DNA of 44,186 bases from a virus: positions 1-44,186 of IMG/VR virus record IMGVR_UViG_3300042945_002683; one strand, 5' to 3'. This document shows positions 1-44,186 of the stretch, in pieces (within the stretch, counting starts at the first letter, position 1; every line of letters begins with the position of its first letter). Under the pieces are notes generated by a model. It made no database searches, had not been told where the DNA came from, and saw nothing but the letters and a program-made list of their open reading frames with translations. Position numbers and translations under genes: made by a program.

Positions 1-1
1 T

Positions 2-751
2 GTGCGTCGTCGTGCTGGCATCATCGATGTGGGTGACCTATTCTGTGCTATGGAAGGCAAGTTTGATCCTCGCCGCAACAAGGCGGGGATTCGAGAAGAG
101 CATGCACTGGCTGCGGACTACCTCGATTCCCTAGTCCGTCACGCCTCCGACTTCTACTCGCCCTACTCCGCCAACATGGTGGTCATCGGGCGCGGCAACC
201 ACGAATCGGCGATCCTCAAGAACTGCGAGACCGACCTGACCGAGCGGCTTTGCGAACGCATGAGCCATCAGTCCGGACACAAGGTTAACCCAGGCGGATA
301 CGGCGGGTGGGTTCGCTTCCTCACCGAGACGCCCAGCGGCGAGCGATACACGCTCAGCCTCAAGTATTTCCACGGCAGCGGCGGCGCGGCACTGATGTCC
401 TTCGACACCCTTAAGGTCCGGCGCAGCGCAGCTGTCATGCCCGACGCGGACGTGATCGTGCAGGGCCACGTTCACAAGCAGTGGTTCATGCCGCTGTCCC
501 GCGAACGGCTGGTGTGCGACAAGCAGGGCTGCCGGGTAGTCAGCGACATCCAGTACCACGTTCGCACCGGTACTTACAAGGACGAGTTCGGAGACGGCCA
601 CAGCGGCTGGCACATCGAGCAAGGCCGCGGACCAGAAGTTCAGGGCGCAGTCTGGATGCGACTGTACCTCGCCAAGAAGTCCGGCCGCACGATTGCCGGC
701 GAGGCGAAGACCTACTACCAGCTCATGCCCGAGTTCCACCTCGCACACTGA
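2..751 (+). CDS. Calcineurin-like metallophosphoesterase (5' partial)
   Basis: Metal-dependent phosphoesterase of the calcineurin-like/Mre11 fold; the substrate cannot be told from sequence. Visible motifs (numbered from the first codon in the window) are GDLF at 11-14 (motif II metal ligand), GRGNHE at 63-68 (the GNHE signature), a single His at 124 and GHVH at 155-158, all in family order. The N-terminal DxH motif expected about 30-40 residues before GDLF is missing, so the true start lies upstream of the window. The stop is 12 nt before the next gene. Phages often carry such enzymes near replication or recombination genes, which fits the nuclease and ATPase downstream. Confidence 0.85.
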   Translation: MRRRAGIIDVGDLFCAMEGKFDPRRNKAGIREEHALAADYLDSLVRHASDFYSPYSANMVVIGRGNHESAILKNCETDLTERLCERMSHQSGHKVNPGGYGGWVRFLTETPSGERYTLSLKYFHGSGGAALMSFDTLKVRRSAAVMPDADVIVQGHVHKQWFMPLSRERLVCDKQGCRVVSDIQYHVRTGTYKDEFGDGHSGWHIEQGRGPEVQGAVWMRLYLAKKSGRTIAGEAKTYYQLMPEFHLAH

Positions 752-763
752 ACCCCACCAACC

Positions 764-1033
764 ATGGCGAAGGGCGACCGCATCCTCCGCATCCGTGGCC
801 AGAGATGGCGGCTCAGGTTCGTGACGAACCTAGGCGACGCCGAGGGGATCTGCAACAAGGAAGAGCGGATCATCCGCATCGCACTCGGATACACCGAGGA
901 CCGCACGCTGGACTCGATCATCCACGAGATCCTGCACGCCGCGCTCTGGGACCTGGACGAGGAAGCCGTGCACGACACGGCCAACGCAATCTCCGCCGCC
1001 CTCTGGCGTCTCGGCTACCGCCGTGACCCGTAA
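764..1033 (+). CDS. Small HExxH zinc-metalloprotease-like protein
   Basis: An 89-residue protein with the zinc-protease signature HEILH at residues 54-58, in a helix followed by an acidic stretch and His70 (EEAVH) that could be a third ligand. The layout, a short beta-rich N-terminus followed by HExxH, resembles the small SprT-like/ImmA-like putative metallopeptidases common in phages. Protease activity is inferred from the motif only, and no target is known. The ATG is in a good context after a 12-nt gap containing CCCCACCAACC. It is followed by about 240 nt without a gene. Confidence 0.7.
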   Translation: MAKGDRILRIRGQRWRLRFVTNLGDAEGICNKEERIIRIALGYTEDRTLDSIIHEILHAALWDLDEEAVHDTANAISAALWRLGYRRDP

Positions 1034-1059
1034 GAAACACTTACCACTTTTCCTTACCG

Positions 1060-1083
1060 CTTACGAAACGACCGTTTCGTAAG
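1060..1083. promoter_or_regulatory. 24-nt perfect palindrome in intergenic DNA
   Basis: Two 11-bp arms, CTTACGAAACG and CGTTTCGTAAG, are separated by only 2 nt (AC). The short centre makes a stable hairpin unlikely and the site is not followed by a T-run, so it looks like a dimeric protein-binding site (operator type) rather than a terminator. It sits 27 nt after the metalloprotease-like gene and about 190 nt before the PD-(D/E)XK nuclease start, where a promoter for the recombination module would be expected. Function is inferred. Confidence 0.45.
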
Positions 1084-1219
1084 AGCCCATTTGCTGAGCG
1101 GGATTCCCACTACCCGCATTGCCGGTAACCCACGGCATCTTGTTCTTGGCCCAGCCTAGGCGAGAGATTAGATCATCAGCATGGGTGAAGTACATACTAC
1201 AACGCCTTCCCCTAGAGTC

Positions 1220-1255
1220 GCGCATGCGGGGGAGCGCTACGCGCCCCGCATGCGC
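1220..1255 (+). promoter_or_regulatory. 12-bp stem-loop in the leader of the nuclease gene
   Basis: Arms GCGCATGCGGGG (1220-1231) and CCCCGCATGCGC (1244-1255) pair perfectly across a 12-nt loop. The hairpin ends 7 nt before the AGGAG ribosome-binding site (1263-1267) and 20 nt before the ATG at 1276. There is no T-tract, so it is more likely a 5'-UTR stabilising or translation-control structure than a terminator. The rest of 1034-1275 holds the palindrome at 1060-1083 and no convincing ORF. Confidence 0.45.
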
Positions 1256-1275
1256 TCACCCCAGGAGTCCCACCT

Positions 1276-2511
1276 ATGCCCCCACCGACCCAGACTGTCC
1301 ATTACCCCACCAGCGTCTGCGATCCCAACGTCCGCCCATGGCTGGAGGCCCACGGCATCTTTGCCCGTAAGCCCCCCATCCGCAGCAGCGACTACCGGCT
1401 CGTCCGCTCGTGCCCCCGCACCTACTACCTGTCCCGCCGGCTTGGCCTGGTCAAGGCGTTCCAGTACAGCGCGGCCCTGACCCGCGGCAGCTGGGTGCAC
1501 CTCGCGTTCGCCTGCATCCTCGATGACCCCACCGACCGGGCACTGACCCTCGAGCAGGCCATCGCCGCACGCTGCGAGGAACTGCGCGGAGTGTGCAAGC
1601 AGCTCGGCGTGTCCAGCGAGAAGACCAGGGAGATGATCGCCCGCGAGGAACTGGACGCCCGCACCAGCATCGCGTGGTTCAACGCGGCCCTCCAGATCCC
1701 GGACGGCAGCGGCCGCACCCTGGCCCAGCGCTTCGCGGAGGACTGGGTCGTGGTCGCGCAGGAGCCGGAGATCCGCCACGGCGACCGCCTGATCCAGCCC
1801 GACTGCCTGCTCAAGGACAAGGCCGGCAAGCTGTGGATCGTGGACTTCAAGACCACCGGCATGTCCACCAACGCCCGCCTGCAGACCTGCCCCCTCGAGT
1901 TCCAGACCCAGCACTACTTCCACACCTTCCTCGACAAGTCCCGTGACGAGGCCGACTTCGCCGGACAGTACGGCATCAGCTGGCCCGGAGAGATTGGTGG
2001 GGTCCTGCACGTCGCGATCCGCAAGCCGTCCATTGAGTTCGGCATGAAGGACCGCCCGTTCACGCTGGACGAATCGCCGTTCAAGAGCGGACCCCGCAAG
2101 GGCGAGCCGCGCAACGAGCGCATCTACACGGGCGAGCCTGACCCGTACCTCTACGAACAGCGTTGCGTGGATTGGTACATGGGTCGCGGAGAGTACAGCC
2201 ACTTCGAGCCCGAACGGCTGACCGATCCGTGTGTTGCGATTTCCACCACATCCGCGGAGCTTTTGCTTGCGGAAGATCTCAAGTCGGAGTACCATGCTCG
2301 CCTGTCCTTCATCCGGAAGTACACGAGCCTCCAGTCCTATCCCAGCGAATTCGAGATCGGTGATCCGGTAGTCCAGCACGGGACTCCGTCGCCGTACCTC
2401 CCGTTCCACATGGTCGAGCCTGGCAAGTGGCCCGAGTTGATCCTGGCTGAAGGGTTCCTGCAACGCGACAGAGACACCCACACGGAGATCGACAATGGAG
2501 GAGACGCTTAA
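1276..2511 (+). CDS. RecB/Cas4-like PD-(D/E)XK nuclease
   Basis: A 411-residue nuclease of the RecB/Cas4-like PD-(D/E)XK family, probably a DNA exonuclease for recombination or host-DNA breakdown. The N-terminus has the SxY...SCPRTYYL pattern (37-52) common in RecB nuclease domains, then His75 in a GSWVH helix, Asp176 in QPD, the catalytic strand VDFKTT (189-194) and a QxxxY motif (210-214) that in RecB-type enzymes contacts DNA. These motifs are in the expected order and spacing. AGGAG lies 8 nt before the ATG. The stop overlaps the next gene by 17 nt, and a P-loop ATPase and a possible ssDNA-binding protein follow, which supports a recombination role. No four-Cys Fe-S arrangement is obvious, so true Cas4 is less likely. 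Confidence 0.8.
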   Translation: MPPPTQTVHYPTSVCDPNVRPWLEAHGIFARKPPIRSSDYRLVRSCPRTYYLSRRLGLVKAFQYSAALTRGSWVHLAFACILDDPTDRALTLEQAIAARCEELRGVCKQLGVSSEKTREMIAREELDARTSIAWFNAALQIPDGSGRTLAQRFAEDWVVVAQEPEIRHGDRLIQPDCLLKDKAGKLWIVDFKTTGMSTNARLQTCPLEFQTQHYFHTFLDKSRDEADFAGQYGISWPGEIGGVLHVAIRKPSIEFGMKDRPFTLDESPFKSGPRKGEPRNERIYTGEPDPYLYEQRCVDWYMGRGEYSHFEPERLTDPCVAISTTSAELLLAEDLKSEYHARLSFIRKYTSLQSYPSEFEIGDPVVQHGTPSPYLPFHMVEPGKWPELILAEGFLQRDRDTHTEIDNGGDA

Positions 2512-3007
2512 CCCCACCAGCCAGGAAGCCGGCAAGTCCGTCCTCGGACCCGTCATCTGGCAAGAGGTCCTGCGCAAGGTGATCGCACCCAAGGTCGCGG
2601 TCATCGTCACGCAGTACGGCAACGACATCGAGAACCGGCAGCAGCTGCACAAGAAGTTCTGCGAGGAGTACGGCATCCGTCCGTCCTACTCCACCTTCAG
2701 CAGCTGGTGCGAGGATCTGGGCATCAGCTTCCGCAAGAAGATCGAGGTCCACATCCCGGGCTGGAAGGAGATGCCGCGACCGACTCCTGACTTCATCGGC
2801 CCGATGCCGGCATACCCAGCCATGGCAACACCTGTTCAGGCGGAGGCTTCCGTTCAGCAGGACGAAGACCCGGATGCTCCGGTGCAGTGGGACACGCAGC
2901 CGACACGGGAGATCCCGCTTGAGGCGTTCAACGACAACATGCCCACCATTCTGCCGGGTGGGTTCCGCGCCCCGACGTTCCTCGGGGACAACAACTTCGG
3001 CAACTAA
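2495..3007 (+). CDS. Unknown protein, possible helix-turn-helix
   Basis: 170 residues, not recognised. Residues 20-75 are mainly helical and contain the segment RPSYSTFSSWCEDLGISFRK, which could be the recognition part of a small helix-turn-helix: a short turn, a Ser/Thr-rich helix start, then basic residues. The C-terminal 90 residues are Pro-rich and look disordered. The ATG lies inside the 3' end of the nuclease gene (17-nt overlap), implying translational coupling, and the stop is 21 nt before the ATPase gene. It may be an accessory DNA-binding factor of the recombination module. Confidence 0.6.
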   Translation: MEETLNPTSQEAGKSVLGPVIWQEVLRKVIAPKVAVIVTQYGNDIENRQQLHKKFCEEYGIRPSYSTFSSWCEDLGISFRKKIEVHIPGWKEMPRPTPDFIGPMPAYPAMATPVQAEASVQQDEDPDAPVQWDTQPTREIPLEAFNDNMPTILPGGFRAPTFLGDNNFGN

Positions 3008-3028
3008 CCCCCACCAACAGGAGTCATC

Positions 3029-3928
3029 ATGACACACTCCGTCACCCACGGTTCGACTGTCGCATCCAAATACGCAGGGCTCGGCAATGCCGTCACCACT
3101 GGTCGCACTACTCCTTCCCGCATGCTTGGTCTGGTGGTCGGTGAGGCTGGCTGCGGCAAGTCTTTCCTCCTCCAGTCCCACCCTGGCGCGTACATCCTCA
3201 ACCTTGACGAGACGCCTGCGGTCTGCGGCACCAGCGAGGCCGTCATGTTCCCCACCCCCGGTCCTGACGGCCGATCGGTGGACGAGAAGGGAAGCCCCAT
3301 CGTCCTCGACTGGGCCGCGCTCGAAGCGAAGCAGAAGGTTCTGATCGACCTCGCCAAGAGCAACCAGCCCCGCCCCGAGACCGTCGTCATCGACACGCTC
3401 GGTGCTGCCATCCGTCTGCTGCGTCCGCACATCGCCAAGATCTACGGTCGCGAACGGTTCACCGACGTCGACGGCCGGCTCGGCTGGGAGCGTCTGTTCG
3501 ACACCCTCATCGAGTTCGGCACCACGCTGCGCCGACACGGCTACGGCGTGTACTACATCGCCCACCTGTCCCGCAAGCACGTGCCGCTCAGCGAGAACCA
3601 GAACGTGGAGGAGTACAAGATCCTCATCAGCGACGGTCTGTATGCCCGCATGTTCCCCATGTTTGACATCGTCATCCCGGTCACCGCGCAGTGGGACGTG
3701 CGGGAGATCACGCGTGATCAGGAAGCCAACGTCGGCGGCAAGGTCGTCACCCGCAAGGTCACGACGCAGGAGAAGGTTCGCCGTCACTACTGCTCCTTCG
3801 ACAACCCCAAGCTGGAAGGCATCGCCAAGGTCCGTACCCTGTCGCCGCTAACCACCATTGAGCTCCCGAGGGACAACGCATGGCAGTCGTTCTGCTCTGC
3901 GTACGAGAGCGCGAACGCGTCCCGCTGA
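3029..3928 (+). CDS. P-loop ATPase, Sak4/RecA-like
   Basis: A 299-residue nucleotide-binding protein with Walker A GEAGCGKS at 38-45 and Walker B TVVIDTLGA at 118-126. Size and order match the phage P-loop proteins grouped with Sak4-type single-strand annealing/RecA-like recombinases, which usually sit beside an exonuclease and an SSB-like gene as here. The start has a clean GGAG ribosome site (CAGGAGTCATC then ATG). The 3' end, including the stop codon, is folded into a long inverted repeat (3911-3946). An alternative is a general AAA-type replication helper. Confidence 0.75.
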   Translation: MTHSVTHGSTVASKYAGLGNAVTTGRTTPSRMLGLVVGEAGCGKSFLLQSHPGAYILNLDETPAVCGTSEAVMFPTPGPDGRSVDEKGSPIVLDWAALEAKQKVLIDLAKSNQPRPETVVIDTLGAAIRLLRPHIAKIYGRERFTDVDGRLGWERLFDTLIEFGTTLRRHGYGVYYIAHLSRKHVPLSENQNVEEYKILISDGLYARMFPMFDIVIPVTAQWDVREITRDQEANVGGKVVTRKVTTQEKVRRHYCSFDNPKLEGIAKVRTLSPLTTIELPRDNAWQSFCSAYESANASR

Positions 3929-3981
3929 CGCGGGGAACGCGTTCGCTGTCCCTCATCGTTTCGTTTGTTTCGTTTCTTTCA
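3911..3981 (+). terminator. Stem-loop overlapping the ATPase stop codon, T-rich tail
   Basis: Arms GCGAACGCGT (3911-3920) and ACGCGTTCGC (3937-3946) pair perfectly. The inner arms CCCGC and GCGGG extend the stem to 15 bp with a 2-nt bulge, and the TGA stop is in the loop. A T-rich stretch (CGTTTCGTTTGTTTCG...) follows. This fits a rho-independent terminator or attenuator reducing transcription into the gene at 4003. The T-run starts about 13 nt after the stem, a little far for a classic terminator. Confidence 0.55.
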
Positions 3982-4002
3982 CATCTCTATTCGGAGAATC
4001 AG

Positions 4003-4524
4003 ATGCCCATTGAGAACAACGTCAAGGCCATGTTCAACTCGCTCAACACCGCGTTCGCGCAGGCTCAGCCCGACAACGGCATGGGTGCCGGCGGCTGGTG
4101 GCCGGCCGAGGGTCAGCACGAGGTGTTCGTGTCCAGCCTGAACGTGCGCCCCAGCGAGTACAAGCTGCCGGACGGACAGAAGGTCGCCGGCACGGAGATC
4201 AGCTTCCGGTACCAGCTCATCAACGACACCGACTCCCCCAACGAGCCGCGCTCGTTCGACGGCAGCGCCTTCCGCCTGCCGCAGGACACCAGCGTTCTCG
4301 ACGACAAGGGTCGCATGCGCGTTGACATCGAGATGCGCCGCCTGAAGGGCCACCTCCAGACCATCCTCCGCCGTGACGTCAAGGATATCGGAACCGCTAT
4401 TGCGGACGCCGATGCCAAGATCAACGGTCAGGACGCGGTCGCCGTCGTCGTGAAGTGCCAGTACGACAACGTCAACGGAAAGATCTACCGCAAGGACTTC
4501 CTCGTGAAGCCCCTCGCCGGCTGA
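4003..4524 (+). CDS. Possible ssDNA-binding/recombination partner protein
   Basis: A 173-residue acidic, beta-strand-rich protein. It has no catalytic motif, but position and composition (alternating hydrophobic strands, a central strand pair around FRYQLIND, a C-terminal strand ending KDFLVKPLAG) resemble the small SSB-like proteins that follow Sak4-type ATPases in phages. The ATG at 4003 is chosen because GGAG lies 9 nt upstream; an upstream in-frame extension runs through the terminator hairpin. A second protein of similar style is encoded at 38987. The assignment rests on context. Confidence 0.6.
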   Translation: MPIENNVKAMFNSLNTAFAQAQPDNGMGAGGWWPAEGQHEVFVSSLNVRPSEYKLPDGQKVAGTEISFRYQLINDTDSPNEPRSFDGSAFRLPQDTSVLDDKGRMRVDIEMRRLKGHLQTILRRDVKDIGTAIADADAKINGQDAVAVVVKCQYDNVNGKIYRKDFLVKPLAG

Positions 4525-4553
4525 TCTGATACACTACCCAGACCCCACCAGCC

Positions 4554-4585
4554 GGGGGAGGGTTACCCGCAAGGTGCCCTCCCCC
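4554..4585 (+). promoter_or_regulatory. 9-bp GC hairpin downstream of the SSB-like gene
   Basis: GGGGGAGGG (4554-4562) pairs with CCCTCCCCC (4577-4585) across a 14-nt loop. It lies 30 nt after the stop of the preceding gene and directly after a Chi-like CCCCACCAGCC. There is no clear T-tract. It may terminate or protect the upstream mRNA, or form part of the leader of the gene at 4672. Confidence 0.4.
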
Positions 4586-4603
4586 TCATAGTCCCCCGGA
4601 TAG

Positions 4604-4642
4604 CCCCCTGGTTGCCCCGAACGACGGAGAGCGACCAGGGGG
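4604..4642 (+). promoter_or_regulatory. Second hairpin in the 4525-4671 leader
   Basis: CCCCCTGGT (4604-4612) pairs with ACCAGGGGG (4634-4642), a 9-bp perfect stem with a 21-nt loop, followed by TTT. With the hairpin at 4554 it makes a tandem structured leader ending 16 nt before the CGAAAGGAACACG ribosome-site motif of the GTG-start gene at 4672. Confidence 0.4.
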
Positions 4643-4671
4643 TTTCCGCGGGGGGCCCGAAAGGAACACGC

Positions 4672-5109
4672 GTGTACGAGACTCGGTTCGTCTATCAGCT
4701 GCCGATTGATGAGGCAGCCAACATCGCAAGCCAGGTAGCCAAGGTGTTGGAGGCAACCGAAGTTCATCCCGTAAGCGTCAGCCTTGCAGTTGACGAAGAC
4801 CGCGCCATCGCGACGATCATCTACCTCACGACTACGCCTGCCGAGAGCGACGACGTAATCAAGCAATGGCGTCGGATCAACAAGACCATCCAGGTCGAAC
4901 GCAACCACAAGATCAACCCGGAGAAGTTCCGCAATATCGCCCTACTCGGGCTCGAGAACGGACAGCTCCGCAACATGCTTGCCCACGAAGTGGAACGCCT
5001 GTGCCGCAAGGGCGTAGGCAGCAAGGGGATCCTTGACTACCTAACCGAGTGCGAAGGCATTGTTGCCCAGCTCAAGTCGTACGTAGAATCCACGCGTGCA
5101 CCAGTCTGA
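4672..5109 (+). CDS. Unknown 145-aa protein
   Basis: Not recognised. The GTG at 4672 is preferred over the in-frame ATG-containing upstream region because the leader CGAAAGGAACACG (4658-4670) ends 1 nt before it, the same leader that precedes five right-arm genes, and because the upstream in-frame DNA is occupied by a hairpin. The protein begins with strands (YETRFVYQLPIDE), has a helix, then a mixed basic region (KTIQVERNHKINPEKF) and a helical C-terminus. No catalytic motif. It overlaps the next gene by 14 nt. Confidence 0.65.
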   Translation: MYETRFVYQLPIDEAANIASQVAKVLEATEVHPVSVSLAVDEDRAIATIIYLTTTPAESDDVIKQWRRINKTIQVERNHKINPEKFRNIALLGLENGQLRNMLAHEVERLCRKGVGSKGILDYLTECEGIVAQLKSYVESTRAPV

Positions 5110-5542
5110 ACACGGACTATCCGCCGTCATCTCCCGACACTCCGGTGAACCCCTCTCCATCACCGGACCCTCCCCCTTCACCGACACCACCGAACCCCTC
5201 CCCGCCTACGCCGGGATCTACCGCGCACCCACGGGCTGGTGGGGCATCGTCGTCCACTGCCCACGCAGCACCCACCCCCAGCACGCGATCCAGCACTACG
5301 AGGCAGACACCACCCCTGTCCTCTGGGTCACACCAGAAGCGAGCATCGGGCTCTACCGGTTGCCGTCCAACGAACTCACCGTATCAGCTCGAGTACCTCC
5401 TCTGGCAATCGAGGCAATGACACAGGTGATCGCTGACGAGACCGGTCGCGACTTTGCAGAAAGCCGATTCAATCGCAGGCGCGTACCCGCCGGCGTGCGC
5501 TACCTACCCGGCAAACAGATGCAGCTCTGGTTCTCGCTCTAG
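5096..5542 (+). CDS. Unknown 148-aa protein, GTG start
   Basis: Not recognised. A GTG start at 5096 lies inside the end of the preceding gene. The protein is rich in Pro, His and aromatic residues (APTGWWGIVVHCP) and beta-rich, with a short basic segment near the end (FNRRRVPAGVRY). It is the last rightward gene of the left arm. Its stop region overlaps the stop of the leftward 1249-aa gene by 4 nt, so two opposing transcription units meet with no room for a separate terminator. Confidence 0.6.
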   Translation: MHQSEHGLSAVISRHSGEPLSITGPSPFTDTTEPLPAYAGIYRAPTGWWGIVVHCPRSTHPQHAIQHYEADTTPVLWVTPEASIGLYRLPSNELTVSARVPPLAIEAMTQVIADETGRDFAESRFNRRRVPAGVRYLPGKQMQLWFSL

Positions 5543-8500
5543 CGATTGCCCCAGCGGTACATGTCGCCCTGCTCTGCCGGACGACCGGGAACCCCACCAG
5601 CCATGAGCTGACCAGGCAGCGACTCGGCAACAGCCTGCTGGTACACGTCTCGCGCAGTCTTGTCGATGCTCTCGAGCGTGCGGCCCACGACGCTCTCCTC
5701 GCGCAGCTTGATCGCCTGCTTCATCTGCTCCTGCGTCACGGTCAGCGGCAGGCCGAACCGCTTCTCGAAAGACACCTTGATCTTGCTGGCTGCGCTCATG
5801 TTGTTGCCGAGCACGGCGGCAATGTACTGCCGGCGACCCTCGCGGATCGCGTCGCGGTTCTTCAGGAGGAACTGGCTCAGCTCCTGCGGCTGGCTGAACC
5901 TACCCAGGTCCGCACCGAACGACCGAAGCACCACGTCGCTGGTGGGGAACTGCCCCATGAACCTGCCGTCCGCCTTGTACACGGGAACCATGCCGCTCTC
6001 CGCCTGCCGCCAGTCCGCATACGTCCGCTGCAACCCCACCGCCTGCAGCGTCTCGCTCGGACCCGCAGTGCCCAGCAGCCGGCTCACCGCCACGCCACCG
6101 GGAAGAACGCGGGGGATCAGATCGCCCAGGATTTCACTGTCCCCAGTACCTACATACTTCAGCGCCTGCCACCCCAGGTCGACCACAGGCGGTCGGTACA
6201 GCTGCGGCTCATCGCCCTGCAGCGCCTCCTGTCCACCCACCAGATCGGTGAAGCCAAGCGCAAGACCACGGCTGACATCCGCACCCAGCGTGCTCTTGAA
6301 CATCTCGTACGCTACGGCGCTCACCGCCATCATGCGAGAGACGTCAATCAGCGTAGTCCCGAGCTTGCCGCTCACTTCTCGACCGGCAAAGGTGCGTGTT
6401 CCGCCCATCATCGCCGGAACCGTAGCCATGTTCGCAAACGACCGAAGGCCGTACTGCGCGAACTGACGGAACAGCGGCTCTCGCAGGACCGGAGCGTAGA
6501 ACAGAGCAGGCCGGTTGATCGGGTTCGTTCCGAACTGGAACTGCTGAACCGCGTTAGCAGCGTCCATCTGCGCCCGCACAATGTCGTCCCCCACCATCCG
6601 TCCCGCCTTCTGGTACGCGTTCAGCACGGCGTTCGCGGTCACCGTCCGGTTCAGCGTCTCGCTGAGCTGAAACGGCTTCATCATTGTCTCGAGCAGGCTG
6701 AACTTCGGCTTGCCGATGGAGGCGGAGGATCCGTATCCCGCCTTCTCGATCATGCTCCAGGTGCTGCCGATGTCGCCGATGCGGGTCATGTCAAGTTCGA
6801 CATTCCCGAACTTGCGGCGGAAGTGCTTCTCCATCGCAGCCTGGATCTGCCCCTGCGTCGCGCCCATGCCGAGCCGAGAACGCTCAGCCAGGTACCCGCC
6901 GATCATGTTCAGGCTCTGGGCGTAGGCCTCGACCGTGTTCTTGAATCCCAGCTGGTGCACGCTCTGAAGCGGCTGCAGCAGGTTGATGAGCACGGTGCCT
7001 ACGTTCAGGCCCATGTGGCTGGCGTACAGCTGGCGAGTGATCGACTGGAACGGACTGAACTCAAGGTCGGTCGAGTCGGTAGCCCACCGCCGCATGTCAG
7101 TCACAAACTTGCCCGCGTACCCACCCTTCGCCTCGACCTTCCGCATGAACTTGCTGTCTGCAAGAGCCTGCGTCTGTCGCTTGATCAAGCCAGCAGCAGC
7201 AACGTGCGCCGCCCCGTCCACCGGCCGGATGCCAGCAATAGCCGGAAGGATGTGCTTGCGCCACAGCTCCGGGTAGTACTTGTCCTTCGGATCGGCCCGT
7301 GCCTCAACCTCGATGTCTGTATCGATCAGGTCGTACAGGGAGTACCCGCCAGCAGGCCGCTGCTCCGGAGCTACGCCCGACAGATCGCGGGTGCCGGCAG
7401 GAGCGCCCTCCTTGCTTCGGCCGGTGGGGCCAGGCAGACGAACGTCGGTCACGTTCGGGCCGTAGTCCTTCATCGTCACGCGCACCATCGGATCGCTCTC
7501 CGCGTCGTGCGCGAAGAACGCGTAGTCGCGAGAGACCGAGGTGATGTACTTGTCGGCGGCAACATCAGGAGCGACGCGCATGGTTCGGTAGAACCCCTGC
7601 TCGTCAATCGAGGTAAGGATGCGCTGCTTCTGGATCTCAATCAGTTGATCGAGCTCGGCCGTACCGCCAAAGTTGTCGGAGATGAACTGAAGATCACCCG
7701 GATCCCACGGCACCTCGTTCGTGCGCGTTCGCATCATGCTGCGGCTGGTGGGGTTGATTGGCTCCTTACCCGAGTTGTCCAGCTTGTTGGTGTACGGGTT
7801 GAACGCGATGCGCGAACCGTTCTTGTCCCGCGCCTCCAGTGTGTTGCGAGGCAGGTAGTAGGGATCCTCGAACCCGACCGTCAGAGTGTCAACGACGATC
7901 TTCTCCAGCTCCTCCGCGCTTGCACCCATCTTGAAGTTCGACCCGCGCGACCGCCTGCGAGCAGCCATCAGGCGCTCGGCCACCTCGTCCCCCAGCATGG
8001 CGCGAACCGCTTCTTCCCCACCAACCTCGAAGTTGCCGCTGCGGTTCAGGTACCCGGAGTTCTGGAGTGACTTGATCTGGCTTCTCGCCAGTCGCAGCAC
8101 CTTCTTCTCGTCAATTACGAACCCACGACCGGCCGCATACGCAGCCTCGTCGCCGGCAAGAAGCACGCGCCCCTGCTCGTACAGCCTGCTCTCCGCAGCC
8201 TGGAACGACTTCAACCCAAACTTGCGCTCAACTTCCTCAAGGGAGCCAATGTCCCGAATGTAGGTCGGACGGTTACGCCCCTCAAACTGGACGCGTGGTC
8301 CACCCTCCAGCACGGAGTAGGAATCGACGCTGCCGTGTTCCGTAGGCCGATTCGGATCTACGCGCTTTCGGCCAAGACCCATCTTCACGCTGATCTGCGT
8401 GCGCTTCTCTCGCATCAGGGTGCCGTACAGGTTCTTGTCCTCAGCTCGGCGACCAGGAAGACGGCGAAGAAGATCGACATCCTCATCCTTCGTAACGTCA

Positions 8501-9288
8501 AGCGTGCGGTAATCGCCCTGCCTCTTCAGGCGCTTGACCTCGAAGAACTCAGCCTCGGGCACCTCAAGGAACTTGATCTTGCGCTTGCCCTTCTCGTTTA
8601 GTTCCCCCACCAGCCGAATGTAGAACCGCTCGGGAATGACCTCGCCAACGACCTTCTCCGAACGGGGAGCATCAAACCCAAGTCGACGGATCAGGTTGGC
8701 GCTGCGTATAAGCCGCAGGTCTTTGGCCACCGCAGGATTCGGTGCATCGTCGGGATCAAGGCTCTTCAGCTTGACGCCGTGGATCTGCTCGACCCGGCGG
8801 AGCAGGGAGTCCACCTCTCCGTCCATGATCTTCACAAGCATCTGCTGGGTGTCAGCCATGCGGGTAGCACCCACCTGGGCCAGCGGAGCAGTACGCTTGC
8901 CGATCGACTCAGTAGCACCGCTCGTGAAGTGGAGCATCCGCAGCAACGGGAAAGTCGCGGAACCAACCTGCCCAGCCCAGTGGCCCGCCTGGCCGCCCGC
9001 AAAGAACCTGCGACCAGCCGCAAGGTTCCGGGCAGCCGTGCCGTTCGCCCCCATCGTAAGCATCCCAAGCCACACAAACGGATTGGTGAAGACGTCAATG
9101 GCGAGATCCGAAACCGGATTCCCGCCAAGACGTTCCTTCATCTTGCCGACAAACGACTCACGCTCAATGGGACTGAGCGCTGCCGGATCAAACAGAACGC
9201 GACGCACCGAGTCGGTGGTCGCGATTCCGTTTGCCAGCTGCGTCAGGATGACGGCCGGCTTGTCGTAGGAGCGAACCGGGTCAAACAC
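5539..9288 (-). CDS. Large putative internal virion (ejection) protein
   Basis: A 1249-residue protein and the last gene of the leftward virion block. No enzyme motif was found: no lysozyme or transglycosylase signature and no RNA polymerase motif. It is mostly helical and charged, with hydrophobic stretches near residues 70-90 (PFVWLGMLTMGANG) and in the middle (NVGTVLINLLQPLQS). The C-terminal 150 residues are basic and helical. Length, terminal position after Gln-rich coiled-coil proteins, and lack of catalytic residues fit a DNA-ejection or internal core protein such as those of short-tailed phages. The start is a GTG with AGGA upstream. The family is not recognised, so the role is inferred from context. 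Confidence 0.55.
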   Translation of the reverse strand: MFDPVRSYDKPAVILTQLANGIATTDSVRRVLFDPAALSPIERESFVGKMKERLGGNPVSDLAIDVFTNPFVWLGMLTMGANGTAARNLAAGRRFFAGGQAGHWAGQVGSATFPLLRMLHFTSGATESIGKRTAPLAQVGATRMADTQQMLVKIMDGEVDSLLRRVEQIHGVKLKSLDPDDAPNPAVAKDLRLIRSANLIRRLGFDAPRSEKVVGEVIPERFYIRLVGELNEKGKRKIKFLEVPEAEFFEVKRLKRQGDYRTLDVTKDEDVDLLRRLPGRRAEDKNLYGTLMREKRTQISVKMGLGRKRVDPNRPTEHGSVDSYSVLEGGPRVQFEGRNRPTYIRDIGSLEEVERKFGLKSFQAAESRLYEQGRVLLAGDEAAYAAGRGFVIDEKKVLRLARSQIKSLQNSGYLNRSGNFEVGGEEAVRAMLGDEVAERLMAARRRSRGSNFKMGASAEELEKIVVDTLTVGFEDPYYLPRNTLEARDKNGSRIAFNPYTNKLDNSGKEPINPTSRSMMRTRTNEVPWDPGDLQFISDNFGGTAELDQLIEIQKQRILTSIDEQGFYRTMRVAPDVAADKYITSVSRDYAFFAHDAESDPMVRVTMKDYGPNVTDVRLPGPTGRSKEGAPAGTRDLSGVAPEQRPAGGYSLYDLIDTDIEVEARADPKDKYYPELWRKHILPAIAGIRPVDGAAHVAAAGLIKRQTQALADSKFMRKVEAKGGYAGKFVTDMRRWATDSTDLEFSPFQSITRQLYASHMGLNVGTVLINLLQPLQSVHQLGFKNTVEAYAQSLNMIGGYLAERSRLGMGATQGQIQAAMEKHFRRKFGNVELDMTRIGDIGSTWSMIEKAGYGSSASIGKPKFSLLETMMKPFQLSETLNRTVTANAVLNAYQKAGRMVGDDIVRAQMDAANAVQQFQFGTNPINRPALFYAPVLREPLFRQFAQYGLRSFANMATVPAMMGGTRTFAGREVSGKLGTTLIDVSRMMAVSAVAYEMFKSTLGADVSRGLALGFTDLVGGQEALQGDEPQLYRPPVVDLGWQALKYVGTGDSEILGDLIPRVLPGGVAVSRLLGTAGPSETLQAVGLQRTYADWRQAESGMVPVYKADGRFMGQFPTSDVVLRSFGADLGRFSQPQELSQFLLKNRDAIREGRRQYIAAVLGNNMSAASKIKVSFEKRFGLPLTVTQEQMKQAIKLREESVVGRTLESIDKTARDVYQQAVAESLPGQLMAGGVPGRPAEQGDMYRWGNR

Positions 9289-9303
9289 CCGTCACGTCCT
9301 TTC

Positions 9304-9732
9304 TTAGGCCGGGCGGTAACGGAAACCAACTCCGATGATGACGGTAGTGTTGCTGGCGACAGCCGGGATATTGAGCCCGATGGCACTTCCGGCCGGAATG
9401 ACCGGACCAACAACATCGTCGGTGTTCGCATCAACCGGAAGGACATTGGCAGAGCTAACCACGGGCGGGTTCAAAGCAGAACCAAGAGTGGTTCCAAGAG
9501 CCGCAACACCACCAGTCGCGGTGCCGTAAGCAGCCGTAAACGTGGTGTTCGCAGTGATTGCACCGGCACCCGTGTACACAGTCATGGAAAGAAGGCGGAT
9601 CGGGAAAGGAGTGATCCACACGCGGACGCCGGAAGCAGATGCGCTCACGGCGGTAGCGGTTCCAGTCAGAGCTGCCGGAACAAAGACGTAGGGGTCAGTT
9701 GCCTTGATTTCAGAAGTTGCAATAACGGGCAT
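9304..9732 (-). CDS. Beta-rich virion protein (decoration or fibre candidate), copy A
   Basis: A 142-residue protein rich in Ala, Thr, Val and Gly with alternating beta strands and almost no charge, typical of capsid decoration or head-fibre proteins. Its layout parallels the neighbour at 9769: N-terminal strand, a block like IRLLSMTVYTGAG, a Thr/Ala repeat region, then PAGSAIGLNIPAV and a basic end (VGFRYRPA). No catalytic motif. The start is ATG, 36 nt after the stop of copy B. The two are probably diverged duplicates. Confidence 0.6.
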   Translation of the reverse strand: MPVIATSEIKATDPYVFVPAALTGTATAVSASASGVRVWITPFPIRLLSMTVYTGAGAITANTTFTAAYGTATGGVAALGTTLGSALNPPVVSSANVLPVDANTDDVVGPVIPAGSAIGLNIPAVASNTTVIIGVGFRYRPA

Positions 9733-9768
9733 TGTCGTGTCCTGTGTAAGAGTGCGAAGAAAGGTCGA

Positions 9769-10215
9769 TTACTTGGGACGGGAACGGAAGCGGATCTGAA
9801 TGGTGGCAACGTGGGAAGTTGCAGTTCCACCCGGAACATAGAACATCCAGTTGCCGGCATCCAGCGTGTTTTGGCTATTGGAAAGCGAACGAGTCGCGCT
9901 CTCGGTAGAAACCACGATGGTTCCAATTGTGCCAGTTGCAATGTTGCCGGTTGCCATCATCGAGGTAAGGGTGGCATTCGGGGCGGCCGGAGTAATGGTG
10001 ATGCCGTCGTTCGTACCCGCAGTGGTCTTCTGAATGGTGGCCGTGGTATCACCAGTAGAAGCCACCAGAGTTCCAACAACAATTGAGTCGATGATCAGGT
10101 TGCGATCCGCGTACAGGATCGGGACACGGGTAGTAGGAGCCGTGGGAAGAACCTCGCAAACAAGCTGCTGATCGTCGCGGTAGTACTGGGTGGGGAGAGA
10201 GTTTTCGCCGGCCAT
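9769..10215 (-). CDS. Beta-rich virion protein, copy B
   Basis: 148 residues, low charge, rich in Thr, Ala and Ile. The order of elements matches copy A: strand ending in NLIIDSIVVG, a Thr-rich repeat, LDAGNWMFYVPGG and a basic C-terminus (IRFRSRPK versus VGFRYRPA). It is likely an exposed virion protein such as a decoration or trimeric fibre protein. ATG start. There are 24 nt between it and the next upstream gene. A jelly-roll or immunoglobulin-like fold is a guess only. Confidence 0.6.
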   Translation of the reverse strand: MAGENSLPTQYYRDDQQLVCEVLPTAPTTRVPILYADRNLIIDSIVVGTLVASTGDTTATIQKTTAGTNDGITITPAAPNATLTSMMATGNIATGTIGTIVVSTESATRSLSNSQNTLDAGNWMFYVPGGTATSHVATIQIRFRSRPK

Positions 10216-10239
10216 GAGTGTGCTCCTTGAGTTTCTAGT

Positions 10240-11043
10240 TTAGCGGGAGAATCGGCCGTCCGACATGGCTCGACCGAGTTCGTTCAACAAATCCTGGCGG
10301 GGAGACCCGCCAATGACAATGCCACCTTGCGGCAACCGTCGACCGGCTGCAACGGATGCGTAGAGATCCGGAGCCTGGTTCTGGAGATTCATCAGGTTGC
10401 GCTGGATAGAGTCCTCGTAGGACGCAGACTGAGCTTCCTGGGTCAGCCGGTTCATCCGGCCTTCCCGCTCGCTCTGCTCAAGGTCATAGATTGCCTTGCG
10501 AAGAAGCTCAGTCTCATCTACCCCCGCCGCCTTGTATGCAGCCTTCTTGGCTGCCATTCCCCCAAGCAACCCCAGAGCGGCAACCCCACCAGCCTTCAGT
10601 ACGTTACGGGTAACAGCCTGCCGGCGAAGCGAACCAAACGCCTCGCGAGGCTTCATGCCCTTCTTGTACTTGAGCCCCCGCTTCTTTGCCAGTTCCTCGA
10701 GTTTCTTGGTGTACTGGACATCCCGCTCTTCGTTAGCCGCCTTCATCCGGCGACGCTGCTGCTCAAGCTGCATTCCCGCAAACCCGGGAGAGCCTTCCGC
10801 AGCGGGGCCCATTTCAGGCCCTGCGGGGAAAGGACCGACCCGGCTTGGATGCTCGTAAGCCTTCGGGAACGGACCGTGAATCTTCCCCTTGGGGAATGGG
10901 CCAACACGACTCGGGTGGGGGTAAGCCTTCGGATTTGCGCCAGCGCGAGGGTCAGCCTTCTTGCGGGAAGACGGCTTCTTCTTCGGCGGCTTCTTGCCGT
11001 CAAACAGAGTTGCACCCTTGGGGACAGGCTTTCTCTTAGCCAC
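10240..11043 (-). CDS. Basic protein with a Pro-rich repeat, putative internal virion protein
   Basis: 267 residues. The N-terminal 30 residues are very basic (KKPPKKKPSSRKK). A tandem repeat follows: AYPHPSRVGPFPKG and AYEHPSRVGPFPAG, with an extra GPFP unit between. Then comes a charged helix (QLEQQRRRMKAANEERD), a hydrophobic Gly/Ala helix (AGGVAALGLLGGMAAKKAA) that could insert in membrane, and a helical C-terminus. Basic plus membrane-active character next to coiled-coil proteins fits a virion-internal or ejected protein. The GTG start overlaps the end of the upstream gene (GTGGCTAA). Confidence 0.5.
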   Translation of the reverse strand: MAKRKPVPKGATLFDGKKPPKKKPSSRKKADPRAGANPKAYPHPSRVGPFPKGKIHGPFPKAYEHPSRVGPFPAGPEMGPAAEGSPGFAGMQLEQQRRRMKAANEERDVQYTKKLEELAKKRGLKYKKGMKPREAFGSLRRQAVTRNVLKAGGVAALGLLGGMAAKKAAYKAAGVDETELLRKAIYDLEQSEREGRMNRLTQEAQSASYEDSIQRNLMNLQNQAPDLYASVAAGRRLPQGGIVIGGSPRQDLLNELGRAMSDGRFSR

Positions 11044-11482
11044 TGATCATCTCCGCCATCTGAATGACCTCAAGGGGAGACAGCGTTCGCTGAGACTGAA
11101 GAGCCGCAATCCTCGCAGTCTGCCCTGCAAGGATCCGATCAAGCTCCTGATCCCCTACGCTGCGAGCGCGTCGCGCACGATCCATCTTGTACGACACCTT
11201 CTCGAGCTCCGAGAGCATGTCGTCCTCGGCAATCAGATCAGTCAGGCTGCGGGGGCGCCCGGACATAAGGCCAGCCATATCGCCCATGTCGTCGCCCATC
11301 CCGCCGCGCATCATCTTGCGCTGATCGAACTCGTCTTGGATCTCGAGCTGGCGGCGCATCATTCGCTCCTGCTCCTCCTCGCTCGGCATTCCGTTGCCCG
11401 AAAGAATAAACGGAAGAGAGCCGGCAAGACCACCAGCAACAGTAAGTCCAAGAGGAGCAAGTGCAGCAAGGAACCCTGGCAT
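11036..11482 (-). CDS. Small protein with N-terminal hydrophobic helix
   Basis: 148 residues. Residues 3-28 form a hydrophobic segment (FLAALAPLGLTVAGGLAGS), followed by a Met/Glu/Arg-rich coiled coil (EEEQERMMRRQLEIQDEFDQ). This resembles small membrane-active core or ejection proteins. No known family recognised. ATG start, abutting the gene at 11482. Confidence 0.5.
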   Translation of the reverse strand: MPGFLAALAPLGLTVAGGLAGSLPFILSGNGMPSEEEQERMMRRQLEIQDEFDQRKMMRGGMGDDMGDMAGLMSGRPRSLTDLIAEDDMLSELEKVSYKMDRARRARSVGDQELDRILAGQTARIAALQSQRTLSPLEVIQMAEMISG

Positions 11483-11814
11483 TATGCGTTCTCCGTGAAC
11501 ACGATTGCGTCTTCCGCCTCAGGCGAACCGATGCGCCCCACCTTGCCTACCCAGCTGGTGGGGGACTTCCGCTCGACGTACACCAAGACATCCGACTCGC
11601 GCCAGATCGGATCGTACCGCACTTCCCACAGCCAACGCCGGATTCCCTTGGGCGTCAACTTGCTGAACTCCCGGTCCAGCGCCACCACCGGCAAGAACCC
11701 CTTATCCCCCACCAACCCAAAGCCGTTCTCCACCTCGGGGGTGACAAGTCCGACGCCGTACTTGTGCGCCATGTCACTCAGGAACCGGCTCATGACCTTC
11801 CAGTCCGCGATCAT
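11482..11814 (-). CDS. Unknown 110-aa protein
   Basis: Not recognised. A mixed alpha/beta protein with a Trp-rich centre (RRWLWEVRYDPIWRESD). The ATG is fused to the upstream stop as TGATG at 11812-11816, so translation is coupled to the 543-aa gene. It sits among coiled-coil internal-virion candidates and is probably structural or an assembly factor. Confidence 0.5.
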   Translation of the reverse strand: MIADWKVMSRFLSDMAHKYGVGLVTPEVENGFGLVGDKGFLPVVALDREFSKLTPKGIRRWLWEVRYDPIWRESDVLVYVERKSPTSWVGKVGRIGSPEAEDAIVFTENA

Positions 11815-13445
11815 CAGTCGCCAGCCTCCGCCTTGCGCTCAGCAATCAGGCGAGCAAGCATGTCACCGGTCTCCCTGCTGCCGCGCCTACGAGCGGCCAG
11901 CATGCGAAGCGGACTCGTGCGCTCAGCCATGGCCTCTTCCTCGGCCAGGTCGCCAAGACCGACCATGTCCTCGATCAGACCCTGGCGACCACGGGAGCGA
12001 CGGTTAATCAGGTCCATGAGCTCGCCGCTCTGGTCACCCATGCCGGCGATGCCCATTGCCTCCTGAAGCCCGCTGAGCTGTCCAGTCTGCTTGAACGCAC
12101 GAACGGCCTCGAGGCCAGCCTCGTACTCCGACAGGTCCATGCCCGGCAAGACGTTGGCTGCCTTGCGGAGCAGGGAACGCTGGATGTCAAACGCCTCGAT
12201 TGCCTTCTTGATGCCAATGCTCTGGAGCGTCTGCTCCGGCTCTTCGGCCTGCATCTGAGTCCTGCGCGCAACAAGCTGGGCGTACTTCGACCCCTCTCCC
12301 CGATTCTCAAACGTCTCCGCCGCAGAGGCAAGGAGCATCTTCAAGGTAGACACGGGGACCTTTGCGTCGGCCGCAAGCCTTGCAATCTCCGCCTTGTCCG
12401 CGCTGCCGGAGAGCGCCTTGTTCACGAGGTCGGCAGCACGAGCGGAGTCAAAGTCGCGAATGCCCATCTGCTCCAGCGCCCGAACGGTGCTGTTGGCGAT
12501 TCGGCCCTTGAGGACATCGGTCATCTCGACTGCGTTCATTTCCCCACCAACCGCCATTGCGGAGGGAGTCTTGTACCAGGAAGCAGCCCCGAGCCGGCCG
12601 AAGTTGGTAGGGGACAGCTTCAGGAACTCAATGCCCGGTGCCTGTCCAGCATTCACCGCATCGCGGATGGAAGTGAAGTCGGGCGAGGCGGGGTTGAGGA
12701 AGTCAAGGCCACCGATCTGCTCGCCGTAGAACCTCTCGAACGCGCTGATGTTCGACTTGTTGCTCTCATCGTCAAGCATCGCGGCGTACTGATTGGCAAA
12801 CGCACGAGCGCGAGCCTGGCTCTGCTGCTCGACGTTCATCGTCCGGCTGAGGTTCTGCTCCGCACCGTTGATGATCCGCTCGACACCCTCACGGGTCTGT
12901 CCTTCCATTGACTGCTTGAGCGCAAGAGCCATGGAAGTCTTGGACTTTCGTCGGAGAAGATCACGCTCTTCAGCCATAAGACCCGAGAGCACGTCAAGCA
13001 TCCCGGCCTCGCGGGCATTCTCTGCCTGCACCCGGATGTTCTCGATCTCAAGGTCGTACTGCTGAATACGCGCAGCCTGCTGCTGCGAGAACTTCTGACT
13101 CGCCTCGCGCTGGGAATTGGCAAACTCCTGAGCCTTTGTCAGCTGCTCAAGCTCGAGCTCATTGCGGAATCGATCACGAGCCATCTCGTGCTCGCGTCCA
13201 GCGGCGATGTCCTGCATGCCACGCTCAAACTGATAGCCAGACTGCGCCATGCGAGCCTGGTCCATTGCCAGCTGCTGCTGGCGGTAGGCCTGCTCGGCAT
13301 CAAGAGCCTGCTGCTGCATGCCCATCTGCTGCATCTGGTTCATCTGCTGCAGACCCTGAGCACGGTTGAACTGCTCCTGGTTAACCATGTCAGAGTAGGC
13401 CTGATGGCCTCCGGGAGTGATTGCGCTGCCGATCTGACTTGCCAT
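11814..13445 (-). CDS. Gln-rich coiled-coil protein, ejection/core candidate
   Basis: 543 residues. The first 200 are Gln/Met/Ala-rich coiled coil (LQQMNQMQQMGMQQQ, LEQLTKAQEFANSQREAS); the rest is helical with charged repeats and no catalytic motif. Similar Gln-rich helical proteins form the internal core or are ejected in short-tailed phages. The ATG overlaps the upstream stop as TAATG. It forms a set with the Gln-rich proteins encoded at 13445 and 14602. Confidence 0.55.
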   Translation of the reverse strand: MASQIGSAITPGGHQAYSDMVNQEQFNRAQGLQQMNQMQQMGMQQQALDAEQAYRQQQLAMDQARMAQSGYQFERGMQDIAAGREHEMARDRFRNELELEQLTKAQEFANSQREASQKFSQQQAARIQQYDLEIENIRVQAENAREAGMLDVLSGLMAEERDLLRRKSKTSMALALKQSMEGQTREGVERIINGAEQNLSRTMNVEQQSQARARAFANQYAAMLDDESNKSNISAFERFYGEQIGGLDFLNPASPDFTSIRDAVNAGQAPGIEFLKLSPTNFGRLGAASWYKTPSAMAVGGEMNAVEMTDVLKGRIANSTVRALEQMGIRDFDSARAADLVNKALSGSADKAEIARLAADAKVPVSTLKMLLASAAETFENRGEGSKYAQLVARRTQMQAEEPEQTLQSIGIKKAIEAFDIQRSLLRKAANVLPGMDLSEYEAGLEAVRAFKQTGQLSGLQEAMGIAGMGDQSGELMDLINRRSRGRQGLIEDMVGLGDLAEEEAMAERTSPLRMLAARRRGSRETGDMLARLIAERKAEAGD

Positions 13446-14605
13446 TACGCGAGTCTCCCGAAGAGGTTGCTCATGCCCGGCGACATGTAGTCACGACGGT
13501 TTGCGCCAGTCACATCTACCGCACGAACCATCGTCTCAAACAAGGACAGCGGTCCGAAAGGCTGGCTGTTGATGATGTTTGCAGCCAGCTGATTGCCGCT
13601 AAGGACGTAGTTCAACGCGGTTGCCTGCGCGTTCTGCATCAGGCTGCTGTTGAACTGAGCCATGTTGTTGTAGAAACTGGAGATCTGCTGCTCGTTCTGC
13701 GCCTGAAGCGCGGCCTGCTGACCCCCGAGCTGTCCGATCATCTGTCCGATGCCGATACCAAACTGACCCAACGTACTTCCGGTCGTGCTTTCCATCTGCG
13801 CGATGTTCTGGTCCAGCGCAAGCAGGGTGTCGCGTGCGCGCACACTTGCCTGAGCAGCAAGGCTAGAGCTCTGCTGGCGCATGCTCTGCTGCAACTCGCT
13901 GCTCATGATGTCCTTCTGCTCCTGCGTAAGGTCATCACGCCGGGCAATCTGGTCAAGCTCGTTCTTGTACTGCTGCTGGACACCCATCACCTCAGCTGCG
14001 GTGTGTCCACGGTAATTGGCATCAAACCCGGAACGAGCCTGACGCATGGTGTCAATGCCCTGATCCATGCGCTGACGAGCTTCGTCAAGACCGCTAAGCA
14101 TCTGGCTCTTTGACTGCTCAAAGAACCGATTGCCCTGGTCGGCAGCCTGGCGCATCTGCTGTGCCTGCTGGTCCAGCATGCCCATGTTCTGGCCAGCCGC
14201 ACCCCGCGCGTCCTGGACCATCTGCCCTGCGCCCTGCATGCTGCCAAACAGGTTTGCAAGAAGTCCCTGATAAGCACCGAACTCCTGCTGACGAGCAGCC
14301 TCGGCACGCTGGTAATCGTTGGCAAGAGCTCCTGCAAGAGCCTGCCCGTAGGTCGGGACAAAACCCCCACCAGGCCCCTGCTGGGGACCGCGCTGCCAGT
14401 AGGAGTTCTCGTTGTAGTTCGTAAAGCCGGGGGCAGACGCGGAGTAGGAAGGGTCGCGGGGGGCGTGCTGCCATCCGCCGTAGTTAGGAGCACCGAACCC
14501 GCCCTGCTGCTGCTGACCAAACAGCCCGGCAAGAGCCTGCATGAAGTTCTGGCCGCCTTGCGACTGTGTTCCAAACGAGGATGAGAAGTTAGGAAACGCG
14601 CTCAC
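13445..14605 (-). CDS. Gln/Gly-rich coiled-coil virion protein
   Basis: 386 residues. The N-terminus is low-complexity Gly/Gln/Tyr/Phe (FGQQQQGGFGAPNYGG). The middle is a long coiled coil with many Gln and Met (MLDQQAQQMRQAADQGNRFF), and a helical C-terminus follows. A GTG start overlaps the gene at 14602. Probably an internal virion protein; no family recognised. Confidence 0.5.
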   Translation of the reverse strand: MSAFPNFSSSFGTQSQGGQNFMQALAGLFGQQQQGGFGAPNYGGWQHAPRDPSYSASAPGFTNYNENSYWQRGPQQGPGGGFVPTYGQALAGALANDYQRAEAARQQEFGAYQGLLANLFGSMQGAGQMVQDARGAAGQNMGMLDQQAQQMRQAADQGNRFFEQSKSQMLSGLDEARQRMDQGIDTMRQARSGFDANYRGHTAAEVMGVQQQYKNELDQIARRDDLTQEQKDIMSSELQQSMRQQSSSLAAQASVRARDTLLALDQNIAQMESTTGSTLGQFGIGIGQMIGQLGGQQAALQAQNEQQISSFYNNMAQFNSSLMQNAQATALNYVLSGNQLAANIINSQPFGPLSLFETMVRAVDVTGANRRDYMSPGMSNLFGRLA

Positions 14606-15159
14606 AGCGTGCCTCCAAACCGATTCCGGAATCCACTGTACTCACGAGGGTCGTAGACCTGGCTAGGAGTTCCAAAGCGATCCCCAGGCTTTTTTCCGGC
14701 AGGCTGCTGATTGGGATTAGGCAGAAGACCGGGAGCTGCCACAGGTCCACGGGGAGCCGGATTTTGCCGACCACCGCTAGCCTGGCCGAACTGACCCATT
14801 CTTGAATTTCTGCGTTCCAGGGCACCACGCATCCGAGTCTCCTGCTCGAGGTTGGTGTTGCCGCCGTCGTATCTAACTCCAGTCGGAGAAGGCATGCGTC
14901 GAGCTTCCATGAGTCGTTCGCTCAAGCTCATAGGACGCTGCTGCGCGGCCTGCTGCATCCCCCCGAACAGACCGGCCAGCTGGGAGAAGAAGTCGCCACC
15001 AGTTGGAATGTTGCCGTAGGTCGGAGCAGGAGCAGGCGGCGTGACCTGCGGCGCATTCATCGGGTTGTTGTAGGTAATGCCCCCCGTCATCGGGTCGATG
15101 TACGTCGGCCGGATGTACTGACGGTCGTTGATTGAATTGAACATGGGGATAAAAGGCAT
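14602..15159 (-). CDS. Pro/Gln-rich linker-like virion protein
   Basis: 185 residues, largely low-complexity: Pro/Ala/Asn-rich N-terminus, a short helix that includes SQLAGLFGGMQQAAQQ, then an Arg/Gly/Pro-rich tail. The short stretch LAGLFG is shared with the N-terminus of the 386-aa neighbour (ALAGLFGQQQQ), suggesting related assembly motifs. The ATG overlaps the upstream stop as TAATG. Role unknown. Confidence 0.45.
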   Translation of the reverse strand: MPFIPMFNSINDRQYIRPTYIDPMTGGITYNNPMNAPQVTPPAPAPTYGNIPTGGDFFSQLAGLFGGMQQAAQQRPMSLSERLMEARRMPSPTGVRYDGGNTNLEQETRMRGALERRNSRMGQFGQASGGRQNPAPRGPVAAPGLLPNPNQQPAGKKPGDRFGTPSQVYDPREYSGFRNRFGGTL

Positions 15160-17876
15160 TACAGCGTCCTCCTGCTTCGGTCTGTCGGGAGCATTCTACC
15201 CTTTACCTGAGCCCCCACCAGCCTGTATTTGACGTTCGGGAACCAGGTTTCCACGGACGGGAACCACCACTGGGCAAGGGCTCCGTGCTTGCCGAATGCG
15301 ACCCAGTTAGGCGTGTCGCCTCTCTGAATTGATTGGGCGATCAGGGTACCGTCAGCCTTCGCCGGCAAGCCGGTAACCAGGGGCGTAGTTTCGTTCTCCC
15401 GATACAGGCTCCCACGCCAGTACCGATAGGCGGACTCCTCGCCGGAAGACCCCACTACATCAGCAAACACCGCGCCAATGCTGGTGGGCTGCTTGGTCAC
15501 AAACTCCTCGTCCTTGCTATCAGCCAGCTGCAGCGGGCCTCCCGTCCACCGGAAGTACACGGGGGACAGCACAATCTCGCCCTCGCACACGGGCGTAGTC
15601 GCGGAGTTCAGAATCGGGTTCTCGCTCGCAACCGTAATACCGGTGCTCGTTGCGTTGATGATGACTGCCTTAGATCCGTTCTTGGACGTATCCGTCGTGT
15701 TCGCGATGTACACCATCTGCCCGATGAGGTACGACGCCCGTGCGTCAGTGCTCATTCCAAACGGGTTGGCGCCTGAAACAGCGACGCTGATCCCGTTGGT
15801 GCGGGTAATAGAGGTGCACTCGGTATTCCAGTAGGTGTACGAGACGCCGGTGGTAAACGTGCCGTTGGCGCACACGTGCGTTCCGGAGACATCGCCACCC
15901 GTATCCATCATGTAGACGGGCTGGTCTGCCGCCTCGAGTCGGAACTTGTCTCGGTAGTCCTTCGAGGGAGTAAACACAGCGGGCCTGAAGGAGGTGTTGC
16001 TAACCGCATACGGAAGCGGGGCATTCTGCACGAACACCGACCGAGGCTGCAGTTGTCCGCTCTCCTCGACCCAGCCCTGCGTGGTCTTGGCAAACACCAT
16101 GTCCCGCAGCTCGGTTACGACCCCAGTCGAGAACCACATCTGCACCGAGGTCTGCTTGACCGGGTTCAGGATAAACAAGCACAGCGTTGCAGGGTCAAAC
16201 GACATACTTACCCTGCTGAGCTCGGTGGAACCGGTGGTGTCCGAATACCACTCTTCGCTGACGATCTGATTGATCGAGCGAACGTCGTCCAGGCGACCGT
16301 CCGGATAGATCGCTTTGAGCCCCCTCGAGTTCAGGTAGTACGTAACGGGTCCGACAGTCGCGGCAGCGTAGGGTCCGGTGATTCCGTAGCCCTGGTGCGC
16401 CGCAAGCGCGCGAACGTATCCGTTCTCCTTGTTGAACAACTGAATGCCGGTCTTGGTAAACCCGGCCATCACCTGCCCGGTCCTGCGGAAGGCGACCACC
16501 GCATCCCCCACCGCCGAGGGCCTGTAGATCCCGCTGGCGGTAAACATCTCCGGGCTGTCAGAACCGCTCGTGCTCCACCTCGTCTCGCCCGTGCCGCTTG
16601 AATCCGCTGCGCTGTCGCTGATGCTTCCCACCAGCATCGTGCCGTCAAGCAGCGCGCCCGCTCCTCCCTTCGGCATGGTCGTGCTGTACGCGGGCTTGTC
16701 CAGGAACACGTCCTGCATCACAAGCGCAGTGTCCGTCAGCTGGTACGCGTACCGGAAGTAAGTCCACTTGGAGTCAGAGCTCAGCGGGTCTGCACCGCTG
16801 TTGTCGTTGGTCACGTCCTGCATCTGCGCTTTCGTGACCGCGTAGGACGAAACGGTGATGCTGGCCTCAAGCTGCAGGATTCCGTTCGTGAACGCACCAG
16901 CCGCATTCTCGGTGCGAACGCTCCGATAGATGTTCACCGTGTCGAACTTCGTGTTCTCTAGGTACCCGTCAACGAAGAGAGCATGGTTTGCTCCGCTAAA
17001 GGTCACCGCCTCGTTCTTGGTGATCTGGCTCTTTCGTCCGCTCCTGCTGTCCTCAAACTGCACGGCAAGGCTGTAGTGACCTGCAGCAATCTTCGGCGCA
17101 GTCGAGATGTTGGAAATGGTTGTTAGGTGGTTTGACGTGTAGCTGGTGACAGAAGTAAAAGAGAACACGACTGCACCCTGCACGTAGTTTGTGTGGGTAG
17201 TCGTGTCGACCAGAGAAGCAGCAGCGTGCTTTGTAGTTCCCTGGAACTGAGAAGTCTCGGCACTTGACTTCACCAAAATGCCCGGACCAGCGTCAAGCAC
17301 AGAGACCGTCGTGTTCGTACCGTCTGCCTTGAAGTAGATGACCTTCGGCGTGGTTCCCTTTGCAAACACGTAGACCGACTTGCTCGTCGTCTCTACGCTC
17401 ATGATCGCAGTGCCGGCGTCCGAGAGCACGCTTCCGTTTGCGGCCGTGATCCCCTCCCGGACTACGTACGTACTCCAAGTCGCAGTGCCGGACTGCAACG
17501 CGTTGTACGCGACCAGCAGGTCATACGTATCTACGCACGACCCACTCGTATCAGCGCGGCGAACAAGGTACACGTACCCGTACACGCGATAGCTGGTCCC
17601 GGCCAGCACGTTGAATGACCAGAAGTCAACAACCTTGCAGCGGTGCGCGGTAGTGCTGTACGGGTTTGAGCTGACCCAGCCGGTGGCAGTGTCAGGCGTA
17701 AACCGGTACACAAACTTGAATCCGTGGAACGGAACGAGTCCGCCGTTGTTCGAGCCGTCGACCCCCACCAGCTCAGCAGAGGATCCCGCTGGCGTACCGG
17801 TACGTGCGGATGCCTTGCTCTCGCTGGTGTTGAGCAGCGAATAAGTCCAGGTGACGTCGGTTTCTGGGACCTGCAT
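15159..17876 (-). CDS. Large beta-rich tail protein, nozzle-like
   Basis: 905 residues rich in Ser, Thr, Val and Tyr with repeated strands and Gly turns. In the middle it has a block of the style FTKTGIQLF ... GYGITGPYAAATV ... YYLNSRGLKAIYPDG, the beta-propeller-like pattern I associate with T7 gp12-type tail nozzle/stabilisation proteins of short-tailed phages, where each blade reads 'feature display, then DG turn'. Length (T7 gp12 is about 800 residues) and location after the adaptor fit. The alternative is a receptor-binding tail fibre. ATG start with no overlap upstream (9-nt gap). Confidence 0.55.
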   Translation of the reverse strand: MQVPETDVTWTYSLLNTSESKASARTGTPAGSSAELVGVDGSNNGGLVPFHGFKFVYRFTPDTATGWVSSNPYSTTAHRCKVVDFWSFNVLAGTSYRVYGYVYLVRRADTSGSCVDTYDLLVAYNALQSGTATWSTYVVREGITAANGSVLSDAGTAIMSVETTSKSVYVFAKGTTPKVIYFKADGTNTTVSVLDAGPGILVKSSAETSQFQGTTKHAAASLVDTTTHTNYVQGAVVFSFTSVTSYTSNHLTTISNISTAPKIAAGHYSLAVQFEDSRSGRKSQITKNEAVTFSGANHALFVDGYLENTKFDTVNIYRSVRTENAAGAFTNGILQLEASITVSSYAVTKAQMQDVTNDNSGADPLSSDSKWTYFRYAYQLTDTALVMQDVFLDKPAYSTTMPKGGAGALLDGTMLVGSISDSAADSSGTGETRWSTSGSDSPEMFTASGIYRPSAVGDAVVAFRRTGQVMAGFTKTGIQLFNKENGYVRALAAHQGYGITGPYAAATVGPVTYYLNSRGLKAIYPDGRLDDVRSINQIVSEEWYSDTTGSTELSRVSMSFDPATLCLFILNPVKQTSVQMWFSTGVVTELRDMVFAKTTQGWVEESGQLQPRSVFVQNAPLPYAVSNTSFRPAVFTPSKDYRDKFRLEAADQPVYMMDTGGDVSGTHVCANGTFTTGVSYTYWNTECTSITRTNGISVAVSGANPFGMSTDARASYLIGQMVYIANTTDTSKNGSKAVIINATSTGITVASENPILNSATTPVCEGEIVLSPVYFRWTGGPLQLADSKDEEFVTKQPTSIGAVFADVVGSSGEESAYRYWRGSLYRENETTPLVTGLPAKADGTLIAQSIQRGDTPNWVAFGKHGALAQWWFPSVETWFPNVKYRLVGAQVKGRMLPTDRSRRTL

Positions 17877-17885
17877 TTCTCGATC

Positions 17886-18230
17886 TTACCCCTTCCATTT
17901 CCCCAACGGACAAGTCGCGCCCGGCATTTCCCACTTGACCTGCAACCGGCTGCGCTCCCACTCGGGGCACCCGCAGCTCTTGCAGTACCAGTTGTCCTCG
18001 TCCGTCTTCTTGCAGCTCTCGCACCCCTCGCACTCCGCCCGTCGACCCTGGGCTACCTCGAGGCTGGTGGGGCCAGCAACCCGGCTGACCTCCGCCTTTA
18101 CGTACTCCACTGCCTTCTGGGCAATCGTGTGCTTCTGGAACGAGTCAATCCTCAGCTCCCCGGTCGACGTGTCCTGGACCATCTGGTAGGCGTAGCCGTT
18201 GATGATCAGCCTCATCTGCTTCTCTGCCAT
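17886..18230 (-). CDS. Cys-rich zinc-ribbon-like protein
   Basis: 114 residues. The C-terminal half holds a Cys cluster, CEGCESC then WYCKSCGCPEW and later CPLGKW, typical of a rubredoxin/zinc-ribbon-type metal site. The N-terminal half has strands (MRLIINGYAYQMVQD). The start at 18230 is chosen because its ATG forms TAATG with the upstream stop; a longer in-frame start 15 nt upstream would lie inside that gene. It is unusual between two large tail genes. It may be a metal-stabilised virion component or assembly factor. Confidence 0.6.
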   Translation of the reverse strand: MAEKQMRLIINGYAYQMVQDTSTGELRIDSFQKHTIAQKAVEYVKAEVSRVAGPTSLEVAQGRRAECEGCESCKKTDEDNWYCKSCGCPEWERSRLQVKWEMPGATCPLGKWKG

Positions 18231-19840
18231 TACTTCATCCTCCAAAATGCGTCAAGACGACCCTCCGCTCCGGCGTTGCAACCAAAAGTGGTGGTAGCCG
18301 CAGGATTCGATGTCACACGGTAGTAGTAAAGATTGCAGTTGTCGATGCACGAAAGCGGTTCACCGCAGCACTCAAACCCACCGGTACACACGAATGTTCC
18401 AAACGTGCACTGGCCGTCGACGTTCAAGCATGCGGTGCTGGGCGTCTGGCCCGTGCAGCTGAAGCACTCGTTGGTGCAGACGTAATACAGCTGCCGACTT
18501 CCGGTGAAGTCAGAGATCGTGACGGTTTGAGTTGCCGGGCTACCGCTGCAATAATTGAAATCCTGATATGCGGATGCACGGATTGCATCCGGGTCTCTGC
18601 TTGCATTTGTCTCGGCAGATGGCGCTTGATTGATGCTGAACGCGCCAGCCATGTACTTTGACCAGTCCAAGTAGAGATCAAGGGTTCTGTCAAAGACATT
18701 GAACGTAGGCTCAAATGCGCCAAAGTCCGAAGTGTCTTTGTTTACAACCTTGGTTCGACGAATTACAAAATCTCTGGCAGCCTCTTCGCTTACGTTGGAC
18801 GAGTTCTCATCGACAAACGATCCGACTTCCGGATACTGCTCAGACCACTGATTGATGAATCCAGTGATCATAAATGGACCGCCAGATCCTCGAACAATCC
18901 CCCTTGGAGGCAGAGTCTCGCCCCTAAAGAACATTGGGACTTCGCTGCTAATCGTCCATCCGGTCGGAGCGGTACTGTCTACGCACGTCGTATTGACGTA
19001 TGTCCTTGCGATGTTCCTGGTGTCCTTCAGAAGTGAGTCGCGAGTAAAGATGGTTTCCCAGTAGTTGAGTGTGCCAGCCGAGGACTCTCCTGCCGTGGTC
19101 CATCGATAGGTAGACCGAGCTTCAATTTCTGACGAGATGCTTGATGCGTTGATCGCGGTAGCCGCAGCCAGCAAAGTTACTTCACTAACCTGAAATGACT
19201 TTGTGCCGGACTCGTTGAAGATTCTCAACACTCCGTTGGTGTTCTCGAACAACCAAGTATCGGTCCCTGACTTGCGACGAATCCTCAGTCCAGGCAGGTC
19301 ACGCTGCGCAACTGCTAACCAGTCGTAGGAACAAGCGCCCATGGAGACAGGAGTCGTGTCTCCGTCTACGGCGAAACGAGGCTGGACATACGAGTCGTAT
19401 TGCTGCGGGTTGCACATGGCAAGTCCCGAAACATCAAAGCCATCATCAGACGGAATGCTGGTCAAGTCGTAGTAAACGCTCAGGATGTCTGCATCAACAA
19501 CGGTAGCCGGATCAAATCCGGGTGTGTACGAATACCGGTACCAGCGAAGCCCGACCGAGTAGCTTCCCTGAGTAGATTGAGTAAGCGGTTGCTCTATTTC
19601 AAGAGTGCTTGAAAGCCCAGCAGCCAGAACACCAGAAGAGCTTACGAGCCGCCCGCGAGTTCTTGTTCCGCATCCGTAGTCGTGGTCTTGGGTAAGAACT
19701 TCCGCGGTGTACTGATGCGAGAAAGTTGCGGTGCCGGAAAAAGTAAGGGTAGACGAAGGACCTTCCGGAGGATCAATCAGATCGGGCGTACCGCAGTACC
19801 CAACGCACCGTCCGACTACCTGCAAGCCGCCGGGCATCAT
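18230..19840 (-). CDS. Tail appendage candidate with Cys-rich C-terminus
   Basis: 536 residues, not recognised. Beta-rich with many aromatics and Ser/Thr. The last 110 residues carry at least 11 Cys (VCTNECFSC, FVCTGGFECCGEPLSC, IDNCN), rare for a phage virion protein assembled in the cytoplasm, and the N-terminus has CVGYCGTP. The start at 19840 gives a TAATG junction with the upstream gene; an upstream in-frame start would overlap it by 88 nt. Position between a fibre-like protein and the nozzle candidate suggests a receptor-binding appendage. Confidence 0.5.
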   Translation of the reverse strand: MMPGGLQVVGRCVGYCGTPDLIDPPEGPSSTLTFSGTATFSHQYTAEVLTQDHDYGCGTRTRGRLVSSSGVLAAGLSSTLEIEQPLTQSTQGSYSVGLRWYRYSYTPGFDPATVVDADILSVYYDLTSIPSDDGFDVSGLAMCNPQQYDSYVQPRFAVDGDTTPVSMGACSYDWLAVAQRDLPGLRIRRKSGTDTWLFENTNGVLRIFNESGTKSFQVSEVTLLAAATAINASSISSEIEARSTYRWTTAGESSAGTLNYWETIFTRDSLLKDTRNIARTYVNTTCVDSTAPTGWTISSEVPMFFRGETLPPRGIVRGSGGPFMITGFINQWSEQYPEVGSFVDENSSNVSEEAARDFVIRRTKVVNKDTSDFGAFEPTFNVFDRTLDLYLDWSKYMAGAFSINQAPSAETNASRDPDAIRASAYQDFNYCSGSPATQTVTISDFTGSRQLYYVCTNECFSCTGQTPSTACLNVDGQCTFGTFVCTGGFECCGEPLSCIDNCNLYYYRVTSNPAATTTFGCNAGAEGRLDAFWRMK

Positions 19841-20592
19841 TAGCAGGTACCCGTAATCGGATTGGGCGCGCTGAACCAGTAGGTGCTCGTACCGGAAACA
19901 TCGCTGGTCAGCTCCATCCTGACCCACGCATTTACCGGAACGGATCGAACGTAGTAATTGGTTGCAGTGCCGCCAATGCGATCTCCGCCAGTCACGGTAA
20001 TCCCGTATGCAGACGTACTCGTATTCTCCTTCTCGAGGAGGTTGTATGCAGTCACGTCAGAACCAGCGGAGCCAGCGCTGTAGGTGGTTACCGTGTACTG
20101 CCAAAGAGCAATCGTTCCCGTTGGCCTTGTGACTGACTTGATCTTTCCGTACACAAGAGACGAACCGCCCCCACCACCCGTGTCCTGATACTCGATCTGG
20201 GCAGTGCCCGTAGGCGTTTCGCTGACAGACAGCAGCCCCGTACCGATGAAGTTCAGGGTGGAGATGTTTGTGAGTGCGATGCTGCCCGGAGTGCCGGTCG
20301 TCCAGGTTCCGTTGACGTTGATTGCCGTCGGTGCAGTAGCCCCAGTCCCGCCGATGTTTATGATCGGCGGCGGGATCGACGGGAGCGTAATGGTCGGAAA
20401 CGTAATTGTCGGATTCTGGAGATTCGGGAACGTAAGCGGCGGGACAGGAAACTGCATGTTGCTCGACCCGTATGGCTTGGTCGAGTGATACAGCGCGGCA
20501 GATCCTTCTCCGCCAATGACGTCCTGGGCTCCAAAGACCTCTACCTGGTTGAACCCCTTCATCCTGAAATCTTGGGGGTCTCCGATAGGCAT
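19840..20592 (-). CDS. Fibre-like protein with Pro/Thr/Ile repeat
   Basis: 250 residues. Residues 40-85 are a low-complexity Pro/Ile/Thr repeat (PTITFPTITLPSIPPP) followed by a Gly/Thr beta region resembling tail-fibre shafts (INIGGTGATAPTAINVNGTW) and a GGGGG linker. The style matches fibre or spike adaptor proteins. The ATG at 20592 is fused with the adaptor stop (TGATG). No catalytic motif. The role is inferred. Confidence 0.5.
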   Translation of the reverse strand: MPIGDPQDFRMKGFNQVEVFGAQDVIGGEGSAALYHSTKPYGSSNMQFPVPPLTFPNLQNPTITFPTITLPSIPPPIINIGGTGATAPTAINVNGTWTTGTPGSIALTNISTLNFIGTGLLSVSETPTGTAQIEYQDTGGGGGSSLVYGKIKSVTRPTGTIALWQYTVTTYSAGSAGSDVTAYNLLEKENTSTSAYGITVTGGDRIGGTATNYYVRSVPVNAWVRMELTSDVSGTSTYWFSAPNPITGTC

Positions 20593-21530
20593 CAGATTCT
20601 CCAGGGCTGGGTGAGCTGGTTGTCCACCGTGTCCTTCTCCCACGCCTTCGGCATGCGCATCTGAAGGTTGCTGTAGTGGTCCATCAGCGTCTTCATCGAG
20701 TCGCGGTACGCAGCCTGAATCATGCCGAAGTGCTCACCGCTCAGCTTCCGGTAGCTGGCAAGCTTAAGCGCACTGGCCGCCGCAACCGCCTCGTACAGGT
20801 TCTCGTGCCCTTCGGGCGCGATCTCGAACGCCGGCAGGTTTGCGTTTCCAGTCGCGTAGGTAAACGGCTGACGAAGCGTGAAGTTCCAGACAGCAGATCC
20901 AGCGGCAGTCGGAGTCCACGAGGTGATGATTCGCTCCTCAATCGGTGACGTAGAGGCCGACGGAAGCAGCCTCATCATCTGTCCGACGTATGCGCTAGGA
21001 CGCTTGTCCCATTCCCCCACCGTAGCCGCAGAGCTGATAGTGATCGTGCCGCTCTTCTTGTCCGTGTTCAGGAAGAAGTTTGCACCGGTCGTGGAGTTGT
21101 ACGCAGGGCTGTAATCGCCGCTGTGGATGTACCACAACTCCATGCTTGCGTAGTCCGCGTTGGGGTACGGAAGAAAGCTAAGGACGTTGCCCTCGATCTT
21201 CCAGTTCGGGCCACGCAGGTTGTACAGGCCGCGGGGAATTGACTCCTGCAGCACGCGACCGCTCTCGTCCATGTAGCAGATACGCCACACCTCGCCGATG
21301 CAGGGTGGCAGCTGGTAGTCCGCGACGTTGTAAGTCAGCGGCATGGAAAGACGCTGCATTACCAGCCCGGTTGAGCTGTTGTTCACGCGACTCATCACGC
21401 TTGCAAACGCAGGTCGAACGGTATGACGAAGGATGTAGTCATCCGAGTACTTGGCCTCGAGATCCGGATCGTCAAGGAATCCGCGAACGCGCTCAATGAC
21501 TGTCTTTAGCAAACTGCCGCTTGAGTCCAC
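20592..21530 (-). CDS. Head-tail adaptor/tail tubular A-like protein
   Basis: 312 residues. The N-terminus is helical (VIERVRGFLDDPDLEAKYSD), then a beta module with the pattern SMPLTYNVADYQLPPCIGEV and a YMDESGRV turn, followed by more strands and a C-terminal helical bundle. Phage adaptor proteins that join portal and tail nozzle share this 'short helical N-terminus, YxLP.ci.ev.ri.y.D' look. Position between the portal/capsid genes and the nozzle candidate supports it. A GTG start is separated by 1 nt from the upstream stop. Confidence 0.55.
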   Translation of the reverse strand: MDSSGSLLKTVIERVRGFLDDPDLEAKYSDDYILRHTVRPAFASVMSRVNNSSTGLVMQRLSMPLTYNVADYQLPPCIGEVWRICYMDESGRVLQESIPRGLYNLRGPNWKIEGNVLSFLPYPNADYASMELWYIHSGDYSPAYNSTTGANFFLNTDKKSGTITISSAATVGEWDKRPSAYVGQMMRLLPSASTSPIEERIITSWTPTAAGSAVWNFTLRQPFTYATGNANLPAFEIAPEGHENLYEAVAAASALKLASYRKLSGEHFGMIQAAYRDSMKTLMDHYSNLQMRMPKAWEKDTVDNQLTQPWRI

Positions 21531-21531
21531 G

Positions 21532-22077
21532 TCAGGCTCCCTTCTTTGCCAAGTTCACCAGCTCGCTTGCCGTCTCCGCCATCGCACTGCCCGAACCGGT
21601 CGATCCCCAAGGGACCTCACCGTTCTCCAGGGCCTGGGCGCTCTCCTCCATGCCGTGCGTGCGCATGTACCGCACCGCGTTCTGCCGGCTGTACGCCTTC
21701 TGCTCCGCCTCGTGCGACTTCAGCTGCGCGGCCTCCCGCATGTTCCGCCGCATCTCCTCGACCATCTCCTCCGCAGGCTTGCACCTACGCAGCAGCGCGG
21801 ACCCCACCAGTCGACCGCTACCGGCAATGTCGGGCGCAAGGGTCATCGTCGCCAGCTCCAGGCAGGTGGGGGTCGTCGACTCGCTGGGCTTCCAGAGCCA
21901 CTTGCAGAGCACCCACGTTTCCTCGCGCCGATGGCGATACACAAACAGGTCCTTGATCCCGGTCAGCCTGCGGGCGTACCGGATCCAGTCGCCGTCCGGC
22001 CACAGTTCGTGGTCTTCGCCAAGCGTCAGCCCACCCATCGCCATCTTGGGATCATGCACAATCTCGATCTCGGTCAT
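21532..22077 (-). CDS. Unknown 181-aa protein
   Basis: Not recognised. An N-terminal strand-rich domain with a DHELWPDGDWIRYARRL segment and basic pairs (FVYRHRREETWVLCKW), then a helical Glu/Arg/Met-rich C-terminus that could form a coiled coil (EEMVEEMRRNMREAAQLKSH). ATG start overlapping the end of the gene at 22074 by 4 nt. Probably a virion or assembly protein. Confidence 0.5.
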   Translation of the reverse strand: MTEIEIVHDPKMAMGGLTLGEDHELWPDGDWIRYARRLTGIKDLFVYRHRREETWVLCKWLWKPSESTTPTCLELATMTLAPDIAGSGRLVGSALLRRCKPAEEMVEEMRRNMREAAQLKSHEAEQKAYSRQNAVRYMRTHGMEESAQALENGEVPWGSTGSGSAMAETASELVNLAKKGA

Positions 22078-22331
22078 GACATTCCTCCGCCCCGCCGAAA
22101 TCGAGCAATGACCTTGTTGTATTCCTCTCGAGTCATGCCAGGACGGGGACTAGTTCCTGTGATCCTCTTGTACATATCTACCTCCGCCTGTGTCAAGCCC
22201 CTTCCTGGACCAGATGCAGGCTTAGGCGCAGGCCGCGGCAACCGCTTGGGCTTCGGCAGCTCAGGAGAAACATTCGGTGCTTCCCTGATCTTCCGTTCCA
22301 GAATCTCTCGCCAGCTCGGTTCGGGCTTCAT
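22074..22331 (-). CDS. Small basic Pro-rich protein
   Basis: 85 residues. Starts MKPEPSWREILERK, followed by a Pro/Lys-rich linker (PKPKRLPRPAPKPASGPG) and a short C-terminal helical domain (TQAEVDMYKRITG, TREEYNKVIARFRRGGG). Overlaps both neighbours by 4 nt. Function unknown. It belongs to a run of tiny basic proteins between capsid and tail genes. Confidence 0.5.
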   Translation of the reverse strand: MKPEPSWREILERKIREAPNVSPELPKPKRLPRPAPKPASGPGRGLTQAEVDMYKRITGTSPRPGMTREEYNKVIARFRRGGGMS

Positions 22332-22495
22332 CGCTTCTTCGCCATCTTCCTGAAAGTCTCAGCGAGCTTGTGACGCCTGCTTCCGGGCGGGCACGTGGGA
22401 CCGCCAAACTTTGGACCGGTGCAAACGCCAGCCGTGCCGCGCTTCTTGATGCTTGCCCTGACCTTGCCGATCCAGTTGGTGGGGTTCTTCGCCAC
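22328..22495 (-). CDS. Tiny Lys/Arg-rich protein, GTG start
   Basis: 55 residues starting MAKNPTNWIGKVRASIKKRG, with CTGPKFGGPTCPPGSRR and a C-terminal ETFRKMAKKR. The GTG at 22495 is preferred: AAGGAG lies 6 nt upstream (22503-22508 on the minus strand), and longer in-frame versions run into the GC hairpin. The pattern 'W I ... basic helix ... R/K-rich ending' resembles short lysine-rich proteins seen in phages and large eukaryotic viruses, but no family can be named. Likely nucleic-acid associated. Confidence 0.6.
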   Translation of the reverse strand: MAKNPTNWIGKVRASIKKRGTAGVCTGPKFGGPTCPPGSRRHKLAETFRKMAKKR

Positions 22496-22516
22496 GACAT
22501 GCTCCTTATCGAAAGT

Positions 22517-22540
22517 GGGGCCGGCCCTTCGACCGGCCCC
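22517..22540 (-). terminator. GC-rich hairpin between tiny genes
   Basis: GGGGCCGG (22517-22524) pairs with CCGGCCCC (22533-22540), an 8-bp stem around an 8-nt loop containing TTCG. On the minus strand it follows the 48-aa gene and precedes the AAGGAG site of the 55-aa gene. Only a weak T stretch (CACTTTCGAT) follows, so attenuation or mRNA protection is as likely as termination. Confidence 0.4.
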
Positions 22541-22574
22541 TGCGGGAGTCCCTGCCCGCCCACCCCTCGGTGGT

Positions 22575-22721
22575 TCAGTAGCCCTTGGTCTTGCCGAACG
22601 ACATGCCCTTGGCACGACCCTTCAGCTTCAGGCTCTTCTTGAAACCGCCAGCCGTAGGAAGACCCTTCGGCTTCTTGGTGTTCAGCTTAAGACGACGCTT
22701 GAGTTTCTTCATCGGGTTCAT
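22575..22721 (-). CDS. 48-aa basic micro-protein
   Basis: Short ORF of 49 codons: starts MNPMKKLKRRLKLNTKKPKG and ends GMSFGKTKGY. About a third of residues are Lys or Arg, with no acidic residue at all. Its ATG (22721-22719) is fused to the stop of the next upstream micro-gene as TGATG, which supports real translation by coupling. It is in the run of basic proteins behind the major capsid gene. A DNA- or RNA-binding or capsid-interior role is inferred. Confidence 0.6.
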   Translation of the reverse strand: MNPMKKLKRRLKLNTKKPKGLPTAGGFKKSLKLKGRAKGMSFGKTKGY

Positions 22722-22798
22722 CACTTGCAGCCTCCCTTGCAGTTGCACATGCTCTTGCCGCAGCTCTTGCAGCCCTTGACCTTGATCTTCTTAGCCAT
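22721..22798 (-). CDS. 25-aa Cys/Lys-rich micro-protein
   Basis: Sequence starts MAKKIKVKGCKSCGKSM and ends CNCKGGCK: five Cys in the order CxxC, CxC, C, and nine Lys. The Cys spacing resembles a tiny zinc knuckle or metallothionein-like site. AAGGAG lies 7 nt before the ATG. The start overlaps the end of the DUF5872-like gene (AATGGCTAA) and the stop is fused to the next ATG (TGATG). The first nine residues nearly repeat the start of the 101-aa protein at 23418 (MAKRIKVKG). Confidence 0.6.
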   Translation of the reverse strand: MAKKIKVKGCKSCGKSMCNCKGGCK

Positions 22799-23165
22799 TG
22801 CCGAGTCTCCTTAGCCGCCGAATCGGCGACACCTTCTTGCCGAACGCGCCGTGCATACCAACACGGCTCTTCTCCGCCTTCTTCCTCGCCAGCTCCCCCC
22901 CACCCATCTCGCCCTTCGTCTTGGGCGTCTTGCTGCTCACGCGGCGGGTGGGGCGGCAGTACTCATTCGATCCGCCTGCGCCGCACGGCTTGCCCGTCTT
23001 GGTGTCCTGCCACTTCTCCGCACCCCACCTCTTCAGGTTCGCACCGGCTTGCGTCTTACGCACGTTGCCGCTGGCCTTTCTGCACTTGGCCGTGGCCTGC
23101 GCTGCACGCGCCGACCACTTGCCGTACGAGGCCATCACCTTGCGGTAGCACGCGTCCTTCGCCAT
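22791..23165 (-). CDS. DUF5872-like basic protein
   Basis: 124 residues. The core NLKRWGAEKWQDTKTGKPCG followed by EYCRPTRRVSSKTPKTKGEM matches my recollection of the DUF5872 pattern (RW..E.W.D.KTGKPCG ... YCRP..RVSSKTPKT), found in phages and in large eukaryotic DNA viruses. Function of the family is not established. The protein is very basic with four Cys, so nucleic-acid or metal binding is possible. ATG start with a 1-nt gap to the upstream gene. Confidence 0.7.
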   Translation of the reverse strand: MAKDACYRKVMASYGKWSARAAQATAKCRKASGNVRKTQAGANLKRWGAEKWQDTKTGKPCGAGGSNEYCRPTRRVSSKTPKTKGEMGGGELARKKAEKSRVGMHGAFGKKVSPIRRLRRLGNG

Positions 23166-23166
23166 G

Positions 23167-23409
23167 TCAGCACTTCCAAGCTCTGCGCGCCTTGCGCAAA
23201 CGACTGTTCGGGTCCTTTGCAGCCTTCGGCCACATCTTCATCTGGCCCGCCGATCGAGCACAGAACGAGTCGCGACGAGATCCGCCCTCGGGTTGCGGAC
23301 GCTTGAGGTTTCCGCCCGTGGCGCGGTTGTACGCACGCCGCCCGAGCTCAGTAAGCCCGCCAGCGGGATTCTTGTGCTTGGCCTTGAAATCGAAGCGCTT
23401 CTTCGCCAC
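23167..23409 (-). CDS. DUF6321-like basic protein
   Basis: 80 residues: MAKKRFDFKAKHKNPAGGLT, then GRRAYNRATGGNLKRP, SRRDSFCARSAGQM and a basic end (SRLRKARRAWKC). The order 'NPaGGLt..GR.ayn..tG.nLk.P......RR.sFCaRs.g' matches DUF6321, another family shared by phages and giant viruses. Function unknown. GTG start at 23409. It is directly upstream of the DUF5872-like gene, and both may package or protect nucleic acid in the head. Confidence 0.7.
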   Translation of the reverse strand: MAKKRFDFKAKHKNPAGGLTELGRRAYNRATGGNLKRPQPEGGSRRDSFCARSAGQMKMWPKAAKDPNSRLRKARRAWKC

Positions 23410-23417
23410 GGTCAGTA

Positions 23418-23723
23418 TTACTCCCCAAATTCTTTAAGGATGAGGCGCTTGAGCTCCTCGGCTCTAATGTTTCGCATCTGACGGGGACCGATGAACTTGC
23501 GGCTACCTTCCTTCACAAGCTTCTTGAGCTGGGACGAAGGACGAGACGAAACATCCTTGCCGGCCTTTTCCATCTGCTCCCGCGTGTTACTCCAGTTCCT
23601 GTTGTAATCGCGAGTCAGGGTGGAACCCGCCTCCGCAACCTTGCTGCTTGCGTTAAGAATTCTTCGCTGAACCTTGCTGAATCCGCGGGGGTTCTTGCCC
23701 TTGACCTTGATGCGCTTTGCCAT
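23418..23723 (-). CDS. Basic 101-aa protein
   Basis: Starts MAKRIKVKGKNPRGFSKVQR, then helical and basic (ILNASSKVAEAGSTL, REQMEKAGKDVSSR) to a charged end (RAEELKRLILKEFGE). The ATG at 23723 is chosen because a longer in-frame version would run through the end of the upstream gene. The N-terminus is nearly identical to that of the 25-aa protein at 22721. Function unknown. Confidence 0.55.
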   Translation of the reverse strand: MAKRIKVKGKNPRGFSKVQRRILNASSKVAEAGSTLTRDYNRNWSNTREQMEKAGKDVSSRPSSQLKKLVKEGSRKFIGPRQMRNIRAEELKRLILKEFGE

Positions 23724-23727
23724 GTGA

Positions 23728-24144
23728 TTACTTCTGGGTAAGGAGGTAACGGGTCTTCTGGACGAGAGCCAGCATCTCGTCACGGATGTTCATAAGCGAC
23801 GTCTCGTTCTCGCCGATGTCGGACGGGATCTCGTTGCGCAGCACGCCCTCAAGCGTGGACAGGATCTTGCTGGCGTCCCCACCAACCGTCAGCGTGGTGT
23901 TCGGGGACAGGATGCCGCGACCCTTCGCGCCGACCGCAGTCTCGACGAACGTGTCGATCAGGCCGTCCAGGCCCTCGTACGCCCCGCCCAGAGCCATGTG
24001 CTCGGCGTGGCTGAAAGTGAGCCAGTGCTGTAGGCGCAGGGACTGCTGTGCCTCCATGAGCTTGAAGATGCAACCGCACTTGGCAGCCTGCTTTTGCGCG
24101 GGCTTGGTGGGTGCCTCGGGCGGGTTGACGATGCGGATTGCCAT
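23728..24144 (-). CDS. DUF5856/ferritin-like helical protein
   Basis: 138 residues. The helix QSLRLQHWLTFSHAEHMALG followed by YEGLDGLIDTFVETAVG resembles the DUF5856 proteins of T4-like and algal viruses ('l..qlk.fHW.t.syaeHkAl...Y..l.dl.D.fvE'), which look like ferritin/Dps-type four-helix bundles. H and E residues in the first two helices would be candidate metal ligands, but binding is not shown. Cys22 and Cys24 precede the bundle. It lies just after the capsid terminator, so it may have its own promoter within 24145-24220. Confidence 0.6.
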   Translation of the reverse strand: MAIRIVNPPEAPTKPAQKQAAKCGCIFKLMEAQQSLRLQHWLTFSHAEHMALGGAYEGLDGLIDTFVETAVGAKGRGILSPNTTLTVGGDASKILSTLEGVLRNEIPSDIGENETSLMNIRDEMLALVQKTRYLLTQK

Positions 24145-24159
24145 GCGTCCATTTTAGCA

Positions 24160-24200
24160 AAGAAGAAGGGGTGTGCCCCGAAGGACACACCCCTTTTGTT
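24160..24200 (-). terminator. Strong rho-independent terminator after the capsid gene
   Basis: Arms AAGGGGTGTG (24166-24175) and CACACCCCTT (24186-24195) form a 10-bp stem around a GAA-containing loop. On the minus strand the T-rich tail CTTCTTCTTTG follows directly, and on the plus strand TTTTGTT, so it could work in both directions. It lies 21 nt after the major capsid stop, a typical place for a terminator that raises capsid over downstream genes. Confidence 0.8.
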
Positions 24201-24220
24201 ACTCCGACTCGGGGCGGCTA

Positions 24221-25747
24221 TCAGTCGCCGTACACCTTGTCGTAGGTCACGCCATCAAGCTTCATGCCGGCGGGCTGATCCGGGACAAGCTGCATGCGCA
24301 GCATGCCCGGCATCTGAGCGCCTTCCGTCAGGAGGCTGTTGCCGCTGGCACCGCTCGTCTTGGTGATCGGCACCTTGATCGTGGAGTATCCGAGGGCCGG
24401 GGCCACGAACTCGAACGGAATGAAAGCCTCGGCCTTGTCGAACTTCTGGGTGCCCTTCGGGCTCGGCGGAACGTACTTCTTCCAGTTCGCGCCACCCTTG
24501 CGGAGACCGTAGACCGTGCCGTTCTCGATGTAGTTCGAGGTGTAGCCGGTGTACGTGCGTCCGTCGAAGGTGAACTTGAAGCCTTCCTGGCTGCCTTCGT
24601 TGGTGAGCGACGAGAGCTTGCCGGTACGGTCCAGGTTGTACTGGCCGATCTTCTGGCTCTCGTAGTTCAGCCACACGCCGTCGCTGGCGATGAGGCAGTC
24701 GATGTACTGGCCGTACTTCTCCTTCGCACGGTGGAAGCCGCGGAGATACTGACGCATCTTGTGCTCGGTCAGCGTGCCGACCGAGGACTTGAAGAACGAC
24801 TTGAACTCCGGGTGCTTGTCAACGTCGATCTGGTTGTCAGTCGAACCGTCGGCGTCAGTACCAAGAAGGTTGCCGGTCTTCTTGAGCCAGCTGTTGATGC
24901 CGGCGATGCCGTAACCACGACCGTTGGCGTACGTGAAGTAGCCGGCAGTCGTGATGCTGGTACCGGTGGTGTCCTTGCCGAGGACCGTGATGATGACCTG
25001 GTTCTTCACCTCGTCAACACGGGTAACAAAGGCGTTGTTACGAACACTGGCAGTCTCGTTCACGCGAACATCGGCGTTCGTGTAAACATCCACGCGCATG
25101 CCGACCGCATAACGGTCGATGTTGCCTTCACCGGGGGTGAAGGTGTACGTGGTGTTGCCGGTCGTGGAGCTGTACGCAATGCCGCTGCCGCTGGACAGGG
25201 TCGCGGACGGGCTACCAAGCTTGTAGCTGGTGTTGTCCGAGATGTACCAGTAGTTGCAGAGCGTGTGCGCGATCAGGCGAGCGTGACCCTCGAGCTTGGG
25301 CGCAAGGATCTCGCCGATGAACGCCGGGGTCGCCTCAGCCTGCATCTCACCGAGGGTGACGAGCAGGTTGGAAACCATGGCCTTCATGCCGATGCCAAGG
25401 CGGTACGGCTTGGCCATAGCGCCTTCAACAGCGTCCGGCCAAGTGTTCGTAAGGCCCTGGGTCTGCATCTTGTCCGCAACGTTAATGACGGTGTTGTCAC
25501 CGTACAGAACGAAGTTGTTGCGGGTGTCAGCCATCTCCAGCACGCCAGCCATCGAGCCCATGTAGATCTTGAGGATCTTCATGTCGCGACCGATCAGGTT
25601 GGACTGACCGACGCCCTGGCTGGAAACCGTGGTATCCCGCCACGCCGGGTCGAGGGCCGGAAGGAACACCTCGATGTTCTTGTTGAGGATCTCCTGAATG
25701 CGCGTGCTCTGCGCATTGAAGAGAGAGTAGGTAGGTGCAAAAGGCAC
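24221..25747 (-). CDS. Major capsid protein
   Basis: 508 residues, just downstream of the scaffold and portal genes and followed by a strong terminator: the canonical place and expression setting for the major head protein. The sequence is balanced alpha/beta with an N-terminal helix (STRIQEILNKNIEVFLPALD), a central Ser/Thr/Gly-rich loop region that may be an insertion domain, and a C-terminal strand block (MRLQLVPDQPAGMKLDG-type end). An HK97 fold is expected for such genes but cannot be shown by eye. GTG start with GGAG upstream. Confidence 0.8.
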   Translation of the reverse strand: MPFAPTYSLFNAQSTRIQEILNKNIEVFLPALDPAWRDTTVSSQGVGQSNLIGRDMKILKIYMGSMAGVLEMADTRNNFVLYGDNTVINVADKMQTQGLTNTWPDAVEGAMAKPYRLGIGMKAMVSNLLVTLGEMQAEATPAFIGEILAPKLEGHARLIAHTLCNYWYISDNTSYKLGSPSATLSSGSGIAYSSTTGNTTYTFTPGEGNIDRYAVGMRVDVYTNADVRVNETASVRNNAFVTRVDEVKNQVIITVLGKDTTGTSITTAGYFTYANGRGYGIAGINSWLKKTGNLLGTDADGSTDNQIDVDKHPEFKSFFKSSVGTLTEHKMRQYLRGFHRAKEKYGQYIDCLIASDGVWLNYESQKIGQYNLDRTGKLSSLTNEGSQEGFKFTFDGRTYTGYTSNYIENGTVYGLRKGGANWKKYVPPSPKGTQKFDKAEAFIPFEFVAPALGYSTIKVPITKTSGASGNSLLTEGAQMPGMLRMQLVPDQPAGMKLDGVTYDKVYGD

Positions 25748-25787
25748 GGTAGTTGTCTCCGGTCACAGACCGGTTAGAGGCGATGAA

Positions 25788-26666
25788 TCAGACCTTCGTT
25801 TCCCCACCAGCAGATACGTCTGCTGCAAATCGGGAAAGCGCGTCCACGTTGAACTCTCGAACGCTCTTGTCGACCGCGCCTCGGTCCATGCCCTTCTGGA
25901 ATTCGGGGGCCTTGACCTCAGGCTTGGACTTCAAGAACTCGAGCTCGCCCTCTGTTTCCGGCGACCGGCCGAGGCCGTCGATATCGCCGATTACCGTGCG
26001 ATAATTTCCTGCAACAGCCTTCGCCGCCTTCGCGGCTTCGTCCGCGACCCAGTCCTCACTGAACCGTCCGCCCTCGGCATCACGCCGGGAGTAGAGGTTG
26101 CGGAGAGTGGTCTCGCGGACCTGCTCCTGCAGAGCTCGCCAGGCACCCGCCGCATGATCGCGGCCACGGGTCTTGTCGAGCGTTTCCAACATCTTAACGA
26201 TCTCCGGGTTCCCGTCAATAGCGGAAACCACGTTCTTGTCCATCTGTTCCTTGAGCAAACGCAGGCGCAGCTCGTTGGTCTGCCGCAGAGCAGCCTCTGC
26301 CCGCTCCTCAGCAGCCCGCGTGGACTTCTTCATCATCTGCTCGATCTGGGCTTCCTCGCTCACGTCAGCCTCCTGGTCACCGCCTTCATCGCCATCCACG
26401 TACTCCTGCGCGTACTGACGCGCTTCTTCGTCGCTGAATCCGGCGCCGCGCAGAACCTCGTACGCCGCCTGAACGTCCGGGCTCTCACCACGCATCAGCT
26501 TCGTTGCGTTCTCCCGGAACCGCTGCAGTCCCTGGACCTGCTGCTCCATCTCCTTGGCCCGGTTGGCCTGCTCGATCAGGTCTCCGACCTTGATCACGCT
26601 GCCATCTTCCAGCTCAAGCTCGGTCTCCATGTCGATGCCGTCGTCGTTCTGCTGTTCGTCAGACAT
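25788..26666 (-). CDS. Scaffolding protein
   Basis: 292 residues, very acidic and helical, with coiled coils (LIEQANRAKEMEQQVQGLQRF; EERAEAALRQTNELRLRLLKEQ) and no hydrophobic core pattern of a globular enzyme. Location between portal and capsid, acidity and coiled-coil content are the standard signature of a phage scaffold. The C-terminal 60 residues, which usually bind capsid subunits, are mixed charge. Its start overlaps the portal stop by 8 nt. Confidence 0.8.
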   Translation of the reverse strand: MSDEQQNDDGIDMETELELEDGSVIKVGDLIEQANRAKEMEQQVQGLQRFRENATKLMRGESPDVQAAYEVLRGAGFSDEEARQYAQEYVDGDEGGDQEADVSEEAQIEQMMKKSTRAAEERAEAALRQTNELRLRLLKEQMDKNVVSAIDGNPEIVKMLETLDKTRGRDHAAGAWRALQEQVRETTLRNLYSRRDAEGGRFSEDWVADEAAKAAKAVAGNYRTVIGDIDGLGRSPETEGELEFLKSKPEVKAPEFQKGMDRGAVDKSVREFNVDALSRFAADVSAGGETKV

Positions 26667-28653
26667 TCATTGCTCCTCGAGGGGGTTGTGCCATCGGACC
26701 CGCCCCACCAGCCATCTGGGGATTGACGACTGCGACGTCGTCCGGGTTGGGAACCATGGCGGGTAGGGACTGTCCCATGAACGAGATCAGGGACTCACGG
26801 TACGACTTGAACGCGTCCTGCACGGCAGGGCTCGCCAAAGTCATGATTGGGTTGGACATGAACGCGCTCAGCACGCGCAGCTGCAGGTCGGGCCGCGCCG
26901 TGTGCGGGGTCACGACAATCTGCTGGCTCTGCTGGCCGTCGCCGTAGAGCAGGAGGATGTTGCGGATGATGCTCTCATACGCGCTCTTCTCCTCCTCCAT
27001 CCACATCGCAAAGTCGATGCCCTCCTTCAGCGCGAACAGCTTCAGGCCCTCCGGGTCGGTGACGCCGGCCTGCAGCAGGCCCATCGCCTCCTGCTTCCGC
27101 ACCACCTCGCTGCGGGGGCTCGTGTCCTTGACCGTAAAGCTGATCTGGCTGAAGTTCGGGATCGGGTTCTTCTTGAAGTTGACAGTCCCATCCTCGGGGT
27201 CGATCACCGCACCCGCAAGGTCCAGCGTCAGCTTGTTGACCGGCAGCGCACGGTCGCTGACCAGCATCTCCCTGCTCGCCTTCTGAACCAGGCTCTTGTA
27301 CATCCCGCCGAACGCAGACTGCACACCGCTGGTGGGGTTCGTCATCGCCTTGCTGATCTGCTCGTCGAGGAACTGCAGACCGCTTGCGCTGTCTACGCGA
27401 CCCTTCTCCGCAAGCAGATCCTGCACCGGACTCAGGCTGTCCACGATCGACTTGGCAAACTGCGCGACCTTGCCCGGCACATCACCCGCGTTGTGCGGAG
27501 TAATGACCAACGGCTTGAAGTCGTCGCCGAGAATCGAGTCCTTGCTGTAGCTCAGGTACCGCAGGCCCTTGCCGATGTCGCGCATGACGGCGCGCTCGTT
27601 GATCGTGCCCTGCGGCATGACCAGCACGCCGTACTTGTCGATGTCGCGGATGTTGTTAAACAGGCTCTTGAGCAGCCGCTCCATCTCGCGCACGATGCCG
27701 AACATCAGGTCGAACAGGCCGGCACCGTGGAACGTGCCGTTGTCCATGAACCGGGCAAACCCGATCGGGCAGTACGTCTCGACGTCGCTTAGGTCGCGGT
27801 CCTCGAGCACGATGTTGCCGCTCGACACTACGTACCGACCAACCGTTCCGCGCGGACCGTCAAGCCACAGCTCCCGCACCTTGACGACCTCGAGCTCGTT
27901 CTTGCCGGGGATGCCGTTGAGCGCACCGCTGCTCGCGCTGTTCAGCACGTAGCCGTTGCCCGGAGCGTCCGCAGGCTCCTCCATGTCGTGGCCGTACTCC
28001 CAGCTCCACGCGTCCATGCGCTCCTTGTTCTTCTCGATCACCCCGTTTCCGAACCGAGTGCGCAGGAACTCCATAGGCACCACGCGCTGGCGGATCAGAC
28101 CGCGTGCCTTCGTGTGGTCCTGGCCGAGGCTAGGAAACGGCAGCAGCTCCTTCGGGTGGACGACCTCGAGATCGGCGCTCAGGCCGATGGTCGGGTGATC
28201 CACCATGTGCCCGGTGATGCCGCACGAGCCGAGCAGAGCGAAGATGTAGTTGAAGTCTCGCTTTACCTTCTCGAGCTGCTGGTCGCTCACGACCGCATCC
28301 GCCACGAGCTGCGCGACGCTACGCTCGCGAATGCCCGCAAGGCTAAAGCCCTGGCGCAGCGCACGCGGACGCAGGTCCATCGTATTGAGGCGAGCAGTCG
28401 TCTTGTCGATGATCGACATGAGCTCCGTGCTCTGGAACTCCATGTTGCCGTCCTCGTCGAGGTAGTACGGCACGACACGGCTGGTGCGCGGATCGAACAC
28501 GTCGAACCGGCGGAAGCCGTTGAGGTAGTACCACGCGAGGATCCACAGCGTCCGGCGGTACGTGATCTTCGTCAGCTCGCGCTCGACGTGCTGGTCAATG
28601 ATCTGACCAAGCTGGTGCTTGTCCTTGGGTAGCGGGTAAACTTCAGTTGCCAT
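26659..28653 (-). CDS. Portal protein
   Basis: 664 residues, between terminase and scaffold. The N-terminus is helical with aromatic residues (RTLWILAWYYLNGFRRFDVF), then a mixed body with repeated long helices and the stretch FEKSLFNNIRDIDKYGVLVM-like central helix, ending in a Gln/Pro/Gly-rich tail. Length, position and the helical central part fit portal proteins, which form the dodecameric DNA channel at one capsid vertex. No motif is decisive, so the call leans on gene order. Confidence 0.8.
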   Translation of the reverse strand: MATEVYPLPKDKHQLGQIIDQHVERELTKITYRRTLWILAWYYLNGFRRFDVFDPRTSRVVPYYLDEDGNMEFQSTELMSIIDKTTARLNTMDLRPRALRQGFSLAGIRERSVAQLVADAVVSDQQLEKVKRDFNYIFALLGSCGITGHMVDHPTIGLSADLEVVHPKELLPFPSLGQDHTKARGLIRQRVVPMEFLRTRFGNGVIEKNKERMDAWSWEYGHDMEEPADAPGNGYVLNSASSGALNGIPGKNELEVVKVRELWLDGPRGTVGRYVVSSGNIVLEDRDLSDVETYCPIGFARFMDNGTFHGAGLFDLMFGIVREMERLLKSLFNNIRDIDKYGVLVMPQGTINERAVMRDIGKGLRYLSYSKDSILGDDFKPLVITPHNAGDVPGKVAQFAKSIVDSLSPVQDLLAEKGRVDSASGLQFLDEQISKAMTNPTSGVQSAFGGMYKSLVQKASREMLVSDRALPVNKLTLDLAGAVIDPEDGTVNFKKNPIPNFSQISFTVKDTSPRSEVVRKQEAMGLLQAGVTDPEGLKLFALKEGIDFAMWMEEEKSAYESIIRNILLLYGDGQQSQQIVVTPHTARPDLQLRVLSAFMSNPIMTLASPAVQDAFKSYRESLISFMGQSLPAMVPNPDDVAVVNPQMAGGAGPMAQPPRGAMNV

Positions 28654-28891
28654 CTGGGTTTCGCTTCCTCAGGGACTTCCAACCGGGCGGCATCTCCTCG
28701 AAGAGCTCGACGCCCTTGAGGTTGAACGCTGAACTAGGCGTCGGATCCGGCGTCGGCACCTTCTGCGTCGAGGGTGTCGCCTTCATGCCGTCCGGCACCT
28801 GCTGCCCATAATAAGACTGGGCCAGCAACTGGAAGTATACGAAAGGGATCGTGACGTAGAGCGGATTAGACGCGCGTTCCTCGTTGGGCAT
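28643..28891 (-). CDS. Small protein between terminase and portal
   Basis: 82 residues starting MPNEERASNPLYVTIPFVYF. One hydrophobic aromatic segment near the N-terminus (LYVTIPFVYFQLLAQSYYG), then a Pro/Thr-rich middle and a basic end. The ATG at 28891 is preferred because GGAGAG lies about 8 nt upstream. It overlaps the terminase stop by 26 nt and the portal start by 11 nt. Probable assembly factor; unrecognised. Confidence 0.55.
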   Translation of the reverse strand: MPNEERASNPLYVTIPFVYFQLLAQSYYGQQVPDGMKATPSTQKVPTPDPTPSSAFNLKGVELFEEMPPGWKSLRKRNPDGN

Positions 28892-30806
28892 TGTCGTTTC
28901 TCTCCATGCTGTTGATGATGTTGTCAATCCCTATCTGGCCGAAGGGCATGGCTTCCACGTTCCGCATGCCCCCCACCAGCTGGTCGTGAATGCTGCCGTC
29001 CGCCAGCATCTGGTCGAAGTCGAGCGGCGCAGGTCCCTCGTGGGCGGTCTGGCGGTCTAGCCGGCCCCTGACCACGAACATGCTCATGGCCACGGTGTCG
29101 ATGAAGTCGTCGTGCTGCAGGCCACCGCTCTCCGCGTCCGGGTTGAACTGCTCGATCTGGTCGAACAGAAGCCGCCACGGAAGCTGACCCCTGCGCCACG
29201 TGGGGAACTTTATGAGCCCGTGCTCGAACCGGTAGTGCAACGCGTTGATCTTGGCCGTCTTGTCCAGCGTGCCCACCCGTAGAGGGATGATGCGGGGAGG
29301 GGTTTCGCCCGTCACCTCTGCCGCCTTCTGGCGAACCATCGACTCCATGGCGCTGTACAAGCCGAACGACTGGCGCACCACTTCCGGGTGGATTGTCGGG
29401 CAACCCCACCTACCGGCCATGGCAAACGACTGCTCAATCAGCTTCTGCTCCCGGCACTGGGACCCCCACGTGTCCAGCACGAACAGGCACGCGTCAACCG
29501 GGTCGTACCCCATGAGCGTACAGACCTTGAAGTCGCTGTCGCTCGTCGCCGTGTAGCTGGTGTCAACAGTGATGAACATCCGGACCCTGTCCTTCAGGAA
29601 CTGGGCCAGCGGCATCTTTTCCTCAATCCCGCTCTTCCCATTCCAGCAAATCGTTGCTTCGCTGTTCTTGGGATCCGTATCTACGAGGGGGTCTGGGTTC
29701 TCCAGCCACCAGCCGTGCTTGGCCGTGGACACCTCGCCAAAGTGCAGGTCCTCGGCCTCGCCGGGCTGGGCCAGGTACTCGGCCATGTAGTTGTGGCTGC
29801 CGATCATCTCCCGGATCTCGTCAAGGCTGACCAGACCCTTCAGCTTCGGGTCCGCCTCCTTCGCTTTCCGGTCAAGCGGCCACATGCCCGGCCAGCAGGA
29901 CTTGCGGACACCGTCCTCTTCGTACTCCGCCTTCAGCACCAGACGCGCCCACTGGTCAAAACGGGGATCCCTCGCCACCGGGCCGGTGGGGGTCGGCTCC
30001 GTCGCCATTGCGTGCCACGCATAGTGCCGCCGGCTGACGAACGTAGCCAACCACCGGACGCTCGTGTCGCGCCGGGTCACCATGGGGATGACCACCTTGA
30101 ACAGCAGGCGCTCCATGTACGAGCGAAGGATGCTCATGCTCGTGCTGGCCTTCGGGTCGTACTCCGGGTCGTCAAGCGCGTACACGCGGGGACGACCACC
30201 ACGCTGCCTGCTCTCGGCGCTGATGGCGCGGAACCAGCTGCCGTTGTTCAGGTACATCATCTCCACGCCGAACGATCGCTCGCCGCGCTTCGGCGTGATC
30301 CGGCCATCGGGGAACTCAGGACCCCAGTCGTCCGCAAGACGCTGGTTTCCGAGGAACTGGGTCTTCAGGACCTGGCTCGTCTGCTCCGCGTTGTCTCCGC
30401 TGCTCGTGGCGTAGATGAAGGAGTACGCCGGGCGGCTAACCATTTGCAGGAGTGCCGACTTTCGGAAACAGTTGCTCTTCGCGAAACCGCGTGGTGCGAT
30501 TGCCACGCTTTTGCTTGCGAGCGCCCACAGCCGGTAGATTGCGAAGTGCCCGAGCGGCGACTCAATGGGATCATCGTCGTAGAAGTATGGGTTGAAGTCC
30601 TCGTCCCAGTCTGGGTACAGGTAGTAGCGGTCGAAGAAGTTGATGCACGCGGCAAGCGCATGCGCACGGTCCGAGGGATCGCCGCCGAGCTGCCACTGCT
30701 TGCACGCGTTGACGCGGGCCAGTCGCTGGCCTTCGGGCGTCAGGGTCAGGTAGTCCGCCGGCAGCGGGTACAGGTCGTTGCCACGCCTCGGGATCAGTAC
30801 TGTCAA
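28866..30806 (-). CDS. terL: Terminase large subunit (TTG start)
   Basis: 646 residues from a TTG start. The ATPase domain has the Walker A-like APRGFAKS near residues 104-111 and Walker B VYALDDPE near 208-215. The nuclease domain has FITVDTSYT (first acidic residue), then LFVLDTWG, and the late motif HDDFIDTVAM with clustered Asp. It packages phage DNA into the prohead and cuts it. The TTG lies in TTGA, overlapping the upstream stop, the same arrangement as the small-terminase candidate. An in-frame upstream ATG would extend it by 33 residues into the coding region of the previous gene. Confidence 0.85.
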   Translation of the reverse strand: MTVLIPRRGNDLYPLPADYLTLTPEGQRLARVNACKQWQLGGDPSDRAHALAACINFFDRYYLYPDWDEDFNPYFYDDDPIESPLGHFAIYRLWALASKSVAIAPRGFAKSNCFRKSALLQMVSRPAYSFIYATSSGDNAEQTSQVLKTQFLGNQRLADDWGPEFPDGRITPKRGERSFGVEMMYLNNGSWFRAISAESRQRGGRPRVYALDDPEYDPKASTSMSILRSYMERLLFKVVIPMVTRRDTSVRWLATFVSRRHYAWHAMATEPTPTGPVARDPRFDQWARLVLKAEYEEDGVRKSCWPGMWPLDRKAKEADPKLKGLVSLDEIREMIGSHNYMAEYLAQPGEAEDLHFGEVSTAKHGWWLENPDPLVDTDPKNSEATICWNGKSGIEEKMPLAQFLKDRVRMFITVDTSYTATSDSDFKVCTLMGYDPVDACLFVLDTWGSQCREQKLIEQSFAMAGRWGCPTIHPEVVRQSFGLYSAMESMVRQKAAEVTGETPPRIIPLRVGTLDKTAKINALHYRFEHGLIKFPTWRRGQLPWRLLFDQIEQFNPDAESGGLQHDDFIDTVAMSMFVVRGRLDRQTAHEGPAPLDFDQMLADGSIHDQLVGGMRNVEAMPFGQIGIDNIINSMERNDNAQRGTRV

Positions 30807-31138
30807 GTCCCCACCAGCCTCACGGCACCCACCCGCAGGAGGGCCACCGCAAGGAGCTTGTGATCCTGGATGAACCGGCCGAGGTCTGTGGCAATGGAGA
30901 ACCACTCCTGGTTCGCCTTGATCTGGTCGCGGAACATAAGTCCCATCTCCTCGGGCTCCACGTTTCTCAGCAGCGTCGGCTCAACAAGACCAAGCTGCAG
31001 CAGAACCGGAGCACCCACCCGCCAGCAATCCATGGCTTCCAGCTTGGCAAGGGTCTCCCAGGTCGGGAGCAGGTGATCAGGAATTGCGGGCGGGGATGAA
31101 CTGGGCTGCGAAGGGGAGGCTTTCGGGGACTTGGACAT
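30803..31138 (-). CDS. Unknown 111-aa protein
   Basis: Not recognised. A Pro/Ser-rich N-terminal stretch (PKASPSQPSSSPPAIPD) followed by helices (WETLAKLEAMDCWRVG; QIKANQEWFSIATDLGRF). It overlaps the small-terminase candidate by 62 nt and its stop overlaps the terminase start (TTGA). It may be a terminase or portal accessory. Confidence 0.5.
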   Translation of the reverse strand: MSKSPKASPSQPSSSPPAIPDHLLPTWETLAKLEAMDCWRVGAPVLLQLGLVEPTLLRNVEPEEMGLMFRDQIKANQEWFSIATDLGRFIQDHKLLAVALLRVGAVRLVGT

Positions 31139-31457
31139 GATCCTTGCTCTCTTGGAGGGACTGAACGAGCTTGGACGTCGAGCTGATCTTCACCGTCTGG
31201 TTGCCCTCGACGTGCGTGATCTCGGCGTTACGGCTCTGAATGATACCGTTGATCTCCGCGGTCTCCCTCACGACGCCGCGCAATTGCTTCATCGCGGCCA
31301 TCGCCACCTTCGGGTCGGGGTCACGGCTGAACTCGACCAGCCGCTCGACCTCCTCCCGCACCTCCCACCCGCTCGCCTTCAGCGCGAACGCAACGCCATC
31401 AAGCCCAAAGTACGAGCGGATCGTCTCATCCCCGGACTTTGCTGGAAGATGCTTCAA
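31077..31457 (-). CDS. Terminase small subunit candidate (TTG start)
   Basis: 126 residues with a central helix-rich region (VREEVERLVEFSRDPDPKVA; MKQLRGVVRETAEINGIIQS), the size and layout of many phage small terminases that bind packaging sites. The TTG start has a good GGGAGG ribosome site and overlaps the upstream stop as TTGA. Position is two genes before the large terminase. The call rests mostly on context and size. Confidence 0.5.
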   Translation of the reverse strand: MKHLPAKSGDETIRSYFGLDGVAFALKASGWEVREEVERLVEFSRDPDPKVAMAAMKQLRGVVRETAEINGIIQSRNAEITHVEGNQTVKISSTSKLVQSLQESKDHVQVPESLPFAAQFIPARNS

Positions 31458-33352
31458 CGCCTACCTCCCATCCTGCGGGTCTGCGCAAACCGTACCCGCC
31501 CCGCAGGGCCGTAGTACTCGGTCACGTCAACAGGCAGGTGGGGCCCCATCTCACTCGGATTCAAGACCGCACCGCGAGAACGAAGGATGGAACGAAGTCG
31601 ATCCATCTTCTCCGCAGGAGAGAACTCGGTTCGGGCCCTGCGCTTTCGGGCAAGAGCGCGGACCTCAGCAGGCGTAATCTCGGGGCCAGCACCGCGAGGC
31701 TCTGGCGAAATCTGCGGCTGCGGCTTCTTCCGGCTAGCAGCACTCTTCGCTTCACGTTCCTTCCGCTCGCTCTCCATCAGGTTGAGAACGGTCTGGCGCA
31801 AGGTGTCTCCGCTACCAACACCCTCAGCCTTGGCCTTCTCTACCAGACGGCGCAGCTCGGCAACTCGCTTTGAGGTGAACTTGGGCTTTCTACGTCCGAC
31901 AACTCCGCCCGGCACCTGCTCAATGCGACCTTCCTTCAAGTCCTCAATTTCCTTGCGGGACATACGCATCTTCGGTTGTCCCTTCTGAACGGCGCGTGCA
32001 AGCTCGGTGGGGGTCTTGCCAATTGCCTTGCCCTCTCGGTAGGCGCGGGCGCGCTGCTTCTCCTCAACGCTCTTTACCTTCTTCGACTCAACGCCGGTAA
32101 CGGGATTGGTCGTACGGCTGGGCTCGAAGGTTCCCTTGGTTCCGAACATCTTGTTCAGCGTGCGCTGAAGGAGGATTGCCGCCTTGGCGTTTCCTTCCTT
32201 CGCCATCTGGTTCAGCCGAAACAGCTTTGACTTCTCGAACGGGGGACGGCTGGCTTCGGGGAAAGCCGAGCGTTCGTTGTACATCTTCTCGAGCAAGCTG
32301 TTGCTGTAATACCTGATCTTCCCGTCCTTGAACGTCCAATTGAGCGGCTTGCCTCCGCTGTCGGTCTTGCGGTCGTACGGCTTGGTAAGCACGCGGTCGC
32401 CGGGCTGCGGAGTCCCCACCATCCGAACCTTGCCGCCAGTGGCACCTGGTCCCTTGTAGGGCTCGTTGGGAGTACTTGCGCGCTCCTCCCGTTCCTCCGC
32501 GCCCTTGGCCTGAACCATCAGGCTCTCAAACATTTCCTTGCGCTTCTCCTTGTTGAGGCGTCCGCGCATGCGCTTCTCTACGGTAATGAGCTCCTTTGCA
32601 ACCTTGCGCTTCGCATCCTCGAGCATCTGCTCAACCTGCGGAGGCGTTCGGTTCATCTGCTCCGCAATGTCGTAGATGTTCTGCTTGTGGCGAATGGAGA
32701 GCATCAGCGCCTGTCGCTGCTCCTCCGGCAGAGCGTCGATGATCTTGTTGATTGCGCCACTCTGGAGAAGTTCCGTGACGGGAGCTCGAGTCACGCCCTT
32801 GCGCCTGCCGCCGGGCAGGGGAACTCGATCCGCCTTGTCCTCTTGCTTGATTACGCGATCGGCAAGCTTGCGACCGGCATCGCTGTCAAGGGCTTCGATT
32901 GCCGCGTCATACAGTCGGGGAGGAAGAGACGTCTCAATGCCCTGACTTGCCTTCTGGTTCTTGCGGAGACCTCGGATCCGCTTCATCGCCTCGACTTCTT
33001 CGCCGGTGCCGGGATCCCGCTCGCCGGCAATCGGGTAGCGCTCGTCGATCTTCTCAAGCGGATCAACAAACTGCTTGACCCGGCTGGCTGCGTCCTTGCG
33101 CTTGATTACGTCCTCGAGGTTGAATAGAACGGCCGCAAGTACAGGAGCCCTGTCCGGCGTGATGTCCTGGTTTTTGACAAGCTTGTTTACGAGAAGGCGA
33201 ACCGTGTTCTTTCCGAAGGGATCCTTGGCCTTCGCCATCAGCTCAATAGCCATCTGAATCTCGGCCTTGGAAAACGTATTGGCCTTGTTCGGGCCAATAG
33301 GCTTCTTGTAGCCACCATCAGAAGGAATTGTTTCAAGTTCCCTGCTTGCCAT
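31454..33352 (-). CDS. 632-aa protein with sigma-70 region-4-like domain
   Basis: Residues about 207-255 read LPEEQRQALMLSIRHKQ, then YDIAEQMNRTPPQVEQMLED and AKRKVAKEL, the arrangement of sigma-70 region 4: LPE..R, two helices and a turn at IAEQM, then a recognition helix with R/T/Q and a basic C-end. No region 2 is visible. The rest is basic and helical, with a large C-terminal part (300-632) that is not recognised. It lies in the late structural block just upstream of the terminases. It could be a phage transcription factor that binds host RNA polymerase or the -35 element, or a virion DNA-binding protein using the same helix-turn-helix fold. Confidence 0.65.
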   Translation of the reverse strand: MASRELETIPSDGGYKKPIGPNKANTFSKAEIQMAIELMAKAKDPFGKNTVRLLVNKLVKNQDITPDRAPVLAAVLFNLEDVIKRKDAASRVKQFVDPLEKIDERYPIAGERDPGTGEEVEAMKRIRGLRKNQKASQGIETSLPPRLYDAAIEALDSDAGRKLADRVIKQEDKADRVPLPGGRRKGVTRAPVTELLQSGAINKIIDALPEEQRQALMLSIRHKQNIYDIAEQMNRTPPQVEQMLEDAKRKVAKELITVEKRMRGRLNKEKRKEMFESLMVQAKGAEEREERASTPNEPYKGPGATGGKVRMVGTPQPGDRVLTKPYDRKTDSGGKPLNWTFKDGKIRYYSNSLLEKMYNERSAFPEASRPPFEKSKLFRLNQMAKEGNAKAAILLQRTLNKMFGTKGTFEPSRTTNPVTGVESKKVKSVEEKQRARAYREGKAIGKTPTELARAVQKGQPKMRMSRKEIEDLKEGRIEQVPGGVVGRRKPKFTSKRVAELRRLVEKAKAEGVGSGDTLRQTVLNLMESERKEREAKSAASRKKPQPQISPEPRGAGPEITPAEVRALARKRRARTEFSPAEKMDRLRSILRSRGAVLNPSEMGPHLPVDVTEYYGPAGRVRFAQTRRMGGRR

Positions 33353-33827
33353 CTGCCTGCTCCTGTTCGCCGGACGGGATCATTCTAAGCACAAACCGCG
33401 TCAGTTCCTCGGCAGCACTGCGAATTGCCACGCGATCCGCATCGTGGACAGAGAGGCCCCGGATGCGCCGGCTGTCGGTGATGGCTCGGACGACGGAACG
33501 CCAGTTCTTGCGGATCTCGGACGGATTGACCTTGGTACGGAACTTGAACTTGTGGGAGCTCGACGGCTTCATCATCGAGTTCGGGCCCGAGAAATCCTTG
33601 CGGCCTGGCATCGACAGGTTCTTCATGCACACCTGGAAGGTGGCGGGATCGACGAACCCCACCCGCCCGAGCACGATGATCGGGCAGCAGATGGCGCGGC
33701 ACAGAGCGCGGAACGAACGGCGCTGCGTGATGCCGAACGGGCGCAGCTCGCGGATGTAGTACTCCTCCGACATGAGGCGAACGCCCCTGCCGAAGGAGAT
33801 TACGTGCTGCTCGCCCTGCTCGCTCAC
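33333..33827 (-). CDS. Unknown 164-aa protein
   Basis: Not recognised. A basic N-terminus with Cys (FRALCRAICCPIIVLG) and a C-terminal helical region (EIRKNWRSVVRAITDSRRIR; AAEELTRFVLRMIP). GTG start fused to the upstream stop as GTGA; its end overlaps the 632-aa gene by 20 nt. It travels with the 632-aa protein at the head of the late block. Confidence 0.5.
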   Translation of the reverse strand: MSEQGEQHVISFGRGVRLMSEEYYIRELRPFGITQRRSFRALCRAICCPIIVLGRVGFVDPATFQVCMKNLSMPGRKDFSGPNSMMKPSSSHKFKFRTKVNPSEIRKNWRSVVRAITDSRRIRGLSVHDADRVAIRSAAEELTRFVLRMIPSGEQEQADGKQGT

Positions 33828-35047
33828 TGACCCATTCGACGCTGGAACCCAGCGTTCAGGTTGTACGGAAGCTCTTCAAGGGCGTCGTAGGCATTTCCGA
33901 ACGCAGAGCCAAGTTCCCCGAAGAGATTGCTGGGGTAGTACTCGCTGCCGAGTTCCCGTGCGCGATCAACCCCGAGATCAATCAGGTCATAGAGCGGGTT
34001 GAGCGGGTTCTTGTACGGGGCACCCATGGTCGGGCCCTGAACCGGACGGAGGCCGCGAGGCGGGGCCAGTCGGTTGTTGCGGGGGTCGATCAGGAAGTCC
34101 TTGAAGTTTCGGTCGATGAAGTCGGGGACACCGGCTGCGGTATCCGCAACGTAGCCAAGTCCGCTGCTAATTGCATCGCCAACGGCATCAATACCTGGAA
34201 CGCCGTAGAACTGAGCAAGACCTGCGGGGACGGAATACGGAAGAGCCTGGTTCTGAAGAGACCTAGCCTGGCCTTCAACCTTTTCCCGGTTTTCAGCCTT
34301 CATGCCGCGAAGGGCAAGCTCGTTTGAGATCGGGCCAGCCGCTGCACCAAGCCGGCGCGGAGTAGGAGTGAATCGACCGCTTGGATTCATTGCAGCCTTC
34401 AGCATGTCTTCTCGAGACTTGAAGGCATTTTGATCAACGTATTGCTTGTCGTACTGTGCAGTCGGAACCTCTTCAACACGAGCCGGTGCCGGCGTGGCGG
34501 GTGCAGTCGTCTCCTTGGGGACAGCAGGCATGCGTGCCTCGGCGCGGGCATCAAGCGCGTTAAGGTACGCGGAGGGGACATCGGAGCTGGTGGGGTTGTA
34601 CGCCTGACTCGGCGTGGCCACCGGCTGCTTGAGCAGATCGAGCGGGCTGACGCGCCGCGCGTCTCGCTCCCGGAGCTCAGCACGCCCGCGTTCGCGAGAC
34701 GCGGCGAGCGTGGCAATCGATTCATCGCGCGCCGCCTTGTTCTTTGCCTCGCGATCAGCGCGGTCACGGTCAACCCATGCCTTCGCTGCACGGGCCTTGC
34801 TCTGTTCCTTCTCGTTTCGGGCTGCGGCTTCCTTTGCCCTGCGCTCCTCACCCTGCTTGCGTCGCTTTGCGTTGTAAGCTTCCATCGAAGCTTCGCGTTC
34901 TGCACGGGTTCTTGCGCGACCGCGCTCACGGGGATCGGGGCCACTGGTGCCGAGCACGCCGAGACGGCCGTGAGCGGGGTGCGCGTAGTCTGCGGAAGGT
35001 CGGCGATTTCCACCGAAGTCGCTTGACGGAATGAAGAAGATCGACAT
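33824..35047 (-). CDS. Charged coiled-coil protein, first gene of the leftward block
   Basis: 407 residues. The N-terminal 120 are a highly charged Lys/Arg/Glu/Ala helix (REASMEAYNAKRRKQGEERR, RAKEAAARNEKEQSKARAAK). A Pro-rich linker with PTSSDV and PAPARVEEVP follows, then a less charged C-terminal region (GVPGIDAVGDAISSGLGY). It is unlike usual early proteins and may be structural. It starts 26 nt from the oppositely oriented helicase gene. Confidence 0.55.
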   Translation of the reverse strand: MSIFFIPSSDFGGNRRPSADYAHPAHGRLGVLGTSGPDPRERGRARTRAEREASMEAYNAKRRKQGEERRAKEAAARNEKEQSKARAAKAWVDRDRADREAKNKAARDESIATLAASRERGRAELRERDARRVSPLDLLKQPVATPSQAYNPTSSDVPSAYLNALDARAEARMPAVPKETTAPATPAPARVEEVPTAQYDKQYVDQNAFKSREDMLKAAMNPSGRFTPTPRRLGAAAGPISNELALRGMKAENREKVEGQARSLQNQALPYSVPAGLAQFYGVPGIDAVGDAISSGLGYVADTAAGVPDFIDRNFKDFLIDPRNNRLAPPRGLRPVQGPTMGAPYKNPLNPLYDLIDLGVDRARELGSEYYPSNLFGELGSAFGNAYDALEELPYNLNAGFQRRMGQ

Positions 35048-35073
35048 AATGGTCGTTCCAACAAGGAGAGAAG
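35048..35073. promoter_or_regulatory. 26-nt divergent gap between late and helicase genes
   Basis: The leftward late block starts at 35047 and the rightward helicase gene at 35074. The gap contains the AAGGAG ribosome site of the helicase, and its opposite strand carries only a weak GGAACG. It is too short to hold two separate promoters, so the late promoter must lie inside the helicase coding region, and the helicase promoter inside the 407-aa gene, or both are read from elsewhere. Confidence 0.6.
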
Positions 35074-36489
35074 ATGACAGACTGGTTGCAGCAGCCGTTG
35101 CAGTCCCTCGAGCCCGTGAAGGTTGCGAGGAGGATCCTGCAGAGACAGTTTACAGCACCCGGCGGAATGCGCGGGCTATGGAGATGGAAGAATGACTGGT
35201 GGAGCTGGGAGGGCGGAACGTGGCGCGTCCTCGATGAGGAGCGGATTAGGGACCGTGTGTGGCTCGTGCTTGAGGACGCCGTGTTCGAGCGGCAGACCCA
35301 GAACGGGCCAGTGCTGGTGCGATACAGCCCCGACAAGCAGAAGGTCGACGGGGTCGTCCGTGCGCTCGAGGCGCTGGTTCGCATCGAGGCTGAGGAGGTT
35401 CCGCTCTGGCTTGCGGAGCCGGATGAGCGGTTCCCCGTGGGGTCGACTGTTGCTTTCCGAGATCGGCTGGTTAATGTAAGGACGCTGGAGACCATGGAGC
35501 GACCGGCGCGGTGGTTCGACACGGCCATTCTGCCGGTGACGTACCAACCGGATGCCCCCACCAGCCGTTGGTTGCAGGCGGTGGCCGAGTGGGGTGAGGG
35601 GGATCCCGTGTGGGCGGAGCTGCTAGCGCGGTGGATGGGCTATTGCCTCATGGGTAGCCGTCAGTATGCGCGGTGGATGCTCATGTACGGGAAGATCCGC
35701 GGTGGCAAGGGCACGATCAGCAGCGTGATCAGGAAGCTCGTGGGGCGCGATGCGTTCATGGGCGCGAGCCTGGAGGACCTGGCCGGCGGGTTCGGCATGG
35801 ACGGGCTGGAGCGCACGAAGGTGCTCAGCATCAACGAGGTAAGCGAGTTGGATGGGAAGAGCGGCGAGCGGGTGTGCCGGGTGGTCAAGAACATCGTGGG
35901 CCGGGACCCGATGACCGTGGATGCAAAGTACATGCGGCAGCAGCGGAACGTGATCGTGAACGCGGCGGTCATCATGCAGAGCAACGAGATTCCCGTGCTG
36001 CCCAATAAGGGGCGCGGTTTGAGCGGCAAGATGCTGGTTCTGCCGTTCGAGGTGAGCTTCGAGGGCAAGGAGGACCTGGATCTGGAGGGTGAGCTGGATC
36101 GGGAACTGGCGGGGATTGCGGCATGGGCGGTGGCTGGGGCGCATCGGCTGGAGAACAGCCGGGCGTCAGAGAGGTGGCCGGTGCCGAAGGCTGCGGAGCG
36201 GGCGGTGCACATGTACCACCTGCAGAACAACCCGTTCGATGCGTTCCTCGAGGCGCGGTTTGTGCAGCGGAAGGACGGGTTCGTGAGCAATGGAATGGTC
36301 CGGTCGCAGTGGGAGGCGTGGACCAAGGCGAACAAGATCCGGATGCACGTGGCGAATAACATGCTGCCGATGAAGATTGCGCAGGGCAGCAGCTGGGACC
36401 TGAGGCAGGTGCGGCTAGCGGAAAGTCAGGGGCATGAGCGGGGAATTGCTGGGATGAGCCTCCGGAAGGAGTACGATGATGAGCACTAG
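35074..36489 (+). CDS. SF3 helicase / D5-like primase-helicase
   Basis: 471 residues. The C-terminal two-thirds carry superfamily-3 helicase motifs: Walker A GKIRGGKGT at 206-214, Walker B KVLSINE at 249-255 and motif C VIMQSNEIP at 299-307, typical of phage and poxvirus D5 helicases that drive replication. The N-terminus (1-130) is a smaller domain with aromatic and Trp residues; no primase catalytic motif is obvious, so the primase may be separate. AAGGAGAGAAG precedes the ATG. It is transcribed opposite to the late block, and a possible origin lies 370-480 nt downstream. Confidence 0.85.
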   Translation: MTDWLQQPLQSLEPVKVARRILQRQFTAPGGMRGLWRWKNDWWSWEGGTWRVLDEERIRDRVWLVLEDAVFERQTQNGPVLVRYSPDKQKVDGVVRALEALVRIEAEEVPLWLAEPDERFPVGSTVAFRDRLVNVRTLETMERPARWFDTAILPVTYQPDAPTSRWLQAVAEWGEGDPVWAELLARWMGYCLMGSRQYARWMLMYGKIRGGKGTISSVIRKLVGRDAFMGASLEDLAGGFGMDGLERTKVLSINEVSELDGKSGERVCRVVKNIVGRDPMTVDAKYMRQQRNVIVNAAVIMQSNEIPVLPNKGRGLSGKMLVLPFEVSFEGKEDLDLEGELDRELAGIAAWAVAGAHRLENSRASERWPVPKAAERAVHMYHLQNNPFDAFLEARFVQRKDGFVSNGMVRSQWEAWTKANKIRMHVANNMLPMKIAQGSSWDLRQVRLAESQGHERGIAGMSLRKEYDDEH

Positions 36490-36497
36490 GAGGCCCG

Positions 36498-36749
36498 ATG
36501 GACCCAGACCAGAACGAGATGATGGGCTGCGAACAGGTGATGGGGGTGGTGATGGGCGACGTCAGCCAGAGGGCGAATGCCGCATTGAAGTATCTGGACT
36601 GGCTCGAGGGGGTGACTGGGCCACGCTGGATTGGTACCGACAAGGGAGCCGTCAAGCAGGACGGACGGAAGGCAAGCGACGGCGAAATTGAGGTCCGGAA
36701 GGCAGCTTTGCACTACTTGAGGCTGCACTTCCTGGGCGAGATGGACTAA
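36498..36749 (+). CDS. Unknown 83-aa protein
   Basis: 83 residues, Met/Gly/Asp-rich N-terminus (MDPDQNEMMGCEQVMGVVMG) and a helical C-terminus with YLDWLEG and RKAALHYLRLHFLGEM. AGGAGG lies 6 nt before the ATG and the gene starts 8 nt after the helicase stop, so it is co-transcribed. Possibly a replication accessory protein. It is followed by a terminator and a long non-coding gap. Confidence 0.55.
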   Translation: MDPDQNEMMGCEQVMGVVMGDVSQRANAALKYLDWLEGVTGPRWIGTDKGAVKQDGRKASDGEIEVRKAALHYLRLHFLGEMD

Positions 36750-36772
36750 ACTAGGCCTCTTCTCTCCATGCG

Positions 36773-36809
36773 CCCCCTGCCGTTCTCGGACGGTGGGGGG
36801 TGTCTTTTA
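36773..36809 (+). terminator. Terminator after the helicase operon
   Basis: CCCCC (36773-36777) and GGGGG (36796-36800) pair, with a short inner CCG/CGG stem and a small internal loop, then the T-rich TGTCTTTTAT. It lies 23 nt after the 83-aa gene. The stem is imperfect, so strength is moderate. Confidence 0.55.
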
Positions 36810-36822
36810 TGCATCGGGTGGG

Positions 36823-36975
36823 TGCATATGCAGGGATGATACCGGAGGTACCGGACTGACCTGTGCGTTTCTATCCTTTATATATAACTCTCTCTACGTA
36901 AGAAAGAAGGGTTGGTATTACTGGTACGGGTTAGGGATTTGGTAGGGAATTTTGAGAGGGATTGACCCTTTCCCC
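36823..36975. other. AT-rich gap with direct repeats, origin/promoter candidate
   Basis: Non-coding 36750-37216 (467 nt). It contains the 10-nt palindrome TGCATATGCA (36823-36832), two copies of TACCGGA (36840-36846 and 36849-36855), the AT-rich TTTATATATAAC stretch around 36875-36890, which is the most AT-rich run I noticed, and loosely repeated units TAGGGATT, TAGGGAAT and GAGGGATT spaced 11-14 nt (36932-36963). An AT-rich segment with short direct repeats just after a helicase gene is what a replication origin or a strong early promoter could look like. No coding ORF is supported here. Confidence 0.35.
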
Positions 36976-36994
36976 CACAGGCTGACGCCACGCC

Positions 36995-37009
36995 GGGGGC
37001 CGCGCCCCC
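36995..37009. other. Compact GC hairpin in the long gap
   Basis: GGGGGC and GCCCCC with a 3-nt CGC loop. It is not followed by a T-run. Surrounding DNA up to 37118 is GC-rich and shows no gene. Function unknown. Confidence 0.3.
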
Positions 37010-37118
37010 CTCCGCTGCGCACGCCTACACAGCCAGCCTACCGCAGGCCGATAACACACGCCACAGGCACGCAGACCACAGCCGTTGACGCTCACGCTCT
37101 TGCGAGTCGGCAAGGATC

Positions 37119-37157
37119 CTCCCCCCCTGCTGCGAGGGGGGAGATGTCTTTTCTTTC
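37119..37157 (+). terminator. Hairpin with T-rich tail before the 37217 gene
   Basis: CTCCCCCC (37119-37126) pairs with GGGGGGAG (37136-37143), an 8-bp stem, followed by ATGTCTTTTCTTTCC. A convincing intrinsic terminator for rightward transcription. It sits about 60 nt before the leader CGAAAGGAACACG and the gene at 37217, so that gene must have its own promoter in between (a TATACCACA stretch near 37186 is a weak -10 candidate). Confidence 0.65.
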
Positions 37158-37216
37158 CGCACGTCGCGGATACGGCATCTTCCTCTATACCACACGTTCC
37201 GCGAAAGGAACACGCC

Positions 37217-37621
37217 ATGAAGCAGTCCGAGTTCGCCGCCATCGTCGCCTCGCTCCAGTCGGAGATCGCCTCGCTCAAGCAGCAGGTCGCCGCCCGCCCC
37301 GCGATGGAGCGCGACACCACGGTCGTCGTCGTCGACCGCCTCGCGCCGTCGGAGTCCGGCAAGCCCCGCGTCCGCGTCCGCATCAGCAACACGGGCGCGA
37401 AGCCGATCGTCGTGCAGCCGGGCACCGAGCACTCGTTCTTCGCCAACGAGTTCGTCCGCGACATCAGCGGCGGCAAGCGCAACGGCTTCTACTGCCGCCC
37501 GATGACGGACGGCGTCAAGCCGATCGGCGAGCAGCAGGGCTCGCCCGCCGCCGCAAATGCGATCGCCGCGGCCACGCCTGCGCCGGCGCCGGTCGCGTCT
37601 GACGACGATCAGAAGTTCTGA
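37217..37621 (+). CDS. 134-aa protein with coiled-coil N-terminus
   Basis: Residues 1-30 form a coiled coil (FAAIVASLQSEIASLKQQVA). The middle has strands (TTVVVVDRLAPSESGKPRVR) and a pattern that could be a small OB-like or beta-barrel domain; the C-terminal 35 residues are Ala/Pro-rich. Nearly every codon ends in C or G, unlike the late block, which suggests strong expression. The start follows CGAAAGGAACACG. No known family recognised. It opens a run of similar small genes. Confidence 0.6.
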   Translation: MKQSEFAAIVASLQSEIASLKQQVAARPAMERDTTVVVVDRLAPSESGKPRVRVRISNTGAKPIVVQPGTEHSFFANEFVRDISGGKRNGFYCRPMTDGVKPIGEQQGSPAAANAIAAATPAPAPVASDDDQKF

Positions 37622-37637
37622 GCCGATGCAGCGGGAG

Positions 37638-37661
37638 GGGGGCTGGAGCAATCCAGCCCCC
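37638..37661 (+). promoter_or_regulatory. 10-bp GCAA-tetraloop hairpin
   Basis: GGGGGCTGGA and TCCAGCCCCC form a perfect 10-bp stem closed by a GCAA (GNRA) tetraloop, 17 nt after the stop. No U-run follows, so mRNA 3'-end stabilisation or RNase protection is as likely as termination. It is followed by two more hairpins before the next gene. Confidence 0.6.
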
Positions 37662-37726
37662 TTCGCGCCGGCTAGCGCCTGGGCGTCCCTGGGGCGACCT
37701 TTCCCACCCCGCCGTCTCTGCTGTTT

Positions 37727-37760
37727 CCCCCTCTCTCTGGGGAGGGGGTGTTTTCTCTTT
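37727..37760 (+). terminator. T-tailed hairpin before the 37814 gene
   Basis: CCCCCT (37727-37732) pairs with AGGGGG (37743-37748), then TGTTTTCTCTTT. An intrinsic-terminator layout separating the 37217 gene from the next cassette. The same design (GGGGG, then TGT(C)TTTT) is seen at 36800 and 37140. Confidence 0.6.
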
Positions 37761-37764
37761 CCCC

Positions 37765-37784
37765 GACGCAGCGCGTGCTGCGTC
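37765..37784 (+). promoter_or_regulatory. 8-bp hairpin in the leader of the 37814 gene
   Basis: GACGCAGC and GCTGCGTC with a GCGT loop. It ends 14 nt before the CGAAAGGACACG leader. It could hold the leader in an open form or protect the mRNA 5' end. Together with the two hairpins upstream it fills most of the 190-nt gap. Confidence 0.45.
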
Positions 37785-37813
37785 TTCACCACAGTCCGCG
37801 AAAGGACACGACC

Positions 37814-38197
37814 GTGCACAAGACGAACGAACTCACCGACTTCCTCCACGCCGCTATCACCGCTCAGAAGGTGATCATCGAGCGGCAGGCGGACCTGATC
37901 CAGCGCCAGATGGAGATGATCCGGACGCTCATGTCCGACCAGCGTCAGATGGTGCAACTCGTCAGGACGCTGAGCCTCGACACCGTTGCCCAGAAGAACG
38001 ACTACACCGCCCCGGAGGTCGTCCTCGACGGCAGCGCCGTCAAGTGGGAAGACGACGGCTCGGAAGACATGACCCCGGAGCCGCACGGCGCCCGTGACCC
38101 CATCGGTCCGCGTGACCTGATGCCCGAGTGCCAGGCCTGCGGCAACTCCGTCCCGCTCGACGCCGACTGCCGGTGCTCCGGCTGCGGCAACGGCTGA
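37814..38197 (+). CDS. 127-aa coiled-coil protein with zinc ribbon
   Basis: Starts at GTG 37814 after CGAAAGGACACG. Residues 10-60 form a Gln/Ile/Met-rich coiled coil (KVIIERQADLIQRQMEMIRT), the middle is acidic, and the C-terminus ends CQACGNSVPLDADCRCSGCG, a four-Cys zinc-ribbon pattern. Coiled coil plus ribbon is common in small phage regulators that bind host proteins. Same codon style as its neighbours. Function unknown. Confidence 0.65.
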   Translation: MHKTNELTDFLHAAITAQKVIIERQADLIQRQMEMIRTLMSDQRQMVQLVRTLSLDTVAQKNDYTAPEVVLDGSAVKWEDDGSEDMTPEPHGARDPIGPRDLMPECQACGNSVPLDADCRCSGCGNG

Positions 38198-38250
38198 TCC
38201 ACCGGGGCGATGCGACCGCCCCATTCCCCCACCATCCGAAAGGACACGAC

Positions 38251-38415
38251 ATGAAGACCTGCCCCAACTGCGGCGGAAACATCATCGGTGACGGCGTCAC
38301 CACCCCTCTCGCCTGCGAGAACGTCGACACCGCTCTCGTACCCGAAGAAGTCGACGGCGACATCATCTTCTGCGACCGCTCCGAGGACTACGAAGACCAG
38401 GTCCTCCCACGCTGA
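38251..38415 (+). CDS. 54-aa zinc-ribbon-like mini-protein
   Basis: Starts MKTCPNCGGNIIGDGVTTP, with two further Cys later (LACENVDT, IIFCDRSE). CPNCGG is the classic first half of a zinc ribbon. The second half is less regular. The remainder is very acidic (DTALVPEEVDGD). Leader CGAAAGGACACG at 38237-38248. May be a host-takeover protein; not recognised. Confidence 0.65.
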   Translation: MKTCPNCGGNIIGDGVTTPLACENVDTALVPEEVDGDIIFCDRSEDYEDQVLPR

Positions 38416-38446
38416 ACCCACCCACACCCACCCCGAAAGGACACGC

Positions 38447-38596
38447 ATGGACAACCCAACCCGGTGCGAGTGCTGCGACAAGGAGTTCACCGACTCCGAC
38501 GACGCCTGGCCCTGCACCCACCACGAGCCGGACGGAACCCCCGACACGTACTACCTCTGCCGCAACTGCATGGGCGTCGACCCCAAGGAGACCTGA
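38447..38596 (+). CDS. 49-aa double-Cys-pair mini-protein
   Basis: Sequence MDNPTRCECCDKEFTDSDDA then CTHHEPDG and YLCRNCMGVDPKET: Cys pairs at CECC and CRNC with CTHH between, an arrangement for a zinc-finger-like site. Leader CGAAAGGACACG at 38434-38445. Its final codons (AAGGAGACC, coding KET) also contain the ribosome site AAGGAG for the next gene. Confidence 0.65.
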   Translation: MDNPTRCECCDKEFTDSDDAWPCTHHEPDGTPDTYYLCRNCMGVDPKET

Positions 38597-38597
38597 C

Positions 38598-38813
38598 ATG
38601 GACCCGATCATCTACCTCACCATCTCGCAGACCCAGGGACAGGCCGTCATGCAGATCACCGGCCAGCGCATCCAGGACCTCTCGGAACGGCTCACCTACG
38701 ACCACACCACCACGTCCCGCTCCGACCTGCTCTGCCAGATCAAACTCCTCACCGAAATCATCGCCGAGGTCAACCACGCCATCCGCCGTGCCGATGAAGC
38801 CAAGACGTTCTGA
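38598..38813 (+). CDS. 71-aa helical protein
   Basis: Starts MDPIIYLTISQTQGQAVMQI, with a helical C-terminal half (SDLLCQIKLLTEIIAEVNHA). One Cys, no zinc motif. The ATG is 1 nt after the previous stop and uses the AAGGAG inside that gene. Not recognised. Confidence 0.6.
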   Translation: MDPIIYLTISQTQGQAVMQITGQRIQDLSERLTYDHTTTSRSDLLCQIKLLTEIIAEVNHAIRRADEAKTF

Positions 38814-38824
38814 CTTCCTCCTTT

Positions 38825-38865
38825 CACCCTCTCTCCTGTGGAGAGGGTGTTCTCTTTCTTTCTTA
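38825..38865 (+). terminator. Intrinsic terminator 1 of the cassette
   Basis: CACCCTCTC (38825-38833) and GAGAGGGTG (38841-38849) form a perfect 9-bp stem with a 7-nt loop, then TTCTCTTTCTTTCTTA. A textbook rho-independent terminator 12 nt after the stop. Confidence 0.75.
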
Positions 38866-38898
38866 CCCCTGGGACTACCACTCCCACCTCGTTCTCCT

Positions 38899-38970
38899 CC
38901 CGTGCGGGGGGAGTGCTTGCGCACCCCCCGCACGGGGGTGCAACCGTTTCTTTCTTCTTACTTCTTTCCT
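38899..38970 (+). terminator. Intrinsic terminator 2, 13-bp stem
   Basis: CCCGTGCGGGGGG (38899-38911) and CCCCCCGCACGGG (38924-38936) pair over 13 bp with a 12-nt loop. After about 13 nt a T-rich stretch follows (TTTCTTTCTTCTTACTTC). The tandem with terminator 1 implies tight separation from the highly biased SSB-like gene at 38987, whose promoter must lie between the two hairpins or within the T-rich stretch. Confidence 0.7.
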
Positions 38971-38986
38971 TACTTCGGAGATTGCC

Positions 38987-39589
38987 ATGACTGAGATCAA
39001 GTTCGACTCGCTCGCCAACGCCGACTTCGGCACGTTCGCCAACCCGACGCCGACCGACTACCCGGCCGGCCGCTACTCCGCCACCATCAACCGCGTCGTG
39101 CCCCAGACCGCCGACAAGTCCGGCAAGTTCTGCCTCCGCTTCCAGGTCCAGATCGCCGTCGACAAGTTCGAGGGCAAGCCGCAGCTCCGCCTGAACGACT
39201 TCGTCTCCTTCACCGGACCGAACGGCTTCATGTGGGCTGGTGCCAACGTCTTCTGCGACCTGGCCGTCATCGCCGGACTCGACCGCGACGAGGTCTACGC
39301 CAGCTGCAAGAACCTCGCCAAGGCCCTCGAGTCCGGTGACATCCTCGCCATCCGCGACACCTTCCTCGCCTTGGCCGAGGTCGCCAAGACGTTCGTCGGC
39401 TCCCGCATCGCGCCCAACATCGCTTGGACCGAGGACGGGAAGTTCGCCAACGTCAGGGGCAGCAAGACCGTGCCGTCCTACGTCTCCGCCCGCAACGAGA
39501 CCGACCCCGGCGCCTCGTTCACCGGCGACGACTGCGACATGGAGCGCCAGCCCAAGCCGAAGCGCAACCTGAAGGCTGTCCGCCGCTGA
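38987..39589 (+). CDS. Possible SSB-like/ssDNA-binding protein
   Basis: 200 residues, alternating strands in the first 100 (RYSATINRVVPQTADKSGKF, CLRFQVQIAVDKF), then helices and an acidic/basic disordered tail (ETDPGASFTGDDCDME). Layout (beta-barrel-like N-half, flexible charged tail) suits an SSB or recombination mediator. Strong codon bias and a GGAG site before the ATG point to high expression. It resembles the protein at 4003 only in style, so a paralogue is not claimed. Confidence 0.55.
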   Translation: MTEIKFDSLANADFGTFANPTPTDYPAGRYSATINRVVPQTADKSGKFCLRFQVQIAVDKFEGKPQLRLNDFVSFTGPNGFMWAGANVFCDLAVIAGLDRDEVYASCKNLAKALESGDILAIRDTFLALAEVAKTFVGSRIAPNIAWTEDGKFANVRGSKTVPSYVSARNETDPGASFTGDDCDMERQPKPKRNLKAVRR

Positions 39590-39603
39590 CCCATCCGCTC
39601 GCT

Positions 39604-39638
39604 CCCCCACCGGCCTCTGCTCTGCACGCCGGTGGGGG
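39604..39638 (+). promoter_or_regulatory. 11-bp hairpin between the 38987 and 39662 genes
   Basis: CCCCCACCGGC (39604-39614) pairs perfectly with GCCGGTGGGGG (39628-39638) over a 13-nt loop. The arm is a near-match to the Chi-like motif (CCCCCACCG). No T-run follows. Probably mRNA structure between two genes. Confidence 0.5.
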
Positions 39639-39661
39639 ACGGGCATCGCGAAAGGAATCCG

Positions 39662-40261
39662 ATGTCCACCCACAAGCCAATGCTCCCCTCGCTCGCCGTC
39701 TCAGCCCTGCTCGTCCCGCTTCCATTCTCGTCCTGGGTCGTCCGTCACGCGGAGATCGACGCTCACACCCCGTCCACCCTGCCCAACCTCCCGCTCACCG
39801 AGGACCACCGTCCCTACCTCTCGCCCCCATCCTCCGACGCCATCGAGCCCATCCCGTTCCCGGCCGAGGACGACGGCACCTTCGCCGAGGAGTTCTCGTT
39901 CCGCGCCGCATGGGAACTGACCCGATCGCTCGAGTCCCTGCCCCCAGCCTGGCGCTCCGCGTACCGTCGCTGGAACCGCACCCTCTCCGAGCAGCACCGA
40001 CTCTCGATGGCCGCAGGCGGAGCGCACCGCTTCGCACAGCACGAGCCCATCGTCATCCACACTCCGCCCCGTCCCCCAGCTCCGGCCGTCATCCTCTCCG
40101 GCCACGCGACCGATGTCCGGCGCGCCATGCGTTCGCGCCTGTACCGCCGGCTCGGTATCGTCCGCTGCGCCCGCACCAATCGCCTTGCCCGCGACCCCGA
40201 CTCGTCGTGGACATCGCACGCACCGCTCGACCGCCGCGTCCTGTGGGCGCAGCCCTCCTGA
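39662..40261 (+). CDS. Unknown 199-aa Pro/Arg-rich protein
   Basis: Starts MSTHKPMLPSLAVSALLVPL, with a hydrophobic N-terminal stretch that could be a signal or membrane anchor, followed by Pro-rich and Arg-rich sequence (RRAMRSRLYRRLGIVRC). Leader CGAAAGGAATCC precedes the ATG. Amino-acid makeup is odd for a cytoplasmic phage enzyme. Unrecognised. Confidence 0.55.
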   Translation: MSTHKPMLPSLAVSALLVPLPFSSWVVRHAEIDAHTPSTLPNLPLTEDHRPYLSPPSSDAIEPIPFPAEDDGTFAEEFSFRAAWELTRSLESLPPAWRSAYRRWNRTLSEQHRLSMAAGGAHRFAQHEPIVIHTPPRPPAPAVILSGHATDVRRAMRSRLYRRLGIVRCARTNRLARDPDSSWTSHAPLDRRVLWAQPS

Positions 40262-40305
40262 TCCGTCGACAGCCCTCCGTAACTCGGTGGCGTCCCATAG
40301 GGACA

Positions 40306-40389
40306 ATGCCTTCCCGTAGTGGAAACAACCGATGGCGGGCAACCGTAGCAGCCAAAGTCCCGGCTAGCCGTACGACCCAGGGCAACTGA
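40306..40389 (+). CDS. Possible 27-aa basic micro-ORF
   Basis: ATG at 40306 opens 28 codons (MPSRSGNNRWRATVAAK ...) in the 217-nt gap before the terminator at 40401. AGGGA sits very close to the ATG, so the ribosome site is weak. The ORF ends 11 nt before the terminator. Coding status is uncertain. Confidence 0.25.
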   Translation: MPSRSGNNRWRATVAAKVPASRTTQGN

Positions 40390-40400
40390 TCCTTTCGCAT

Positions 40401-40455
40401 CCCCCGCGCAGGGCCGCGTTGCGTCCCCTGCGCGGGGGACTTCTTCTTTTCTTGT
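40401..40455 (+). terminator. 13-bp terminator before the 40479 gene
   Basis: CCCCCGCGCAGGG (40401-40413) and CCCTGCGCGGGGG (40426-40438) form a perfect 13-bp stem with a 12-nt loop, then ACTTCTTCTTTTCTTG. Strong intrinsic terminator. Confidence 0.75.
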
Positions 40456-40478
40456 CCGCCTCCGGACCAAGTCATCCC

Positions 40479-40754
40479 ATGTCGACCCCCATCACCGCCA
40501 AGTACCAGATCTTCTGTGCCATCAACACCTACGGCCGCATCATGCAGGTCTGGGGCACACCGTCCGGCGCATTCCCCGAGGTCATTGCCACCGACTTCCC
40601 CGACCCCGACACCTGCACAACCCACCTCGTCTGCGCAACCAACTCCTTCACCGAGGCCTTCCGATCTTGGTCCGGCAACGCCCACGTCTGCCGCAACACC
40701 TGCCGATACCTCGCCGTCAGCTGCCACACCATCAACCCCGAACTCGAGGACTGA
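40479..40754 (+). CDS. Unknown 91-aa protein
   Basis: Starts MSTPITAKYQIFCAINTYGR, beta-rich with five Cys (FCAIN, DTCTTH, VCATN, VCRNTCR). The ATG at 40479 has only a weak ribosome site; an upstream in-frame start would run through the terminator hairpin and is unlikely. Not recognised. It is the first gene of a three-gene run with the DUF932-like gene. Confidence 0.55.
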   Translation: MSTPITAKYQIFCAINTYGRIMQVWGTPSGAFPEVIATDFPDPDTCTTHLVCATNSFTEAFRSWSGNAHVCRNTCRYLAVSCHTINPELED

Positions 40755-40757
40755 ACC

Positions 40758-41537
40758 ATGCCTGCCCCCACCAACCATCTCTACCTCCACTGCGGCGCGT
40801 CCGAGATCGCATTCGACGACCTCGCCATGATCGTCCCGCCCGAGCCCACTCCCTCGTGGCACCCCATCCCGCACGCCTCCTACGTCACCGCCATCCGTGA
40901 CTCCATCTCCATGCTCGGCGGTCGAATCACCAGCCAGACCCTCGCCATCAAGCCCGGTCACACCGGAGCCGACAAGCTCTTCGGTCTCATCGAGTTCGAG
41001 CATCCGCGCATCACACCCCGACCCTCAGGTACCGTAGGCTTCGGGTTCCGCGGATCGTGGGACAAGACCTTCGCCCAGTCCGGCATGCTCTCGTTCCGCA
41101 CCTTCGTGTGCGACAACATGGCGATGTCCGGCGGCGATGCCATCTCGTTCCACCGCAAGAACACGCCCGGTCTCGCCGACAACTACGAGACCACCATCGC
41201 CACGGCCATGATCGACTTCATCGCCCACGCGAACCGCTTCGTCGGCACGCTCAACGACTTCGACATGTACGCCCTGCCCGACACCCGTGAGTTCATCGAC
41301 ACCACCGCCTGTGCCCTGGCCGACCGAGGCGCAGTCCTGTGGCAGAACGTCCCCCACCTGCGCCGTGAACTCTCCAACCCCGCCGGTCCCGGCGGCCTGT
41401 TCCCCGACCGCTCTGCCGGTCTCACCAAGGGCCTCGTCCTTCAGGCCATCACCGAAGTCGAGAAGCGTTCGCTCAACGCCCTGTCCACCGTCGATCGCAT
41501 GCAGTCCGCAACCGCTTACCTTCAGGAGATCTGCTGA
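40758..41537 (+). CDS. DUF932-type protein
   Basis: 259 residues. The block RTFVCDNMAMSGGDAISFHR after GFRGSWDKTF, and the later helical repeat ending VEKRSLNALSTVDRM, match the look of DUF932 proteins (often written 'CxNm..sg......rH/Ktp'), a phage and plasmid family of unknown function that often sits in variable early regions. GAGGA lies before the ATG and the CCCCACCA motif falls at codons 3-6. C-terminal end is helical. High C-ending codon use. Confidence 0.7.
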   Translation: MPAPTNHLYLHCGASEIAFDDLAMIVPPEPTPSWHPIPHASYVTAIRDSISMLGGRITSQTLAIKPGHTGADKLFGLIEFEHPRITPRPSGTVGFGFRGSWDKTFAQSGMLSFRTFVCDNMAMSGGDAISFHRKNTPGLADNYETTIATAMIDFIAHANRFVGTLNDFDMYALPDTREFIDTTACALADRGAVLWQNVPHLRRELSNPAGPGGLFPDRSAGLTKGLVLQAITEVEKRSLNALSTVDRMQSATAYLQEIC

Positions 41538-41539
41538 CC

Positions 41540-42151
41540 ATGAACACCACCTTCGCCACCCGCACCCGTCAGTTCACCAGCCCGTACCCCATCGACAACA
41601 TCCGCTCCGAGGCTGTCGCCAGCCGCGATCGCCGCAACCGCGAGCGTGCCGCACGCATCAAGTCCCTCGTCGCATCCGCTCCTTCCCACAACAAGGACGA
41701 GTTCTACTGGACCATGATCTACGACCTCGAGGAGGCGCCGACCATGACCGCTCGCTCCATGCTGCTCGAACACGGCATCATCCCCGTTCCGCCCCAGGAA
41801 CTGGTCACCACCGCCGACACCCACGACGAACTGTGGACCGTGATCGAGGCGCTCTCCCGCTGCAGCGTCTACCTCGTCAACACCAACCACCTCTGCGACC
41901 GAGACCTGTACTCCCGCCTGTACTACCGCATCCTCGATGAGGAATGCCGAGCCATGCCCCCGTCCACCGAGGCAGCCGAGTACGTCGACTGCCTGCACCC
42001 GATGGACGTCGAGTACCCGATCGGCAAGCAGATGCCGCAGCTCACCTCCGCTCCCTCCTCCCAGTCCACCGGCAGCTACGCCCGTGGCCCTGAGTACAAC
42101 GTCATCGGCGCGATCTGCGACCGTGACGATTACCTTCCCCGTCCCTGGTAA
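41540..42151 (+). CDS. Unknown 203-aa protein downstream of DUF932
   Basis: Starts MNTTFATRTRQFTSPYPIDN, then a basic helix (SRDRRNRERAARIKSLVA), a hydrophobic core, and DLYSRLYYRILDEECRAMPP near the C-terminus. AGGAG lies before the ATG, which is 2 nt after the DUF932 stop, so the two are co-expressed. Not recognised. Confidence 0.6.
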   Translation: MNTTFATRTRQFTSPYPIDNIRSEAVASRDRRNRERAARIKSLVASAPSHNKDEFYWTMIYDLEEAPTMTARSMLLEHGIIPVPPQELVTTADTHDELWTVIEALSRCSVYLVNTNHLCDRDLYSRLYYRILDEECRAMPPSTEAAEYVDCLHPMDVEYPIGKQMPQLTSAPSSQSTGSYARGPEYNVIGAICDRDDYLPRPW

Positions 42152-42160
42152 CAACCTCAC

Positions 42161-42230
42161 GGGGGCAGGCCCGATTCTCTGACGAGATGCCCCGGCACGT
42201 CGCCGGTCTCATGCGTCGGGACCTGCCCCC
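42161..42230. other. Long imperfect inverted repeat in a 317-nt gap
   Basis: GGGGGCAGG (42161-42169) pairs with CCTGCCCCC (42222-42230), extended by CCCG/CGGG with a 1-nt bulge, enclosing a 52-nt loop with its own GAGAT/GTCTC-type pairing. The right arm overlaps a Chi-like site (42227-42234). The gap 42152-42468 otherwise shows only weak ORFs on either strand. Could be a structured RNA, a terminator for the 41540 gene, or a replication/packaging element; none is proven. Confidence 0.35.
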
Positions 42231-42358
42231 ACCAAGCCACCTTGGACCAGCCCGTCGGCCGCGACCTGGTCCGCGTGGGGCGCACCATAGATCCACTGCC
42301 CGTACAGCAGTGTGTAGGTGCGTCCGTATCCCACAGCCACCCGTCCTCCTCTGAGCAC
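42209..42358 (-). CDS. Possible 49-aa leftward ORF
   Basis: On the minus strand GTG at 42358 is preceded by GAGAGG with good spacing and reads MLRGGRVAVGYGRTYTLLYG then QWIYGAPHADQVAADGLVQG and a stop at 42209. The composition (Gly/Tyr/Val, balanced) looks protein-like, but it would be the only leftward gene in the right arm and overlaps the inverted repeat at 42161. Could be a relic or a chance frame. Confidence 0.25.
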   Translation of the reverse strand: MLRGGRVAVGYGRTYTLLYGQWIYGAPHADQVAADGLVQGGLVGAGPDA

Positions 42359-42468
42359 CCATGCCTCTCGACTCCCTGCCGTGATATCCGCGCACAGTCG
42401 ACGCTACTAGCGGTCACCACGATAAGGCTCTGGCTGGTGGGGTACATTCATCAACCCCGAGGTCACAC

Positions 42469-43143
42469 ATGCAACTCACGCTGCTCCCGTCCAAGCCGTC
42501 ATGCACGGCGTGCGATCTCCACTCCGCCGCCAAGAACGTCGGCATCCCCTCCCGCCATCTCCCCACCAGCCTGCCCCCCGATTCGTCCAACCCCGTGGTC
42601 ATCGTCATCGGCATGAACCCTGGCACACAAGAGGACCGAGCAGGCGAGTGCTGGATCGGTCCCTCCGGTCAGCTCCTCGCCGGGCCCTACCTCACCGGCT
42701 CGACCGTCTCGTCCCTCGCCACCGTCTACCTCTGCAACGTCGCCCGCTGCGTCTCGCCGGGCGGCAAGCCCAAGCCCGCGCACTATCGCACGTGCTTCAC
42801 CAACACGTTGCTTGACATCACCACGATCCTGGACCATCATCACGCCTCGCCTGCCCGTGCCATCCTGTGCGCCGGCGCAGACCCGGTCACCTACCTCAGC
42901 CGCACCTTCCAGAAGAAGGCCATGTCCCAGCAGGACGCGTTCCGTGCGCAGGGCATGTCCATCCCGACCCTCACTCGCACGCACCTGTTCGCCACATACC
43001 ACCCGGCCGCAGTCCTGCGCGAGCCCGGCCTCATCCATCCCGTCGCCGACCACCTCGCTCTGCTCCGGAACTTCCTGACCGGCGACCTGGCCCGGCCCAC
43101 CGCCCCGCTCATCCGCACCCCGTTCCTCCCGAGGACCACATGA
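42469..43143 (+). CDS. Uracil-DNA glycosylase, family 4-like
   Basis: 224 residues. Cys12 and Cys15 (CTAC), then Cys94 and Cys109, a C-x2-C...C-x14-C spacing typical of the 4Fe-4S cluster of family-4 uracil-DNA glycosylases. Motif A GMNPGTQED at 48-56 and motif B ATYHPAAVL at 175-183 match the family (GEAPG..ED and HP(S/A)). It removes uracil from DNA, so this phage probably uses normal thymine DNA and guards against deamination. The ATG follows a GAGG site. The stop overlaps the next ATG (ATGA). Confidence 0.85.
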   Translation: MQLTLLPSKPSCTACDLHSAAKNVGIPSRHLPTSLPPDSSNPVVIVIGMNPGTQEDRAGECWIGPSGQLLAGPYLTGSTVSSLATVYLCNVARCVSPGGKPKPAHYRTCFTNTLLDITTILDHHHASPARAILCAGADPVTYLSRTFQKKAMSQQDAFRAQGMSIPTLTRTHLFATYHPAAVLREPGLIHPVADHLALLRNFLTGDLARPTAPLIRTPFLPRTT

Positions 43144-43427
43144 ACCTCAGCTCCGCCGACCTTGACACTATGCGCAAGGCTCTCGTCCTTCTTCGCTCAG
43201 ACATCACCGAGATCGGACCTACCTGCGATCACGCGGTGGGCTTCTGCATCTGCGATCTCAAGAACACCTACGAGAACCTCGGCGAACTGTTCTACCGCAT
43301 CACCGACAAGCAGGTCGGCTTCCCCCGCCAGCCTGAGTTCATCGACCTCGTTGAGTTCAGCCGCAGGTTCCTCGATCCCAACGCAGCCAACGCTGCCTTC
43401 CGAAACGGAACCATCAACCACCAATGA
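43140..43427 (+). CDS. Unknown 95-aa protein after the glycosylase
   Basis: Starts MNLSSADLDTMRKALVLLRS and is mostly helical with Cys at GPTCDHAVGFCICDLKN. The ATG is fused to the glycosylase stop (ATGA). It could assist the glycosylase or be an independent early protein. Not recognised. Confidence 0.6.
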   Translation: MNLSSADLDTMRKALVLLRSDITEIGPTCDHAVGFCICDLKNTYENLGELFYRITDKQVGFPRQPEFIDLVEFSRRFLDPNAANAAFRNGTINHQ

Positions 43428-43615
43428 GTGACCTCAACCTTGTCATCGAAATGATTCGCAAGCTCAACGCTGAGATCGAAGGCTTGCGTGAAGATCGGGA
43501 TAAAGCAAGGCGCATGTACTGCAGCGTCATGGCTGACTGCCTCACCGAGTACCGCTCACCGCAAGACATTGCCACTGATCGTGGCTGGGACTGCTACAAG
43601 GAGGACGGCAAGTGA
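43424..43615 (+). CDS. 63-aa coiled-coil mini-protein A
   Basis: Coiled-coil start (MSDLNLVIEMIRKLNAEIEG), then RDKARRMYC and a C-terminus GWDCYKEDGK. ATGA start overlap. Its last codons (AAGGAGGACGGCAAGTGA) encode KEDGK and stop, and also form the ribosome site and GTG start of the next gene. Clearly related to the next protein. Confidence 0.65.
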   Translation: MSDLNLVIEMIRKLNAEIEGLREDRDKARRMYCSVMADCLTEYRSPQDIATDRGWDCYKEDGK

Positions 43616-43896
43616 GCAAGAAGAAGCCAAAGACAATTGGTGCTTCCTACCCACTTTCGTTTATGGGGTGCGAAGGAGAAGTGATCGTGGAGATGACTCC
43701 GACCGAGGCAGTTTCAATGATCGAAAAGGCATGGCAGGAAAACAAGCGACTTCGGCAGGAGAACGCAACCCTCACCGCCGAGCGCGACGAGGCGAGGCGG
43801 ATGATCTGCCGTTTGCATTTCACTAGTGCTGAATTGCAGCACGACTTCGCCAAAGCCAAGGGTTGGGATTGCTTCAAACAGGAGGACGGCAAGTGA
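43612..43896 (+). CDS. 94-aa coiled-coil mini-protein B
   Basis: GTG start at 43612 inside GTGA. Contains a strand-rich N-terminus, a coiled coil (MIEKAWQENKRLRQENATLT), then ERDEARRMIC and the shared ending GWDCFKQEDGK, parallel to protein A (RDKARRMYC ... GWDCYKEDGK). A recent tandem duplication with an N-terminal extension is likely. Its own end again serves as ribosome site and GTG for the next gene. Confidence 0.65.
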   Translation: MSKKKPKTIGASYPLSFMGCEGEVIVEMTPTEAVSMIEKAWQENKRLRQENATLTAERDEARRMICRLHFTSAELQHDFAKAKGWDCFKQEDGK

Positions 43897-44138
43897 ACGA
43901 CATCGTCACCACCCTTCGTGCCCTGGCCAGCGGCCTCGTGCCTGCCGTCGAGGAGAAGGCCATGCGAGACGCAGCCACCGAGATCATCCGACTCGAAGGT
44001 TCCGTGCTCGACCTCACCGCCGAGCGCGACCGGCAGACCGAGATCATCATCACCCTCCGACAGGAACTGAAGGAGGCGAAGGCCCGCAACACCATGTACC
44101 TCTCCAAGATCCAGGAGTTCGAGGCCCGTGAGTACTAG
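43893..44138 (+). CDS. 81-aa coiled-coil protein
   Basis: GTG start at 43893 from the AGGAGGACGGCAAGTGA junction. Coiled coil in the middle (SVLDLTAERDRQTEIIITLR, QELKEAKARN), charged and short. It includes AERD as in protein B (TAERDEARRM). Third member of a linked coiled-coil set before the polymerase gene. Function unknown. Confidence 0.6.
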   Translation: MNDIVTTLRALASGLVPAVEEKAMRDAATEIIRLEGSVLDLTAERDRQTEIIITLRQELKEAKARNTMYLSKIQEFEAREY

Positions 44139-44186
44139 TCCCCGAGTCATCTCCCTCGACATCGAGACCTATGGAGCGGCTGCTAC
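44128..44186 (+). CDS. Probable DNA polymerase or 3'-5' exonuclease (3' partial)
   Basis: A GTG at 44128 opens MSTSPRVISLDIETYGAAA, cut by the window end. ISLDIETYG is the Exo I motif (DxE) of DnaQ-like exonuclease domains, as at the N-terminus of family A or B phage DNA polymerases. The GTG overlaps the previous gene (GTGAGTACTAG includes its stop), so it is translationally coupled. Which polymerase family it is cannot be decided from 19 codons. Confidence 0.7.
   Translation, partial: MSTSPRVISLDIETYGAAA

Follow-up and report, generated by a model that had tools for sequence, protein, structure and literature searches.

Two probable basic microgenes and a conserved three-hairpin element form a constant unit behind a putative phage capsid gene

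The closest comparison for the 25-residue protein considered here is with zinc-knuckle and zinc-ribbon micro-domains of the retroviral nucleocapsid type. HK022 put RNA and lambda N with boxB are antitermination systems, and in T7 a terminator lies behind the major capsid gene. Tailed phages are not known to need protamine-like proteins. Such DNA-condensing proteins are described for eukaryotic dsDNA viruses in a passage of PMC6163548, while in a passage of PMC8008677 the Dps-like proteins of 'Gratiaviridae' phages are proposed to aid host tolerance of oxidative damage.

The window, by which we mean the whole stretch of DNA analysed, comprises the 44,186 bases of a virus record. On its minus strand a DUF5872 gene is followed by ORFs of 25 and 48 amino acids, a gap of 79 nt and a 55-aa gene. 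The original prediction singled out the two short ORFs, whose sequence and coordinates were checked and are as it gave them. The AAGGAG site that it placed before the 25-aa start is present at 22812-22807, 8 nt from the ATG, and the two junctions that it described are in place: the 25-aa ATG overlaps the DUF5872 stop by 8 nt (ATGGCTAA) and the two ORFs share a single base (TGATG). The 25-aa protein reads MAKKIKVKGCKSCGKSMCNCKGGCK; like the 48-aa protein, for which this had already been pointed out, it contains no Asp or Glu. The features of this part of the locus are as follows.

23418..23723, minus strand: 101-aa basic protein; its start, MAKRIKVKG, resembles that of the 25-aa protein
23167..23409, minus strand: DUF6321 protein, 80 aa (PF19846, E=2.6e-17); member of the same basic run
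22791..23165, minus strand: DUF5872 protein, 124 aa (PF19197, E=3.4e-10); upstream neighbour, its stop overlapping the 25-aa start
22807..22812, minus strand: AAGGAG, ribosome-binding site of the 25-aa gene by sequence, within the 3' end of the DUF5872 gene
22721..22798, minus strand: 25-aa gene; MAKKIKVKG start and C-x2-C-x4-C-x-C-x3-C, 8 Lys, no acidic residue; homologues in 17 of 54 capsid-matched loci and in L076
22731..22736, minus strand: GGGAGG, likely ribosome-binding site of the 48-aa gene, built from KGG codons of the 25-aa gene
22575..22721, minus strand: 48-aa gene; basic N-terminal segment (predicted helix 3-15), C-terminus FGKTKGY, no acidic residue
22504..22573, minus strand: conserved element of three tandem hairpins (22573-22560, 22559-22542 and 22540-22517), beginning 1 base past the 48-aa stop codon
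22328..22495, minus strand: 55-aa basic protein, beyond the three-hairpin element

Sequence comparison indicates that the 25-aa and 48-aa ORFs are very probably real genes. They recur together in related phages known from environmental samples. The 14 distinct 25-aa and 16 distinct 48-aa sequences each maintain one open frame with no stops. No frame-disrupting indel or stop codon, the sign against the genes that the original prediction had named, was seen in close relatives, among homologues recognised by protein similarity, a procedure by which a broken copy could be missed. The conservativeness of the codon changes was equalled by 7 of 500 column shuffles for the 25-aa gene, a moderate result, and by none of 500 for the 48-aa gene, a strong one; stop-free shuffles numbered 17/500 and 0/500, respectively. 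An antisense ORF (22395-22814, plus strand) is not conserved along the 48-aa gene, whose three antisense frames contain stops in 4, 11 and 14 of the 16 relatives; none of the five alternative frames of this gene is stop-free in all rows. Along the 25-aa gene two of the five, both antisense, are stop-free in all 14 rows, so that frame alone is not decisive there. Pooled pN/pS values of 0.46 (25-aa) and 0.70 (48-aa) lie above those of the neighbours (0.17 for DUF5872, 0.17 for DUF6321 and 0.22 for the 55-aa gene); constraint on the microgenes is therefore discernible, though more relaxed. Taken alone, the codon test is modest for the 25-aa gene, whose genomic context is the stronger argument.

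Relatives were taken as the 54 viral contigs matched in a scan with the putative capsid protein. The 25-aa gene is present in 17 of these, all with capsid identity of at least 71%, and in one additional contig from other scans (L070/L076); a 48-aa-type gene follows it wherever the contig is long enough. At capsid identities of at least 71%, every contig showing the place (17 contigs and the window) contains the 25-aa gene. Among the 37 contigs without it, eight end too early (L006, L009, L014, L018, L020, L021, L032 and L033; in L020 some 190 nt are visible behind DUF6321 and the 25-aa gene is not there), and seven with 64-66% capsid identity are without the unit (L024 and L026-L031). The other 22 (L034-L055, 44-48%) have no same-strand match to the 25-aa, DUF6321 or DUF5872 gene in the stretch covered, which in L051 stops at the capsid gene. 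A profile scan of viral_contigs for the 25-aa gene gave nine loci, all among contigs already in the set, and within 79 DUF5872 loci (L076-L154; 80 taken of at least 567) it was found only in L076. Six capsid relatives reached through DUF5872 (L077-L081 and L083) possess the DUF6321, DUF5872 and 55-aa genes and have no 25-aa match at E up to 1; in L078-L081 and L083 the DUF5872 stop is overlapped by the 55-aa gene, the extent being 8 nt and so equal to that of the 25-aa overlap in the window. The same six contigs, in which the unit is absent, carry behind the capsid gene a protein with a GNHDDN motif (668-1510 in L077, 1240-2007 in L078, likewise in L079-L081 and L083), which presumably resembles that of metallophosphoesterases.

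No Pfam, PHROGs, NCBIfam or PADLOC model and no PDB sequence matches either microprotein. In a tblastn search of 50,697 phage records the 48-aa protein had no hit at E up to 1, and the 25-aa protein hit only one Vibrio virus (two records) at E=3, which was not taken as kin. Two further sets of candidates were not taken as homologous: a 33-aa Lys-rich peptide with four Cys (CxxC and CxC) near the DUF5872 gene of L105 (1970-2071), and partial CxxCGK matches in L128, L133, L141, L147 and L149, situated within other, mostly longer proteins. No relative of the putative capsid protein was found in genome_contigs.

In 17 of 18 rows, those other than L015, an upstream gene could be made out, and in each of them its stop is overlapped by the 25-aa start. 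These upstream genes are of four kinds: DUF5872 (8 nt overlap), DUF6321 or a 45-aa gene (TAATG), and a 64/65-aa gene (1 or 4 nt). Retention of the overlap despite differing upstream genes bears out the original prediction's view that the coupling is hard to explain by chance. Where the 25-aa gene and the next one touch or nearly do so, inspection by eye places a GGAGG-type site for the next gene (in L015 the variant AAGGAG) within the last 25-aa codons. In L007, L008, L010, L013, L017 and L019 the genes are further apart; there, again by eye, the GGAGG-type codons are missing from the 25-aa end and the ribosome site is at or past the stop. The presence or absence of ribosome-site codons may explain the differences in length at the 25-aa C-terminus.

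Both microproteins are small and strongly basic, Lys and Arg accounting for 8 of 25 and 17 of 48 residues. The 11 distinct 25-aa proteins share an invariant K-K-x-K-V-K-G, CxxC and one later Cys, making three invariant Cys columns in the alignment; the number of Cys is five in 17 of 18 rows and four in the other, and the Lys-rich start is kept in 18/18 rows across several genomic contexts. A K-hydrophobic-K-hydrophobic-K-G motif also opens the 101-aa gene, and inspection by eye shows similar stretches in further small genes of the relatives' runs. Relatives of the 48-aa protein fall to 37% identity with that of the window, while F42 and G43, in the FG-containing basic end, are invariant in 14 and in 18 sequences; the model, of low confidence (pLDDT 64), predicts a basic helix at residues 3-15. 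Three contigs without the unit have a single gene in which 48-aa-like ends surround a four-Cys core (L024 10974-11108, L026 2978-3142 and L028 11285-11449), and L027 has a similar single gene without Cys. The sequences hint at a possible fusion of the two microgenes in L024, L026 and L028, profile comparison of the single gene with the microproteins giving probabilities of only 50% and 26%. A viral_contigs scan for this fusion-like gene found three loci, all on contigs already in the set.

The hairpin element is about 70 nt long and better conserved than the surrounding genes, the frozen stretch starting only past the 48-aa stop; in 13 element sequences, 49 columns are invariant. Hairpins 2 and 3 are recovered by RNAalifold, and hairpin 1 is present in the window fold (z -3.5) and in four of five relatives folded, with a different minimum-energy fold for the L017 element. 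Hairpin 3, which ranks as GC-rich, comprises 10 pairs in all 12 distinct sequences. One of its pairs is doubly changed, occurring as C-G, A-U and U-A; all 180 cells form standard pairs, the other 14 pairs being invariant and hence uninformative. With a covariance model the 53 sources fall into 16 that have the element, scoring 87-96.5 bits, and the rest, whose best match scores 17 bits. Thirteen of the 16 had contributed sequences to the model; L002, L019 and L023 have elements identical to those of other sources. A complete pair and sequence extending past it are found in precisely these 16, L005, L008 and L025 ending too soon for the element. Rfam gave no match in the window at gathering score, and a search of genome_contigs for a 29-base stretch of the element gave no exact match. 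A 19-base pattern matched 16 stretches of viral_contigs, of which 14 lie on contigs already in the set and one revealed L070 as new kin; the match in L060, inside a 232-aa ORF of an unrelated contig, was dropped as chance.

No T-rich tail follows the hairpins, only TTTC, and the terminator scan omits the element. Beyond it a TANNNT-6-ATG site occurs in L012, L015 and L016, and GATAAGGA in 9 of the 16 element sources (partly by eye). The element also contains a G-quadruplex candidate, GGGGTGGGCGGGCAGGG, the first G run of which is shortened in L010, L013 and L015. Read-through of the 48-aa stop into the element was considered and rejected: the window is open as far as a TAA (by eye), and in L003, L022 and others a TGA comes three codons on. 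The element may, with low certainty, be the 3' boundary of the run, and its frozen hairpin loops suggest a specific reader. Small late phage genes are of a known kind; the novel part is the fixed link of the microgenes to a conserved hairpin element.

The genes upstream of the microgenes lead back to the putative capsid gene through the following features.

24221-25747: putative major capsid protein, 508 aa
24166..24195, minus strand: hairpin resembling an intrinsic terminator, behind the putative capsid gene; 13 pairs, loop containing TTCG
24151..24156, minus strand: TAAAAT, a -10-like hexamer exactly 6 nt ahead of the DUF5856 ATG; leaderless-promoter layout
23728..24144, minus strand: DUF5856 protein, 138 aa; predicted ferritin/Dps-like four-helix bundle, first gene after the promoter-like site, not basic

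Position is the reason for calling the 508-aa protein the putative major capsid protein: its gene comes after those of a terminase (phrog_38, E=3.6e-33), a 664-aa protein and an acidic 292-aa protein. It has no accepted Pfam or PHROGs match and only one, sub-threshold, in NCBIfam. Behind its gene lies the basic run, six consecutive genes (101-aa, DUF6321, DUF5872, 25-aa, 48-aa and 55-aa) with net charges of +0.17 to +0.35 per residue. Of the 25 minus-strand ORFs chosen, the remaining 19 range from -0.08 to +0.12. DUF6321 has matches in 446 phage records, for the most part those of cyanophages and in some cases of Pelagibacter; within PHROGs, its matches are to the C-terminal end of several longer families. 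Neither it nor DUF5856 is mentioned in the literature searched. DUF5872 is very widespread in viral contigs, with at least 567 relatives in one scan, and in the literature searched appears in one paper, as a table entry for an alga virus.

The terminator-like hairpin at 24166-24195 has a T-rich tail. The terminator scan found eight such sites over 11 kb as against 8.5 expected from shuffles and therefore proves nothing alone; by eye, the hairpin is kept in close relatives with changes on both arms. TANNNT stands 6 nt before the first start codon of the run in 29 of 29 contigs inspected, window included (26 scripted, three by eye), a layout retained though the first gene differs among contigs. 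In the window it precedes just 3 of 1183 ATGs, the other two being the start of a 905-aa gene at 17876 on the minus strand (TAAGAT) and that of an ORF of 5 codons. In standard sigma-70 geometry a TANNNT placed 6 nt before the ATG would put the transcription start at the ATG itself, and we infer from the sequence that the mRNA of the run, directed by TAAAAT at 24151-24156, would be leaderless. This site is not listed by a sigma-70 scan that also demanded a -35 box.

DUF5856, the first gene, matches PHROG 858 (E=1.2e-13) and is modelled as a four-helix bundle (pLDDT 79). Among the 50 PDB matches listed in a fold search with this model, 49 are Dps, Dps-like or bacterioferritin structures and one, at rank 14, is a pectin methylesterase inhibitor, with TM values by query of up to 0.60 and E-values of 0.05 or worse. 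Judged by its model and its PHROG match, DUF5856 looks like a Dps/ferritin-like four-helix protein. It has no match in several relatives bearing the unit (e.g. L007, L016, L017, L019, L022 and L023), and the Dps-like partner is therefore not fixed.

Two points go beyond the original prediction: the pair forms a constant unit with the conserved three-hairpin element, in a run that has a promoter-like site to itself, and this unit is one about which DUF5872 and further genes shift position. The unit comprises the 25-aa gene, 0-2 small basic genes, the 48-aa-type gene and the element, and beyond the element lies the 55-aa basic gene in the window and most relatives. Arrangements (DUF5872 before the unit, after it or not seen, or the unit lacking) were placed on a capsid tree of 23 sequences, 18 with the unit and five of the seven without. 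They require nine changes, the least possible being four; the shuffled mean was 13.0 and no shuffle of 200 was as low as observed, so that arrangements are also clustered by kinship. Counted separately, 'after' needs three changes and 'before' four, and L003 (DUF5872 after) and L004 (not seen) are very close; 'not seen' means absent from the stretch covered, which in L004, L010, L011 and L012 runs out shortly past the 55-aa gene. All five sequences lacking the unit group together (100/100); rooted by midpoint only, the tree is compatible with gain as well as with loss of the unit.

What the microproteins do may be considered under several readings, among which action on phage DNA is placed first, host- or defence-directed peptides second and regulation through the element third. 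Our leading reading, a tentative one that falls short of being probable, is that they are late basic nucleic-acid-binding microproteins, the 25-aa one probably binding metal, that act on phage DNA beside a Dps-like neighbour. Nucleic-acid binding is the most economical proposal in view of their extreme basicity, the core of four or five Cys, a location after the capsid gene and neighbours that are Dps-like or basic. We counted in its favour the open frames, coupled starts, invariant motif and Cys, lack of acidic residues and six-gene basic run, together with the Dps/bacterioferritin-like DUF5856, the fusion-like gene and an element that tracks the unit. Counted against it are the fast evolution of the microproteins, which fits accessory roles as well as structural ones, the absence of the unit from other capsid relatives, the low-confidence 48-aa model, and a DUF5856 that is neither basic nor a fixed partner and whose fold matches have E-values of 0.05 or worse. 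Fast evolution, along with neighbours that are gained, lost or moved, would also suit accessory peptides aimed at the host or its defences, for which the site behind the capsid gene would be no more than a place of late expression. We consider this doubtful though deserving of attention, since typical counter-defence genes are not known to be kept as consistently as the 25-aa gene is among capsid matches of at least 71%; the lack of a PADLOC match also speaks against it, weakly, that library being one of defence proteins.

Regulation of RNA is an unlikely reading, in which the microproteins would bind the element in nascent mRNA and control downstream termination or translation, by analogy with lambda N and boxB or with a self-repressing RNA-binding protein. 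The confinement of the element to the 16 pair-bearing sources (at most 17 bits elsewhere among the 53), the basic N-terminal helix predicted in the 48-aa protein and the doubly changed pair of hairpin 3, with its three pair types, are all consistent with it. However, the element is nearly invariant whereas the 48-aa protein changes fast; the latter is therefore an unlikely reader of so frozen a site, and a host factor a likelier one. Rather improbable, too, is that the unit is a self-contained phage device, a ribonucleoprotein switch setting the ratio of head to tail gene products. Its nearly frozen RNA of three hairpins would be read by a host factor or by the two basic microproteins themselves, one of them bearing a cysteine metal knuckle, and other genes could be exchanged around the device. 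We give little credence to the 25-aa ORF as a translational relay with an inert product that lifts 48-aa expression: the next gene's ribosome site does lie in its last codons where the genes touch, and the coding test is weaker with two antisense frames open, but a relay needs no particular residues and the Lys-rich start and the Cys persist in all 18 rows across contexts. Finally, it is hardly conceivable that an RNA accounts for the conservation and that the ORFs arise as its by-products; the structured element directly behind them is indeed strongly conserved, yet over the ORFs it is the codon frame that governs the changes, clearly so in the 48-aa gene and to a moderate degree in the 25-aa gene, and the frozen stretch does not reach back over the 48-aa stop.

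In the leading reading, the genes from DUF5856 to the 48-aa gene would form a late transcription unit, expressed from a leaderless promoter that follows directly on the capsid terminator, up to a 3' boundary set by the hairpin element. The 25-aa protein would fold round a metal ion, probably zinc, through its four or five cysteines and extend a Lys-rich arm, the 48-aa protein would supply a basic helix and a basic tail, and both would bind nucleic acid. Production of the two could be kept in step by the stop-start coupling, with the 48-aa ribosome site written into the last 25-aa codons. Together with DUF5856, where present, and the basic DUF6321, DUF5872 and 55-aa proteins, they might serve to coat the phage DNA or to condense it at a late stage of infection, perhaps within the head. 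Since L077-L081 and L083 keep the DUF6321, DUF5872 and 55-aa genes without the unit, it would not be needed in every such virion.

A gene of 25 codons, discarded by length cut-offs, can thus be one of the most persistent components of a phage late region: all close relatives that show the place have it, while larger neighbours come and go. The conserved hairpin element directly behind the microgenes, absent from Rfam, makes the pair a handle on the role of such microproteins.

Compared with known systems, the 25-aa protein has no Pfam, NCBIfam or PDB sequence match to zinc-binding families or structures; it resembles zinc knuckles and ribbons in having a CxxC and further Cys within 15 residues beside a Lys-rich flank, and differs in lacking His and in a CX2CX4CXCX3C spacing that varies among homologues. 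Small size and strong basicity are shared with the protamine-like proteins as they are described in the passage of PMC6163548, a resemblance of composition rather than of demonstrated sequence kinship. As in the 'Gratiaviridae' of the PMC8008677 passage, a ferritin/Dps-like gene is present in a phage genome, but here it precedes a run of basic microgenes. Conserved tandem hairpins in phage mRNA beside genes for basic peptides recall HK022 put and lambda N-boxB; unlike these, the element lies between late genes and has no Rfam match. The hairpin at 24166-24195, right behind the putative capsid gene, has a counterpart in the T7 terminator, whereas the leaderless-type promoter layout that comes at once after it sets this locus apart from T7.
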